The notes beneath the pieces are model-generated. The model searched no databases. It was given only the letters and a program-made list of their open reading frames with translations, and was not told the origin of the DNA. Positions 1 to 64,000 of a stretch of DNA of 64,000 nucleotides are shown piece after piece. Both the position numbers and the translations under genes were made by a program. Numbering within the stretch: the first letter of the stretch is position 1; the number at the start of each line of letters is the position of its first letter. Source of the DNA: Polychytrium aggregatum (taxonomy: Eukaryota > Chytridiomycota > Chytridiomycetes > Polychytriales); NCBI RefSeq assembly GCF_025602895.1, contig NW_026516238.1, forward strand, positions 124,001 to 188,000, given 5' to 3'.

Positions 1-925
1 CTGCGACTGCTTCTTTTTCTCGTCGATTTTGTCGAGGTACTTGAGATTGGGGCGCATTTGCAGACACGAGGTAACTTCGGTCAGATGGAGCTCACCTGGC
101 CGAGACAAGACGAGGCGAAAGGCAACCACAGCCCAGTTGTGTATCGAGAGTCAGAACGAGTGAGCAATATGCCGTTCAGCCCAGCAAAGCCCTCCCCTCC
201 CCAGACTCCCGGGCACCCAAGAGTGCAAGTGATCGCCAATACAGCTCAGACAGCGAGCCTCATCGAGCCCACATGACCTCTCGTTGCTCTGGGATCGCTC
301 GATGGAAACATAGCCGCGAATGCTTACCGTCGTGGACGACGCCAACCATGTAGTAGGATGAAAGTGGGACTTGCGCAGACGAAAGTGTGATCGAGTCAAG
401 CAGCTTGTCTCGCGCCGACACACCAAGCTCTCGATCATATGCAGTCCGCAATGGCTTGTCGTCCAAACCCTCGGCCAGGTTCATGCCTGTCTGATGGTTG
501 TAGTGAATGTCGTTTGTGGCCAGCGGAATGTCCAGCTCCAGCTGGCCCGACTTTGACTTGAATCGGCCGACCTGGGGGTGGTGCGCCTCATCAAAGGGCA
601 TCGAGCGGGTCGGGTACTGCAGGACATGGAGGACGTTTTTCAGATGGCGGGCGATGCAAATGTCCATCTCGAAAACGACGGGATCGTCCTGGTCGTGGTC
701 CAGGTCGTGATCGTGGCCGTCGTCGTCGCCGACACCACCGGCGCCATTTTCGAGATCGCCGTCGCCGGGATGGGCCGCATAGTCCTGGTTCATGGGATCA
801 TCTTCGGTTGCGTCTGCATCGCCGTAGTCATCGGCTTCTTCGTCCTCGGGATACTCCTCGTAATGGTCCATGTAGCCCTCATCGTAGCCTTCGTTGAACT
901 CTTCGTCCTCCGCACCGCTGTCCAT
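1..925 (-). CDS. RPC37: RNA polymerase III subunit RPC5/RPC37 (Sin-like), 3' part outside window
   Basis: Subunit of the RPC5-RPC4 (C37/C53) heterodimer of nuclear RNA polymerase III, which acts in initiation and termination. The start is taken at the ATG at 925 (MDSGAEDEEF), followed by a long Asp/Glu-rich N-terminus. The conserved block then reads DPVVFEMDICIARHLKNV, QYPTRSMPFDEA and PLSSYYMVGVVHDG. Exon 1 is 925-328. A GTAAGC donor at 327 joins an acceptor at 96, and exon 2 (95-1) continues in phase with ELHLTEVTSCLQMRPNLKYLD, the strand usual in this family. The gene runs off the left edge, so the C-terminal half is missing. The acidic N-terminal extension is compositional and not diagnostic. 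Identification rests on recalled family motifs. Confidence 0.82.
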
Positions 926-1337
926 GGTGTGCAGTCGTTGTCGAGAATCAGGGAGGGAAGGGGCGACTGTGTGCGGTGGTCTCGGAAACGGATACAGCCT
1001 ATGGAAGTGCCGCTGTCGTGCAGACGATGGCGTCGGATAGACCGGATCTGTGGCCGGGCAAGCGAGAGAGCGAGCAGATGAATCCAGGCGATCGCACAGG
1101 CCGCGGGGATTGCCTCCAAAAGCGAGGACGAAAAAATTGACTGCCGTGGCGCTGGCTGCTTCCCGACCGCGCCGATCACCTCTCACCGGGTTGGTCTTGC
1201 ATCTGCAAACACCGAAAAACGAAGCCAGCGGCTTACGGGGCCCGTCTTCCGAGGTTCTCCCTGCAAAGCTCGACTTGCAGTTTCTGCCTTACGAAGTCCA
1301 TCTCCACGATCCGATCGGCCGTCAACCCCCCCCCAAC

Positions 1338-1897
1338 ATGATCTATACCGGAGCACCGACTGCTCTGCCCCGACTGCGATCCAGGCTGCTGCACTCCGCC
1401 ATCGTATGTGTCCACCCTGTCGATGCATCCAGCTGCTGCATGCTCCTATGTCGCCCCTCCTTTCACCCGCAGTCTACTAACGATGGGCTCGCCAAACTCT
1501 ATTCCAGCCCCCGTCGCCAACTTGGTCCCTCAAGGTCTCAAGCAGCGAGATCGCAGCCTTCAGCCCAGCCGAGTTTTCACGGCTGTCCAGACTGTGCGGC
1601 CTCCAGCTTTCTGACGGCGACATCCCCAAGTACACCGACGCCGTCAACCAGCTCCGCCGCATCGTCGCGCCGATCCGAGATATCGACACCGCAAACGTGG
1701 TGCCGCTCAAGTCGATGACCCGGCCGCACAGCGCTGTCGCGAGTTCGGGGAGGGCGGAATCGCTGACTTCGATGCCGACAGCGATCGAGGACGCCCCGCC
1801 ACAGGAGGGCTCTGGTCGGGCGCTATTGCAGCATTCATCTGCTGTCGATGGCTCATATTACGTCGCCCGGAGAATGAACGCACCGCTGGCGGAGTAG
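1338..1897 (+). CDS. gatC: Glutamyl-tRNA(Gln) amidotransferase subunit C, mitochondrial (GatC)
   Basis: Small subunit of the mitochondrial GatCAB-type transamidase that turns Glu-tRNA(Gln) into Gln-tRNA(Gln). Two exons (1338-1403 and 1508-1897) give 151 aa. Exon 1 encodes MIYTGAPTALPRLRSRLLHS, an Arg/Leu-rich amphipathic stretch that looks like a mitochondrial targeting signal. Exon 2 carries the GatC core: FSRLSRLCGLQLSDGD, then QLRRIVAPIRDIDTANVVPL, where Asp-Thr followed by V-P-L is the family signature. The 104-nt intron has a GTATGT donor and a perfect TACTAAC branch point before TTCCAG, which fixes the splice choice. The C-terminal stretch after the core is longer and less conserved than in bacteria. 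Confidence 0.8.
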
Positions 1898-2495
1898 TCG
1901 TCCAGTCTCTCGCAAGTTCGCAGTCGAGTTCCATGTCATGACCCCAGCGATCGGCTGGATCTTGAATACACTCGCTGCCGACCCCATCGTCGTCCAGGAC
2001 GAGCATTCGACCGGCGTCGGGAGGCGTATCATCAATCACAGCCCTGCACCTGTGTGAGCACCCTGCTGGCCCTTCTGGTATGGCTCAAAGTACATCCATC
2101 ACTGGATTGTTGGCCACTCCGAACTCAAGAGGGCTTTACTTGCCCATCAACCAAGTATGGTGACGGAGAATCCAGACCCAGTCCAGCAACACGGTGACAT
2201 CGCTCGCCTCGAATCCAGGCGTCCCGGATCATTTTATCGATACTGTTACATCACAGGAGCAGCTTGCGCGCTGTCAGGAATGTGCAGCAACGGAGATTGC
2301 TCATCTCATTGAATGTATTTGTGTTGTGATCCTTCTTTGTATAGACAGAGTCGTTGGAGCCCTCTCTTTGCCCAGGATCTTTGGGAACAGAGGAGGGGGT
2401 GGGGACGTATGAGAAAGGTGGCAAATTGTGGGCTGGGGCAGAGCGACAGAGGACAGGAACGGAGAACGGTGGATCTCTCGGCCTCCACTCTCCGC
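1898..2495. other. Intergenic, no gene recognised; holds a 50-bp dispersed repeat
   Basis: No open frame here has family motifs or spliceable context. Bases 1907-1956 recur almost unchanged in inverted orientation at 16768-16817, with about two mismatches in the part compared. The stretch lies between the converging ends of the GatC and DUF1775 genes. Confidence 0.5.
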
Positions 2496-3346
2496 TTAGA
2501 AAACCATGGCAAACAGACTGGCCACAGTGGCAACCGAGGCAACGAAAGTGCCGGCAATCTGGATGGCACCGCTCTTGGCAGAGGTGCTCGGGCTGGGAGC
2601 AGGAGCAACACCACCGGTCCAGAGAGTGATCGAAGGAGCGGGATGGGACTTGTCAGCACCAGCAGGGAAGGTGCCGTTGGCATCAGGAATGGCGGCCCAG
2701 GCAAGAGGAACGTTGATGCCAGTGGAGTTGGTGGTGATCTGAGTAGCGGGGAAGTAAAGCTTGGAGCCCTCGGTGACGTTGGGGAGCTTCATGTTGATAC
2801 CAAAGTCGGCGTAGTAGTCGTTCGAGAGAACGCCACCGTACCAGGTGATGGTGTCGACGGTAGTGTTGATGGTGGTGCCGTCGGAGACAATGGGAGGGTT
2901 CAGGGGGCGCATAGCCAGGTCGATCTTCCAGCCAGCGATGAGCTGGGGCTTGACCGAGGTGACGCCATCGGGGATCTTGACGGTGATGTTGATGGTGTTG
3001 GAGCCGGGGAAGGAGTGGGCTGGATGTCACAGACAGAAAGGAAGGGATGCAACGAATGGGTCAGCGGACAGTTCATCCATCAGCCAGAGCCCACGACGGT
3101 GTGGCCTCGAAAGTAACCACTCCACAACCAGCCCAGTCGGGACAAGAGTCTGCGACGGAGCCAGTTGCTTGGACAGCGACACCCAGGTGGTGCCCAGCAA
3201 CACAGCAGGTACTCACGAACACGGATGTTGGTGACAAAGTAGCCGGCGTTGGGAGCAACGTTGGGGTTGCAGGTGACGTGGGCCTGGACACCAGAGACGG
3301 CGAGGGCAGCGGCAGCGACCAGGGAGGCAAAGTTGACGGAGACCAT
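2496..3346 (-). CDS. Secreted DUF1775 (YcnI-like) copper-binding-type protein with C-terminal hydrophobic anchor
   Basis: Predicted extracellular protein of 217 aa from two exons (3346-3217 and 3019-2496; donor GTGAGT, acceptor TCCAG). The N-terminus MVSVNFASLVAAAALAVSG is a signal peptide, and cleavage after VQA would leave a mature start HVTCNPNVAPNAGYFVTNIR. That is the DUF1775/YcnI signature, in which the new N-terminal His helps bind copper. Conserved pieces further on include VPHSFPGSNT and KIPDGVTSVKPQLIAGW. The tail after a Pro/Ser-rich linker (PAPSPSTSAKSG) is about 20 hydrophobic residues ending AMVF, fitting a GPI-anchor signal or a membrane anchor. Copper binding is inferred from the bacterial family and has not been shown here. 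Confidence 0.75.
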
Positions 3347-3972
3347 TTGGGAAGTCACAAGGAGGGAATAGAGGCAGACAGGAGAGGATGAAGATGCAAG
3401 TGTCGCGACGGGGTTGCGAGGATTGTGCTGGAGAGAGCAGCCAAGGGATGAGGGCGATATGCGGGTGCGAGTTTTTTGCGACGCAGGGGGGGGGTATAAA
3501 TACCTCGCTGGTCCAGGAGAGGACGAGGATGAGAAAAAAAAAAGCGGGTGGTCATGGGGCAAGCCCATGGTGGTATATACAGCAGTGGATAGAGAAATAA
3601 GGTTTCTGTCGGCAACGCTTCTGATTCGCCCGCTGCGGAGCACAGAGGCTGGCGGTGATGCAGGAACAAGACCCACTGGTCCGCAGGCCGGGCTGGATCG
3701 GGTCGTGGGAAGACCAAGCAAGGAGCGGGCTCGAGCACGGTCTGCGTTGTCAGCTGGTGTTGCCTTTGACTTGCGGCAGGTCACAGACAGAGCAGACCAG
3801 ACACAGTGGTCGCCAGGCAGAATCAGTGAGGTGATGTTGCCATTCAAGCATCGACTCGACACCGGTTGTGCTCGGGCCCAACCTTCGCACTCTGGCGGGG
3901 CGAGCAGTTCACAGATATGGACAAGCCGAGTTTGTGACTGACGAGATGATGCAATGTGTATTCGGGGCTTTA
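3347..3972. other. Upstream region of the DUF1775 gene; no second gene seen
   Basis: The stretch contains the TATA-like site at 3495-3502, a run of G before it and a run of A at about 3534-3543. Open frames here lack recognisable motifs. Confidence 0.4.
3495..3502 (-). promoter_or_regulatory. TATA box candidate for the DUF1775 gene
   Basis: TATAAATA on the + strand (TATTTATA on the -) lies about 150 bp upstream of the ATG at 3346, in G-rich sequence. The position fits a core promoter but there is no experimental support. Confidence 0.35.
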
Positions 3973-4372
3973 CAGTCTATCGAGAAAGAAACGGGACAGT
4001 CACTTTCTGGCTTCAGATGTCTGAAACCAGCTGACTGACTGTAGGCCCCAGTGAGCAAGCCGTGAGATTGTTTCCCGTCCTGGTTGGCAATCGAGTGGTT
4101 TTGGTTGGTTTGGGAAGCACAGTCTTGAATACACCCGGCCGATCTCCTGTGGCGATGATCGACTGGCATGCCGAGATCATGTTCCTTGAGGCATTGATGT
4201 CTCGATCCCACAGCGTATGGCAGCTTGCACAGCTCCGGACAAAGTGTGGGTTCTCGATATCAAGATGCTGTGCTTGGCCATGAATGCGATGAGTGGGTGT
4301 GTATTCAGGTTCCAGAAAAAAACACAGTCATGGCCCAAAACGGGGGTGTCCCATTTCATTTTGGAAACGCTG
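3973..4372 (-). mobile_element. 400-bp MITE of the Tc1/mariner-Fanzor family, TIR to TIR, flanked by TA
   Basis: The element starts at 3973 (CAGTCTATCGAGAAAGAAAC..., 28 bp) and ends at 4372 with an inverted counterpart (4345-4372, core GGTGTCCCAT). TA lies on both sides (3971-3972 and 4373-4374). Both ends align with the TIRs of the full element at 38305-42043, and the left-end similarity extends beyond the TIR to a GTTTT...CCAT stretch. Read on the minus strand, the interior holds the 3' end of a Fanzor gene: the zinc-ribbon and RuvC-III piece FVRSCASCH...WDRDIN, followed by ARNMIS, with the downstream region up to the TIR. There is no transposase. A near-perfect hairpin sits at 4007-4030 next to the right TIR. 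It is best read as a non-autonomous deletion derivative that kept the right end. Confidence 0.8.
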
Positions 4373-4508
4373 TAAGTATCGATGGATCCCAATGGTGCAT
4401 CCCGTTTTATCACCAAAATGTCTGCAGCGAAAGAGAAGAGCAAGCATATGCATGCGGGATGGGTCGCGACATCATCACATCGTCCAAGCCATCGCTCAAG
4501 CTTCCCCT

Positions 4509-7500
4509 CTATGCCAGCGACCACTGGTTGAATTTTTGGATCAGCCGGATGACCTTGCCGGGCTTCTGGAGGCTCTCGCTTGACTGCGAATGTCGTTTGT
4601 CCAGCGCACGGTGTGTTGGGATCGCGGCCTCCAGGAGCGTCTCTCCGGACTCTGTAGAGGCAAAGGATACCTTCTGCGGTGCCTGGAGAAGCGACATACT
4701 CTTGGGCAGTTCTGATAGCAGGGGCGCAGCAGCGGTATAGCTATTGATCCAGGTCTTGAATGCCTCGGCGGCGATCTCGGACCCAGCCAGGATACGGTAC
4801 TGCTGTTCGGCCTGGTCAAACACAGAGACTTGGACCCATTGACCGTCTACCCGCGAGGCAAAGGAACGAGAATCGATCGTCCATCCACCGACTGTGATGT
4901 TGGGGTGCGGGACTGACTGTAACATTACTGCGGCAATAGCCTGGCCAGACCCGGGGCCATCGGGCTCCTTTGATGGAGGGCGGCAGGTTATCACAGCACG
5001 GACGGGCCCGACATCGACCCAGTCGCCTCTGCAGCAAGTCCAGCAGCCACTGAAGCTCTGGGATGGCGAGTCATTCACCAAGGATGCTTCGATTGTGGTG
5101 GCAGTTGCCTGGCCTGCGGCTTTTGCACTGGAGCGCCGCACTGCATCGATGGACAACTGCTCGATCAAACCGGACAGACGCTGCGCCGACTCGGCGTCCT
5201 GAAACTGGAGGTGGAATACTTGCACCCCGCGGGAGTCAATGTACCGGATCTCGTAGCCGTTGGTTGCCGAGTGGAGGATTCCCTTGGTCGAAGGTGTGAT
5301 GCGCTGCTCCATGCGGATCCGGCCCGTGACTTGATCGACAATGCGGACCCAGGCAACGTCGAGGTCGGCATTGGCGTCGTCTGGGCCATAGATGCTGACT
5401 GCCTGGCCCGACAGCTTCAGCCAGCCGCTACTGATGCGATGGTGGACGCTTTTGCATGTGGCCTGGAACAAGGCTGGTCTTGCGGGCTCGACAAAGTCGA
5501 CCTTCCATCGCTGGTCAGGTCCATGAATCTCATACCCGCACACTGGTGGGCGTCCATCCTAGGTCAAGCAAATGAGGCGAGAGGAGCGAGTAAATCAAAC
5601 AGCAGCATATATGAATCAACGGCCATCCAGCGACGGAAAAGCGTACGAGGTCCCCCATTCTGTATCGCTGATGATACCAAGGCAGTCACAGTTCGGGCTT
5701 CAGCTTTGGCATGGCCTACCGTGAAAATGCCGACAACATCCGGATCGATTTTTCCCATGACGTTTGTGGGCTCGGTTTTTACGCGTTCGTTTGGGCCATC
5801 GGCCCATATATCATTCAAGCACTCTCCTGGGACACAGGTATGCCAGTTTATGAGCTGCCAATGGCTCGCATATACGCGATGGCTATGGCCTCGGTCGATG
5901 GTCCGACTCATGCTTTGATTTCTGGCTGCGGATAGCAACGGTATGGGGTTGGTGGCTTACCGCCAAGCGTGGGGAAGCGCTCTTTTGAGCGGCTCAATTC
6001 GGAGGCCAGCCGCTGTATTGAGTCTTTGGTGCAGCCCTCGACAATCACGATTTCGTTGTTAAAGTGAATTTCAATGACATTCTCAAGCCCTAGAGCACGA
6101 CAGCAGAGGCGTGAGCAAGACTGATTTCCCAGAGCTGCTTGCACAGCCCGATGAGCAGCCCGATGAGCAGCCCGATGAGCAGCCCGATGAGCAGGGGTAT
6201 ACCAGGCATGTCTCGGTAGATGTAGCGCAGCTTCTGTGTATCTATTGGCGGATACATCAACTGGGACCGTCCCTAGACAAGCAGGACATTCAATCACCAT
6301 GTCGCCGAAGCGCTCTGCTTCACAAACACAGCCGGGGACTGGCGACGGAGCAACGGGTGTTTCGCGGTACCTTGGACTTCGGCGCTCGCTCCTCTGCTCT
6401 GACAATATACATGCGCCCATCAACCAACGTGAGTCGGATATTTTGGCGCTTCAAGCCCGATCCGACCTTGAAAATAGGAAAGCCCTCTGCGGGCTTCTTT
6501 TGTCGCATCTGTTTGAGCCGTGAGCAGAGGGGTTCCCAAAAATCCAGGCGTATAGCCTCGGATACACGCCTGCAGAAGCTCCGCAGGGACCTTCTTCGAG
6601 ATCGACCTCTGCGATGGAGGCGCAGCCTCAGTCTTGAACTGGACCGGCGAACATTGCGCAATGGGCCATACATGATCTCCCATTCTCTCGGTGATCGATG
6701 GAATCGATTCGGACGCTTTGTCCAGTTGGATGGTCGGCGGGCGCGCGATCCATCCATGGTCACTCCGAGTTCAAGCCCTTTAGACTTGGTATTTTGCACT
6801 AGCGAGAAGCCTTGATCTCGAAAGCATACCGTTCTTGACCCGATGGCACCGCTGACAGTCACTGGGAGCATCAAATCGGTCTGAGATCTGGTTAGAGGAT
6901 TGACCACTCGAGGGTCTGCAGTGATGTCATTCGAGCAAAGTGTCCATCCAAATATGTCGAGAGAATGCTGTGCCATCACCGAAATACCTTGTCCACATTC
7001 AAGGGGTCATTCTCGAAGAGTTCTTCAATCTCGCAAAGCTCGTCCCACGAATCTTCCCTTGGATGGCCGGCGTAGAAAGTGTCGAGCTGGAGGATTATGG
7101 ACTTGATGAACGGCAAGAGATCCGAGATATGATATCCAAAGCAAGTCTTGCCCAGTCGCTGATAGTGGGCGAAAGATGAGTGTCTGTCGACGTCAGCCTT
7201 TGACCGAACCATCGGGCGATGAGTGCGCCTTGGGTGGTCAGAATGCAACTGGGCAGAGTATCGAACGAGGCACCTTACCAAGAGGTAGTACCGGTAAAGA
7301 TACAACCGCTTGTAGGGTATCCAAAGTGACTCCTTGACTTCCTGAGAGTATGCGTGTCTATCCAATGCCGGCACTGGCGTCTGTATCAGCATGAGCATTT
7401 GGCGAGAGTAACATTGGTACGCCGACCGGAGCATCTGCAAAGAGAGCGACCGAGAGGTAGTGCAAGCGTCAGCGCAGTGTGGCCACGAAAGCAGCGGACC

Positions 7501-8006
7501 AAATGCGATTTAACAATGCCGAGCGCTTCACCGTGATGCTCCAAGTCTCCAGACCAGAGGCGCTACAGCGACACCAATCGTTCCTTGCCTGTTCGAGCCG
7601 GAGGAGAACTCTGCTCTCAGGGTCACTGCGACCGCTTTCAACGATGATTCGCCCAAGATTCACGAGCTCGGTAAAGAGCATGGACATGGAGCTGAGTTCC
7701 GGAAGTGCGATGACTTCGAATCGCTGAGTCGGAATCAGACAAGTGAAGTTGATGGCCGGTTAGTCCTCATCTCGCATACAATCGCCGTCCCGAGGCAGCT
7801 CAATTCACACCATGAAAATTCCCCGAGAACTGGCAGCACTCGCCGTCCCTCCTTACCTTCAGTGCAACCTCGAGGCACTGAGTGTGTATCTGCTCGCTTC
7901 TGGCCAGGCGTCGCATCCACAACGCATGTCCAGAAGCATCTGCGGGCTGCTGGGGTGGTGCCCGCCGGGCTTTCGCGCCCCTCAGCATCTTGATGGTGGG
8001 ATGAAT
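4509..8006 (-). CDS. Unrecognised multi-exon protein, 5' end not resolved
   Basis: A spliced gene whose function I do not recognise. The last exon is 5558-4509 (350 codons, ending FNQWSLA). The preceding exon is 5925-5720, preceded by one ending at 5961 that contains NVIEIHFNNEIVIVEGCTKD. Donors GTAAGC and GTAGGC and acceptors CCGCAG and ACCTAG join in phase. Further 5' exons include KRLYLYRYYLL, then RLGKTCFGYHISDLLPFIKS, and at the 5' side RFEVIALPELSSMSMLFTEL followed by a charged helix. The helical N-terminal part and the beta-rich C-terminal part (ISSGWLKLSGQAVSIYG) could be a BAR-like plus PH-like arrangement, but this is only an impression. The first exon seen begins at 8006; the true start lies upstream and was not found. 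A 12-bp tandem repeat sits in one intron at 6144-6194. Confidence 0.5.
6144..6194 (+). repeat. 12-bp tandem repeat, about 4.3 copies
   Basis: Unit CAGCCCGATGAG repeated four times without change. It falls in a predicted intron of the unrecognised minus-strand gene. A near-identical unit (GATGAAGCAGCC) is tandemly repeated at 61899-61952 in another intron. Confidence 0.85.
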
Positions 8007-8823
8007 CTGAGTGCGGGATGGTCAGGAGCCAGCCCCGAGGTGTCTGCCCCAGTTCATGTACCCGCCAAAAGCTAGCATTCTTAGGTGAGTATTGTGCAGG
8101 AACCTAGTGGCCGCCGTTCCATCACCAACCTGCTTAAGCCACTCCATTGACGACCAGGACTGGAGTTGGGTTGGGTTGAGTTGGTGGAGTTGGGTTGGAT
8201 GTGGTGACAAGACGAAGGGTCGGAGTGTTGCTCTTTGAGCAAAGAGGACTCATGCGAGTCGAGGCTGAATATTTTCCGGCGACCAAAGCGATATGAAGCT
8301 GGGATTGGGACTGGGATTGGGTGATTGGAGGCGGCGAGCAGCAGCAGCAGCAGCAGCAGCACCCTATCGAAGGCACAAGCATGGCCGTTGGAGCTCTCTA
8401 TCGCAAGTACAGCGGGAGCCGTTGCACATGATCGCCGACGAGCTGCGGCTGGAAGACCATTACTCAAGTCACCAATCAAGTCGGGAGAACTGCCGTCGCA
8501 TGGTTGGATGTGTGTGCTGAGCGGGTATGATCGGGGAGACACACATGGTGGGGGTGCTTGCGGGCGGAAGGACCCGGATGGCGGAAGCATTCGCTTTTTG
8601 TTCGTCTGATATTGTGGCTGTCTTTGGGATGCCTCGTGGAAGCAAGAGGAGGGAAGGGATGTGCATCGAGCCCACGGAGATCCAGGCTCAACCCAGTACT
8701 TTCGGCAGCTTTACTATCACCCGAGACTCAGAACACACCCAGCCAACTCGACTGTCGACATCGAGGAACTACACTATGTACGGAGTTGTCCAGATCGCCG
8801 AACGCATTGGATCCCACTCCGGT
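8007..8823. other. Region between the unknown gene and the SDR gene; possible first exons only
   Basis: It contains the (CAG)n tract and TTGGG-rich simple sequence (8161-8210, 8296-8325). Minus-strand frames here may include 5' exons or the leader of the unrecognised gene, but I could not fix a start. Confidence 0.3.
8337..8361 (+). repeat. Trinucleotide (CAG)n microsatellite
   Basis: About eight uninterrupted AGC/GCA units, upstream of the unrecognised minus-strand gene and outside any supported exon. Confidence 0.85.
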
Positions 8824-9795
8824 TCATTCTGCATGGGCTGTGTAGGCTGCAACCCGGGCATCATCCCAGTTGACGAACTCGCCCGAGAGACTTGCTTCGC
8901 CATACCGAACGAGCAGAGCGATGGCCAAGCCTGGTTTCTCGGGAGGCAGCAAGTTGCCGTCTTCCTTGAGCTGCACGAACTTGGAGTGCTGCTCGGAGGT
9001 CATGCCGGCGAGTCCATCCGAGCGAATGAGAGACTGCATCCCGGTGTCGACGACTCCTGTCGAGGTTGCGGTTGTCGACAAATAGTCAGCACCGATGTAC
9101 AGATCGACCTCTGGTGGGGAAGCTTGGTCCAACAAGCGCCATTTTTTGCTCCCGCATCAGAGATAATGTCCGCGAGCTAGCTTTCGGTCGACCTGGCCAT
9201 CGCCAACAACCACATCATCGTCAACAGGGCGTCTTGCAAGGATAGACCACGAACCTGGACGGAGAGCAACAGTGACGATATCGGGCTCCTCGATCGCAAG
9301 GCCCCGCGAGAACATGTTCATGGCAGCCTTGGAGGTGCAGTAGGGTGCCCATCCGGTGTATGCATTCACCGCTGCACCCGAGCTCACCAGGACGATGCGG
9401 CCCTTGGAAGCCCGGAGGTGTGTCAGGCATCGCTGGGTCAGTTCGACGACGCTGAAAAAATTGATATCCATGAGCCGGCGCCACTGCGACAGATCGGCCT
9501 CGGCAATGCGCTGGATGGGCTCCAGGATTCCCGCATTCAGCACCAGGCCGTCGAGTCGTGCCCATCGGTCAAGTGCAGTCTGGACCAGTTGCTGATGGAG
9601 GCCCGAATCGGTGCAGTCGCCGGCAACATAGACAAACTGAGTTGATGGCAGCGCTCGCAGCTGGGCCGGCAGATCGGTGGCCGGCGTTCGGCCTGTTCCA
9701 ACGACACAGCTGCCGAGTCTCGAGACCAAGGCGACGACCACGGCGAGGCCGATGCCTTTCGAGGCACCGGTGACAATAAAGACGGGCTGGGTCAT
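8824..9795 (-). CDS. Short-chain dehydrogenase/reductase, IRC24/benzil-reductase type
   Basis: NADP(H)-dependent SDR of 257 aa, cytosolic. Two exons: 9795-9255 and 9056-8824 (donor GTTCGT, acceptor CGACAG), joined as ALRPG|VVDTGMQ. Seen in order: the Rossmann motif TGASKGIG near residue 9, NAG (LVLNAGILEP), the catalytic Ser in VSSGAAV, and YCTSK providing Tyr and Lys. The PG.VDT step and a C-terminal VNWDDARV complete the fold. The run NAGILEP through YTGWAPYCTSKAAMN and the GVVDT.MQ segment resemble yeast Irc24 and benzil/sepiapterin-type reductases. The substrate cannot be read from sequence. Confidence 0.85.
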
Positions 9796-10027
9796 GGCTT
9801 AGTTGGAGGCAGGGAACGGCTCTTGCCCGGGATGCTTGAGGGCGGTGGGCAGAACTGGGTGAGATCGAACGAGACCAGAGGCTGGCCGGTCAACTCACGC
9901 TCCAACACAGACAAGGGCTTGAGGCCGGGGTTGCTCCTGATCTGCTCAGACCTGCTCTGCCCTGATTCGCGCATCCAACGGCCAATATTTGCCCTGCTAC
10001 GGCTCGTCCATCGTCCAGCACTGAAGC

Positions 10028-12661
10028 ATGAAGATCATCACGCCTGCAATTGCTTGCTTTGTGCTTGTTGGCGGCTCTCTTGCAAAGGGCAAGAGCAGTA
10101 TCCCCAGGCACCTTCGCGGCGTCGCCCCTGATCGTAAGACTGGCTGATTGTCTGCGTGCTGCTCGACCTCGATGGGTCTGCTTGATTTGCCAGACGCCCC
10201 TCATCTTTGGAGCTGCGGTATTCAGCACAGATTCCCATTTGCAAGGCTAGCTCCATCGCCCGCGGATGGCCCTCCTGGCGTCGCCGATATGGTGCGCTGC
10301 TTCGATGCTGATCATCTGGCGCTGTTGCTTTCCTATGGGATCAATATGACCGCGCCGGATCAACCAAAGATCTCAAGGCATACGAGTCCACCAACGATCT
10401 TCGCTTTCTCTGTCTCGATGGCTCCAAGCACATTCCGCACGCCGCCGTGAATGATGACTATTGCGACTGCAGCGACGGAAGCGATGAGCCGGGTGAGTGC
10501 GGGCTGCCGATGGAACTGCAGGCTCAATGCATCTGCGGGCGGCTCAAATCGTGGCTTCTGATGCGGCATCATCACTCTCACAACACAGGGACATCGGCAT
10601 GTAGCAACGGCCGATTCTACTGCATCAACCAAGGGCATGTTGGAGCCAGCATCCCGAGCTCCCGCGTCAACGATGGCATTTGTGGTATGCGCCGTCGCAG
10701 CCGATGCTGTGTCTGCGATAAGGGCAGCTCAACAGTTGTAAGAGCACTCGCGGCACGATCCCTAATTCCTGTTCTCAACCGATGCCATCGATCAATTCGT
10801 TCAGACGAGGACTGCTGCGATGGAACCGATGAATATGCCAGTTCCGCCAGTTGCCCCAATACATGTTCTCAGCAGGCTCGCATTGCTGCCGAGCATCAAA
10901 AGAAGGAGTTCGAGTTGAATAGCGAGGTAGGCAACTTCTGGCACAGCCGTCCGACTCGGCACCCGGTATCGGCTCACGGATGCGGATGTTTGACGCTGCT
11001 TCTTGGATCAGGGTGCCAGGATCAAGGCTGTCTATCTGAGCGAGCGTGCATCCAAGGTTGCCCATCGGCAGATCGAGATTCCACAGCTCGAGGAGGGCAT
11101 CAAGGAGTCCAAGGCAGCCGTTGAGACGTTGAAAGGTCGGTATCATCTTGACGAGCTTTGCAAAACACCTGCTCTTGTTTTGCTCTCGTTCTTGCCCATA
11201 ACCACGAGGCAAACCCTGGCAGAGTACTGATACCCGGCGGTCTGCGCGCTCGGCTACTGTCATTGTTGAATATCTTCAATGACGATGATGTGCACCAACG
11301 TTAACCTGCTGGATTGTGCTGCAGCCCAGCTGGAGCAGCTAGAGGCCGCCCTCAAGGAATACGAACCCCTTGCCCAGCCCGACTCTTTGAACAGCTGCCA
11401 CGAGAAGCTGCAGCAGCTCCTCGGCTCCATCGAGTTTGTCGAGAAGCAAGATGCCGAGAGTCGAGCCAAGCATCTCGAAAAGATCTTTGAGACTAAGCGA
11501 CAAGTCCTTCTGGATACTGAGCTCCAGGAGGGGCATGCCGAGTTGAACAGGCAAAAGAGTATCGATATACAAAACGGTGAGTAGACCAGGATGGCTGTTT
11601 ATCAGGGCCTCGGTGGGAGTGTGTGAGGCGTGCAGGTGATGAAGCTGCTGGGCGGCTTGTTGACTGATACGGCGCTCGGGTTCATTATTGGTGTTTGCGT
11701 ATTCGCACGGTGCTTTCCCAGAGGTCCACCAACTCAAGGGACAGGTTCGCGCTGCCGAAGACAAGATTCGCACTGACGAGAATACGCTGAGGGAGCTCAA
11801 GCGTCTTGATGAGTTTGATTTCGGATCCGAAGGTGTCTTCGAGGCCCTCGACAAGCAGTGCTTCAGCTACACTGCGACCGAGTAAGCGCTTGCATGGCGT
11901 CTGGTGGCCGGTTGCTTTTGTAAATCCGTCAAACCGATCATGACTTGCAGTCCCTGCGTGGCCAGCCTCTGGATCGACAGCGATGCTGACCAGACGTCGA
12001 TCATTTTGGTGCCACCAGATACACATACGAGTTTTGCCTGTTCAACAAGGCGTCGCAGAAGAAGGGTGGAGCCACGACCAATCTCGGGTAAGTATGAAGA
12101 AGCCGCGGGGCCTCGATGTGAGCGCTACTCGGTACACAGGTGCATATCCTTGGACTGGGGGCTGCTAGAAGCTGTTGGATAGTTTGGCGAAATACCATGG
12201 AATGGGTCCTTCCTTTTGCCCATCGATGGATCCCGCATGTGGCTTCGTTGTGTTTGCCAACGACCTCTCTGTGGCACTCATGCCTATGTATCCTGCCTCC
12301 TATAGGAGCTTCAGCCGATGGGCCGGCACAGAGCATCATCCATATACGCAGCTCAAGTTTGAGAATGGCGAGCAGTGCTGGAACGGCCCAAATCGGTCTT
12401 TGCAGGCAAGTAGCTTGACCGGCGGGCGGCTTTGACAGTCTCGTTTGGTGCTCACACCGGCATTTCCACTAATGCCAACACTGCTGATGGTCGTGCTAGG
12501 TAAACCTGGAGTGCGGCACCGAGAACAAGATCGACAGCGTTGCCGAGCCCAACAAGTGCGAGTACGTTATGAGATTCCGGACCCCGGCCGCCTGCAAGCA
12601 CGAGAGCGTCCCACACCACAATTTGCCATCGGGGGGTTCTCGCAAGCGTGAGGAGTTGTAG
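10028..12661 (+). CDS. GTB1: Glucosidase II subunit beta (PRKCSH/GTB1)
   Basis: ER-luminal regulatory subunit of glucosidase II, which trims glucose from N-glycans and feeds the calnexin cycle. Ten exons were rebuilt in phase: 10028-10133, 10370-10492, 10589-10684, 10805-10926, 11012-11135, 11325-11576, 11722-11881, 12019-12087, 12183-12405 and 12500-12661, giving 478 aa. A signal peptide (MKIITPAIACFVLVGGSLA) precedes RHLRGVAP. LDLa-like Cys/Asp repeats follow (DYCDCSDGSDEPG; DEDCCDGTDEYA), then a long Glu-rich coiled coil. The C-terminal MRH domain carries YHGMGPSFCPSMDP, FENGEQCWNG and the final ECGTENKID block. The protein ends KREEL, a plausible KDEL-type retrieval signal. Intron 9 begins with GC instead of GT. 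Confidence 0.93.
12406..12499 (+). other. GC-AG intron in glucosidase II beta gene
   Basis: The exon ends SLQ (TTGCAG) and is followed directly by GCAAGT. The next in-phase exon begins GTAAACCTGGAGTGC (VNLEC) after GTGCTAG. No GT donor nearby restores the conserved MRH reading, so a GC donor with otherwise perfect AG|GCAAGT context is the simplest reading. Confidence 0.75.
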
Positions 12662-13099
12662 CGGCTGCCCACGTCGATCCTGAGGCTGTTTCGGGGCCAT
12701 GGATGCCTGACTGCATCTCTGGGTTGGGCTGTATGCAAGCACTGACCTGATTGGCGAGATGCGTGACGAGTGCTCCAGAGAATACAGTCTTTTCCATCCA
12801 GAAACGAGGGCGCCTGCTGTCGGGCCGACAGTCATATTGATTCCATTTGCCCTACTGCGGCGAATGCCAAGGACCCAGTCTTATCCGCACGGTCTCGCTC
12901 CTGTGATGCCAGGGCCGGATCATTCCTTGGAATTTGGTGCCTCTGTTTGTACGGACTGTGTTTGGCTTTGCGTTGCTTTGCTTTGCTCGCCATGCGCCTC
13001 GCCTTTCCCTCGCCGCAGAAAAGGCGGTCGAGAGCCGCATCTGCCTCACATCTGCATCCACATCTGCACCCGCATCCGAATCTGTTCGTTCCCGAAGCC

Positions 13100-15087
13100 A
13101 TGAAGCCGAGCTACCGGTCGCTGATTCTGCAGGCCCTCCACGAAGGTAGGCTTTGGCTGGCCGCTGCACGCCGTCGTCGTGTCCATTGTCGACAGCACGA
13201 CGCTGCTGCTTCCTGTTTCTCACTTTCGTACCATTCGTCCCAAGCCTCGAAGCTTTCGCCAAGAGCAAGGCTGCACCACCACTTGCGAATCAAGAGCATC
13301 TTCAAGAAACTGCTCCAGAGTCAATATGGTAGGCATCCAGGCCACAGCAGATCCCTCAACGTGCTGCTCGTTCAATGGATCTAAAGCCATGTTCGGAGCT
13401 CTGCAATGGACAGCCGCCAGACATGTCTCATCCTTGGCTGCTTTGGGTTGCGATGCCGATCTGCCGCCGCACGCACTGAGCCCCACCTTTCTGCCACTCT
13501 CTCTGCTTCCAGCCCATCCTTCGGCATCATGGGCAAAGATTCTCTCCCATCGTCTGTCGGGGCTTGTGGATGAGGGCACGCTGCTGAATGATGGCCGGTG
13601 TTTTGGTCTGGCGCACCCTCTTGTCAAGGATATTCGGCACAGTGACGGCAGCTCTCAGGCAATCGACCGTATCTACCGACAGGTAAGATGGTCTCACGGC
13701 CGAATCGCATGATCCTGCATCGAAACGCAGGCGATAGCAACTCGCCCCCCCCCTGCACCTATGCCCGCCCTTGTGCTTACATCTCGCTGGCTTCGGGACC
13801 GGTCGTGCTGTGAAACAGTTTGTGCGGAACAAAAAGGGTGGGGCTCCTCCTCGAGCAGCTTCCAAGACCAAGTCTGGAGGCAAGAGACAAACTGCAGCCA
13901 GCGGGAAAGGCAGCACGAAGACCAAGACTAGGACTAAGGGCCGTGCTGCCAAAACACCGAGAAAGAAAACCAGCATCAAGGGCAGCAGCAGCCTGAGCGC
14001 TCCGCTCGGAACACAGGCCTCGACGCTCTCGGAGGATTCCATCGGCAAACCCGACATTGTTTTCAGGTGGGAAGAGGCCCGTGTGCGAACCCGGTGTCAT
14101 GGCCAGCGTCTCGACAACTCTTTGAAGCAGCTGGCTGCCCAAGTGGGCCTCTGCTCACCAAAACGCATCCCTCCTCGCGGCTCTAACCCAGCTCTGTCCA
14201 ACTGCCTTCAGCTTCGATGCCACCGGCAGCATGTATACATGCTTCGAAAAGGTGCGGCAGACCATCAAGAATGCTGTCACCCGGCTGCTGACCAACATTC
14301 CCGATATCCGCATCGCGCTGATAGCTCACGGGGACTACGACACCAACTACGTGACGAACATGCTGGACTTTTCCGCGGACGCCAATGCGCTTGTTGCTTT
14401 CATCGATGAGGTGCAGGTGGCCCAGAAAGCCGTTCCGAGCAGAGACTACGAAGAATGCTATGAGTATATCCTGCGCGAGGTCCGCACCAAGCTGAGCTGG
14501 AGACCTCCGGGCGAGTCGGCGCGCTCGCTGGTGATGATCGGCGATGCCATTCCCCACCCGCTTGGCCCCGGAAATCCCTACAACATCGACTGGCGAGCTG
14601 AGGTAAGGAGTGCAGCCGCGATCTGAACCCTGGCACGGTGTGCTGCTATTGTCATGGTGCTGACGATCCGATTGCCGCTCTGCAGGCCACGGCTTGTGCA
14701 GGGGACAAGATCCGCTGCTATGCTGTCCAGTGCTTCAGCTATGCGTCGTCGCGAATCTTCTATCAGACGCTTGCCACCATCACCAAGGGCGTTTATCTAT
14801 CACTGGCGCAGTTCGAGGTAGGTTGCCAAGACACCGCCCGCTCCAGCTCAGGCGTCTGAGCGAGCCCCCACCCGGTGATGCTCGCAATGCGTTATCCCTG
14901 GCATTAACCGCGCCCTCCGCACCATCAGATGCTGCCGGATCTGCTTATCGCAATCTGCCTCCGCGAAGGCCCGATGCCCAACGACAACATCGAGCGCTTT
15001 ACAAACGAGCTGCGCTCCGCTGGTCGATTCTCGCAGAGTCTCCACGCCCTCTTTGCAGTGCTGACGACGCCAGAGACACACGCATAA
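13100..15087 (+). CDS. Chimeric protein: linker-histone-like winged helix, Lys-rich linker and vWA domain
   Basis: Seven exons (13100-13145, 13245-13328, 13513-13682, 13819-14066, 14212-14602, 14686-14817, 14929-15087) join in phase to give 409 aa. Residues 1-85 look like an H1/H5 globular fold: MKPSYRSLILQALHEASKL, then IKSIFKKLLQSQY and KILSHRLSGLVDEGTLL followed by FGLAH. A basic stretch (about 101-165) is rich in KTK, GKRQ, TPRKKT and KGR motifs. From about 178 the protein is a von Willebrand A domain with a MIDAS-like DIVFSFDATGSM, then ALIAHGDYDTNY, VMIGDAIPHP and ATITKGVYLSLAQFE. This vWA resembles that of VWK-type alpha-kinases, but no kinase domain is present. Location (nuclear by the basic half) and role are inference. 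A two-gene alternative would need a stop between 14066 and 14212, which the phase does not require. Confidence 0.75.
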
Positions 15088-15521
15088 GAGCACCGGCCTG
15101 GTGGTGCCGAGATGTCAATAGAATGTGTATGCCCAAGTGTACTAAGTAGAATTGCACTGAGGAAGCCGAGGCTTCGGCAAAGCTACAACTCTCGCGGGCT
15201 GGGGTCGGACAGCGAGGGAGAAGCCAGAACGGTTCTCCCAGATCGCCAACCATTGATGTTCCACTGTTGTAACGGGTCAAACACCAACGAGGGTCCCGAA
15301 GGGCCGAGTGTAGATCCTGACTGAACGGTGGGTGGTGATGGGTGGGGAGAGAGACAGGCGCTCACAGATGGCTGGGACAGAAATGAGGAGAGGTGGGGAG
15401 GGCAGGGCAGCTGAAGAGAGTGCGTTTATTAGTGGTGATGATACAATAATGGGTGACAAGATGGCTATGTACAGCCGCGAGGCGGCGGGTCGCAGGGCGA
15501 GCGCGGGAGGGATATCACAGA

Positions 15522-15983
15522 TCACACTTCGTTGTCCTGGAGGAGCATGTTCGGGACGGTGTCTTTGATAGGGAAGACATGTCCGCAGCCGTTGCAGACC
15601 ATACGTCCTTCCTTGACGCGGATCTAGTGACGGAGCAGGTGTGTGAGCAAAAGGACATCGTTGTGGCCAGCGCAGAGGAGCAGTTCAGATAGAATGTAAT
15701 GCGCAGATATACCAACCTCGAGAAGCACCTGATGGAGCCTCCGCAGGAATTCCTCCGAGACATCGTCTGCGGGAGGGTTCTGCGGAAGGAGATCGATGCC
15801 AAGAGAGAATGTCGTGGCCACGAGCGCGGGATAGTCAATCTTGGGAAGGAGCCGGGCGATGAACTCGGGATTGAACTCAGCCTCAATCTGCTCCAGCTCG
15901 ACCTCCTCCAACCGCAGAGGGAAGTTGTTGGAGGTGCAGCCCTTGACGTGGCACTGCATCATGTTGTGTGTCAGCAGTCTCAT
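15522..15983 (-). CDS. TRM112: Multifunctional methyltransferase activator TRM112
   Basis: Small zinc protein that binds and stabilises methyltransferases of tRNA, rRNA and the release factor eRF1. Two exons (15983-15717 and 15623-15522) give 122 aa, the usual family length. N-terminus MRLLTHNMMQCHVKGC, then FNPEFIARLLPKIDYPALV, and after the splice IRVKEGRMVCNGCGHVFPI ending in MLLQDNEV. The four zinc ligands are the Cys pairs of CHVKGC and CNGC. The donor GTTGGT is weak, but phase and family alignment support it. Confidence 0.92.
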
Positions 15984-16208
15984 GGCGGAGAGGTCCTGCA
16001 CCGAGGGAACGAGAGAAGCAAGCTGCGACGATGGAGATTGAAAGCGAGACTGGCCGATCGAGAGAAATCGACGGCCAGAAAAGTGGGCTGAAAAAAGAGC
16101 GTGTGGCTTGGGCGGAGGAAATGAATTGATCGCGCAGCGAGACACAGGCGAGAAGTGAGACACAGGCGAGACACAGGCGAGAGCAAGAGGCGAGACGGTG
16201 CAAGAAGG

Positions 16209-16567
16209 ACTGTGGTTTTGTTCTGGAACCCGAATACACGCCCACTCATTGCATTCATGGCCAAGCACAGCACCATCTTGATATCGAGAACCCACACTTT
16301 GTCCGGAGCTGTGCAAGCTGCCATACGCTGTGGGATCGAGACATCAATGCAGCCAGGAACATGATCTCGGCATGCCAGTCGATCATCGCCACAGGAGATC
16401 GACCGAGTGTATTCAAGACCATGCTTCCCAAACCAACCAAAACCACTCGATTGCCAACCAGGACGGGAAACAATCTCACGGCTTGCCCGCTGGGCCTACA
16501 GTCAGTCAGCGGGGTTCAGATATCCGAAGCCAGAAAGTGACTGTCCCGTTTCTTTCTCGATAGACTG
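16209..16567 (+). mobile_element. Truncated right end of a Tc1/mariner-Fanzor element
   Basis: Inverted relative to the MITE at 3973-4372 and highly similar to it. It ends in the same 28-bp right TIR (16540-16567, ACTGTCCCGTTTC...) followed by TA. Read forward it encodes a Fanzor C-terminus: FVRSCASCHTLWDRDINAAR, then NMISACQSIIATGDRPSVFK, up to a stop just before the TIR. Upstream of 16209 similarity stops and no left TIR is seen. It is therefore a 5'-truncated copy of a relative, with a longer C-terminal tail than the full Fanzor at 39573. Confidence 0.78.
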
Positions 16568-17004
16568 TAATGACTTAGTTTGAACCACCCAACGGTTGGG
16601 ACGGCTGTGCGAGACCCGGTCGATGAGATATCGACCCATTGGGATCTTGGGTGGAATCCAAGGACGAACACCCAGGAGACGATGGGCCCACTGTTATTGA
16701 GCCACGCTGCAATATATTGCGTGAAACGGAAACCAATTTCGATATGGAGAACTGTACCAAGGCAACGAGCCGATCGCTGGGGTCATGACATGGAACTCGA
16801 CTGCGGTCTTGCGAGAGCGACAATGGGCCATTGCGGCGCTGTGGATCTCCCGGACAACCAAGATTGACACCGAGGATAGTCGATGTGGCCAGAACAAGCC
16901 TCAGAATGCCAATGAAAGGACTCATCGCATGAGAACCAACAACGAGATAAGACCCACAGCGAGCGGATTCGCTGCTGGCTCCGGCTCCTGTGCGAGCCAC
17001 TTCT
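16568..17004. other. Intergenic with one dispersed repeat copy
   Basis: No supported gene. Bases 16768-16817 match 1907-1956 in inverted orientation. The stretch separates the element remnant from the 3' end of SIN3. Confidence 0.4.
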
Positions 17005-20000
17005 CTATGCTGCGTCTTCCATCGCCTCGTCGCCAACCTCGGCACTCGCCTCCTCGGCCTTGACCAGCCGGAATCGCCGATACGCCTGCTCCTCGCTCTG
17101 GACCGTCTCGACCACAATCTTCTCCGTGCCGTGGCTGCCGCCGGTGCTTCCGTGGACCATCCAGTTGTCAAAGTGCCGGACGTTCTCCTCGATGGCTTCG
17201 GTCAGATTGGCGTCGCCGCGCTTCCAGCCCGACTCGCCCTCGAGCCACTCCCGCCACGCCTTGAAGCGCCGGATACGGTTGCGTCGGGAATGGGAGGCAA
17301 ACTCCTCGCGGCCCTTGGCCGTCTGGAGCTGCGGGCTGCGGCGGTGGAAGTAGTCCTCGGTGTTGTCGACAAAGAAGATCTTGTAGGTGTCCTGGGCAAT
17401 CTTCATCTCCAGCCCCGACCGGGTCTCGACGTTGGTGATGGGCTCGTCCGGGATCGATGGCGGCAGGCTGCGTCGCAGGAACGGCTCCTGGCGCCGGAGC
17501 AGGACGCCCTCGGTCGGGGTCAGCTGCACAAAGTTGTCGACATAGGCGGACCACTTTTCCTCGGGAGTCAGCAGATCGTCGGTGTTGAGCTCGTCCTTGA
17601 AGATGAGCTGGGTCGTGAGGACCTTTTCGCGCGTGAACTGTGTCGGGGACGGGTGGATGTGAGTGGATGTGAGTGGGTGTGAGTGGGTGTGTGGGTGAGC
17701 AGGTGTGTGGGTGAGGGCGGATCGGGCGGGCTGATTCGGCCATGACTCTCAAGCAAGCAGACAAACCGACGACCCACACATCAGGCCCGCGTCTCATGCC
17801 CTCGCCGCCATCGGGTTGCACTTCCAGTGCCCTGCGACCCCCGGCTGGCTCTGCTCTCGTCCCGCCACGGCCAGCTTACGTATTCAAACTTGTAGATGTG
17901 GTCGTCGATCTGCTTCTCGGCGAGGGACTTGTACGAGTAGTCGCGCTCCTTGCTCCACAGGATCGCACTGCGCTCTTGGTTGTAGAGCCGGATGAGACTC
18001 ATGCTGCGCGGATCGGCGATGATGCTCTGGGCCTGAGTGCAGATGAACGGACGTCGGTCAGCAGACAGCGGCAGCGTGCCATATCAACAGCATGCCATTC
18101 AGCAGCATGTCGCATCCAAACAACATGCCATGCCATCCACGCGACACATCCGTGCGTCGTCCGCCTGCAACCCTGTGCAGGCCACCCATCGCCCCGCCCA
18201 CCTGCTTCACGATCGCCTGGCACAGCTTGTCGAATGTGTATGTGATGTACGCCGATGTCGCAAACATCGACCGCGCCTTCTCCTCAAAGTCATTGGCATC
18301 GATCTCGTTCCGCATAAACTCGCAGCTGATGCGGATCAGCTCCTCGTAGCGCTGGGATGGATCAAACTTGAAGTCTGGTGGGCGCATGCATGGCAATCGA
18401 GACGAGGACATGGGATTGTGGGGGGGGGGCTCGTCAGTTCAGAACACGGCATCTCGGGACACTTGTGTGCACGGTCGTCGATCGCAATCAGCCACCAGTC
18501 CATCGCATACGACCAAGCACCTCGAGTCGTATCCGACCAACAGCATCCACTGATCGGTCCCCACACACAGTCTTGGTCCTTGCACGCCCCCGACCACCAA
18601 GGTCACCCACCTCGCTGGGCAGCCTGCAGCCCGAGGGCCACTGCAACGGGGTTGGGACTCTCGCCCCTCGGCGGATGCTCGGCCAGCTCCTTCGAGAGCT
18701 CCTTCATCTTGGACAGACGGCTGTACAGGAACTGGATGGGCATTAGTATCAGCAACCTCGCGGCAGAACAGCAAACGATCGCAGCGACTGACAATCGACA
18801 GACCCGAGTCGCAGGCGCTGTCTGCTCGCTCCACGGCCCTCGCTGCTCACCTGGATCAGCCGAACGAACGTAAAGATCGTGCTGTTGCACCAGAACACAT
18901 AGTTCATCCGTCGAACGGGTCCGGGGCGCCTGGATGTGCCAGTGTCGCTGCGGCCCACTGCCTCGCCTCCGTTGGCGTCTGCGTCGCCCGCGGCAATGTC
19001 CTCGTCGTCGTCTGAGCTGAGATCGCCAAAGTTGGCCGAATCGTCCGAGACCTGGCCATCGCCGTGGCCAGAGCCGTCGTCGCCCGTCCGGCTGCCGCGC
19101 GCACTGCCCGCCTCGCTGGGCGCATCGTCGCGGTCCTCCATCGACTCGTCGCCGTCGGATCGGCCGCGGTTGTTCTTGCGGCTGGCCCGAGTGCTGGGTG
19201 CAGAGCCGGCATTGGTTCGTCGCAGAATGGCCGCCCGCAGGTTGTCGCCAGTCCCGTTGCCGCCGCCACGGCGACGCCCGTTGCTGGCTGTCTCGTACTC
19301 GTCGCCAGACTCGCCATCTTGCCGCTGGACAGAGTCCTCGCGCACATCCTCGGCCCGCTGGACCTCGTCGTTGTCCTTGCCGGGGTTGACAAACCAGATG
19401 CTCTGGATGAACTTGCGCACAAATCGCTTGAGCTTGCGCTCGTCCGAGGCCGGCACCGTCTGGAGCGTGCTGATGGTGCAGCCCAGGAGCCGGCGGACGT
19501 GCGCAAAGATGGGCTCGCCGCTGCTGTTGTGGCCTTCGGCGTTGTCGCGATAGAGGGCATCGAGATGGTACTTTTGGGGGTGCTTGGTCGTCGAGCTGCG
19601 CCGGTCGTGGTATATGTTTTCAATCTCCTGGACAAGGCTGCGCTGGGTCAGGTTCTTGCGGTCGGCCGCCTTGAAGAGCATGCCTTGGTGGTCGAGCGAC
19701 TTGTGGAAGTTCTTGAGGTCGACTTCTCGCCAGACTTTGTTCCAGTCTCTCTGGCGGTGTCGAGCAGCCGGGTGATGGAGAGCATGTGTGGTAGGCGTCA
19801 CGCGAGTCGAGGAGCCGTGTGAGTTGGGGGCCGTGCGAGTCGAGGTGCAGATGCAGATGCAATCGGGGATCAGCACCACCCCGGCCTCTCCGGCAGGCAA
19901 TGCCAAACAGCCGTCACAAACGGCCGCGACACTCGATGGCATGGCCGCCATCGCCATCGCCATCGCCATCGCCATCACCATCGCCATCGCCATCGCCATC

Positions 20001-23000
20001 GCCCCAATACCCACCTTGGCCCGTCGCCATTCCTCGTCTTTCTGCTTGAGTCGCTTGAGCACAATCGGAATCGCCACCGAGGGATTGTTGTGGATGGCGT
20101 TGATGATCTCCTCGCCACGATCCTTGTCATAGATCTTGCGGATCACACGCTTGTATATCTTTGACGAGGAGTCGGATTCTGCGGCAGCACCAAGGGAGCC
20201 AGGAAGCGAGATCAGCATTCGCCGGCCACGGGACGGCTTGGCATCTGTCTGGCCCCATCTCTGTGGCATCATCGCTGCTTACCACTCGTCAAGCCTTCCC
20301 GATACTTTAGCTTGGATCTCTCCTCCGGACTCATGGCCTGCATCTTCTCGTTGATTTGCGAGAGCAGCGTGATGGTCCACAGGTTGGCCTCGATGTTCAT
20401 GTCGTACTCGTATCGCTGCTCCTCGTTCTGGTACAGATTCTCCTCAAAGATGGTCTTCTTGGACGACACAAAGCCATTCTCCGAGTGGAACACTGGGTGG
20501 GAGACCCAGTAGGTGTTGAGGACCTCCTTGCCGAGGGCGTCGCGACCAGAGAACGTGGCTCCGATCATCTGGTCAAGAGTCCCGAGCGGGTGAGAGGCGG
20601 CACCAGCGCAGAGGACGGGGTCAATGACGGGTCGATGACGGGGATCGCAGAAACAGGCCCGGCGACTGATATACCGGAGCCAGACGCCGATCGAATCCAC
20701 TTCACACCAGCAGCGCCAAAAGCGGGCGGCACGAGAATACCTACACTGGGAGGCACGTAGTGATAGCTGTGGCCCGACAAACGCATCTTCTGATGGTCGT
20801 ACTCGGGTTTCTCATATTGGTCGATGCGCTCGCGGTGCTCTCTGTCGGTGAGTGGGATATTGACTGGAGGCAATGGTGGCCCGCAGTGAGTTCTACATCC
20901 ACACATCCACACATCCACACATCCACACATCCACACATCCACACATCCACACATCCACACATCCACACATCCACACATCCACACATCCACACATCCACAC
21001 ATCCACATCCACATCCACACATCCACACATCCACACATCCACACATCCACACATCCACACATCCACACATCCACACATCCACACCCACTTACAGATCATG
21101 TCGTCGTCGTCGCACTTCATGAACTTCTTGAACCAGTCCAGCAGCTCCGAGTTCTTGCCGAGGAACGGCTCCACCCGCTCGACCAGGGTCCGCGCATCAA
21201 TCAGCTCGTTGCTGAACAGATTGAGCACCTTGAGGAACTCGTCGTACGTTCGCTTGGACGCGATCGCCTTCTTGCACTTCTCAAAGAACTCGAGCTCTTC
21301 GTAGGTTGTGGTTGTCGATGCTGCTGCCGACGCCGATGCCGCCGGAGTCTGGCTCGGACCAGCCCCGCCGCGCTGGCCGAATCCCTGCTGCGACTGAGCC
21401 ATTGGGCTCGCTGCTTGGATGCTGGTGATCTTTTGCTTCTTGCTTCTGGGCGTGCCTCCTCCACCGAGCCCGCCGCTGGACGCTGCGGTGACCATTCCGC
21501 CTGGAAGGACAGCCGCCGGTCCGCCAGCAGCGCCAACCAGGCCATCGGGTGCAATCGGCGCTGCACCCGTCGCTGGCTGGGTCGACGAGGGCTGGGTGCG
21601 CTTCTTTGGGGTCTTGTTCAAGGCAGAAGATTGTGGACCGAGGGAGCTGCTGCGGCCCAGCTCGACCGGATAGCCTGCTCCTGAGGATCCTGGTCGGCCA
21701 CAGTCCGTTCCGTGTGAGAGCATGCGATGAGCCCGCACCACAGATGATTGGGCGTGCCATCGAGATGCGTTCAGGTGGCAAGGAGGTACTTCAGTCAGTG
21801 ATTCTTGTGCTCGCCACTGCCAAAGGCGCACGGGGGATCGCTCACGACCGATCACTCACCGGCCACAGCCCTCGACAGCACCGGCCACAGTTGCTATCAT
21901 AGCATCGGTTCAACGATGCGGCCACCCGACCACCCGACCACCCGGCACAATCGGCATCCACTGTCGCATGCGTACCTGGTCCAGAACCACCCGGGAGCCC
22001 CTGTCCACCACCAGCGCCTTGCGACTGGCTGTTGTCGGGGAGGAACTGCTTGAACTCGTCCAGCAGATCGGGGTTGTGGCGGAAGAGGACCTGGACTTGG
22101 GCATAGACCTCTTGGATCGGCCGCTGCTCCTTCTGGTAGGTCTGGAGGATTTCGAGGAACTGGCGGTAGATGTCGGGCTCGGAGGCAAAGCGGTTCTGTG
22201 GACAGCAGCACGCCGATGATTCAGGCGTGGGATTGAGGGTGAGTTGCCCTGCGACGAAGAAGCAGTCGACGGACCGACCAACAGCCGACCTGCGAGCAAA
22301 CTGCCGAGCCTGCCACCACCCCGATGTCCACCCCTCGCCAGTGTCCAGCCAGCCTGCAGCCCCACACAAACCTTGATCTTGTTGACGTAGTTGATGGCAT
22401 GGCCAAACTCGACTGGCGGCCGGCGACTGTCGCCATTGGGCGGTTCGGCCGGGCCCGATGGGCGCATTGCGCTGCCGCCAGGGGCCGCACCCGGTCCTCC
22501 TCGCGCCGATGCGCTGCCGAGATGCGGTGACTGGCCCGGAGCGCCGGCCGGATGGGCTGGACCGATGTAGCCCGACGACAAGGCCGCCGAGCCAATGTGG
22601 GCTGCAGTGGCGTGGTCCGGATGTGGTGGGATCGGCGATGGGTAGTAGCCCGATCCGCCAGGACGGGACTGGCCGTAGTAGCCAGCGCCAGACGAGCCGG
22701 CCGAGCCTGGAGCCATCGGCGGACCACCTGGGCCGATCCCGACCCCCATGCCAGGGCCGGCAGGGACCGAACCGGCGCCCGAGGACGAGCCTGGGCCTGG
22801 GCCTGGGCCGGGGGCCGGGAGCACCGACCCGGATGCAGAGGCGCCAGGGCCCGCTGCATTGACCGAGACACCGGTGCTGACGATCGAGACCGAGCCCGAA
22901 ATGCCTTGGATGTGATGGACATCGGCCGGGGTGGTGACGCGCACGGGATCGTGGGGGTTGCTGGTGGCCTCGATGCGGTATCCCGGTGGGAGGAAGGTGT

Positions 23001-25170
23001 TGAAGCCGGTGATGAGGGCCGAGTGGCCGCGGAACAGGGTCGAGACTCGGTCGATGACGCCGGGAGTCTCGAGGGAGCCGACCAAAGGCGATCTGAGGAT
23101 GTGGATGTGGATGTGGATGCGGGCTTGTGTCAGCATGGTCCGGCATGGTCCGGCATGGTCCAGCATGGTCTGGCATGGTCTTGCCCTCACCCGCCCCCGC
23201 CATCAACTCGGCCCGATCCCTCCCATCCCTCGCCATATCTGCTGCGACCTGAGCTTTCCCACCTCTGCGACTTGAAGTCCTTCATGATGTCCAGGAACCG
23301 GTTGTACACCTCAGGCTGGTCGCCGAACTGGAACTTGACTTGGTCCAGGTACGACAGCGCGTGGCCGACGTTGAGCGATCGCACATTGCCGCCCTCGTCG
23401 CCCATCGACGACAGCGACGAAGCATGCTGCTGCTGCTCGAGGCTGCTTGCCGACCCAGGCCCGTTCAGCGCTGCCAGAGGAGGACCAAGCGGCCCACCGA
23501 GATGCGAGCTGCTCATCGGCGGGAGGGCGTGCGACGAGGGAGGCGGGAGCAGTTGGTGGCCCTGCGATGGCGGCCCAAAGTTGCCAAGGTGGCTGTGGCC
23601 AGACTCATGGCCGGGACCAGGGCCGGGCTGTGGGTTGAGGGGCGGGAGGATCGTTGGCGATGGCCGAGACGGATATCCCAGCGGCGATGGCGACGTCGAC
23701 GGGTGCGAGTGGGACGGATGCGAAAGCGGCAGCGACGAGGCCGACACACTCGACATTGGCGGCAACGGAGACGACATTGGCACCGGGGCCGACGACGACG
23801 ACGACTGGGACTTTGGATAGGGCGACTGCGGCGGGAACGGTGTCTGCTTTGTGGGAGGCGAGAACGGCTGCGATGGCTGTGGCGGCTGCGACGATCCTGG
23901 GTTCAGCGCTTTCGATGATGGTGGTGGATTCGACGGCGACGACGCGTGCGGTGAGGAATATGCCGACGATCCCGATGGCAGATGCAGGTTGGATGCGGGA
24001 GCCGATGCCGCCGTGCGTCGCTCGGAGCCAGTGCCCGGTCCTGATGCAGCCGCACCGTGGCCCGATGGAGGACTGGCACCAGCGAGCGAAGGAAGCGGCA
24101 GCGTCGAGAGAGGAGACGGCGAAGGCGCTCCCGCGGCCTTGGAGGTGGTCGCTGGCCCTTGAGGCTGCGCCGGACCAAGAGGAGGATGCAGCTCGGATGC
24201 AGGAGACGATCCAGGTGCGCGAGTCGCTGGCTGGCCGGCCGGAGAAGCAGCGTTTGGTTCAGGCGGGCCGCCGCGGCTGCTCGAGCCAGGATCGGTGGGC
24301 TCGTCGATGTCCATCTGGGTCGCCGAGGCAAAGGAATGGGTGCTGTGGATGCGATCTGTGCTTGGTGTCGGTCCGGAAGCCAACGGCGGGGCAGCGACAG
24401 AAGAGTCGGTGATGGCCGGGGTGGGTTGGCCCTTGGAGACGGAGAGATCGCCGACCAACGGCCCGCCGGCATGACGAGGCGGGTCTTGGATGGCTCCGCG
24501 GCGCGGATCGTGGTGTGCATCGTGGTGGACATTGTTGTGCGCGGACTCGGCCGGGAGCAGACCTGCCGAGACCAGACCGGCATCCACGGCAGCTCCGCGA
24601 GACTCTCTTGCGGTCTTGGAGGACCCGCTGGGAGAGCCGGTGGAGCCGCCGACAGACGATCCACCGGTGCCGACAGCAGCAGCTGGTGGAGGGAGGGGTG
24701 CTGCCGCTGACGAGGGCGAGTGGGCAGAGGCCAAGGAGCTCGATCCGGAGGGATGGATGCTGCCGGGACTGGCAGGGGGCTTCGAGAACGGCGTCGAGAG
24801 CGGCGTCGAGAGCGGCGTCGAGAGCGGCTTTGGATGGTCGGCTGCGACAGAGGCCGATGGCGAGGGAGCAGACGGCAGAGCTGCCGCGGCAAGGAGAGGC
24901 GGCAGCAGGAGCGACTGGCCATCATCTCTGGAGTCTGACAGAGATGGCTGTGGATCGTCATGAAATCGGTAAGTTCAACGATTTGTGAGTATCGGATCGC
25001 TCTTTTGCGCTTCCATGAAGCCGCCCATCGCCCAAGATCTGGAGCAGCGCTATCACGCTCACCCTGGCATCGGAGCTCGCGGCCATGGTCGTGTCTGCGC
25101 CGCTTCCGATGTTTTCCGGCTGCTCTGCCTGAGCGCCATTGGATGGAGCTACAGCAGCATTCGTATCCAT
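17005..25170 (-). CDS. SIN3: SIN3 histone deacetylase corepressor scaffold
   Basis: Scaffold of the Rpd3/HDAC complexes, nuclear. Thirteen exons (25170-25063, 24947-23263, 23092-22372, 22195-21976, 21680-21093, 20863-20745, 20568-20283, 20178-20015, 19750-18851, 18731-18611, 18374-18202, 18026-17880, 17637-17005) join in phase to 1954 aa. The start [14 protein letters not shown] comes from a short first exon. Then come a Ser/Pro-rich disordered N-terminus, PAH1 (about 558-625, [18 protein letters not shown]), PAH2 (about 826-895, [12 protein letters not shown] plus [16 protein letters not shown]) and PAH3 (about 1035-1105, [17 protein letters not shown]). The HDAC-interaction region follows ([47 protein letters not shown]), then the Sin3 C-terminal domain ([20 protein letters not shown]). 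Several introns hold long tandem repeats, annotated separately. Confidence 0.93.
17651..17717 (+). repeat. GTGAGTGGGT-type tandem repeat in SIN3 intron 12
   Basis: Imperfect units GTGAGTGGATGT and GTGAGTGGGTGT between the acceptor at 17638 and the donor at 17879. Confidence 0.7.
19945..20002 (+). repeat. (GCCATC)n hexamer repeat in SIN3 intron 8
   Basis: About nine near-perfect GCCATC units directly downstream (minus sense) of the GTGGGT donor at 20014. Confidence 0.85.
20895..21084 (+). repeat. 8-bp minisatellite (CCACACAT)n filling SIN3 intron 5
   Basis: Roughly 23 units of an 8-bp motif, with one 6-bp variant pair near 21001-21012. It occupies nearly the whole intron between the PAH3 exon (ending 21093) and the next exon (starting 20863), and runs almost up to the GTAAGT donor. 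Confidence 0.92.
23098..23180 (+). repeat. Two adjacent tandem repeats in SIN3 intron 2
   Basis: GTGGAT hexamers at 23098-23119 and five 10-bp units of the type CATGGTCCGG at 23131-23180. Both lie between the PAH1 exon end (23263) and the next exon start (23092). Confidence 0.8.
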
Positions 25171-25680
25171 CTCTCAGTGCAACTGCGTTGGGCTGCACGC
25201 TGGCTTGGTTCATCCAACGAGGCGATTGGCGTTAGCGCTATTCCCTCGTTCTGGGGTGTTTGCGTTCGCGGCAGCGGCTGGAGAGACTCGCGAGATCGGT
25301 CCAACACTCACCTGTGGTAGTATTCGTGTTCTTGAGCTGTCTGCCCAGCTACTTGGAGGAGCGTCCGTGTGGAGTGACTGTGCTGGTTTCGGGCTGGCGG
25401 GCGAGCGTCCTGTTGCCAACGGGTCTTGGTGTGGGTGTTGGTGGACGGAGGCAGAGCCGGCGCGACCCCGCTTCGCTGGACAAGGCCCTCCTGGATGGAG
25501 TGCGGCTCGATCCAAGCGCAGCACGACACCACACTCGATCCGACTCGATCCGCACTCGATCCGCACTTGGTGCGCGCTTGGCTTGGCACGGCCAAGCCTG
25601 TCTTTTCGCCTCCCCCCCAGACCAAGCCTTCTTTCCCTGCAGTCCGCCGCCATCTCTCCACTTGGACCATCGACTGTGCC
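25171..25680. promoter_or_regulatory. Divergent promoter region SIN3 / STE24
   Basis: 510 bp between the two start codons. It contains a short tandem of ACTCGATCCGC-like units near 25530-25571. No TATA box is obvious on either strand. Confidence 0.4.
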
Positions 25681-27548
25681 ATGTTCGGCCTCGGGTTAAA
25701 CAGCGGCCTCAGCCTTTCAGGCCTACCCCTGAAGCACCTCGTTCTGGGCTTCAGCTTTGTCATCTTTGGCTGGGAAAACTACCTCGCGTACCGTCAGCAT
25801 CGCAGGCTCAAGGAAACCGCCGTCCCCAAGGCTCTCGGCGATATCGTCACCCAGGAGACCTTTGACAAAGCTCAGGCTTATGGTCGCGACAAGTCGACCT
25901 TCAGCTTCTTCTCTGGCCTTTATCAGCAACTCCAAACCACACTCGTCTTTTCCTTCGATGTTCTTCCCAAGTTCTGGACCCTGGCTGGCGGCTGCCTTGC
26001 CTACTTCGGCTTGGGTGGAAACGAGGTACCGACTGCAGCACCATCGGTTTCTTGCGATCTGGGTTTGTTGCGCTCTGCCGTGCGGTCGGCTTCCTGACAT
26101 CGACTCCCCGTCTCGGCGATACTGACACTCTGTGATCCTTCGCTGCCTACGCAGATTGCCCAATCCATTGCCTTCCTTGCTCTGACCTCCCTGGCTTCGA
26201 CTGCTATAAACATGCCCTTCTCCCTCTACTACACCTTCGTCGTCGAAGAAAAGCATGGGTTCAACAAACAAACTCTCTCTCTGTACTTCTCGGACCTGGC
26301 CAAAACCGTTCTGCTCACTGGTGTCATCGGCGGCCCCCTCGTATCGGCCTTCCTGTGGATCATCAAGAAAACCGGCAAGAACTTCTTCTTCTACGTGTGG
26401 CTCTTTACGTACGTTGCACTGGCGCCGGGACTCGCTTGCATTCAATCTTATCCAATAGTAGCCTCGTGATGTCTGGGTAACCCTTCACTCGTCTGCTTGT
26501 GCATGCTGGGCCTGGCGAGCCTGTGCTTCGACTGATCTCGACTCCCCTCTGTCCTGGGCGACAGCCTCGTGTTCCAGCTCGTGTTCGTCACCATCTACCC
26601 GACCTTGATCCAGCCTCTCTTCAACAAGTTCACTCCTCTTGAAGACGGTCCCCTGAAAGAGAAGATCGAGGCTTTGTCTGCCCGCGTCAAGTTCCCGCTC
26701 ACCAAGCTCTTTGTTGTCGACGGAAGCAAGGTATCTGCCGCAGAGCGGGGTTGTGTTGGCAGCCGCTACTGCATAATCGCCCCCACGGCACTGATATCGT
26801 CCTCGATCTGTTGACTCGTTCAACACCCCCCTCCACAGAGATCTAGTCACTCCAACGCCTACTTTTTTGGATTCTTCAAAAACAAGCGCATCGTTCTGTT
26901 TGACACCCTGCTCGAGCAGTGCAACCACGAGGAAATCTGCGCCGTTCTTGGTATGGCTTAGTCATGTCTATGCCACTTCTCGTGCACCAATTGACCCATG
27001 ATATCGGCTTTGCTGACAGAATGCGTGGCCTGTTTTTATCTCCTCACATAGCTCACGAAATCGGCCACTGGAAAATGAGCCATATCCTGAAAATCCTCGC
27101 GATCTCTCAAGTCCAGCTCTTTGGCATCTTCTACCTGTTCTCGAGAGTGATTAACCATACTCCCCTCTACTCGGCCTTTGGTTTCGACACCAAGCCCATC
27201 ATCATTGGCTTCCTGCTCTTCCAGTACATTTACACCCCCGTGGAGTCGATCTCTGGCTTCTTGATGAACCTGCTCTCCCGCAAGCACGAGTTTGAGGCTG
27301 ACGCCTATGGCAAGCAGCTCGGATATGCAGACACCCTGAAGTCGGCTCTCGTCAAGCTGCAGATCAAGAACCTTGGCAACATGAACCCCGATAAGATGTA
27401 CTCTGCCTGGCACTATAGCCACCCTCCTCTCGTCGAGCGGTAAGCTGATTATCTGGTCCACTGCAATTAGTATCCATCCAGTGGAGGCATATGCTGACTG
27501 TGCCTATCTGACCTTTGCAGACTCGAGGGCTTGGCCAAGGCTGAGTGA
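25681..27548 (+). CDS. STE24: STE24/ZMPSTE24 CAAX prenyl protease (M48 metalloprotease)
   Basis: Integral ER/nuclear-membrane zinc protease that processes prenylated CAAX proteins, including a-factor-like pheromones. Six exons (25681-26025, 26155-26408, 26565-26730, 26839-26950, 27052-27439, 27521-27548) give 430 aa, a normal length. Early segments read [20 protein letters not shown] and [20 protein letters not shown]. The zinc site is HEIGHW at about residue 294, and the third ligand Glu lies in HEFEADAYG at about 374. Upstream are RIVLFDTLL and FFGFFKNKR, also typical. The protein ends shortly after [18 protein letters not shown]. Multiple hydrophobic helices are present. Confidence 0.95.
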
Positions 27549-27752
27549 ACAAGCCGGCTGGCCACTGGCCTCAAAGCCAACGAAGCCAGCGAAGCCAGCG
27601 AAGCCGATCCGGCTGTAATTTAGACCTCCGCGCCGTGCTCGTGTATACGACTGTAATGCGAATGGTATTCAATAAACTATCGGACGTCATTCTGTTCAAA
27701 GATATGTCACATATGTTCAAGCGGCCCAGGGCGACCCTCATTCGGTGTCTGC

Positions 27753-29765
27753 TCAAATGCCACGGTAGTGCTTCCGGACTCGTTGTAGCAATAGCGGGTA
27801 AATGTTTTCGAATAGAATACTGCGCACTTCATCGTCGGCAATATCGAAGCAGTCGACGCGGAAAGGCAGGATCGGGCGAGCCTCGAATATGGCTCGCAGC
27901 TGCTCCCGCGTCTGTGCCGTCAAGTTGAGCTCCTGCTGAGCGCCGGGCCGAATAAAGCTTTCGTAAATGGCGAGGTACTTTGGGATCAAAACTCTTGGTA
28001 TTTGACCGCGTATCTCACTCGAAGGCGGGGTAATGGCGAGACATATCTCGGAGCTCGAGCTGCTGCGGGACGGGCTGTCGCCTTCGGCGCTGGTATAGTT
28101 GCTGCCTCGCCGCATTTTCTCGATATCTCGCTTGAGTTCTCGCAGCGTACTGTAAAAATTGACGTTTTCGATACTGAAGACTGATGGTAACGAGATCTTG
28201 CAGCGTCAACGAGATTGGCTTCCGAGACAGTGAGGCGAGCGGCGAAGCACCATACCGAATGCCACAGGGTTTGGCTGCAGCATCGTTCATTCCTTACCCT
28301 CGCGTGAAATTTCCACCATGACTTGGAAGAGCTTGTCATCCGCCATGCACTCATCGAAAGTCAAAGAACAAGTAGTCGACAGCGTGGGCGAATGGAAATA
28401 CACCATGCACAACGGTTGGATTGCCATGATAAACTGAATTATAATGTCGGCTAGGACCAGCTGGGTCCGGAGAGAGGTTATGAGCGGGTCGGTATGAGCG
28501 GGTCGATCTTATGATGCGAGGAGCAGAGCGCTGCTTCAAATCGCGGATACTTACGCCCAGACCCGGCCTAATGTAAACAGCCACGCTGGGATAGTTGGGT
28601 ACAAGCCAGAAACTGAGAAAGTTGACAACCGTTTCGCCGAGCGTGATGCAAGCCATGATGAGGAACAGCTCGGTCTTCAGGGGATGGTCGCACTCAAATG
28701 CGATGAGGACTCCCCCGACAAGGGGAAAGATGATAAATACATAGAGAACGGTGATGACTATGCGCGGATAGAGCATTAGGTGATTGACTCCGCCGAGACA
28801 GAACTGATCGGGGGTGGACTGCATCCACGAATATGACGCTAAAATGCTCTGTACAATGACGGTCACGATCAAGATGGTAACGACGTGGATGATCATGGCC
28901 AAGTTCGAGAAGAGCATCCGGCACCGGATGATCAGGATCTTCAGCTTCTGCTTAGCGGTGGTGAGCTCGTGAGGAGATTGGCTGAGTCGCCCACCGACGA
29001 GCCAGTCAAGATAGTTCTCTTTGAACTCGCTCGTCAGTGTCTTGAAGAGGAATCGGGCAGCGCGTGCCATGATGGAGGTATCCACGCCGATCTGGCCATG
29101 CAGCGAGCAGGAGCATCGTTAAGCGGAAAGCCAACTCCATGAAAAACGGCAGCTGTTTTTGAAACCCACCTCGCCGATCAAGGCGATCCATATCGCCCAG
29201 CCGCACGGAAACTCCAAGAGTGCAATATTGAGCAAGACCACTGGTGGACGGAAGAAGCGTGTGAACGCAATGCCATTGATCGCTTGCTCTCATTCAATGG
29301 TTATCCGGCTGGAACGTGCGCGTACCAATGTCTCGCACGCATAGAAATATAGACCCCAGGATCAGGAAGTTGACATCGCGGCTCTGAAGCCGGACATCCC
29401 TCCGCCATCGGAACAAGAGCCCGGTGCTGGAGCACGAGCGGAATGCAAATATAGTGGAGGGTTAACGCGTGAATTGGTATCAAGCTCGAAGGACAGAGGC
29501 AGCCTCGGTTGTGGGCGGCTCGTACGATCATCGCAATCGAGATGTCTTTGCTGGATATCGCACAGCTCTACCGAAGAGGAGCTAATTTGTTGGCTACAGA
29601 GTCGCATCCTCGGTAAATGCTCGACGCCCGCGCGCAGGGTCCGCCACCTTGCAACGCCTCGACGAGATGCTCTGGCTACCTGACAGCGTAGAATGCGACC
29701 ACAACAAACAGAAACGATCCCAAGGCAGGAGGAAGGGCTGGACTCCAGAGTGAGGCTGGGGCCAT
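27753..29765 (-). CDS. Seven-transmembrane protein with C-terminal RGS domain
   Basis: Likely plasma-membrane regulator of heterotrimeric G proteins, as in GprK-type fungal and plant RGS1 architectures. Seven exons (29765-29680, 29426-29326, 29282-29170, 29091-28555, 28433-28298, 28182-28019, 27977-27753) give 453 aa in phase. TM1 is ALGSFLFVVVAFYAV. Further helices include VNFLILGSIFLCVRD, GWAIWIALIGE, ILIVTVIVQSILASYSW, IVITVLYVFIIFPLVGGV and ITLGETVVNFLSFWLV. The RGS part starts at TFDECMADDKLFQVMVEISR and continues FSIENVNFYSTLRE, then YLAIYESFIRPGAQQELNLT. The middle of the RGS domain holds a non-typical Ala/Pro-rich insert. The ligand is unknown. Confidence 0.82.
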
Positions 29766-30776
29766 GATGAGATTGGAGGTGGGGTTCGAAGTGGAGCGAT
29801 GTTGACCCGAGCGAGTGGCGGCCTTGAAGGCAAGGGATGAGTTGCGTTGAGAGCAAGGGCCTCGTCTTCCAATTGCTGCGTTCTCCTTGAAGGGCGGCCA
29901 GACTGGTCAGCCAAACTGGTCAGCCAAACTGGTCGGTGGACTCTATGACTTTTATAGCCGGATCAGCTCGCAATTGCCCCGTATCCGTTGAACGAGCCGG
30001 GGCTCGTCGATTGACGCTGCCCTTTGTTTCAGGAGGGGTAAGTGATGCGGGGACAGCCATATAGGGGCCATGCACAGGTGCGGATTGGGGGGTGGGTGGA
30101 CCCCGAAAGTCTGCCCCCGGTCGCCGCTCGCTGCGGATCATCGGATATGACGATGTCTGTGATTGGAGTTGACAAGTTGGCTCGCGCCAAAGCTTGGGCG
30201 GGTAACTTTGGGCTGGCTGGGACACTGTCCTGGCCCACCGGCCGAGATCCTTGGCCCGGATATATATGCTGTCTGTGCCAATCAATCTGCCATGGCCGAG
30301 ACCACCCACGCCTGTGAACTGAGCGACGACTATGTTTGTTTGGATACACTGCATTCATTCGCTCCGACATTCGAGTCATTCGTCTATCCTCTGTGCACTC
30401 CATTCGTCTATCCTCTGTGTACCCTGTTTGATTGATTCGGGTTTCAATCCGTTGACCCACCTGTTCATCTGACCAACTGCCACCGCCGCCACCGCCACAC
30501 GACATTGCAGCGCCGCAGGAAAGGGCAGTGTCGAGGTTGCCCAAAAAAGGCGTCATTGCGCGGTGTGTCCGCAAAGCAGGCCGGTGTGCTGTTTGTTCGG
30601 GTTGATCTTGGTCGACAGAGCTGCTGCTTCGCCTCGCCTCGTCAGCTCCTCGCCAAGCGATCGGTCCATATTCCCGCTCCTCGGCCGCTTCGCGACAATC
30701 GACCGCTTCTGCCAACCTGCGTCACAGCTTGCTTGGCGTCCCCCAGATCACCCTTTCTCTCAAGTCAGCAGCAGCG
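29766..30776. promoter_or_regulatory. Divergent intergenic region, 7TM-RGS / MSH6
   Basis: About 1 kb without a supported gene. It contains short direct repeats (GTCAGCCAAACTG near 29908-29935; CATTCGTCTATCCTCTGTG near 30378-30420). A TATA-like GATATATATG at about 30258 is too far from the MSH6 ATG to assign. Confidence 0.35.
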
Positions 30777-33700
30777 ATGGCTGGGTCCAACGAGAATCTC
30801 TCACCCGAGCAGATGAAGCGCATCGCCGAGAATCGCCAGGCCGCCATGGAGAGACTGGTTCAGAAGGGACATGGTCCCAAACCATCTGCGTCTGTGGCGA
30901 AATCACCCGGCCCCGCCCAGCGCACTATCACGTCCTACTTTTCGCCTCCCAAGGCCACGGCTGCTCCGGCGGCTGCTCCGGCAAAGGCTCGCGCATTGGC
31001 CAGCACCCATGCCGGTGCCAGTGTCTCAACAGCCGTCTCATTTGCGGCGAGCACGGCATCCGCTTCGTTCAAACCAAAGCCCCAAGCCGAGGCCTTTTCC
31101 AATAGTATGCCTGTCACGCCAACCAAAAGCAGTGCCGCAGCCCCCGCGATCATCATGATGGACGATGACGACGATATGCTGGATCCGCGGCTCGAGGAAG
31201 AAATGATGAGGATCGAGCAGGAGATGGCGGTCGAGTCTGCCCGCCCTTCTGTCGAGGCTGGATTCCAAACGGAAGTGCTCCTCTCCCCACGTCGGGTAAG
31301 TTGCCCTCCCCCCAGGTGCACTCGATCTGGGTTGGCAGCAGCCACGTTCGGCAGGCGCATACTGCAGCCGACCCCGACCCATCGCTTACAAGCACAAACA
31401 CTCTTGACAGCGCTCGGCCACCAAGCGTTTGCGTAACACGGAGTCCTCCGACGAGGAAGATGGCGATGCTGCCCCGGTGACGCCCGTCAAAAAGCCCAAG
31501 GGTCGGCTGATCAAGCCGAGACGCAACGCCGACGACGGCGACGACGGCGACTTTGAGCCAAATGCAGCAGAGAGCTCAGGTGCGCCCCCCCCCTCCAGTC
31601 GCTGCAGCTCGAAGGAAGACGATGCGCTGTTTCGAGACTGTGACTAAGCATGCATCCACCTCCACTGTCATTAGAGAGCGATGGGCTTGAGGACTTTGTC
31701 GTTGAAGAGACGGAAGAGCAATCTGCACAGCTCGACGACGACGACGATGACGGCGGCTACGACGATCGCTTGAAAACTCCAAAGCGCAAGAAACAGGCAC
31801 GTTCTACTGGGTCTGCCAAGTTATCGAGCCCTTCTCCCGCAGCCGCAAAGTTCCAGGTGGGATAAATAGAGCGCACACTAGCGGCAATGGTGCTGCAGTG
31901 CAGACGTCATTTCCGGAAATGAGCTTCAGTGTCCTGGAATCCGTCTGTTGAGGTTTCTTTCAGTTGTCTGGGGCATGCTTCCTTTCATCTGCAAGGGCCA
32001 CTCTTAGCATTGCACTCAAGGGCCTCGATCATGATTTGAAATTGCGGCATGGTTATGGTGCATGCTCCCAACTAACTTTCCTCTGGGTACCTACTTGCGC
32101 TTTCCAGTCCTATGAGTTCTCGCCTGCTTCTTCCAGACCCCAAAGCCCGCGTCTGACAACACCGGCCGAAAAATCCAAGGTTTGCACCATGTCACTCGGC
32201 GCTGAATGCTTCGGTCGCACCCGATTGTACCAACGCATTGTCTGTTTGCTGCCTGGCCAGATGCGCCAAGAGGAGTTTAAGAAGAAGAACGAAGAGCGTT
32301 TCTCTTGGCTCGTTGATATTCGCGACAAGATGGGTCGTCGATCGGGTCGGTTGTGTCTCTGCTGTAGCACAGGCATAGTGTGGCTGCACACAGTACCTGG
32401 GTGCCTCTGTGTTTTCTCGGGGACAGGCACGCAGCGCCTGCTGTATGTGCCTTCACACATGCTGTTTTGTTGCTTTCTGGGAGTGCTGACGATTCTTGGA
32501 CCCTTGTTGGCACCCAGACGACCCAGAGTACGATGCACGAACGCTGTTCATCCCTGCATCTGCTCAGGCCAAATTTACTCCATTCGAGAAGCAGTTTTGG
32601 GAAATCAAGTCTGAGCACTGGGACACGGTCGTATTCTTCAAGAAGGGAAAGTTTTATGGTGGGCACCGAGCTTTGCCGCTGGCGTCAGCCGAATGGGCCC
32701 GCGGCCCCGGGATTCGCTCATTCCGGATCATCGAGCGCCCGCAGCTGAATGAGCGCCGTTTTTCTGTGCAGAGCTATACGAGAAGGATGCAGATATCGGG
32801 CACCAAGACTTTGACTTGAAGCTAACAGATCGCGTGAACATGCGGATGGTTGGCGTTCCCGAGTCGAGCTTCGAGCACTGGGCATCGCAGTTTATCGCCA
32901 AGGGATACAAGGTCGCTAAAGTCGACCAGATGGAGTCGGCCATCGGCAAGTCGATTCGAGAAAAGAAGGAGCAAACCCGCGCATCAAAGGAAGATAAGAT
33001 TATCCGCCGCGAGCTGACTTCCATTCTGACCTGTGGCACGCTGGTCGATGGCAAGTTTTTGACCGCGGACATGAGCACATACTGCATGAGCATCAAGGTA
33101 GCGTGCCTTCCGAGTTGAATTGCAGAGCGGCGTTTGCAGAGTGGCGTATGCAGAGTGGCGTATGCAGAGCCTCGCAAACTTGGCTGTGGGCTATGAGTGC
33201 CGTGCTCGGACCGCGAATCGATTTACGCAGTGCGCTCTTCATTGCCTCCCCAAACCACCTTTAACGACCCTTTCGCGACTTTGACGAGCAGGAGTCTGTT
33301 GAATCCGAGGCTTCCCCACCGACCTTTGGCATTGCTTTTGTCGACACGGCCACGGCCGAGTTCAACATCTGCGAGTTTGCCGACGATATCGAGAGGACTA
33401 AATTCGAAACGCTGCTGATGCAGATCAAGCCCAAGGAGCTGGTCCTTGAAAAGGTAGCATCGGCATGCCCCGCTTGTTTCTGGCGTGTCTATGATCGATG
33501 CGTTGCTGTGGCGCGGAAGAAGCACATGTGGCAACTCGATCAATATGGGCTCGTCCGACGACTACTCGGACTCCACGACATCGATTTAACCATTTGTAAT
33601 GTACTCGTGGACCTTGGCTGCCATACGGAATCGATCAGGGCCATCTATCCCAGCGGTCGCTGCGTCTTGTTAAGAATATCTTGAGCAGCCCACAGCTCAA

Positions 33701-36700
33701 CTATTTAGTTCCCGACACGGAGTTCTGGGACTCGGCAGTCACCCGCGACGAGCTCAGCTCGGATGGCTACTTCAAAGATGGCAACAGTATGGAAACAAAC
33801 ACAAATGGTACGTTGTGCCAACCATCCTCGGACTCTCTGTCTATATCGATCCTAGTTTGGATCCTCTGCGGCGATAGCCATACAAACGAAGCCTCTGACC
33901 TTGTTTTTCGTCCCACGAAACAACTAGAATCATGGCCGGAGGCTCTGAGAGAGTATCAGGACCATAACATGGCTCTATCTGCTCTTGGCGGTCTATTGTT
34001 CTACCTGCGCTCTGTAAGTTTTGGCGGTATCAGCCGGCGTGGTCGGAACCACGCTTCTTGTCGGCTGGATCGATAGAGGAGAGCACGTCTCGGATTCGGT
34101 GGCATCCACACGAGTGCTGCACCCACCCAAGCGTTAGGCCCTAATCCGTCTCCGTTTGCAGCTCAAATTGGACAAGCAGCTTGTCTCGGTCAAGAACTTT
34201 CACGTGTATGACCCCATTCGGCAATCCGGCACCTTGATTTTGGATGGACAGACGCTTTTGAATCTGGAAATATTTGAAAACTCTCTGGACGGTTCCGGGG
34301 ACGGAACGCTCTTCCAGTTGCTGAATCGGTGTGTCACCCCATTCGGTAGGTTGCTTGGGGCATTTCGACTCCACTCGCCCGATGATCAGTGGGGCGTTCG
34401 TTCCTCAGGAGCATTTGTGAGGCTCGCTGGTCAATGGTGAATGGCCCCCGATTCGTAGACGATTGGATGTCTGGATCGCCATCTGCAGACCCGGTGGATC
34501 CGACCAACACTTTGCTATGTTCTGCTTGCTCGATTTTGTTCCACCACCTCCCTCGATCCAGGAAAGCGCCTCTTCAAAAGGTAAGCCCTCTCTTCGTCGC
34601 ACTATTTTGCCAAGGTTGCGGCACCGGAAGTTGCAACCCCCGTTGACACACAGTCGTGTCCCCAGATGGGTGTGCCACCCCCTGCGCTCTGTCGACAACA
34701 TCAACGATCGACTCAATGCCGTTGACGATTTTACCAACTTGGGTGGACTCCGAGGTATGGATCGATTCCGAATCCAGCGTGCTTGTATGACTGCGTGTAT
34801 CCCTTCGATGTCTCTCGGCAGCACCCAGAGCACCACCACCCCTCGCTGGCACTTCCACGCCGACACTTCAGCGCCAATCTCAATCGTCCTGTTCTTTCGG
34901 CCGTTGTCAGAAATCTTGCAAGCGAAGCTGAGCAAGTTTCCAGATCTTGAGCGCATCATTTCACGCATCCATGCCGGCACTTGTCGTGTCAAGGAGTTCG
35001 TTCGTGCCCTCAATGCTTTCGAGGAGATTGCCGTATGTACCATGATGCAGCACATGCTTGGTACCTTGTCTGATTGATGACTGGAAACTGCATCGACTTG
35101 CCGTCCTGGCCACAAACACACTGCGATACACGAGTCGCTCCGTATGTTCCTGGAAGCAGGACCGGTCACTCGCATGTTCTTAACGCACTCTGTCTATCTC
35201 TGGTTGAACACCCACTCGCGGACAAAGTCCATCGTCGATGACTTTGCTGTCCACCTGGACGAACTAACGTCGCGACGGCTAATCCACATTGCCCAGCACG
35301 GTCTTCCGGAGGAGCTGCGCGAATCGCTTGCATACTTCCGCAGCGCATTTGATCACGCCCTGGCACTGAAAGAAGGTAAGTCTAGTCGAAATGCGATCCA
35401 GTCTGCGGGATGGGTCGATGCCTTAGCTTTGGTAGCCGATAGCTGTTACAAAGAAAGACAAGCGCTGCCTCGAAGCACGCGTGGTGGTTGGCTGCTTGTT
35501 GAATCTACAACGTTCTGCCGATTGGTTGCAGATAAGCTGCTGCCATTCCCGGGCGGCGACGAAGAATACGATACAGCACAGAAGCGCGTCAAAGACCTTG
35601 AGACTCGATTTGCCGACTATAAGCGCTCGATGGAGTCGAACCTGAGGTGGGTACCTAGTTCCGCTGATGTGGTGCACGGACATCGTTTTGGATGTCAGTC
35701 CCAGTCCTTGTCCCAACATCGCCAGATACCCAACCAGAAGAATGCCGGAGACCGTCTGGGTTGCGTAAATAGCATTGATTCCGTGGAGACGCCGTCGAGC
35801 AAACCACTTCATCGGAGGAGTACATCGACTGCATCGTCACATGTGCTCACAGGATTGCATGCATGTAAACCAGGACCAAGATCGTGTACAAGGACCTTGG
35901 AAAGGAGATTTATCAAATGGAAATCTCCAACAAAGTCAAGGTCCCCAACGACTGGGTAGTCATGTCTCGAACTCAGGTGAGTGCCGGACACGAACTGTCT
36001 CGGAGATCAAGTCCGATCGAGCGGAGCCACATGGCGGCAACTGACCTTCTCCTGCTGGCAGGCTGTTCATCGATACTACAACCCCACCATCCGCGATATG
36101 GTGAAGCGCTTTGACGAAGCGGTCGAAATGCGCGAAGAAGCATTCCGCAATATCAAGGGGCGAATGTACAGCCGATTTGACGAGCACTATGCGGCCTGGT
36201 AGGTTACAAGACCGTGCCTCTCTTGTGCCAGCTGAGCGATACCTCGTCTGACCAGGGCAAATGCATTCACATCTATTCGACATCTTGACCACGCACCAGG
36301 CTACAGACGATCAAAAACATATCGGAGCTCGACGGTCTGATCGGCCTCTCGCTGTGTCGTGCGACCATGGGAGGTAACGAACAATCGGCCAAGCCACCGT
36401 AGCGCATGTGCTTGTCTCGTGCGGCTGGCTTACGCATCTCTTTATTCCTGCATCAGAGCCACTTTGCCGCCCTGAGTTTGTCCCAGGTGACACGCCAAGT
36501 GTTCTGGAACTCGAGCAGATGCGTCACCCGTGCATCACGAGGGGGTGTGTAATGCCGACTCGCAGCTTTGCATCAAAGTCGTACCGATGGATACCGCATT
36601 GGTATTGTTGGTCAAAACCGCACTTGGCGCGATCGCTGAACCCATATAACGACCACCTATCTGCGCCAGATCCGGAACGGACTTTATTCCCAACGACACG

Positions 36701-38112
36701 ACGCTTGGAGGGGGAGCTGGCAAGCACGACATTATCCTTCTGACCGGACCAAACATGGTAGGGAGTCGTCGCAACCATCGGCGCTGCCAGGATTGCATGT
36801 TGGCGGCTATGCTGATGTTGGCGGCTATGCTGATGCTGGCGTGCTGCCATCGCGACCGCCTTTCTCAGGGAGGAAAATCGACTCTGCTGCGCCAGACTTG
36901 TATTGCCGTCATCATGGCACAGATTGGCTGCTATGTCCCCGCGGCCTCGTGCAAGCTCACGCCTTTTGACCGGATTTTTACTCGCATCGGTAAGAGTCTG
37001 ATATGGCATGTCGGAAACCGAGACAAAGTGCGACTCGAGCGCTTTGCAGCGATGCTGATTCCACCCATCCTATGCCGATATGCGCAGGCGCAAACGACAA
37101 CATCATGGCTGGCCAATCCACATTTATGGTGGAGCTGTCTGAGACCTCGAAGATTCTTCGTGAAGCAACACCTCGCTCCTTGGTCATTCTGGACGAGCTG
37201 GGCCGCGGAACAAGCACGTTTGATGGGTGGGTTGCTGATGCCAAGCACTCTCTTTCCTGGCACTGGCTTGCAAGTGCTAACGCTGCTCTCTCGCCTTCAG
37301 CTATGCCATTGCTTTCTCTGTTCTCCACTACCTCACGACACACGTGCGGTGCCTGGGCCTCTTCAGCACGCACTATGGGTATGGCTCGCAAGGGATTTCG
37401 TTTGCACGCCGCAGGATGGTTTCGTCTGCTAAAGCGTGGACTCTTTTTGCATCCTCCAACTGAAGCATGCTCACGGAAGAGTTCAAGAGTAATCCACTTG
37501 TCGGGCTCATGTTTATGAACTTTTACTCGGACGACAACAAGTATGGACTTGCCAGTTGATCGCTTTCCCTCCCCCCCCCCACAGCGAGCAAATCGCCTAT
37601 TTCTGCATGATTGGCCTCACTTGCTCACCTCCGACGCATTTGCCCACAGACGGGAGGTGACGTTCCTCTACAAACTGACAAAGGGCGTGTGTCCCAAGAG
37701 CTTTGGCATGAATGTCGCCAGCATGGCCGGCGTCCCTGAGGAGATTATCGCTACAGCCGAGGAGGTTGCCGCCGAATTTGAGCGCGAACAAAAGACCAGG
37801 CAGATCAACGGAGTCGGGTAGGTGTTGTTCAGGGCCCTGTTCTGCCCGATACTGTGCGATCAAGTACCATCCACAGCATGTATGCTGTGAATATCGCAAT
37901 TCGTCGCCCTTTGCCGGCTCGCTCGATCATGCCATCTGCCTCTCCAGGGACCTTGGCCTCTCACCCGATTTGGTGTGTCTCTCTCTAGTCTCCATGGCCA
38001 ACTCAGCCTGACTCGCCAGAGCGATTTTTGCTATCTGCTTGCCGGTTCCCGGAACAACCAGAGCTCGATTTCCAGAGCGATCTGGCGCAGTCTCCAGCAC
38101 GCTATCCAGTGA
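30777..38112 (+). CDS. MSH6: DNA mismatch repair protein MSH6
   Basis: MutS-alpha subunit that recognises base mismatches, nuclear. Twenty-seven exons from 30777-31295 to 37989-38112 join in phase and give at least 1224 aa. The N-terminus has a PCNA-binding box QRTITSYF, then an acidic/basic disordered region. Core landmarks: [20 protein letters not shown] and FFKKGKFYE (mismatch-binding Phe motif), [25 protein letters not shown]-like [17 protein letters not shown], the Walker [14 protein letters not shown], then [20 protein letters not shown] and [16 protein letters not shown] (Walker B). The C-terminal SMAGVPEEI helix follows. Exon 12 is only 19 nt (34562-34580) and encodes most of GKRLFK. 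Two points are less sure: the start of the exon near 33292, and whether exon 15 (35297-35375) extends upstream. Confidence 0.95.
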
Positions 38113-38304
38113 TTCGCCGAACTGACTCTCCAGGACGCCTCTGGAGCAACCCACATCATCCGAGGCAGAGACTCGCTTTTTGCCGAGCGGCGCTGATCGT
38201 TAGCGGTCGATCTGCTTTCCAAAATTGTATTGGCCATGAACCCTTGACGGCAAGTTCTTGGGCAGGACGAAACCCCGAATACATCATGGCCTCGGTCTAT
38301 ATTA

Positions 38305-38332
38305 CAGGCAATCCAATAAAAAACGGGACACC
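38305..38332 (+). repeat. Left terminal inverted repeat of the Fanzor transposon
   Basis: 28 bp beginning CAGGCAATCC and ending ACGGGACACC. It matches the right end in the inner 14 bases and is preceded by TA. Confidence 0.9.
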
Positions 38333-38388
38333 CGGGTTTTTGACCATTCATCGAATATTTTGTTACCCAATGTTATCGCGCGCTGGCC

Positions 38389-39321
38389 ATGACCATTCGC
38401 CACACATCCGACTTTCGCACCGCCGCATTGCGATGCTACGCCCTCATCCATAGCCTGCGTAAGGTCGCCTCCATATTCAGTGTATCCAAGAGCACCATCC
38501 ATCGATGGCACCGAGGATGCAAGCTGGATGACCCATCCCGGGTCCCAGCTCGCAGATCCACTTTCTTCGAGCAGGCATGTCCAGTCATTCGCACCCTGAT
38601 TGAACAGGACCCGTTCCAGACTGGTCCTGTGTTGCGGTGCAAGCTCGAGTCCATCCTCCAGAGGAAAGTATCACTCTCACTCTGCCACACTGCCATCCAC
38701 CGAGCAGGTCTCTCACACAAGAGGGCAACACACCTCTACAAGTCCAAGCGACTGGATGAGCGAGTGGCACAGTTCAGGGACCAGGCCCGCTCCATCGACC
38801 CACGACGGCTCGTTTTTGTCGACGAGACAGGGATCAGGAAATCCATTTTCCCTCTCTACGGATACTCGTCGAAGGGTGCTCCGCTTCGCCAGCGCAATCA
38901 CATGAAACACAAGTCTGTCTCGGCTGCATTTGCCATCAACCACTCTGGTGTGCTGCATCGCATGTACATCCCCACATCATTCAAGACACACTCGATGGTC
39001 GAGTTCTTTGAGCGAGCGAGCTTCCCAGACGACTCTGTGATTGTGATGGACAATGTCAGCATGCACAAGACAATGCCTGTCCTGGACTGCATCGAGCGCC
39101 GAGGATGGTCAGTGATCTTCACCCCACCTGCTTCACCCGACTTCAATCCCATCGAGAACTTCTTTGGGATTGTGAAGCACCAGTACAGGAAGGTGGCAGC
39201 GCTGAATGCGTCCGAGGGGTTCAAGATCGGGATGGTGACCCTGTTTGAGTCTGCCGTTCGGAGGGTGCTTCCAGATGTCTTCCCACGGCTGATTGAGCGA
39301 GCGATGCGCTTCTGGGGTTGA
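38389..39321 (+). CDS. Tc1/mariner-IS630 superfamily transposase (DD34E)
   Basis: Cuts and pastes the element at TA sites. One uninterrupted 310-aa frame, no introns. An N-terminal helix-turn-helix (about 24-43, KVASIFSVSKSTIHRWHRG) should bind the TIRs. The catalytic triad is seen as D145 (LVFVDETGI), D221 (VIVMDNVSMHK) and E256 (PPASPDFNPIENFFG); 34 residues separate the last two. The C-terminal helices end AMRFWG. The frame is intact, so this copy may be active or only recently inactive. The start ATG lies 57 bp inside the left TIR. Confidence 0.93.
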   Translation: MTIRHTSDFRTAALRCYALIHSLRKVASIFSVSKSTIHRWHRGCKLDDPSRVPARRSTFFEQACPVIRTLIEQDPFQTGPVLRCKLESILQRKVSLSLCHTAIHRAGLSHKRATHLYKSKRLDERVAQFRDQARSIDPRRLVFVDETGIRKSIFPLYGYSSKGAPLRQRNHMKHKSVSAAFAINHSGVLHRMYIPTSFKTHSMVEFFERASFPDDSVIVMDNVSMHKTMPVLDCIERRGWSVIFTPPASPDFNPIENFFGIVKHQYRKVAALNASEGFKIGMVTLFESAVRRVLPDVFPRLIERAMRFWG

Positions 39322-39438
39322 GTTCCCTCCAATCAAGCCGCCATTTTCACGCCCAAATCCCTGGCTTGAACCTCTCGGCGATTTTTGAACAGGGTCACTT
39401 CCCCAACCAGCCCGCGCAGACGGGCTCCTGCTCTCGGG

Positions 39439-39444
39439 TATAAA
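39439..39444 (+). promoter_or_regulatory. TATA box candidate for the Fanzor gene
   Basis: TATAAA about 130 bp upstream of the Fanzor ATG, in the 251-bp gap after the transposase stop. A short palindrome (AGCCCG at 39409-39414, CGGGCT at 39421-39426) sits just upstream. Confidence 0.45.
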
Positions 39445-39572
39445 TGCCACACCTTCGTCCTGCTGCTTTCTTCCCTCATCTCGCCTTGATCTGATCATCG
39501 CGCCATTGTACGATAAAAAAAGTCTCTGCTCTGACCAGTACCACTGGCAGGCATCCAGCATCCTCTGCCCCC

Positions 39573-41945
39573 ATGCCTCCGAAGCGCAAGGGTACCGGTG
39601 ATGGCCAGCCTCGGCCACCCAGGCCCAAGAAAGCCAAGTCACAGTCGGAGCCTGTCTCTGGTTCGTCTTCTGATCCCACGCATGCTTGGTCGTCTGTTGC
39701 TCCGTCGCTCACCACCACTGCTTCTGCAGATCCAATGGATGTCGATCCCACCGAGCCTGGTCCATCTACTTCCTCGAGTACTGGCAAGCGATGTCGCCAG
39801 TGCGATGGCACCGATCACGAACGTTGCAACACCAGCAAATGTCCAAAATACCGGCCCCTCAAGAGTTCTGTCGTCCCACTCGTGGATGGAAGGTCATCCG
39901 CCCCTCAATACAGCTGCTTCAAGCAGACGATGGATGGCTGTTGTCTCAATCCCGCTCTCCGCGACAAGATCCAGGCCACTGTCGCAGCCATGACCCAGAT
40001 CCAGTTCGAGGCATCCAGGCTGCTCAACCTGCACATCCTCCGGTGCATCGAGCAGGATCTTCCCGTCCCCGTCATCTCCAAGTCCACCCCTGCTTTCGTT
40101 CGCCAATGCTTCACGATTGTCGAGGCCGATGCCCTCTCGACGGCCAGGGATACCAAGAAATACAACGAGCATCTGGTCGCTTCCTTTCGCGACTACCAGA
40201 CCACTCGACACGCAGACCTGCCTCCGGCCCCTCGTCTGCCTGATGGTGCTCACAGTCAGCTTCTCACACTGGCTGTCAACGCCTATGCCACCAACTGCAC
40301 CACCCACCTCAACCTGGCATACTGGCGACTCCTTCGCCGCTTCTGTGCTGCCGTCTTCCCAGCCAACAAGCATAAGCACGAAGCCATCGAGGCCTGTCTC
40401 GAGCTCTTCGAGAAACCAGGGCAGACTCCACCCAAGGCCGATCTCGAGTTCCTCTATCCCGACTTGGGCCACATCCTGGACGAGTTTCGGTACAGCAGCG
40501 ACCAGGACCGCTTCCGGGCCCTCCACCGCCTCTCACACCATGTGGGAATCCTCGCCCGAGACAAGATGGTCGACGATGTCCACAAGTGGATCGACTGTGA
40601 CATGCCCGCCCTCCGAGTCACCGAGCTGCAGCGCCAGGCCAAGCTGGACGAGCTCACTGCTCGAGGCATTCCCTCCGACGACAAGAGGCTCACCACGGCC
40701 AAGTCTGAGCTCGGCACCACCAAGTCCAAGATCAACAAGCTGGCATCCAGACTCAAGTGGGCCCTCAAGCAGCTCGCCGTCGACACTCCTCCGGCCGTGT
40801 GCACGATAGTTCCTCCATGCACTGCAAGGGCCAAGTATGTCAAGATCGACACGGTCACTCTTTGGCAACTCCTGGGTCCAAAGAAGCGCCTTGGACTCAC
40901 CAGGGACAAGCTCAAGGAAGAAGGTGAGGACGGTGTCAACAACCAGGATCGTCTCTGGCGCAGTTGCTTCAAGCTGCGTAGTTCCCTCTTCCGTGACCGG
41001 GATATCAATCACAAGCTGTTCAACTACGAGATCAGCACCGATGGCATTGGATGCACCATCGGTCTCGTCAAGTTTCTGCCTCGAACCGATCACACCGAGA
41101 CTTCCGAGCCTCCTCCGACTGCCGAGCAGCGCATCCAGGAGCACATCGGCAGCCCAGACCCCGACAAGACCACTTGGATTGGCATCGATCCTGGAGTCGG
41201 CTCCATCTTCACGGCGGTCATCCAAGCACCGGGCCACCGAGACGAGGTGGTCTCATTCTCCAATGGCCACTACCAGCATATGTGTGGCCATACGTCCAAC
41301 ACCGACTGACACAACGCCAAGAAGAAGCAGCTCGGCATCGAGACCTGGATGTCGTCCACCCCCTCGCCCAAGGTGCAGTCCTCGGAGGCCTTCAAGGTCC
41401 ATCTCACCCATGTCCTGCGACCGGAGCTGCGAGTGCAGCTCGACTTCCACCTTGGCAAGAAGGCTCGTCACCATCGATTCACGGGCCACAAGAGGCGCCA
41501 AGTGGCCGTCGACAGGATGTGCAAGGCCGTCCTGAAGCACGCCCCGATACGGACCGATGTGGTGATCGCCTTTGGCAATGCGTCATGGCGTCAAGGCAAG
41601 GGCTATGCATCCAGCCCTCGGAGGCAGCGATTTGCTCAGTACTTTGAGCAATTCGAGCACCACCGACGCCGTCCCAATCACCCTCATGGAAGCGTCAAGG
41701 TGGCCTCGACGAACGAGTTCAACACCTCGCAAGTGTGCTCCAAGTGCCTGGAGCCAGTTCGGTTGGAAGGACTCGATGCGCCCAGTGTTGCGAATTCCCA
41801 CTTTGTCAGGAGCTGCAAGAATCCCAGCTGCCGGACAGTGTGGAATCGCGACGTCAATGCGGCGCGCAACATGATCACGGTGTGCAGGTCGATTGTGGAG
41901 ATCGGAGAGCGACCGGTGGTCTTCACTCGGAGGCTGCCAAAGTGA
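39573..41945 (+). CDS. Fanzor (TnpB-like RNA-guided endonuclease), broken by one in-frame TGA
   Basis: Eukaryotic TnpB relative, expected to cut DNA guided by an RNA from the element's right end. The frame would be 790 codons but has a single TGA at codon 579 (41307-41309); reading continues open on both sides. The N-terminus MPPKRKGTGDGQPRPPRPKK looks like a nuclear localisation signal. A Cys/His cluster follows (CRQCDGTDHERCNTSKC). RuvC-I is WIGIDPGVGSIFTAV (Asp at 539). The RuvC-II position reads VVIAFGNASWRQGKG, with Asn instead of Glu, and a Glu is found later in STNEFNTSQ. The zinc ribbon is CSKC...CKNPSC, and RuvC-III is VWNRDVNAARNM. This rearranged active site is known for Fanzors. 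The TGA falls between RuvC-I and RuvC-II, so a truncated product would be inactive. Confidence 0.9.
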
Positions 41946-42043
41946 TCTGTTTTATTTCTTGTGGCTTTGCTTGACGCAAGCACAGCACATACTACCTGTT
42001 CATGGAAACGGCTGTGGTGTCCCGTTTTTTTCTGAATAAAGTG
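41946..42043 (+). ncRNA. Candidate guide (omega) RNA scaffold region at the element right end
   Basis: 98 nt from the Fanzor stop to the end of the right TIR. In TnpB and Fanzor elements the guide RNA scaffold overlaps the ORF 3' end and right end, with the guide lying in the flank. A TGCTTG-ACG-CAAGCA hairpin sits at 41968-41982 and is kept in the deleted copy at 56829-56843. The TIR also contains AATAAA (42035-42040), a possible poly(A) signal. The boundaries are a guess. Confidence 0.35.
42016..42043 (-). repeat. Right terminal inverted repeat of the Fanzor transposon
   Basis: 28 bp, read inward as CACTTTATTC...ACGGGACACC, followed outside by TA (42044-42045). Confidence 0.9.
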
Positions 42044-42460
42044 TAGCGTGGCGAGCTCAGCTTCAGGGAATGGCATCGGCGAGTGACGATGCCCCGAGAT
42101 GATCATGGATGCGGTCAGTGCCCGCGGCTCAGGGCTCCAAAAAGCCACCATTGGAGACTAGGGCTCGGAGGTGGATGGCCTGTTTCGCCATCTCAGCTCG
42201 ATCTGTGCACAGCTGCTCTCGAGCTTGATTGGAGCGATGAATGTCGTCGGGTGCACAATCGACGACTCTTCCAGGCCGGCAGGTCCGCGATGCCCAGCGC
42301 CGTCTCAGCACCAAATCTGTCTTTCTGCGGCGCCAACATTGCAGGGCCCGCCAAGCTCCTCGAGCCTGCAAGTGCCACTTGTACTGGAATCACGGCCATG
42401 AGCATCTACAGCGGCAAGTACCTCGCCTCTGCTGTGGGTTGCTGAGCTGGACTCCCACGC

Positions 42461-44161
42461 TTGCCGTTTATTCACCGCTACTGCTGCTCTATCGTTTCAG
42501 ACGGGGAAGGTCTCGCCTGCAGTCCGCAGGTGCCTCGAAAGATGAACTGGATCGATCCGCAGAGCGAATACACCACCGACAATGAGTCCGAGTACAGCCG
42601 CACACAGAGCCGAATGCCCTCGGCCGAGCCAACACGAGAGCCGTACCGCCCTCGAAGCGAGCACCCGGAATCCTGGGCCCCTCCATCCGGCTCGCCAAGA
42701 TACCCGCCTGGCAGGGTTGATTTCGCTGTGCCAGAGCGAGAGCACCGCAGTTCCGCCGGTGACGGAGAGGTCTCGCCACGGTACATCGCCGCTCGTCGGG
42801 ATGAAGCACATGGCGACAGGCGACCACCCAGCGCAAATACATGCGCCAGCCCCGAGCCCGAATATCACACCCGTCGCATCCGAGACGAAGGCCCGAGGCA
42901 CCATCAAGAATACCCCAGTGCCAGAGAATCCACCTCCACCTCCGCCAGCAACCCTGATCCTGGCGAGAGGCTCCACGGCCCTCGCGATGGCGACAGAGAC
43001 ATTCGCCAGTCATGGCCAGAGACGGGTCCCTCCCGGAAGCACAACGAGCAAACGCATGGTCGGCAGAGGGAAGACGGTGATGCATACAAAGGCTCATCCG
43101 CCCGACCGGATGATCGAGATCATTCTCGAGATAGTCCGAGTTCGAGCGGCCCATTCGGGCCCGCTGCCAAACAGGATAAACCTCGCGACCATGGTGCCAG
43201 GGAGTATCACAACAAATCCCCAGCAGCACCAAGCCCCTCTTCGGGCGAGCAGCGACAGCCGGCCGATCTACATGGCCACTGGGAGCGAGAAAACACTCGC
43301 CACGGAGCGCACAGCGACGGCGGCAGAGGACGATATGAGAGCTCGACTGTTGCCGAAAAAAGTTACTCTGGTGAACCCAAGCATTCTCGCGACAGCGATT
43401 CCAAGGATGCTCGTGGCAGCGATCCAAAGCCATCGAATCACCTCACACCCAGCCACAGCGAACAGTCCGTCCGCAATCCGCCCAGGGTCAAAGACAACCA
43501 GTCAGACATACGAATCGGATCCAAGCACGATAGCGACGAAGCCAGGGCCACGTCAAACAACCAGCCGAGAAATGGAGAGCGCTCTACACCAAGGCAATCA
43601 AACCGAAACGCCGAGGTGACGAGCAGGGAAGCCCGCAGCGATTGCCAGGGCGGCCGCGAGGAGATGGATCAGGGCCAGGGCCCGCCCTATATCATGCCAG
43701 ACTACTCAAGGTATGAGCGGCCCCTTCGCAGCAGTGCTGATGTCGAACAGAGACAATCTGGAAGCAATCCAGGGCGCCGTGACCAGGGACCGCCTCCGCA
43801 AGGATCCGAGGTCGGGCATATCACAAAGCCCGGACCAGAGCACAGCACAAAGACGCCGGAGGTGCTTTCGCATCCCAAGAGCAGCGCTCGCGACCCGGCA
43901 AAGCCAAGCATCGTCTCTGCCAATATAAAGCTCTTGGTGGAGATATCAAGCAGTGCTTTGTTCAGCACGCATGCGGTTGTCTACATCGAGTCCTTTCCAG
44001 TTCAAAGCCACGAAGTTTCGGTTGGAGATACCAAAGCCCGGGTTTTTCTTGGAAGTCTCGGCGAGCTTGCAAGACGGCTTCCGCGCCACTACCGTAAGCC
44101 CCGCCATGTGGATTGCACGACATCCGCACGCAGAGCCGCCATGGTTGGCTGCAGCGAGTGA
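42461..44161 (+). CDS. Hypothetical Ser/Pro/Asp/Arg-rich disordered protein, ends not resolved
   Basis: A single frame of 566 codons, far longer than chance for the strand. It contains MNWIDPQSEYTTDNESEYSR (an alternative start at 42542), then a long low-complexity stretch rich in S, P, R, D, H and G. Near the C-terminus an ordered segment appears: SANIKLLVEISSSALFSTHA, then VSVGDTKARVFLGSLGEL. A likely further exon at about 44205-44358 (SVFIKHPLGEIELLGPLSKI, then DLIQLQPIIHEADCFEASL) suggests splicing, so the true C-terminus differs from the frame end. Upstream exons between 42060 and 42460 are possible. No family recognised. Confidence 0.4.
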   Translation: MPFIHRYCCSIVSDGEGLACSPQVPRKMNWIDPQSEYTTDNESEYSRTQSRMPSAEPTREPYRPRSEHPESWAPPSGSPRYPPGRVDFAVPEREHRSSAGDGEVSPRYIAARRDEAHGDRRPPSANTCASPEPEYHTRRIRDEGPRHHQEYPSARESTSTSASNPDPGERLHGPRDGDRDIRQSWPETGPSRKHNEQTHGRQREDGDAYKGSSARPDDRDHSRDSPSSSGPFGPAAKQDKPRDHGAREYHNKSPAAPSPSSGEQRQPADLHGHWERENTRHGAHSDGGRGRYESSTVAEKSYSGEPKHSRDSDSKDARGSDPKPSNHLTPSHSEQSVRNPPRVKDNQSDIRIGSKHDSDEARATSNNQPRNGERSTPRQSNRNAEVTSREARSDCQGGREEMDQGQGPPYIMPDYSRYERPLRSSADVEQRQSGSNPGRRDQGPPPQGSEVGHITKPGPEHSTKTPEVLSHPKSSARDPAKPSIVSANIKLLVEISSSALFSTHAVVYIESFPVQSHEVSVGDTKARVFLGSLGELARRLPRHYRKPRHVDCTTSARRAAMVGCSE

Positions 44162-44358
44162 GGGCTCGCTGACATTGAATCTGCCTTGCACAATCAACAG
44201 AAAACCACAGCGTGTTTATAAAGCATCCGCTCGGCGAGATTGAGCTCCTGGGTCCTCTGAGCAAGATTGTCGAACAGCGCACAGACCTGATCCAGCTCCA
44301 GCCCATCATCCACGAAGCAGATTGTTTCGAGGCCAGCTTATGTCTAGCCTCGCTTGTG

Positions 44359-45186
44359 GTAAGGCGGCCAGCATCGTGAAGAGCCACTATATGCATGCTC
44401 GTCGTGCTGTGTAGCCAGGGCATCTGATTCCAGTTTCTCGGCAGGAGCCCTCCTTGAAGCTCTCGGGGGGCCTCTCATCGGCACGCGGATTCACAGACGG
44501 TGAGTGTGTTGGATGTATTGAAGTCACCGGCATTGCTAAATGAAAAGAATGGCAGTGGAAACTTGGTGAGATGGGCTTACGCACGGTGCTGATGGACCAG
44601 ACCCACATGACGAAGCGCACCCATCAAGCGTGAGCCGCTCGCAGCCTCCGCTGGACAACGGCGACAAGAATGAGAGGCGGAAAGATCGGCAAAAGCTCGC
44701 CTAGAGGGAATCAGACGAGGGCACTGCGCTATCAGCTCAGCAGAAGCGCACACTCAAATACCGATGCCGCATCAAAGTGGGTTCTGTTGCGATGCTGACT
44801 GCCAAAAAACGGCGAGTCTACCGAACATTTCATTCCGATGCGGACACGGCCAAGAGGCATTGGCTATACCCAATATACAATACTCACAAATGGAGCGGGT
44901 GCCACAATCGAGTTTCGTCCGATCTTCGCTCTAAATTCTGGCAGACATCCACTGTCCAGTCCCAGTCCCACCCAGAACATGGCGGCGGCGTGACAGTCGG
45001 CCCTCGCCCGTAGGTATTGACCAGATGTGTCCAGAGACGTGTTTCTTCAGGGGCGGCAGTACGACAGAGGACAAGAAGCAGTCGGCAAGCCGAGACCGCA
45101 CAGCGGACGATGTGTGTGCTTTGACAGCTGTATCAGATACATGTGCATGCAGGCAGCGATGCCCCCGAGGTGCGTGAATGCTGACC
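44359..45186. other. Intergenic or 3' part of the hypothetical gene; nothing recognised
   Basis: Only short frames with no motifs. The region separates the converging hypothetical (+) and DENND6-like (-) genes. Confidence 0.3.
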
Positions 45187-48100
45187 TCAAGCAAAGCCTT
45201 CGGCCTCGCACATGCTGAGGAGGAGCTCAAGCTGCTTCCCTAACGCACTGTACTGCTGAGGTGTTGGAACAAGCCCTCCCATTTCATGTACGCCATAACC
45301 GATCGACAGCTCTTCTCCAGGGCGCCTATTCGAGTGTCCGATAGCACTGGCGTCGCCACGGTGTCTGCTAGTAGCTTCGAGCCGTGGGTCAAATCGGTCG
45401 TGGCGGTCGTGATGACGTACGGCAACAGGAGGCAGCGGTGGAAAGTCTAGCGCTGGCTTGGGCAGATCCATCAGCATATCTGGGCTGGGAATCGATCGCT
45501 TGGACAGAGAGCTGTACAAGAGCGATTGTCGAGCAAAGGTGGCGTCGTTGGAGCTGGTATGGAAGTAGCCCCGATACCGCGTCTGGAGGAGCAGATGGGT
45601 TACTTACGACACCAATGTGATAAGCCGCGCTTGCGCCTACTCTGACATTCCGCTATCAGCCAATGTCCGGATGTTGCGCTGGGATGCTGGCCGGTGCACA
45701 TGCTGAACAACCTTACCAGCTCTTTCCGAATAAGTGCCACTAGTTGATCGCATTCGGTCCGACGGTTTACCTTTGGTCGATCGCGCATCCACCCGGCCAT
45801 GTCGGATGACGTGAGGATATCAAAGTAGCATCGTCTCCATTCACGATAGATTTCCGATGTTCTGGACTGCAGCCAGGCAGCAAAGTTGGGCGACTTCAAG
45901 AACTGCCTGTAAAACTCCACGAGAGAGCGCCTAGAATGAATAGGCAGCGACGGCGCTTTGGTTGAATTCGAGGACACTGGTTAGAGAGCATCTGTGCGTC
46001 GGCGCATACACGCTGCCTCGCAGGGCGGGTCATCCAGTCTGGCATCCAGTATCGATTGACAACTGCAACCAAAGCAGTGCCCACCGTTGCTCGCTCACAA
46101 AAGCGATTGATTAGCTGAGCTGGTCAGTCGGCCCATGCGCGATAATGTACCTGATTGCTCAATCGTTTTGAGAAGGGTTTCTTGCTGGAAGGGCTTGATT
46201 TCGGGTCGACCTCTCAGGTTCGAGAGCGACCTGACGCATGGGTGCACAGAACCGGTTACTTTCGGCGGGTACAGTCCTCTCATATCGATGCAAGCCCACA
46301 ACAGCGCAACTCAACTCAACATACATGTGCATAGGGCTGCCGACGATTAAGCTTTCAAAGTGGCGATTCAGCGGCTGCAGGAACCTATCTGTCAACTCCA
46401 CAAAATGCCTTCGCAGCATATTGTTGAGGACCTCGGCTGTCAGGCGAGAATGTTGTCGGGTCAGCAGTATTCCACTGCAAAGTACGCCGGCAGTCGTGGG
46501 AGTCGAAGTGTAAGTGGGTGCATCCATACCAGACTTTCCTCGAATGGCCGACTCGGCAATGTTCTTGATCAGCTGGTTGTCGCGGCCAAAGAACGGACGA
46601 TGCTTTGTCCTGATCTCCTGAAGACCCAAAGTTCCGAGCCCATCAATTAGAGACGGTCTAAGGATTCTGGGAGGCGTATTGCAGACACGCAATCAGACAG
46701 CACTTACTTCGACATTGGTCTCGGTGCTAAAGCCAATCCGCAGCCCGATTATCATGTCATTCCGAGTGTTGGTGATCCGTGTTTTGCTGAGCGACTGCAT
46801 AATCGACTTTACTGGTGACGTCGACATTGTTGATCCCTTTTTGGACACGGCGTCTCTGGTGTGCGGAGAAGGGAAGTGGTTGTTGACCATGAGCCAGACT
46901 GTGCCATCTCCAAGCCGCCAAGATTGGGATTTCAGTCCAGTCTCGGTTCTTACCTGCCAAGCGCAAGGCCTGTACTGGGGCTGGGCTTCATAGAAACAGG
47001 CTCATGCTCATTGGGAGCCGCAGAGCCATCGCCAAAGCCACTGCTGAGCTTTCCAACACGGATGATATGCGGCCAGTGCTCCAAGGCCTTTGCAAACACG
47101 GCATTGGTCACGCCAAGAACCGTGGCCGAGGGTGGTACCTAGGATCCCAAAAAATCAGAGGCAGCCATAAATCGTCAGGCCACAAGGACAGGCAATTTCA
47201 GTGTTAATGATCGTTATGATATTGCTTTCGCCGAGTTCCCGGGACGATGACTTACACCAGAGCGATTGATGTAGCCCTTGAAATCCGAGTCTTGAATGGT
47301 AAAGTACGGGCGATAGTCGCCGCCACACGGAATCTGCAAGTGTACACATCATTGACGGAACAGATCAAGGACAGCATCAGAGAGGAATTCGTTCGGTACG
47401 TCACACACTTATCTGTTGAATGATGGCGCGGTCCGGCGTGTACAGATCCGCTCAACCCCTACAGCAAGCTGTCGGTCTCTGTGCCGTACTCACCGGCTTG
47501 ATCAACTCGACCAGTGCCGCAACTACTTCGCTTGAGCCCACAGGCGAGTCAGCCATGACGAGCATGGGCTCTCCAAGGACCATCAGCTCCCAGCATATCC
47601 ACAGGACCTCGAGCGACCGCGAGAATAATTCGTAAAGACGAGCAGGTGACGCAAGAGTCGCCTGGATCGGCTGCAAAGGTGCTGGGTGGTTGGCCGTGAC
47701 GATGTGCATCTTGGGAATGTCGAAATAGAGGGGAAAGCGCGGCGAGGGTGGAAAGGAAAAGCACTTGGTCTGATTCGAGTAGACCAAATTCAGAATGGTT
47801 GGGTGATAGCTGGTGTGGAGAAGCAGCGTCGATGGGGGTGGGGGCCTAGACATAAGATGATATTGAGGATGAGTCGGTGGCGGCTTGGTCATGACGCAGG
47901 CAATGCCAGAGCATAGTACGCTTGACGCTTGGGCTGCTTTCGACCGACACCGTGTGCTTCACTGAACGAAAAAATCGCAGCCATGTCATCCACAAGACAA
48001 AGACGCGTGGTTGCAAGTGTGGGCTCACCCACCAGTCAGCGATATCTGCACAAAGCCGGGCGATGATAGGGTGGACCGCCTTATAGCCAGAGAAAGCATC

Positions 48101-49865
48101 CGAGATGTCGTGCGTAACAACGAAGCCCTGTCCGGTGCGTTCTGCAACAAGGGCATCCATATACTGGGGGCCAACACCTCTCAGGATCTCTAGGAACAGC
48201 CCGGGCCACGGATGCGGTGACAGGATGACGATGGATTTCTTTGGATACACCAGGGCTAGCGTTAGCAGGTCGTTCAAGAGAACAGCGTGGTCCACGATTG
48301 CGTCTGACCTTATTCGGAGGATGAGGTCGGAGAACCATGTCTCAGCAGCTTGGTGAGGCTGAGTGGGATCTCAAGACCTTACCTGGAAATAGCCACGCCT
48401 GATTTCCTTATCTTTCTGCTGGCGGAAATGGACATACCCATAGGTGTATCCATCGGTGTCGATCAGATAGCCGTTGTCGGCGGAGGACCGAGTCGCATAG
48501 CTGTGGATGCCCGATATCGGCGGGGCCTTCCTTAGCTTGTACAGCGTCTCAATCGATGCGCTGCTCCTCATGCGAAAGCAGAAGAATGAATCTCCAAGGT
48601 GCGAGGAAGAATTGGAGTCTGGAAACGCCGAGAAGGATCTGCGTTGATGCTGAATGTGAGCCGAGGAAATGCAGTGCTCACCGCATCACAATGCAACAGA
48701 TCACTACAGCAGGTTGCTGCAATAGCGCCGATTGTACCGGCTCATGAGCTGGCCTCTTGCTCATCTGCTATCTCACATGTTTTTGTCTTCATGTTCGGAA
48801 AACTGGATGGGTGGATAGACAGATTCGAGCACTGGCCCGTGGTGGACGATGGTGGAAGCGTACAATGAGAAAGGACAAAGCACACAGACGAGGATTAATC
48901 CTGTGGTTTGCAAGGTTCGATCACCCCACAGATCTCGACCAGGACAGATCCCGAGCCAACCGTCTCCAATGCTCAGGGGCGTATCGGCTTCGATTGTGGC
49001 CGTTCTGATCGATTAATGTTGCCCAGGCTCAAACGTTGACGTCAGCCTCCCCACCGCAACATCCCCAGGAGAACTTACCTTGGCCCAGCTCCAGGTCAAA
49101 GTTGACTACACACACACACAGTATCCATTGCCAGAGCGCCCCAAGATCGAGATTCGATAGCGACGGCGACTCCCGGCTCCGCGATGGTGTCAACACAGGC
49201 GAAATCATGGCCTGGTACGGCGAGGCGGCTTGCTGGGATCCATATTGATCCGGGTGTGGATACGAAAACGGATTCGAGGACGTCACCGCCATATCAACGG
49301 GCATATATACCGAGTCGTCGTCGCTTGGCAATGTCACAGTCGGTGCCGATGGCAAGAGCGCAGGCCCGCTCGACTTGGGCGATGGGGAAAGATCGGCGAG
49401 AGCCGTGGGTGCCGAGGACAGCGGCGGCAGTTCCGAGTCGCTTGGGAAGGGAAGATGCCGGTGCTCAAGTCCCTCGGCTACATCCGGACCGCCGTTGCTG
49501 TCGTTGAGCGACCGCCCCAGCCGCATGGTGTGCAGCCCGTTCGTGTCGAGGCATTTGTCTGGGGTCTGGGGAGCATACAAATCGACGCCCCCAAAGGAGG
49601 CATTTCGATTGATGGGGATCGGCAGGGAGCTCGACGAGGCCAGGGCCAGGGGCTGGACCATCAGCGGGGCCGGGTGCTCGTGCTTCATAGAGAATAGCGA
49701 TGTGGCAAATGGATGGCCGAGCCGCAGCGGCTCAGCAGATGCCCCAGTTGTCGAGTAGCCGGAGGTGCAATCGATTGCCACATCGCTGAAATCGGATGAC
49801 GAGCGATCGCTTGCGGTGCCACTCTCTTCGCTCGCTCGAGTCGATCCGGGACGAGGGATAGACAT
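45187..49865 (-). CDS. DENND6/AFI1-like DENN-domain Rab exchange factor
   Basis: Probable guanine-nucleotide exchange factor for Rab GTPases in recycling traffic. Exons resolved in phase: end of exon 1 at 49079 ([17 protein letters not shown]), 48638-48383 ([16 protein letters not shown], then [17 protein letters not shown] and RRGYFQ), 48238-48029 ([20 protein letters not shown]), 47883-47494 ([20 protein letters not shown], then [14 protein letters not shown]), 47333-47256 ([20 protein letters not shown]) and 47138-46954 ([20 protein letters not shown]). The 3' exons carry [58 protein letters not shown] and the end [14 protein letters not shown]. This order matches DENND6 end to end. The first ATG (49865 or further up to 50333), the small second exon and some 3' junctions are uncertain. 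Confidence 0.78.
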
Positions 49866-50340
49866 GGCCGCATTCAGGGTGAGGGACAGGGCTGAATGCT
49901 TGCCTGCAAACAGAGAGGACGGCGCAATGGAACCTGGGACGATACCGGGCAACGAGTGAGAGGGGAGGGTGAAAGATGAATGGGTGAGCGACAAGCAGTA
50001 CCACAGGGAGATCTGGGTCTGCATCGAAGTTGTAGACGAGCTGGATTCTGCGGAATAGGACTCTGGGCTGGCCAAGTCCCAGTCGGTCAGCGTGCTCTTG
50101 GACAATAGCAGGAGGGTCAGGCGGGAGGAAGCTTCTGCAGAAGCCCAGAGTGATTGGACCGGCCGACATGTGTCGATCGATGGACCTCGTCGGCATCGGC
50201 ACCGCATCGGCGCCAGCATCGGCTGTGGTGCTGCACAGCCTCGCAGCTCGTCCGAGTGACCTTCGCCGAGGAAGATCCTGTTTGCACCAGTACCTTGCCC
50301 ATGGTCGTGCGCCGGACTATCAGACATGGTCAATCAAATC

Positions 50341-50940
50341 CGATGCCGACAGTATGCTCGGTTCCAGGGAGCGACAGCGGTGGGGACAAGGCGATGAGCG
50401 GGGTGCTCGAGGCTGATGGACGACAGAGGGCGACGAAGACAAGTGCAGCGCCGACCAAGTGGTTTGCGGCCTGGAGTCTGCTGGACCAACGGCGCTGGTG
50501 GCTCGGCCGGTGCTGGCGAGGAGTGCCCCTGCTGCTGCCATGCTCCGTTGGATTCCCACTGAGCTGCCGGTGCTGAACATCCTGCTGCCCTGAGGCTGAT
50601 TCTCGCCCAAGGCGACACCGCGGAAACACAGGGGCGATCGCCATCCGTGATGATCGGCTGGCGTCAAGATCGTATTCCGCGAGGCATCGATGTCGGGATG
50701 TCGGGATGCGGGAGTCCGGAGGATGGCAGCGATGGGCGGTATGTATTCATGCCCAAAAATCAACAACAACTTTGACTCAAAACAGGGCGCCCCGTTAAAG
50801 AATGAGTGCACTGTTGGGCAGTGTGAGGCACTATCCATAGATCAGCAATAATCACATCGGAGGGAGCACTTCCTTCTCCAGGCATCCCGGCTCGAGGCAG
50901 CTTCAGTCGACCTGATATGCCAGCCGTCGCTCGCTGGGCC
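50341..50940. other. Intergenic; no gene recognised
   Basis: About 600 bp between the possible start of the DENND6-like gene and the 3' end of the channel gene. Frames are short or GC-compositional. Confidence 0.35.
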
Positions 50941-53900
50941 TCACTCCTTTTCTTTCTCCTTCTGTTCCTTCTCCTTCTGCTCCTTTTCCTTCTGTTCCTT
51001 CTCCTTCTGCTCCTTTTCTTGTTCTCGTTTCTGGTACTCCTGCTTTCGCAGCAGTATCGCTGCCTTAATCTTCTTGGCGCTGTTTTGATGTTCCTCGAGG
51101 ATGGCATCAAAATCAGCCTTGGACAGGACGCACAGATCGACATTGGTTGCGGCTTGGGCATCGGCTGTGCGCCTGCAGTTGGCATCGAACAATGCCACCT
51201 CGCCTTATGACAACATTTGCGCTCATGTCAGTGCGTCTCCAGCGACAGCCTCTCCCATTTCCAACAAAGCGGATCGCACATTGGCGGCCTTCGTCTCCGC
51301 TTGAGCACATCCCTATCGAACTTAGTGTATGTCGCTCCCTACCAAAGAATGAACCGGGGCCGAGCTCAACCAAGACACTTTCGTTCTTCATGATTGCGAC
51401 CTTGCCGCTCCGGATGAAAAACATTTCATATCCTTCCTCCCCCTGTTGGTTTGCGATAGTGTCGCCGATTGGCCAAAGAAGTCAACAACATTCAACATCA
51501 ACAACACTCATGGCAGCAATCCGGCCCTCGCCTATTGCAGGAGTGCGCACATCCGCATCCCGATGGCAGCGGATGCCTCGAAGGGAAGCCTACTTCGCGA
51601 AACAGATACCATCCCTTGAGCATGGACACGGGCATGATGGCGCTGGTCAAGATGTTCTGGAAGCCAATCTCGGTGTCCTTGAAAAGCGGAACCTTGGCGA
51701 CCAGATCGAGGTACAGATGATTCGAGATTTGTTGGCGCAAGTAGCTCGGTAGCCGCAGAAAGAGCGCCGCTTCGTCGTATCCCTTGTTTCTATTCCAGAT
51801 AAAGTTCTCCGAGTTGATGATCTTTTCCTGCAACTCGACCGGGAACTCGTGGGAATGCATGAACTCGATCATGATCTGATACTTGATGGTTCGATGTGTG
51901 CTGATTTCATGGAGAGCAGCTTGAGAGTCCATGGCCCTGATCAAGCTCGCGATGTTTCTGAGGTAGGAGAAAGCCATTTGGATCGGTTACCACAGCGTCG
52001 GCAATATAACAGTGGTATCCATTGCACCAGGTGGTACGATTCGGACACGTCTATGTTGCTCTTCTCAAACCAGTTACAGCACTCGGCCGGTGGTAATGCT
52101 CTGATTTGATTCAATGCTCTGTCACCCGAACTTACCCAAAGATGGAGCCGTACATGATGCTCCCAACGAGGAGCTCGAAGATGCAATAGATGACCTCTGT
52201 GGTTGTGGAAACCTCTCGGAAGTAGAAGAAGCTACCAGTGCCAAACAAAGAACCAGAGCGCCGTATCAACCATCTCTAGCATCCCAACGGCTTATAAGCG
52301 ATCGAGGTGCCAAAATAGTATCGCGGAAACAACCACTTGTAGCCTGTGTTCCACATAATGAAGTTGGGCAACAATTCTCCACCGATGCCGTCCCAGACCA
52401 CAGTTCGCGCTGCATGTCACCAGTCGCAATTCGAGCCACACGGCATCGGTGGATTTCGACTTGCCCAACGGCCAACGTACATAGCCATCTCAGCATCGAC
52501 AAAGCTTGTCAAGTACTGGGTCAACACGCTAACGAGTTGCCCTTGGTCGTCTACTATCAGATTGGAGATGTCAATCCAGGTGTTGATGTCGGGTCCTTCG
52601 AGCATGCAGAGAAGCCAGAAAAAGCACGCGCTCAGATGGGTCAAGCACAGAACAGCCAGCATGTTCTTCAACAGTCGGGAGATGGGCACTGGCATATTTG
52701 GGAACTGGGTGTCCAGGGCCCACAGGAAAAGCTGGGTCATGGGGATAAAACGAAGGAATCGTAGTGCTGCACGGACTCGGAAGATGTTGAATTCGTGGCT
52801 TTGCAGTAATCACGAGATGTGTTTGACGTCATCCACGGCGTCCGAGCACGGGAGCCACGGCAATGGATCCACAGTGGAGCATCAATGGGATTCCAACGAG
52901 ATTCCAGCGAAATGGTAGCAAAGTGCCGGTTGCAGAAGGCAATTGTTAGACCTCATGTTGGTAGCTGATGAACAGACGGCAGAGTGCTTCGGTCCGCTGC
53001 TGGTGCAGATACGAGCCAAATGAATCCCAAGGATACCTGACATCATCGCATTGAATTCCTGATGAAAATGCAACCGAGGCTGCAATCATATCCCAGGGCA
53101 CGCATCCGATCATCTTCATAAAGCCGCGTTTCTCGACGAAATGGAGGCGGGTGATCTCTTTGATGTCGGTAACCATCAAGCCGTACTTGTTTCTGAATGC
53201 CACACACATGCTGATGAGCTCATTCAGAAGGAGGATAATGTCCATAATGAACTGGACAAAGTAGAACGACGGAGAGACACAGGTACAGGTCCACGCAAGT
53301 TCAAAAGGGACCACCAGGAAGTTGATGAAATGCAAAAAGGTCGTAAAGCCATGCCAGATTCGATACGCCTTCCAGTCTGGATCGATCGTGCGTAGTTTGA
53401 ACAAGGTCTTGAAGGAGATGTCTTTCCATGACGAGATATGGATTGAAATGGATTTTGTTGCATCAGTCACGTCGCTGGCCGAGATGTCCATGTCGTTTAG
53501 GTCGCTTGCCAACGATTGCGTGGCACTCACGATTTTGGATGGGATGTATGCCGACTGATTGATACCGGAGCCTGTAATGGTTGGCTGTCTCCCCTTCATT
53601 TCGACTCGGAGATTCTCGGTGCCGTCGGAGGACACCGTCGCCGACTTTTGGATTGTGGCTTGCCGCGATGCTTGTTCGCTGGAGCTCTCGCTCGGGCTCT
53701 TGGAACTTGTTCGTGGCAGGCGTTCCGGATTTTTGTCCTGCTCATCCTCTTCTTGGATTTGATCTTCCTCGCATCTGTCGCCCATTTCCTCTTCCTCCTC
53801 CTCATCTTCGCCATCGCTTGTGTACTCGGTGTTGATATCTTTGCTGAATATTGAGAATGGCGTCGACTGATTGCTATAGAGATATTGGGAGTGTTTGTGC

Positions 53901-54940
53901 GAGGAAGCGTCGCTGATCTGGCGTCTAAGAAGGGACGGGAACTGGTCGGAAGAAAATGAAGGCTCTCCCATGGCTTCTCGGCTTGCATATCTTTGCTTGA
54001 GCATGTCTCCATAGCCAGGGCCGCCCATGGAAAAGGTTGGAGCGCGTTCCTTGAAGACATCCATTGGGCCCGTTCCGATGGCGGGTTGCCTGTGCGTCCA
54101 GGTTCTCTGCGGAGCGAGAATATCGGTGCTGGTTGACATGTAGTCCGAGACCGAGTCGGATCTCTGGCTGGTGTTTGATTTTCTTGCATAAGAGGACAGC
54201 TTTGGATTGGAGAGGATGTCCATTGATCCACGGGGCGCCCGTCGCGAATCGGCATTCGATTTGGATGTCATTCTGCGGAAGGCCTCGATCGAGGGATGAC
54301 TCGGGGCGACTCCTCCGGCGAGGGTCCCCGATGTGTTTGGACCGAATGGCTTTGAAGACATTGAGACCTTGCGCGTGATGTCGGATGGCCCTTTGAGAGT
54401 GGAGCTCTTGACGAGATGTTCGATAGTCTTTGGTGTCGGCTTGATCATTTCAAGAGAGGGTCGTCGCTCCTGCGATTTAATAAACTGAATCATTCGCTCT
54501 GATTCTCGTTGAGGCAGCTGACTCCCGTCGGTGAAATCTGCCCAAAGATTATCATCGTGTGAATACTGCAATGCCCCTTCAGAATCATCCCGTCCTGTGG
54601 AGACGGTACGCTCGTGCTGCTAGGATATGCTGATACCTGGGCTACTGTTGTTTGCGTCTGCTTTCCTTGGAGACCCGGTCTCGAGCCCATCTTCGCTTCC
54701 GATGCTCATCCTGCCGCTCGAATGAATGGAGCGCCGGCTCGGAGAAGCGCTCAGGTTATCGAGGCTCAGAGAGTCGGCTCCAAGGTGGTCATCGCTGTTG
54801 AACGAGCCAGAGCCGCGGCTATGCCGAAGGCCCGACCGCATGCGATCGCGACGCAGGCTGTCGCGGGCGAATTCGGTACTGCCCCGGCGCTCACGAGCGG
54901 GATCGAGATGCGTGCTTTTACTTGACTGGCTCGGGTCCAT
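50941..54940 (-). CDS. Six-TM cation channel with cyclic-nucleotide-binding domain (CNG/HCN-like)
   Basis: Predicted plasma-membrane channel gated or tuned by cAMP or cGMP. Exon 1 is 54940-54637 and exon 2 is 54576-53013: a long Ser-rich cytosolic N-terminus with an acidic run, then S1-S3 (FLHFINFLVVPFELAWTC, FIMDIILLLNELISMCVAF). The next exon starts at 52798 with S4 (FRVRAALRFLRFIPM) and S5 (LAVLCLTHLSACFFWLLCML). S6 reads VIYCIFELLVGSIMYGSIFG and continues NIASLIRAMDSQAALHE, the C-linker. The cNMP domain shows MFFIRSGKVAIM, PGSFFGE, VALFDANCRRTADAQAATNV and DLCVLS; the Glu and Arg contacting the cyclic nucleotide are present. It ends in a QKEKE-type charged coiled tail. The pore exon was not resolved and no GYG filter was found. 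Confidence 0.8.
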
Positions 54941-55364
54941 ATTTATCGGCGGTGGATGCTCTTGCGAGAGATTGAGTGATGGTGTCTAGAGCATAGCCGA
55001 GCGAGCACAGCCGACCTTGATGGTTGTCTGCAGGAGTAAAAAGCCCCAACGACGGAGGGGCTCTCGGGATATTTCAGGTCGCTGGCACCAGAGCAGAGCA
55101 ACGTCCGGCATTCCGCCGGGGTGATTGGACGACGCTTGCTCCAACGACTGCGATTGCATCGTCCACGCGCTGTGCGATTGACTTGCAGCCGTGACATGAC
55201 GACGTTCTGTGCGCGCCGGTTTGTCGGACATGGTTCTGTGCCCGCTGTCGCACCAGCCCTGTCCGTCTGGCAATCCAACGGGGCTGGTCTCGAAAAGATC
55301 CAGAGGCGGCTTTGTCGATGGGGCAGCAGCTTCTCTCTGGAATCGCCCTGCCTCTGCACCTGCC
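54941..55364. promoter_or_regulatory. Divergent promoter region, channel / TLC gene 1
   Basis: 424 bp between start codons. No clear TATA box or repeat. Confidence 0.3.
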
Positions 55365-56352
55365 ATGGCCGAGCAACCGCAGCCGCCCCTGCTGGACCCG
55401 TACAGCTATGGTGAGGCTCCAGCGGACAGACACCCGCTCTGGCTGTTCTGCCGCCGTGGAATGGGAATGCCGGACCGCATCTGTCTCGTCATAGCCATGC
55501 CAGCTGCAAATGCCGCCTGGGCTACCAGTCTTGCTCGCCGGCGCTCCACCATCTCATCTCTGCTCTCTCGAATCGCATCACAGGATCCTTCCTGGTCTCC
55601 AGCCTGCTCATGCCGCTCTTCTTCTTTGTAACCAAGCGAGTGTTTGCACGGCACATCAAGGCACCCGGCCAGCTGGCTTGGCTCCTGACACTGTTCTCCT
55701 CGACGGTGATGACAGCCTCGTCACTGCCGGTGGTGTTCAGCGGGATGGTCTATCAAGATGACCTTCTGGAGAACCCGTTCTTCAATCCGCCCTTCGGGGT
55801 ATGCTCAACGTAAGGCTGCCTCGATGACCCAGCGGGTGCGGATGCGACATCTGTACGTGTGGGATTGTCATCTCACAGCACCAACTCTTGCAATCCAACC
55901 CTTGTAGAGCCTTTTTCGCCGCGTATCTGTTGCTTGACATTGCCATTGGCTGGTTTTACTACCGAGAGAAGCTCGATCCCATCACCGGGTGGCTGCACCA
56001 TGCGCTCTACCTGTCGATATGCATCACAGCGATCCAGCTCGGCGCTACCGGGTTGTTCATGTTGGCATGCTTCATGGAGCTCCCGACCATCTTTCTGTCG
56101 CTCGGCCATATCCATGCCCCCTGGCGAAACGACCTGATCTTTGGATCGGTGTTTTTCCTAACCCGGATCGTCTACCACGGCTATCTCATCTGGCACGTCA
56201 AGGTCCATATGCCGAGCAACTACTACTTTTACGTGCTGGCGATTCTGGTGCTCCCGATGCACCTGTACTGGTTCTATCGCTTTGCTATGCAGCAGATTCG
56301 GAATTGGCGCAGGTCCCGGTCCTTGGCTCTGGAACAGTCCTCGGGTGTCTAA
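55365..56352 (+). CDS. TLC-domain membrane protein, copy 1 (TLCD4/TMEM56-like)
   Basis: Multi-pass protein of the TRAM/LAG1/CLN8 lipid-sensing fold; the role in lipid or ceramide metabolism is inferred only from the family. Three exons (55365-55410, 55584-55809, 55908-56352) give 238 aa. The start is MAEQPQPPLLDPYSYG. Helices include FLVSSLLMPLFFFVTKRV, LLTLFSSTVMTASSLPVVF and FFAAYLLLDIAIGWFYY. The TLC core reads GWLHHALYLSICITA, FMLACFMELPTIFLSLGHIH and FGSVFFLTRIVYHGYLIWHV. The HH pair, the MELPT motif and the following LGHIH are the family hallmarks. It is paralogous and in tandem with the gene at 57224. Confidence 0.85.
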
Positions 56353-56548
56353 GTCCAAGTACACCTCAAGCGCAAGTCCAAGTACACCTGGCTGCAAGCT
56401 CCAGACGCACGCCGATTCCACAGTGCACAGCTCCAAGTTGTAATGTGTCGCCTGCTTATCGCCACCCGAAGCAAAGTCGAGTGGGCTTGGCTCCTCGCTA
56501 TCGCCCTTCTGCTCTGCCGAGATTCGAGTGCTCCAAGTTGGTGTTTTA

Positions 56549-56855
56549 TCGTGTATCCAATAAAAAACGGGACACCCGTACTTTTGACCATCGAACGAAT
56601 ATTCAGTTACCCAATGTTATCGCGCGCTGGCCATGACCATTCTGTGATGCGGTGCAACACTCTCATCCATAGCCTGCGCAAGGTTGCCTCCATATTCAGT
56701 GTGTCCAAGAGTACCATCCATCGCTGGCACTCCGAGACCAGTGTGCAGGTCGATTGTGGAGACCGGAGAGCGACCGGCGGTGTTCACTCGGAGGCTGCCA
56801 AAGTGATATGTTATATTCCTTATGGCTTTGCTTGACGCAAGCACATCACATTCCA
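56549..56855 (+). mobile_element. Internally deleted derivative of the Tc1/mariner-Fanzor transposon
   Basis: It starts with a left TIR (56549-56576) after TA at 56547-56548. It follows the full element through the first ~40 codons of the transposase (LRKVASIFSVSKSTIHRWH), then jumps within a few bases to the last ~20 codons of the Fanzor and the 3' hairpin (56829-56843). Relative to the full copy about 3.4 kb is missing. Similarity ends soon after the hairpin and no right TIR is seen, so the right end is also lost. It lies between the two TLC paralogs. Confidence 0.85.
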
Positions 56856-57223
56856 CGCTGACATATGTGTAAGGAGTACAGCCTGACCGTTTGGAGTGAC
56901 TGCTTGGAGTGGAGTGACTGCTTGGTGCTCGGGAGACAGTCGCAATGTGGCGACTCTGCACATCTGTTGATCGCCGTATCGCGCAAATCAATCGTCGTCC
57001 AGCACCAAGGTCCGCGAGGTGGTTATTCGCAGGCGGTCCTCTGTCGGGATGCAATCGCCAGCGCGGACCAAGCGATCCTGCGGAACAATTGCGGCTGAAT
57101 GGCTGGCGCGTGATTCCCCCGATGTGCCGATTTGGCCGGTGGCCCTTTTGAGTTCCGCCGCCCCTTGGCTGTCCTTGGAATTCCATCTGACTTCCGCCTG
57201 CCCGCGAGACCCGCCCTGCAGCC

Positions 57224-58413
57224 ATGGCCATGGCTCAACTCGCAAACCCGGACTGCTACGGTAGGCGAGACCGCCGCTCGATTCTCTGCAATGGCCAAGC
57301 GATGCGTTCGCGATGCTCTCTGCGCCTATCTCATTCCCTCCATCCGTTGCTTGTCCGAATGGTCCGGCTGCATCCAGGGGCCTTTCTGCTGTCCTGCATC
57401 TTCCTTCCGGTCGTGTTCTTTGTGGTTCGCAGGATCTTTTCTGCACAGCTCAAGACCGAAGGCCAGGTTGCATGGATTCTGTCCTTCGTTTCGGCCGCGG
57501 TGATGACCCTGGGCTCGTCGCGGTTCGTCTTCTTCAGCAGGCTGGCATATGAGCAAGATCTTCTTTCCGACCCGCTCGTCAACGACAGGCTCGCCATTTG
57601 GGTCACGTAGGTTTCCTCCCCGAGACAGGCTTCTGGGTCGCTGGCTCTATCGACGGCTGTATGTCGCCCACACCAAAGCTGCTGTTGACATTGAGTCCAC
57701 TCGGGTGGGTTTTACCTTGCCTACTGACTTTCCATTCATTTGGCCTTTCCTCCCACCACTGACGGGCATGCACGTCGATCGGACGGGCAATCCCCAGCTC
57801 CTTTTTTGCCGCCTATCTGGTATCGGATCTGATCCTGGGCACGGTGTACTATCCCTCCAAAATCGACATGGTAACCGGGTGGATCCACCACTTTGCCTAC
57901 ATTGGCATCTGCATCGGCACCATCCACCACCAAGGCCCCGGGCTGCTCATGCTGCCAGCCTTCATGGAACTTCCGACCGTGCTGCTTGCCCTCGGCCATC
58001 TACACAAACCTTTTCGAAACGATGTGCTCTTTGGCTTGGTGTTCTTTGCCACCCGAATTCTGTATCACACCTATCTCATCTGGCACGTCAAGGTGCATCT
58101 GCCCGAGGGCTACTACTATCACGTTCTTGGCGCGGCGGTGCTTCCGGTCCATGTCTTTTGGTTCTACAAGTTCATCCTGCAGCAGGCCCGAAGACTGTCC
58201 GCAAAGAAGCAAGATGAGGTGGGTGTGATGCCGTGCGGAGGAGCGCGATGTGTGTGGTGTGAGGATGACATTGCAGATGCGCTGCGATATTCGGGCTGTT
58301 CGAGCGGAATGGTTCGCTATACCGCTCCAGCGTCGGTGGCAGCGTTCGCTGTATTGCCACGAAGATTGGCTTCACAACACACTCGCACTTTTCACGCTTG
58401 TCTCCGCCACTGA
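57224..58413 (+). CDS. TLC-domain membrane protein, copy 2 (TLCD4/TMEM56-like)
   Basis: Paralog of the gene at 55365. Exons 57224-57260, 57378-57606 and 57798-58413 give up to 293 aa. The start is MAMAQLANPDCYG. Helices include GAFLLSCIFLPVVFFVVRR and ILSFVSAAVMTLGSSRFVFF. The TLC core is FFAAYLVSDLILGTVYY, GWIHHFAYIGICIGTIH, MLPAFMELPTVLLALGHLH and VFFATRILYHTYLIWHVKVH. Intron positions and phases match copy 1, so the two arose by duplication. After SAKKQDE the frame continues into a Cys-rich, non-conserved tail; GAG|GTGGGT at about 58216-58221 could be a donor, so the C-terminus is uncertain. Confidence 0.83.
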
Positions 58414-58881
58414 CCTGCTCCCCCCGCAACTGATCCGCTCCCCGCCACCATCAAGGTCAAATCGCAGTGAAGGTCCGCACCTGTCCTGTACGAAAGGCGT
58501 CGCCACCAGTCTCTTCGTCGTCAACCCCTCCATCTCTGCTTGGCTCAAGCATCGCATTCATCAAATCGGGGCTGAGCTGTCGTCGTCCGAGTCGCCAACT
58601 GAGCTGCGACCATCGTACAATAGATCATACTTGACAACACCCAGACATGACCTGGACATGACCTGGACATGAAGCCAACGGATATCTCGTTTACGAGTCG
58701 TTCTTATCGGCGGCCACGGGTATAAATTTGCAGCAGGTCGGCAACACCTAAACTGCGTCACGGTAGCACCCGATAGCATCTCAAAGCACCATAACAGCAG
58801 TCCAGCAATAGGTCCATTATTCAATTGATTAATCAAGGCACAATCCAAGCGAGGATATGACTATGGCGGCAAAAGCGCCGC
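58414..58881. other. Convergent 3' intergenic region, TLC2 / AAAP transporter
   Basis: No gene recognised. It contains a direct repeat GACCTGGACATGA near 58648-58672 and an isolated TATAAAT at about 58720 with no gene in a fitting position. Confidence 0.35.
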
Positions 58882-61800
58882 TCACGATCCGCTCTGGCCG
58901 GTGGCGAGGCTGTAGATGTTGTAGATCAGGATTCCTATGCAGCCAACGGACATGATGACGAACAGAACCAGGGCTACGATAAAAGGCGGCACCCGCGTCG
59001 TAATCCAAGGTGGCAGCGCCTTGAATGGCGGCTCCATGTTGTACATAATATCGGTTGAGATCTGCATGCCGGATTCGGTCAAGATCTGGCTTTCGTCCTC
59101 CATATCAACGGGATAAATTTTGCTCGAGCCTCCGTTGGAGAGTCTGCTGCCAAGCCCACTTGAGTAGCGGTTGTCCATGTACATGGCCGAGCCAAAGTTG
59201 GTCGATGCCTGCGAGCCCATGGTCATACGCGATCCAATCATTCTGGAGCCGCCCACCGTGGAGCCGCCCATCATGGTGGAGCCGAGATGCATGGCAGAGC
59301 CGTTCGACATGCGCGACATTTTTCGTCCGTGAACCTGGATATGCTCGTCATTGCCACTAAGGTTCAGGGCTCGTCGCGTAGCCTTGGTCATGGTGTGGCC
59401 GTCCTTGGACTGGAGCGAGCTTTTGGAGCACTTGACCGAGGGCACGTTGATTTCGGGGGCGCCGATTGCGGGATGGGGTGTTGCAAATGGGTCTCGACGA
59501 ATGATCCGCGCCGGGTCGGCATATGGCAGATGGTAAATGTAGTCAAAGTCGTCATCCTCGTCGTCATAGCCGCGCTTTTTGATGTTGGCAGTGACGTCGA
59601 GGTTGTCCAGCTCGTCAAGCACGGACTGTTGCATCACTGCAAATCGGCCGTCCATGCGCCACAAGAGCCGAAGCAGGCAAGTGATTCAAACCACAAGCAG
59701 GCCTTATTAGCAATCGTGTGCATCAATCTAACAGGTAGACCATATTGCGTATAGGGGAATTGCTTATGTGTGCCATAGGACAGCGCCAGACCGCAGCGCT
59801 GTCCAACACCATGTCATCGAAGCCTGGCACATGATTTCTAGTGGTGGATGTTGGTGTCTGTTCGGCCACCATGCGAACTCTCGGGGGGCTGTGTCCTTAC
59901 CAAGATTACGCTTGTGAAGATACAGATAAATGAGGAGCGGGGCAATGAAGTTGCAAACGGCTTGGAAGGTCAGACTGGTCCAATTGGCGAATATGGAGAC
60001 CCATGGGCCGGTTTGCATCGGGATCGCCACAAGGAAGGGGAAGATGGTTGACCAGAAATATGCCACGCCTGGAAGTAGTATGGGGGGGGGAGAGTAGCGG
60101 CATGAGGGAGACGAGGTTAATCCAGTAGAATCGATACGGTGTCGCGCATCACGGCGGTGCACCACCATCGCATGCGTCAGGACTTGATGTCCTTCGTCCA
60201 AGAACATGCCTGGCGAGCACAAATGAGACGTGACGAGATTAAGCTTGGCGATGATGAAGGCGACCGGGATCGATGTCACCAGGATCAAGAACGGATAGGT
60301 CAGGTTGATGATATTGACCAGCGCTGGCCAGCGGCCAGTTACCAGGGTCGAGGTGATAGCGGCCATCAGATTGGATCCGTTGCTGATTTGGAATCCAAGT
60401 GCGCCTGTAGTAGGCCAGGCGATTCACCAGAATGCATTCGTGAGTTCAAGTAGGAATGCCGCCCTGTGCATCCGCATCTGAATAACCTCTTGCTGCGTCC
60501 CATGCTCAACTCGTTGCCGGTACTCACCAAACCATCCAGTGATGATATATAGAATGGTAGAAAACCAAAGCGACAGCCAGATAGACGTTGCTGCGCTGAC
60601 GGACTTGTGCTGTGCTCGTGAGACGCGAATCAGAATCTAGGACCTCCAGCCGAGGCAGCAGATCACACGAACATGTGCGCTGGCCGACTATGCATGCGCT
60701 GAGCGGTGGCTGGTTACATCAACGACCTTTCGCTCTTACCTTGACATTGACCCACGACGGGATGGTGTTTGCCAGGGTAAAATTGAACAGGACAGCACCA
60801 ATTGCGCTGGCATAGCCGCCTCCCGGAGGAGCCATGAACGAGAAACTGGAGCTGAAAGGCTGGCCCGAATAAAACGACATAATCACCCATATCAACACAC
60901 AAATGATCAGGTAGAGGCACGAGACTGAAGATGTGTGTGAGAGGGAAGTGCGATTCGGGTTAGTAGCTGTGGCTCAAGCACGAGCATCTTTGCATGAACG
61001 CCTTCAAGCTTGCAAGATGTGGCTCGATGCAAAGTCAGTGAGCCTCGATGGAAACTGCATGTGCCGAAGAGACTCACTCCACTGCACTATCATATTGTCG
61101 TTCAGGTCCAGGTACAGCAGCGGGATGAGAACAGCCAGGAGGAGCTGGGACCGGTGATTGTGAGTCACTTAGCGCACGAAGCAAGTGCACGGCGGCTGTG
61201 AAGTAAACTGGCACATGAAGCAGGTACATGTCGATTGCGGAAGAAATTGGAATATGAACCAAAGGGTCGGGGCCGCTCGCCCATTTCCGCCGCGGCCAAA
61301 CGACCATCGGCCCTCAGCTTACCACACCACCGAGCGTCAGCAGCATCAACTGAGATCCGAAGGGGGAATTGGAGTTGCTGACTTGGTTGACACAGACGAA
61401 TCCCGAGGGCGCCGAAAGCTGGAAGCCGCACGTTTGTCCGACGACATTTAGAATCAGGGTGTCAAAGGCCTGGGGAATGCAGGGCAGAGGGTTATTACAC
61501 TATGCGCGGATCCAAGGGCCGCCCTTGAGCATGGGAGGCCGGCATACCTGAGCAGCTTGAACAATCGAGGCAACGTTGAAGGATTGCAGCGAGCCGTAGA
61601 GAACAAGATGCATCACGTAGTACCAGTTTCGGCCATAGAAGTGATGCACTAGCACTGTAAACTCGACGTTTCTCTGGATTGAAGCGTTTCGCCGTTAGTG
61701 AGAAGTCTGATTCTGGACAATGCTGCCACGCTTGCGAACTGGGTCGAGGCTCTGTACCTCAAACGACGCGTTCCCAGGAAAGAGCGACATGGCTTCGAGA

Positions 61801-62560
61801 AGAAAGAGGCAGCTCCAGCCCGTGAACACGGTCACGACGAGGAAGAGAAACGTGGGGCTGGAAGACAGAGGGGCAAATGGGTGTTTGCTGCATGAGCGGA
61901 TGAAGCAGCCGATGAAGCAGCCGATGAAGCAGCCGATGAAGTAGCCGATGAAGGACAGGTACAGCCGCTGCCCTCCGTTCTTAGAAGCATACAGAAGTGG
62001 ATCCGGTCCGGCCGCTTCGTGGGCACCCGAATTATTCTGCCACCACCACTACCACTATTAGCAACACTATCGCCACCACCACCACCACTACCACTATTAA
62101 CATCAACACCAATGCCATCCCGAACACCAACATCAACGCGTCTCTGGATGCCCCAGCATTTGGTTCTCATGACCGGATTCGCCAGCGATGCCCAAGCCGC
62201 GTCGGGACTGGAGGAAGATTCTTACAAAAAGAACCCGGACGTTTGGAACACTGTTGGGATTTGAAGCACACCGGGTCCGGTGATGCTGCTGACGAGCATG
62301 CTCATTCCTCCGGAGAGGGCGCTGCGAGTCCCCATGTCGCGTCGTTGGGAGTAGGGTTCGGCACTGATTAGCACGGCATATCCCGCGAACCAATGCAGGG
62401 CAGACAAATGGCTGCGCGAACGAGGCCATACGCATCGGCTACTCATCACACACAACCCAGCCCAACCTCAGTCTGCCCCGACCGAGTCAGCCGCTCGATG
62501 CAGTCGTGCGGAGCGGGCTGTCGGCAGTACTCACACATTTTTCTTGTATTCTTCGGACAT
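58882..62560 (-). CDS. AAAP-family (SLC38-like) amino-acid transporter
   Basis: Multi-pass secondary transporter, probably amino acid/proton or sodium coupled. Eleven exons (62560-62535, 62363-62226, 61857-61758, 61673-61548, 61469-61323, 61144-61078, 60924-60740, 60603-60528, 60404-60210, 60068-59901, 59636-58882) join in phase to 660 aa. The start is MSEEYKKNV. The family N-terminal motif GGMSMLVSSITGPGVLQIP precedes FLVVTVFTGWSCLFLLEAM. Later helices: LLLAVLIPLLYLDL, YLIICVLIWVIMSFYSGQPF, GYASAIGAVLFNFTLANTIP, LSLWFSTILYIITGWFG, YPFLILVTSIPVAFIIAKLN and VAYFWSTIFPFLVAIPMQTG. A long Gly/Ser/Met-rich cytosolic tail and a last helix (FIVALVLFVIMSVGCIGILI) are unusual additions. Intron 9 uses a GC donor. 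Confidence 0.88.
60069..60209 (-). other. Probable GC-AG intron in the AAAP transporter gene
   Basis: The exon ends SHLCSPG with CCAG|GCATGT at 60210/60209, and the next exon resumes VAYFWST in the required phase. The GT sites nearby give the wrong phase. Confidence 0.55.
61899..61952 (+). repeat. 12-bp tandem repeat in AAAP intron 2
   Basis: Units GATGAAGCAGCC, three exact and one with a single change, plus a partial unit. It lies between exon 2 (ending 62226) and exon 3 (starting 61857). Confidence 0.85.
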
Positions 62561-62928
62561 GCTTTGCGGCCTTGGCAGCAGCACTGGGACGAGGTCAGAC
62601 TCCAGGCAAGGCTTCCGTGCCCAAGGAAACTCCTATTGCCAAAGGGCGATCCGGCAGGGCTGGCACCGGCCGAGCCAGGTGTACAACAGGTCGCACATGG
62701 GATGCTGATCCGCCGATACCCACAGCGACCCAGCACCGACACCAAAGCGAGAGCACCGCCGAGAAGGCCCTCGCGAGACGGCCCGCCCTCGGCTGTGGCG
62801 CAGGACGGCGTGCGCAGCCGCCGTGTCTCGCTCATGCCGCCGATCAGGCCGCTGTCGTCCCGGTCAAACCGGACTCTGCTCCCCTCCTTCCAACCAACAT
62901 CAGCCATCCGCCGGCAGGCCCAGCAGCA
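62561..62928. promoter_or_regulatory. Divergent promoter region, AAAP transporter / cyclin-Q-like gene
   Basis: 368 bp between start codons, with no TATA box or clear repeat. Confidence 0.3.
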
Positions 62929-64000
62929 ATGGCCACCGATACAGCCCCGAGCGACCCGCCAACGACTCTGCTGCACCCGGTCGCCACAAAGTCGCCACAG
63001 CTACAGCCCTCTGCTGTCCTCGAAATGAGCCCGGCGATGGAGTTCATGGCGAAATGCTGCCACCTTCTCCGCCTGAAAGACCATGTGCTTGCAACTGCTG
63101 CACTCTATTTTCACCACTACTACTGCCACTTTGAAGCCCTCAGGCATTCGCCCGACCGACTCTCAGGCGGACGGTTGGATCCAGCCGTTGGTCTTGCCGA
63201 GTTCAAGATCGACTTGCACGTAAGCGAGCGCTGAATGAACATCCAGATCACCCATACTGGTTCTCTGCCAAGGATGGCGGGCTTTGTGTGAACCAGCGGC
63301 AATCGTGGGCAACTCACGGCAATCGCACTCGTCCACCAGACCATGGTCATTACATGCATCCAGCTCGCCTGCAAGCAGTGCGAAGCAATCCGGAAGACCA
63401 GGGACATCATCAATGTTGGACATTGGTACGGCAGCAGCTGGCCCAGTCTATTGGAGCAAGTTGCACTCCGGGCTGTGTATGACCGTCCGATGATATGCGA
63501 AGCCTGGATCACTGCCTGAAATCTGAGTCTCATCGCATTTGTCCCTTTCGCCCCCCACTTGTGCACAGGCTCGTTGACGAGGTTCCAGGAAATTATCTGA
63601 AAATCGGTGAAGTAAGATGAACTGTGTTGACCGGATCATTGGCTGCGGTCACTTTTGTCGACAGAGCACATACCTCAGAAGACGTTGATGACTGATACCA
63701 GTTTTGCTTGCCGGGCGGTCGCTTCGCTACCTTTGAATCTCGCTCCTCAGAAATACCACATCATACGGGAGTCGCTGATCTCCTCTGAGCTTTGTCTGCT
63801 CCGTGTGCTGAACTTTCAAACTGCGATCCGACTCCCGCACGACTATATCCCCGATATCTGCCTGAGCACCTTCGACCTCTACCGTAACCAAGGCAAAGGT
63901 GCGCACCAAGCTCGACAGGCGATGGGCTTGACTGCTGTCTCGGAGGCTGGCAATGATGCAGCGAATCCAACTGAACTGATCCTGACAATGTCCTTGAACC
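62929..64000 (+). CDS. Cyclin-Q/FAM58-like cyclin, 3' end outside window
   Basis: Probable regulatory partner of a CDK10-type kinase. Exons 62929-63219, 63340-63425, 63569-63611 and 63751-63898 join in phase, and the gene continues past the window. After a Pro/Thr-rich start (MATDTAPSDPPTTLL) the cyclin box reads AMEFMAKCCHLLRLKDHVLA, then TAALYFHHYYCHFEAL, VITCIQLACKQCEAIRKTRD and IINVGHWL. The second half shows KYHIIRESLISSELCLLRVL and NFQTAIRLPHDYIPDICL. The TRDIINV and RES..S.ELC.LRVL.FQ signatures fit CCNQ better than cyclins K, L or C. The middle loop is shorter than in animals. No window sequence covers the C-terminal repeat. Confidence 0.72.

Follow-up and report, generated by a model that had tools for sequence, protein, structure and literature searches.

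A Tc1/mariner-type transposon carrying a Fanzor gene

The window analyzed here, a 64,000-nucleotide stretch of the Polychytrium aggregatum genome, contains a mobile element of a family that we denote A, in which a transposase gene is followed by a Fanzor gene, with inverted repeats at the ends and a TA dinucleotide on either side (Table 1). Elsewhere in the window lie a short derivative of family A and two ghosts of a related, second Fanzor family, denoted B.

Table 1. Positions of the element, its parts and the short derivatives within the window
Feature	Position	Strand	Remarks
Transposon	38305-42043		3,739 bp; TA at 38303-38304 and 42044-42045
Left flank ATTA, ending in the TA target duplication	38301..38304	+	WTTA, the predicted target-adjacent motif of the Fanzor
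Left terminal inverted repeat, 28 bp	38305..38332	+	Compared with the right end
DD34E transposase, 310 aa	38389-39321	+	Open frame; DDE_3, NCBIfam IS630, catalytic residues
Fanzor, N-terminal part	39573..41309	+	578 codons to a premature stop; basic start MPPKRK; DPG aspartate D539
Fanzor, C-terminal part	41310..41945	+	Same frame, beyond the premature stop; E715, CxxC/Cx4C zinc finger, D760
Right-end region, candidate guide RNA scaffold	41880..42043	+	Overlaps the end of the Fanzor frame; kept in the nine short derivatives read
Right terminal inverted repeat	42016..42043	-	Compared with the left end
Right TA duplication	42044..42045	+	A guide would come from here onward
Degenerate short family-A derivative	56550..56851	+	Left part and right-end region; last 53 bp lost
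Family-B ghost	3973..4372	-	TTA, then CAGCGTTTCC...GACTG, then TA; about 52 codons of the Fanzor end and the right end
Second family-B ghost	16241..16567	+	Right end clear, left end degenerate

The transposase contains the catalytic triad D145, D221 and E256, with the last spacing of 34 typical of DD34E, and matches both the DDE_3 profile (E=1.5e-22) and the NCBIfam IS630 family model (120.1 bits, cut-off 100); the C-terminal piece of the Fanzor matches the Cas12f1-like_TNB profile (E=4.3e-10). These profile searches, which an earlier note on this DNA had proposed, bear out its description of a complete Tc1/mariner-type transposon with an undamaged transposase and a Fanzor gene: both boundaries, the TA on each side and both genes are identified. 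Judged from these features, the element is a complete, autonomous IS630/Tc1/mariner-type transposon with its own transposase and Fanzor gene. The 28-bp inverted ends of that description exist but match at only 21 of the 28 positions, the inner 15 bp being identical and the outer 13 bp agreeing at 6. The Fanzor frame, which the note had counted toward a system of guided cutting, is interrupted in the window copy by a TGA at codon 579 of 790 (positions 41307-41309), and the catalytic glutamate, the last aspartate and the zinc finger are all encoded downstream; because of this stop, the window copy, as predicted from its frame, cannot make the full nuclease.

The terminal ends are common to the 21 copies compared, with small variants on the left in one copy (L017) and on the right in two (L020 and L023). 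Flanks were counted on 29 independent insertions, that is, 39 copies minus two in which the end patterns failed (C290:85 and C342) and minus eight repeat right flanks. All 29 of these insertions have TA on their left side, and all but two (27 of 29) also have it on the right. Among the matches listed, A follows T in 85 of 89 distinct right flanks, the search pattern itself having demanded the T. A longer TTA duplication on both sides was considered and rejected because the right flank starts with TA, without a preference at the next base.

The Fanzor protein and selection on the two genes

The Fanzor fingerprint, as defined in the published description (PMC10711439), includes the aspartate of a DPG motif and an alternative glutamate; the corresponding residues D539 (DPG), E715 (six residues before CxxC) and D760 (RD) are preserved in all 27 copies. 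At 176, the spacing between DPG and the glutamate exceeds the published range of 120-160; the second zinc pair has the form Cx4C, and 3 of the 27 copies lack a zinc cysteine (C722 in two, C753 in one). The Bao-Jurka motif D-X(125,275)-[TS][TS]-X-X-C4-X-RD is found as well, with the pattern checked to the first CxxC and RD located at residues 759-760. The C-terminal end yields a short, sub-threshold match to the SpuFz1 structure (8gkh, E 0.63); this match, along with the type of the host transposon, suggests that the nuclease belongs to Fanzor1.

Among 26 distinct sequenced copies, the 790-aa Fanzor frame is intact in 22 and broken in 4, and the transposase frame is open in 19 and broken in 7. 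Among the commoner variants, omega is 0.26-0.46 for the Fanzor and 0.24-0.34 for the transposase, and the Fanzor shows 1 nonsense variant, where the synonymous counts would predict about 17 and the full set of variants 9. By these substitution patterns, both proteins have been under purifying selection in the past. In Fanzor singletons, omega rises to 0.67 and nonsense variants (6 of 200, with 6.4 expected) occur at a near-neutral rate, so the present copies are apparently not under strong selection now; the rare variants thus suggest slow current decay that followed earlier purifying selection on both genes. These selection counts, as well as the diversity estimates, exclude L025, which is one base away from L022.

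Copy number, ghosts and age of the family

In the 64.7-Mb genome, we identified 198 exact left ends (190 with T before the left TA and 8 others), far beyond chance given that the reversed-pattern control produced 0, as well as 240 right ends found with a pattern that demanded T next to the end and a last base other than G. Thus, the family consists of about two hundred or more copies. Among the matches listed, 49 of 88 left ends were matched to a right end. The family also includes ghosts of about 308 bp, reduced to the two ends, that retain the right end: each of the eight family-A ghosts read (279-309 bp), and one derivative of 1,110 bp, keeps at least 164 bp of it.

The earlier note had suggested recent movement and proposed a genome-wide search for near-identical copies and empty TA sites. 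Copies with the same ends do occur elsewhere, with matching copies in at least 39 places, the window included, but these are about 96% identical (mean diversity 3.7%) rather than near-identical, and the closest non-allelic pair among 21 copies is 97.3% identical. No empty site was detected among the 30 family-A sites searched, of which 29 were informative (for C365, no match was listed, its own flanks included), and recent movement accordingly finds no support in these data. For 21 of the 30 sites, the flank occurs again elsewhere, broken at the position of the element. The absence of empty sites would also be expected from old, fixed insertions. A search of viral_contigs with six peptide patterns yielded no matching viral relatives.

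A one-sided rule at the left flank

The base immediately before the left TA (position -3) is T in 190 of the 198 exact left ends, against a background of 14% T before TA; among the 29 independent insertions, 26 have T at -3 and 22 have A or T at -4. On the right, the corresponding position (+3) shows no preference, with A in 16 of 85 cases among the matches listed. The asymmetry between T at -3 and A at +3 is pronounced (Fisher p 9e-41; 2e-7 on the 29 independent insertions). By contrast, the target logos of the Tc1/mariner transposon Sleeping Beauty are symmetric at TA sites (PMC5801840). Therefore, we predict that WTTA is the target-adjacent motif of the Fanzor, similarly to CATA, the motif measured for SpuFz1 in Spizellomyces punctatus, where CA is conserved ahead of the left repeat in the Fanzor elements and ghosts of Spu-1 (PMC10432273). 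Family B follows the rule more loosely, with T in 36, A in 17, G in 3 and C in 2 cases among the matches listed with the other 27 bases exact, a count in which bases other than T are underrepresented. Seven of the eight short family-A ghosts read have TTA, but seven of these eight had been taken from the TTA list.

The right end, which could provide the guide RNA, folds such that the terminal repeat pairs with the preceding stretch. The fold of the family-A right end is no better than those of shuffled sequences (z -1.15), and no covariation was detected, leaving strong RNA structure at this end unsupported; two family-B right ends that were folded gave z values of -0.01 and -2.58.

Divergent copies at the same site

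Ten pairs of copies occupy the same site. In nine of these, the copies are 1-4% apart whereas the flanks differ by about 0.1%. Overall, the flanks differ at 18 of 17,728 positions when the right flank of L011/L014 (206 differences of 1,965 positions), which contains another nested element, is set aside, and at 224 of 19,693 positions when it is included. Of the 953 differences within the ten pairs, 758 have both states represented in other copies of the family, and the idea that the same-site differences are all recent mutations is rejected on this ground. Either the elements have exchanged sequence or the assembly is at fault. LINEs were searched as a possible control for such exchange, yielding 150 reverse-transcriptase matches, many with identical scores, none of which could be placed in a two-haplotype stretch.

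A possible role of the Fanzor and alternative explanations

We consider the best explanation, and a reasonably probable one, to be that the family is an autonomous IS630/Tc1/mariner transposon with a Fanzor, in which the WTTA signature stems from Fanzor cutting of empty sites. Under this scenario, the transposase would excise the element and paste it at a TA, and the right end would give rise to a guide RNA. Because such an RNA would carry the right flank as the guide, the Fanzor-RNA complex would recognize WTTA followed by the element-free flank, that is, a site emptied by excision or an allele that lacks the insertion. Cleavage there would then trigger repair that copies the element back from the sister or the homologue, so that elements beside a usable WTTA would be kept or favoured, leaving the one-sided signature. 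The window copy, lacking a full Fanzor, could be served in trans because it retains the ends, the transposase and the candidate right-end RNA region.

It seems unlikely that the transposase alone generates the one-sided WTTA by reading the base outside the left TA, with the Fanzor being a passenger without effect on persistence. The two ends have 7 mismatches in their outer 13 bp, so that the transposase complex could be asymmetric, and Sleeping Beauty, without any Fanzor, displays a one-sided consensus at rare non-TA sites, which its authors tied to unequal ends (PMC5801840). However, at TA sites, Sleeping Beauty is symmetric; the one-sided rule of Spu-1 is of the same kind and corresponds to a measured Fanzor motif (PMC10432273); and the commoner Fanzor variants bear the mark of purifying selection. 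Somewhat less doubtful is the possibility of an ancient mariner family, by now largely immobile, in which the Fanzor was formerly useful and the present copies carry no trace of its action. The lack of empty sites among the 30 searched, the distances of at least 2.7% between the non-allelic copies (21 copies), the near-neutral nonsense rate in Fanzor singletons and the broken transposase and Fanzor frames are all compatible with such a history; the many frames that remain open in both genes despite the 3.7% mean diversity, and same-site copies that differ far more than their flanks, argue against it.

With regard to the same-site differences, a serious possibility, although one that falls short of being probable, is that reads of similar copies were mixed in the assembly into a mosaic consensus. 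The association between variants is at the random level beyond 25 bp, and contig C23 has its left flank in common with C346 and C81 and its right flank in common with C334, so assembly joins at the family-A repeat can be wrong. Uniform mixing, in contrast, is not expected to produce long identical blocks beside divergent ones, such as those of 840 bp in L018/L067 and of 800 and 502 bp in L009/L010 (the simulated maximum is 476; in 7 of the 10 pairs, block lengths are within the simulated range), or the single difference between L022 and L025. A family-B ghost pair, a partial control only, being short and more diverged, differs at 6 of 3,330 positions. In L074/L075, the family-A part, which takes up the first 900 bp, accounts for 49 of the 55 differences. 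Excision by the transposase and subsequent Fanzor cutting of empty sites might keep insertions homozygous and, through repair, refill them time and again from other copies, making the approximately 200 elements a single recombining, selected population; this extension of the preferred explanation, which would account for same-site alleles carrying different elements, for functional genes persisting at 3-4% diversity and for the absence of empty sites, appears quite improbable.

Relationship to known systems

A close parallel is Spu-1/SpuFz1 of S. punctatus, a Fanzor1 element (Bao and Jurka 2013, Saito et al. 2023) that is likewise flanked by TA and bounded by inverted repeats. It has a similar Fanzor C-terminal end (by the sub-threshold match to 8gkh) and ghost loci with the right end, and a dinucleotide is conserved ahead of its left repeat. 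The two families are comparable in abundance: Spu-1 has 42 Fanzor and 134 ghost loci, family A has 198 exact left ends, some of them on two haplotypes. Unlike Spu-1, which lacks a transposase (PMC10432273), family A encodes its transposase inside the element; furthermore, the left rule is WTTA rather than CATA, and the Fanzor consists of 790 aa rather than 633 (PMC3627910). The Mariner elements PUl-1 and PGv-1 (Bao and Jurka 2013) resemble family A, by description, in combining a Mariner-like transposase and a Fanzor1 in one TA-flanked element (PMC3627910), but PGv-1 is single-copy and virus-borne and has a third gene. In its logic, in which a transposase works beside an RNA-guided nuclease and the latter cuts the element-free site, the proposed arrangement would be similar to that of TnpA-TnpB in IS200/IS605, which, however, are bacterial and employ a different transposase chemistry, with TnpB containing the canonical glutamate (PMC10711439) rather than the alternative one found here. 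TnpB-driven spread has been demonstrated for plasmids (PMC11870625); a literature search for TnpB donor-site work found nothing.

The family appears well suited for tests of the role of Fanzors for the transposons that carry them. The best-studied fungal case, Spu-1, is without an internal transposase, whereas family A unites a transposase, a nuclease, ends, ghosts, the predicted WTTA motif and some two hundred candidate natural guides, so that Fanzor cutting of the empty donor site becomes directly testable. If the copy exchange proves true, the same-site pairs would record, in nature, gene conversion driven by a nuclease or a transposase throughout an entire transposon family.

A Fanzor-carrying transposon in the window

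The transposon unit proposed in the earlier note is real: TA lies on both sides of an element with a transposase and a Fanzor reading frame, which represents an IS630/Tc1/mariner family (family A). Its left edge, CAGGCAATCCAATAAAAAACGGGACACC, directly follows one TA and its right edge, ...TCTGAATAAAGTG, directly precedes the other. The 28-bp inverted ends described earlier are present, but their match is modest (21 of 28 positions, the inner 15 identical). The transposase is indeed an intact DD34E enzyme, with 310 open codons, a match to DDE_3 in the domain search, a score above the cut-off of the NCBIfam IS630 model (120.1 bits vs 100), and catalytic residues D145, D221 and E256, the latter two separated by 34 residues. 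The Fanzor frame described earlier proves to be a broken gene in this copy: it stops at codon 579, and the remainder, which contains Cas12f1-like_TNB (E 4.3e-10), runs on past the stop.

Many other copies encode an intact 790-aa Fanzor (19 of 21 in one set; 22 of the 26 distinct copies sequenced, that is, 27 minus the near-duplicate L025), figures that assembly mixing, if present, may overstate. A genome search with the intact protein yielded stop-free frames in 49 of the 57 best-scored matches, a selection biased toward intact copies. In one intact copy, L011, DPG is found at 539, Glu 715 lies exactly six residues ahead of CxxC, and Asp 760 falls within NRD; DPG combined with this alternative Glu has been termed the molecular fingerprint of Fanzors (PMC10711439). 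The DPG-to-Glu distance, 176, exceeds the search pattern of that study, and the second zinc pair has the form Cx4C. D539, E715 and D760 are conserved in all 27 copies; zinc cysteines are missing in three. The NCBIfam guided_TnpB model matched at 4.7e-06, under its cut-off. No match in the PDB sequence search passed the threshold; one of those below it covers 49 C-terminal residues of SpuFz1 (E 0.63).

Copies and short derivatives

The window belongs to contig C290 of a 64.7-Mb assembly of 418 contigs, in which we scored at least 39 family-A places, the window included, at least 33 of them nearly full length. A genome pattern search retrieved exact left ends with TTA (190) or VTA (8), and a pattern of 16 bases (the element end and a following T, with open flank) retrieved 240 right ends; flanks are distinct in 89 of the first 100 right ends listed, so most sites are counted once. 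For 49 of the 88 left ends listed on contigs C1-C179, a partner is present among the listed right ends; these pairs delimit elements of 3.1-3.74 kb (38), about 1.1 kb (3) and 279-381 bp (8). Nine short derivatives were read (eight of 279-309 bp, one of 1,110 bp), and all keep at least about 97 bp of the left end and at least the last 164 bp of the right end. In the transposase search, 30 of 129 rows end their match at codon 261-263, in open frames of 278-331 aa; these represent a subfamily, present in multiple copies, in which the end of the transposase is altered.

A related Fanzor family (family B) was matched at 40 or more places genome-wide, including short derivatives that keep the right end (ghosts), and the family-A insertion L011/L014 is nested within a family-B copy. 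Three loci each combine two inverted family-B left ends spaced by some 270 bp, one flanked by TTA and the other by GTA, and are possible fold-back elements with a left end on both sides.

Coordinates of the window features and of inverted family-B ends on other contigs
Feature	Position	Strand	Remark
Family-A element	38305-42043		
Flanking TA, left	38303-38304		
Flanking TA, right	42044-42045		
Fanzor frame, start	39573		remainder up to 41945
Fanzor stop, codon 579	41307-41309		
Degenerate short family-A derivative	56550-56851		last 53 bp lost
Family-B ghost	3973-4372	-	keeps ~52 codons of Fanzor end and right end
Family-B ghost	16241-16567	+	keeps ~52 codons of Fanzor end and right end
Inverted family-B left ends	C223:320672/320919		
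Inverted family-B left ends	C223:766218/766462		
Inverted family-B left ends	C325:15530/15774		
Tandem array	20895-21084		8-bp unit, 24 copies

Past selection on both genes

Mean diversity of family A is 0.037, and the piN/piS ratios are 0.22 (transposase) and 0.32 (Fanzor). Across frequency classes (singletons, 2-3, 4 or more), omega is 0.42, 0.34 and 0.24 for the transposase and 0.67, 0.26 and 0.46 for Fanzor. Fanzor nonsense changes make up 6 of 200 singletons vs 6.4 expected; among commoner variants, there is one vs 9 (from all variants) or 17 (from synonymous variants) expected. We read these patterns as those of an element pool that was apparently once selected for both proteins and is now slowly decaying.

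Same-site copies and possible exchange

Ten locus pairs share both flanks. Between the members of a pair, the elements show 953 differences over 37,101 positions (2.57%, all pairs summed). The flanks show 224 over 19,693, but 206 of these sit in the right flank of L011/L014, where a second element is nested and rearranged; without that flank, 18 of 17,728 remain. Nine pairs are 1.07-4.21% apart and one differs by a single base. For 758 of the 953 differences (summed counts), both states also exist among the remaining copies. In simulations with independent sites, identical blocks reached a length of 476 at most; this limit is exceeded in two of the nine divergent pairs (by a block of 840 bp in one and blocks of 800 and 502 bp in the other) but not in the remaining seven. 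Among 26 copies, variants more than 25 bp apart are associated no more than at random, and 13,355 of 17,955 site pairs (20 copies) fail the four-gamete test. Strong exchange between copies would give this signal, and so could an assembly artefact, the mixing of copies in the consensus. Two comparisons serve as partial controls: the alignment of a family-B ghost pair contains 6 differences in 3,330 positions, and L074/L075 have 49 of their 55 differences within the first 900 bp, the family-A part.

The two flanks of another copy, L021 on C23, recur on different contigs. Around the family-A element, L021 and C334:316657-320318 have a common right flank and different left flanks, that of C23 being also present on C346 and C81; either a join is wrong here or chromosomes have exchanged sequence at the element.

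Target rule, empty sites and a possible mechanism

T precedes the left TA at 190 of 198 exact left ends, a tally in which sites on two haplotypes count twice, and in 26 of 29 independent insertions, where position -4 is A in 14, T in 8, G in 5 and C in 2. Elsewhere in the window, 14% of TAs are preceded by T. On the right side, A follows TA in 16 of 85 distinct flanks among the listed matches, which is at background (p 0.21), and the asymmetry between the two sides has Fisher p 9e-41 (2e-7 with the 29 independent insertions only). Family B follows the rule in weaker form: the base before its left TA is T in 36, A in 17, G in 3 and C in 2 of the matches listed, in which the other 27 bases are exact and non-T is undercounted. 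We take WTTA as the predicted target-adjacent motif of Fanzor from this pattern and by precedent: in Spu-1 the CA conserved ahead of the left repeat at Fanzor and ghost loci agrees with the measured motif, CATA (PMC10432273). The rule may instead be set by the transposase only, an alternative kept alive by Sleeping Beauty, for which a one-sided consensus was reported at rare non-TA sites and linked to the unequal ends; at TA sites, however, Sleeping Beauty targets are symmetric, even after orientation (PMC5801840).

The earlier note had suggested recent movement. The joined flanks of 30 family-A sites (16 + 14; 29 informative, C365 giving no row at all) and, likewise, of three family-B sites had no spanning match in the genome among the best 40 candidates scored per search, where such a match should outscore the half matches listed. 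Thus, no empty TA site was found at the sites of either family tested, which speaks against recent movement. By row reading, 12 of the 16 and 9 of the 14 family-A sites have a second place that shares a flank and is broken at the element position. The lack of empty sites fits old fixed insertions and hence the rival reading of family A as an old, dead family; it also fits efficient refilling. The reading that we consider most likely, with moderate confidence in it as a whole, is that the transposase moves the element by cut-and-paste at TA, while Fanzor, guided by an RNA from the right end, would cut the empty site and repair would thereby keep or spread the insertion. The parts, the ends, the one-sided rule and past selection are seen in the genome itself; the RNA, cutting and repair steps are what we infer.

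Mariner elements that, like family A, combine a transposase and Fanzor, PUl-1 and PGv-1, were described in 2013 (PMC3627910), whereas Spu-1 of the fungus S. punctatus is without the transposase that family A carries (PMC10432273). Among the titles and abstract starts listed in our literature searches, none describes a fungal family that has both genes and a high copy number. Elsewhere in the assembly (C11, C115, C173, C366, C75 and others), LINE-like reverse transcriptase genes (~1284 aa, many with identical scores) form clusters packed within tens of kb that resemble centromere-like regions.
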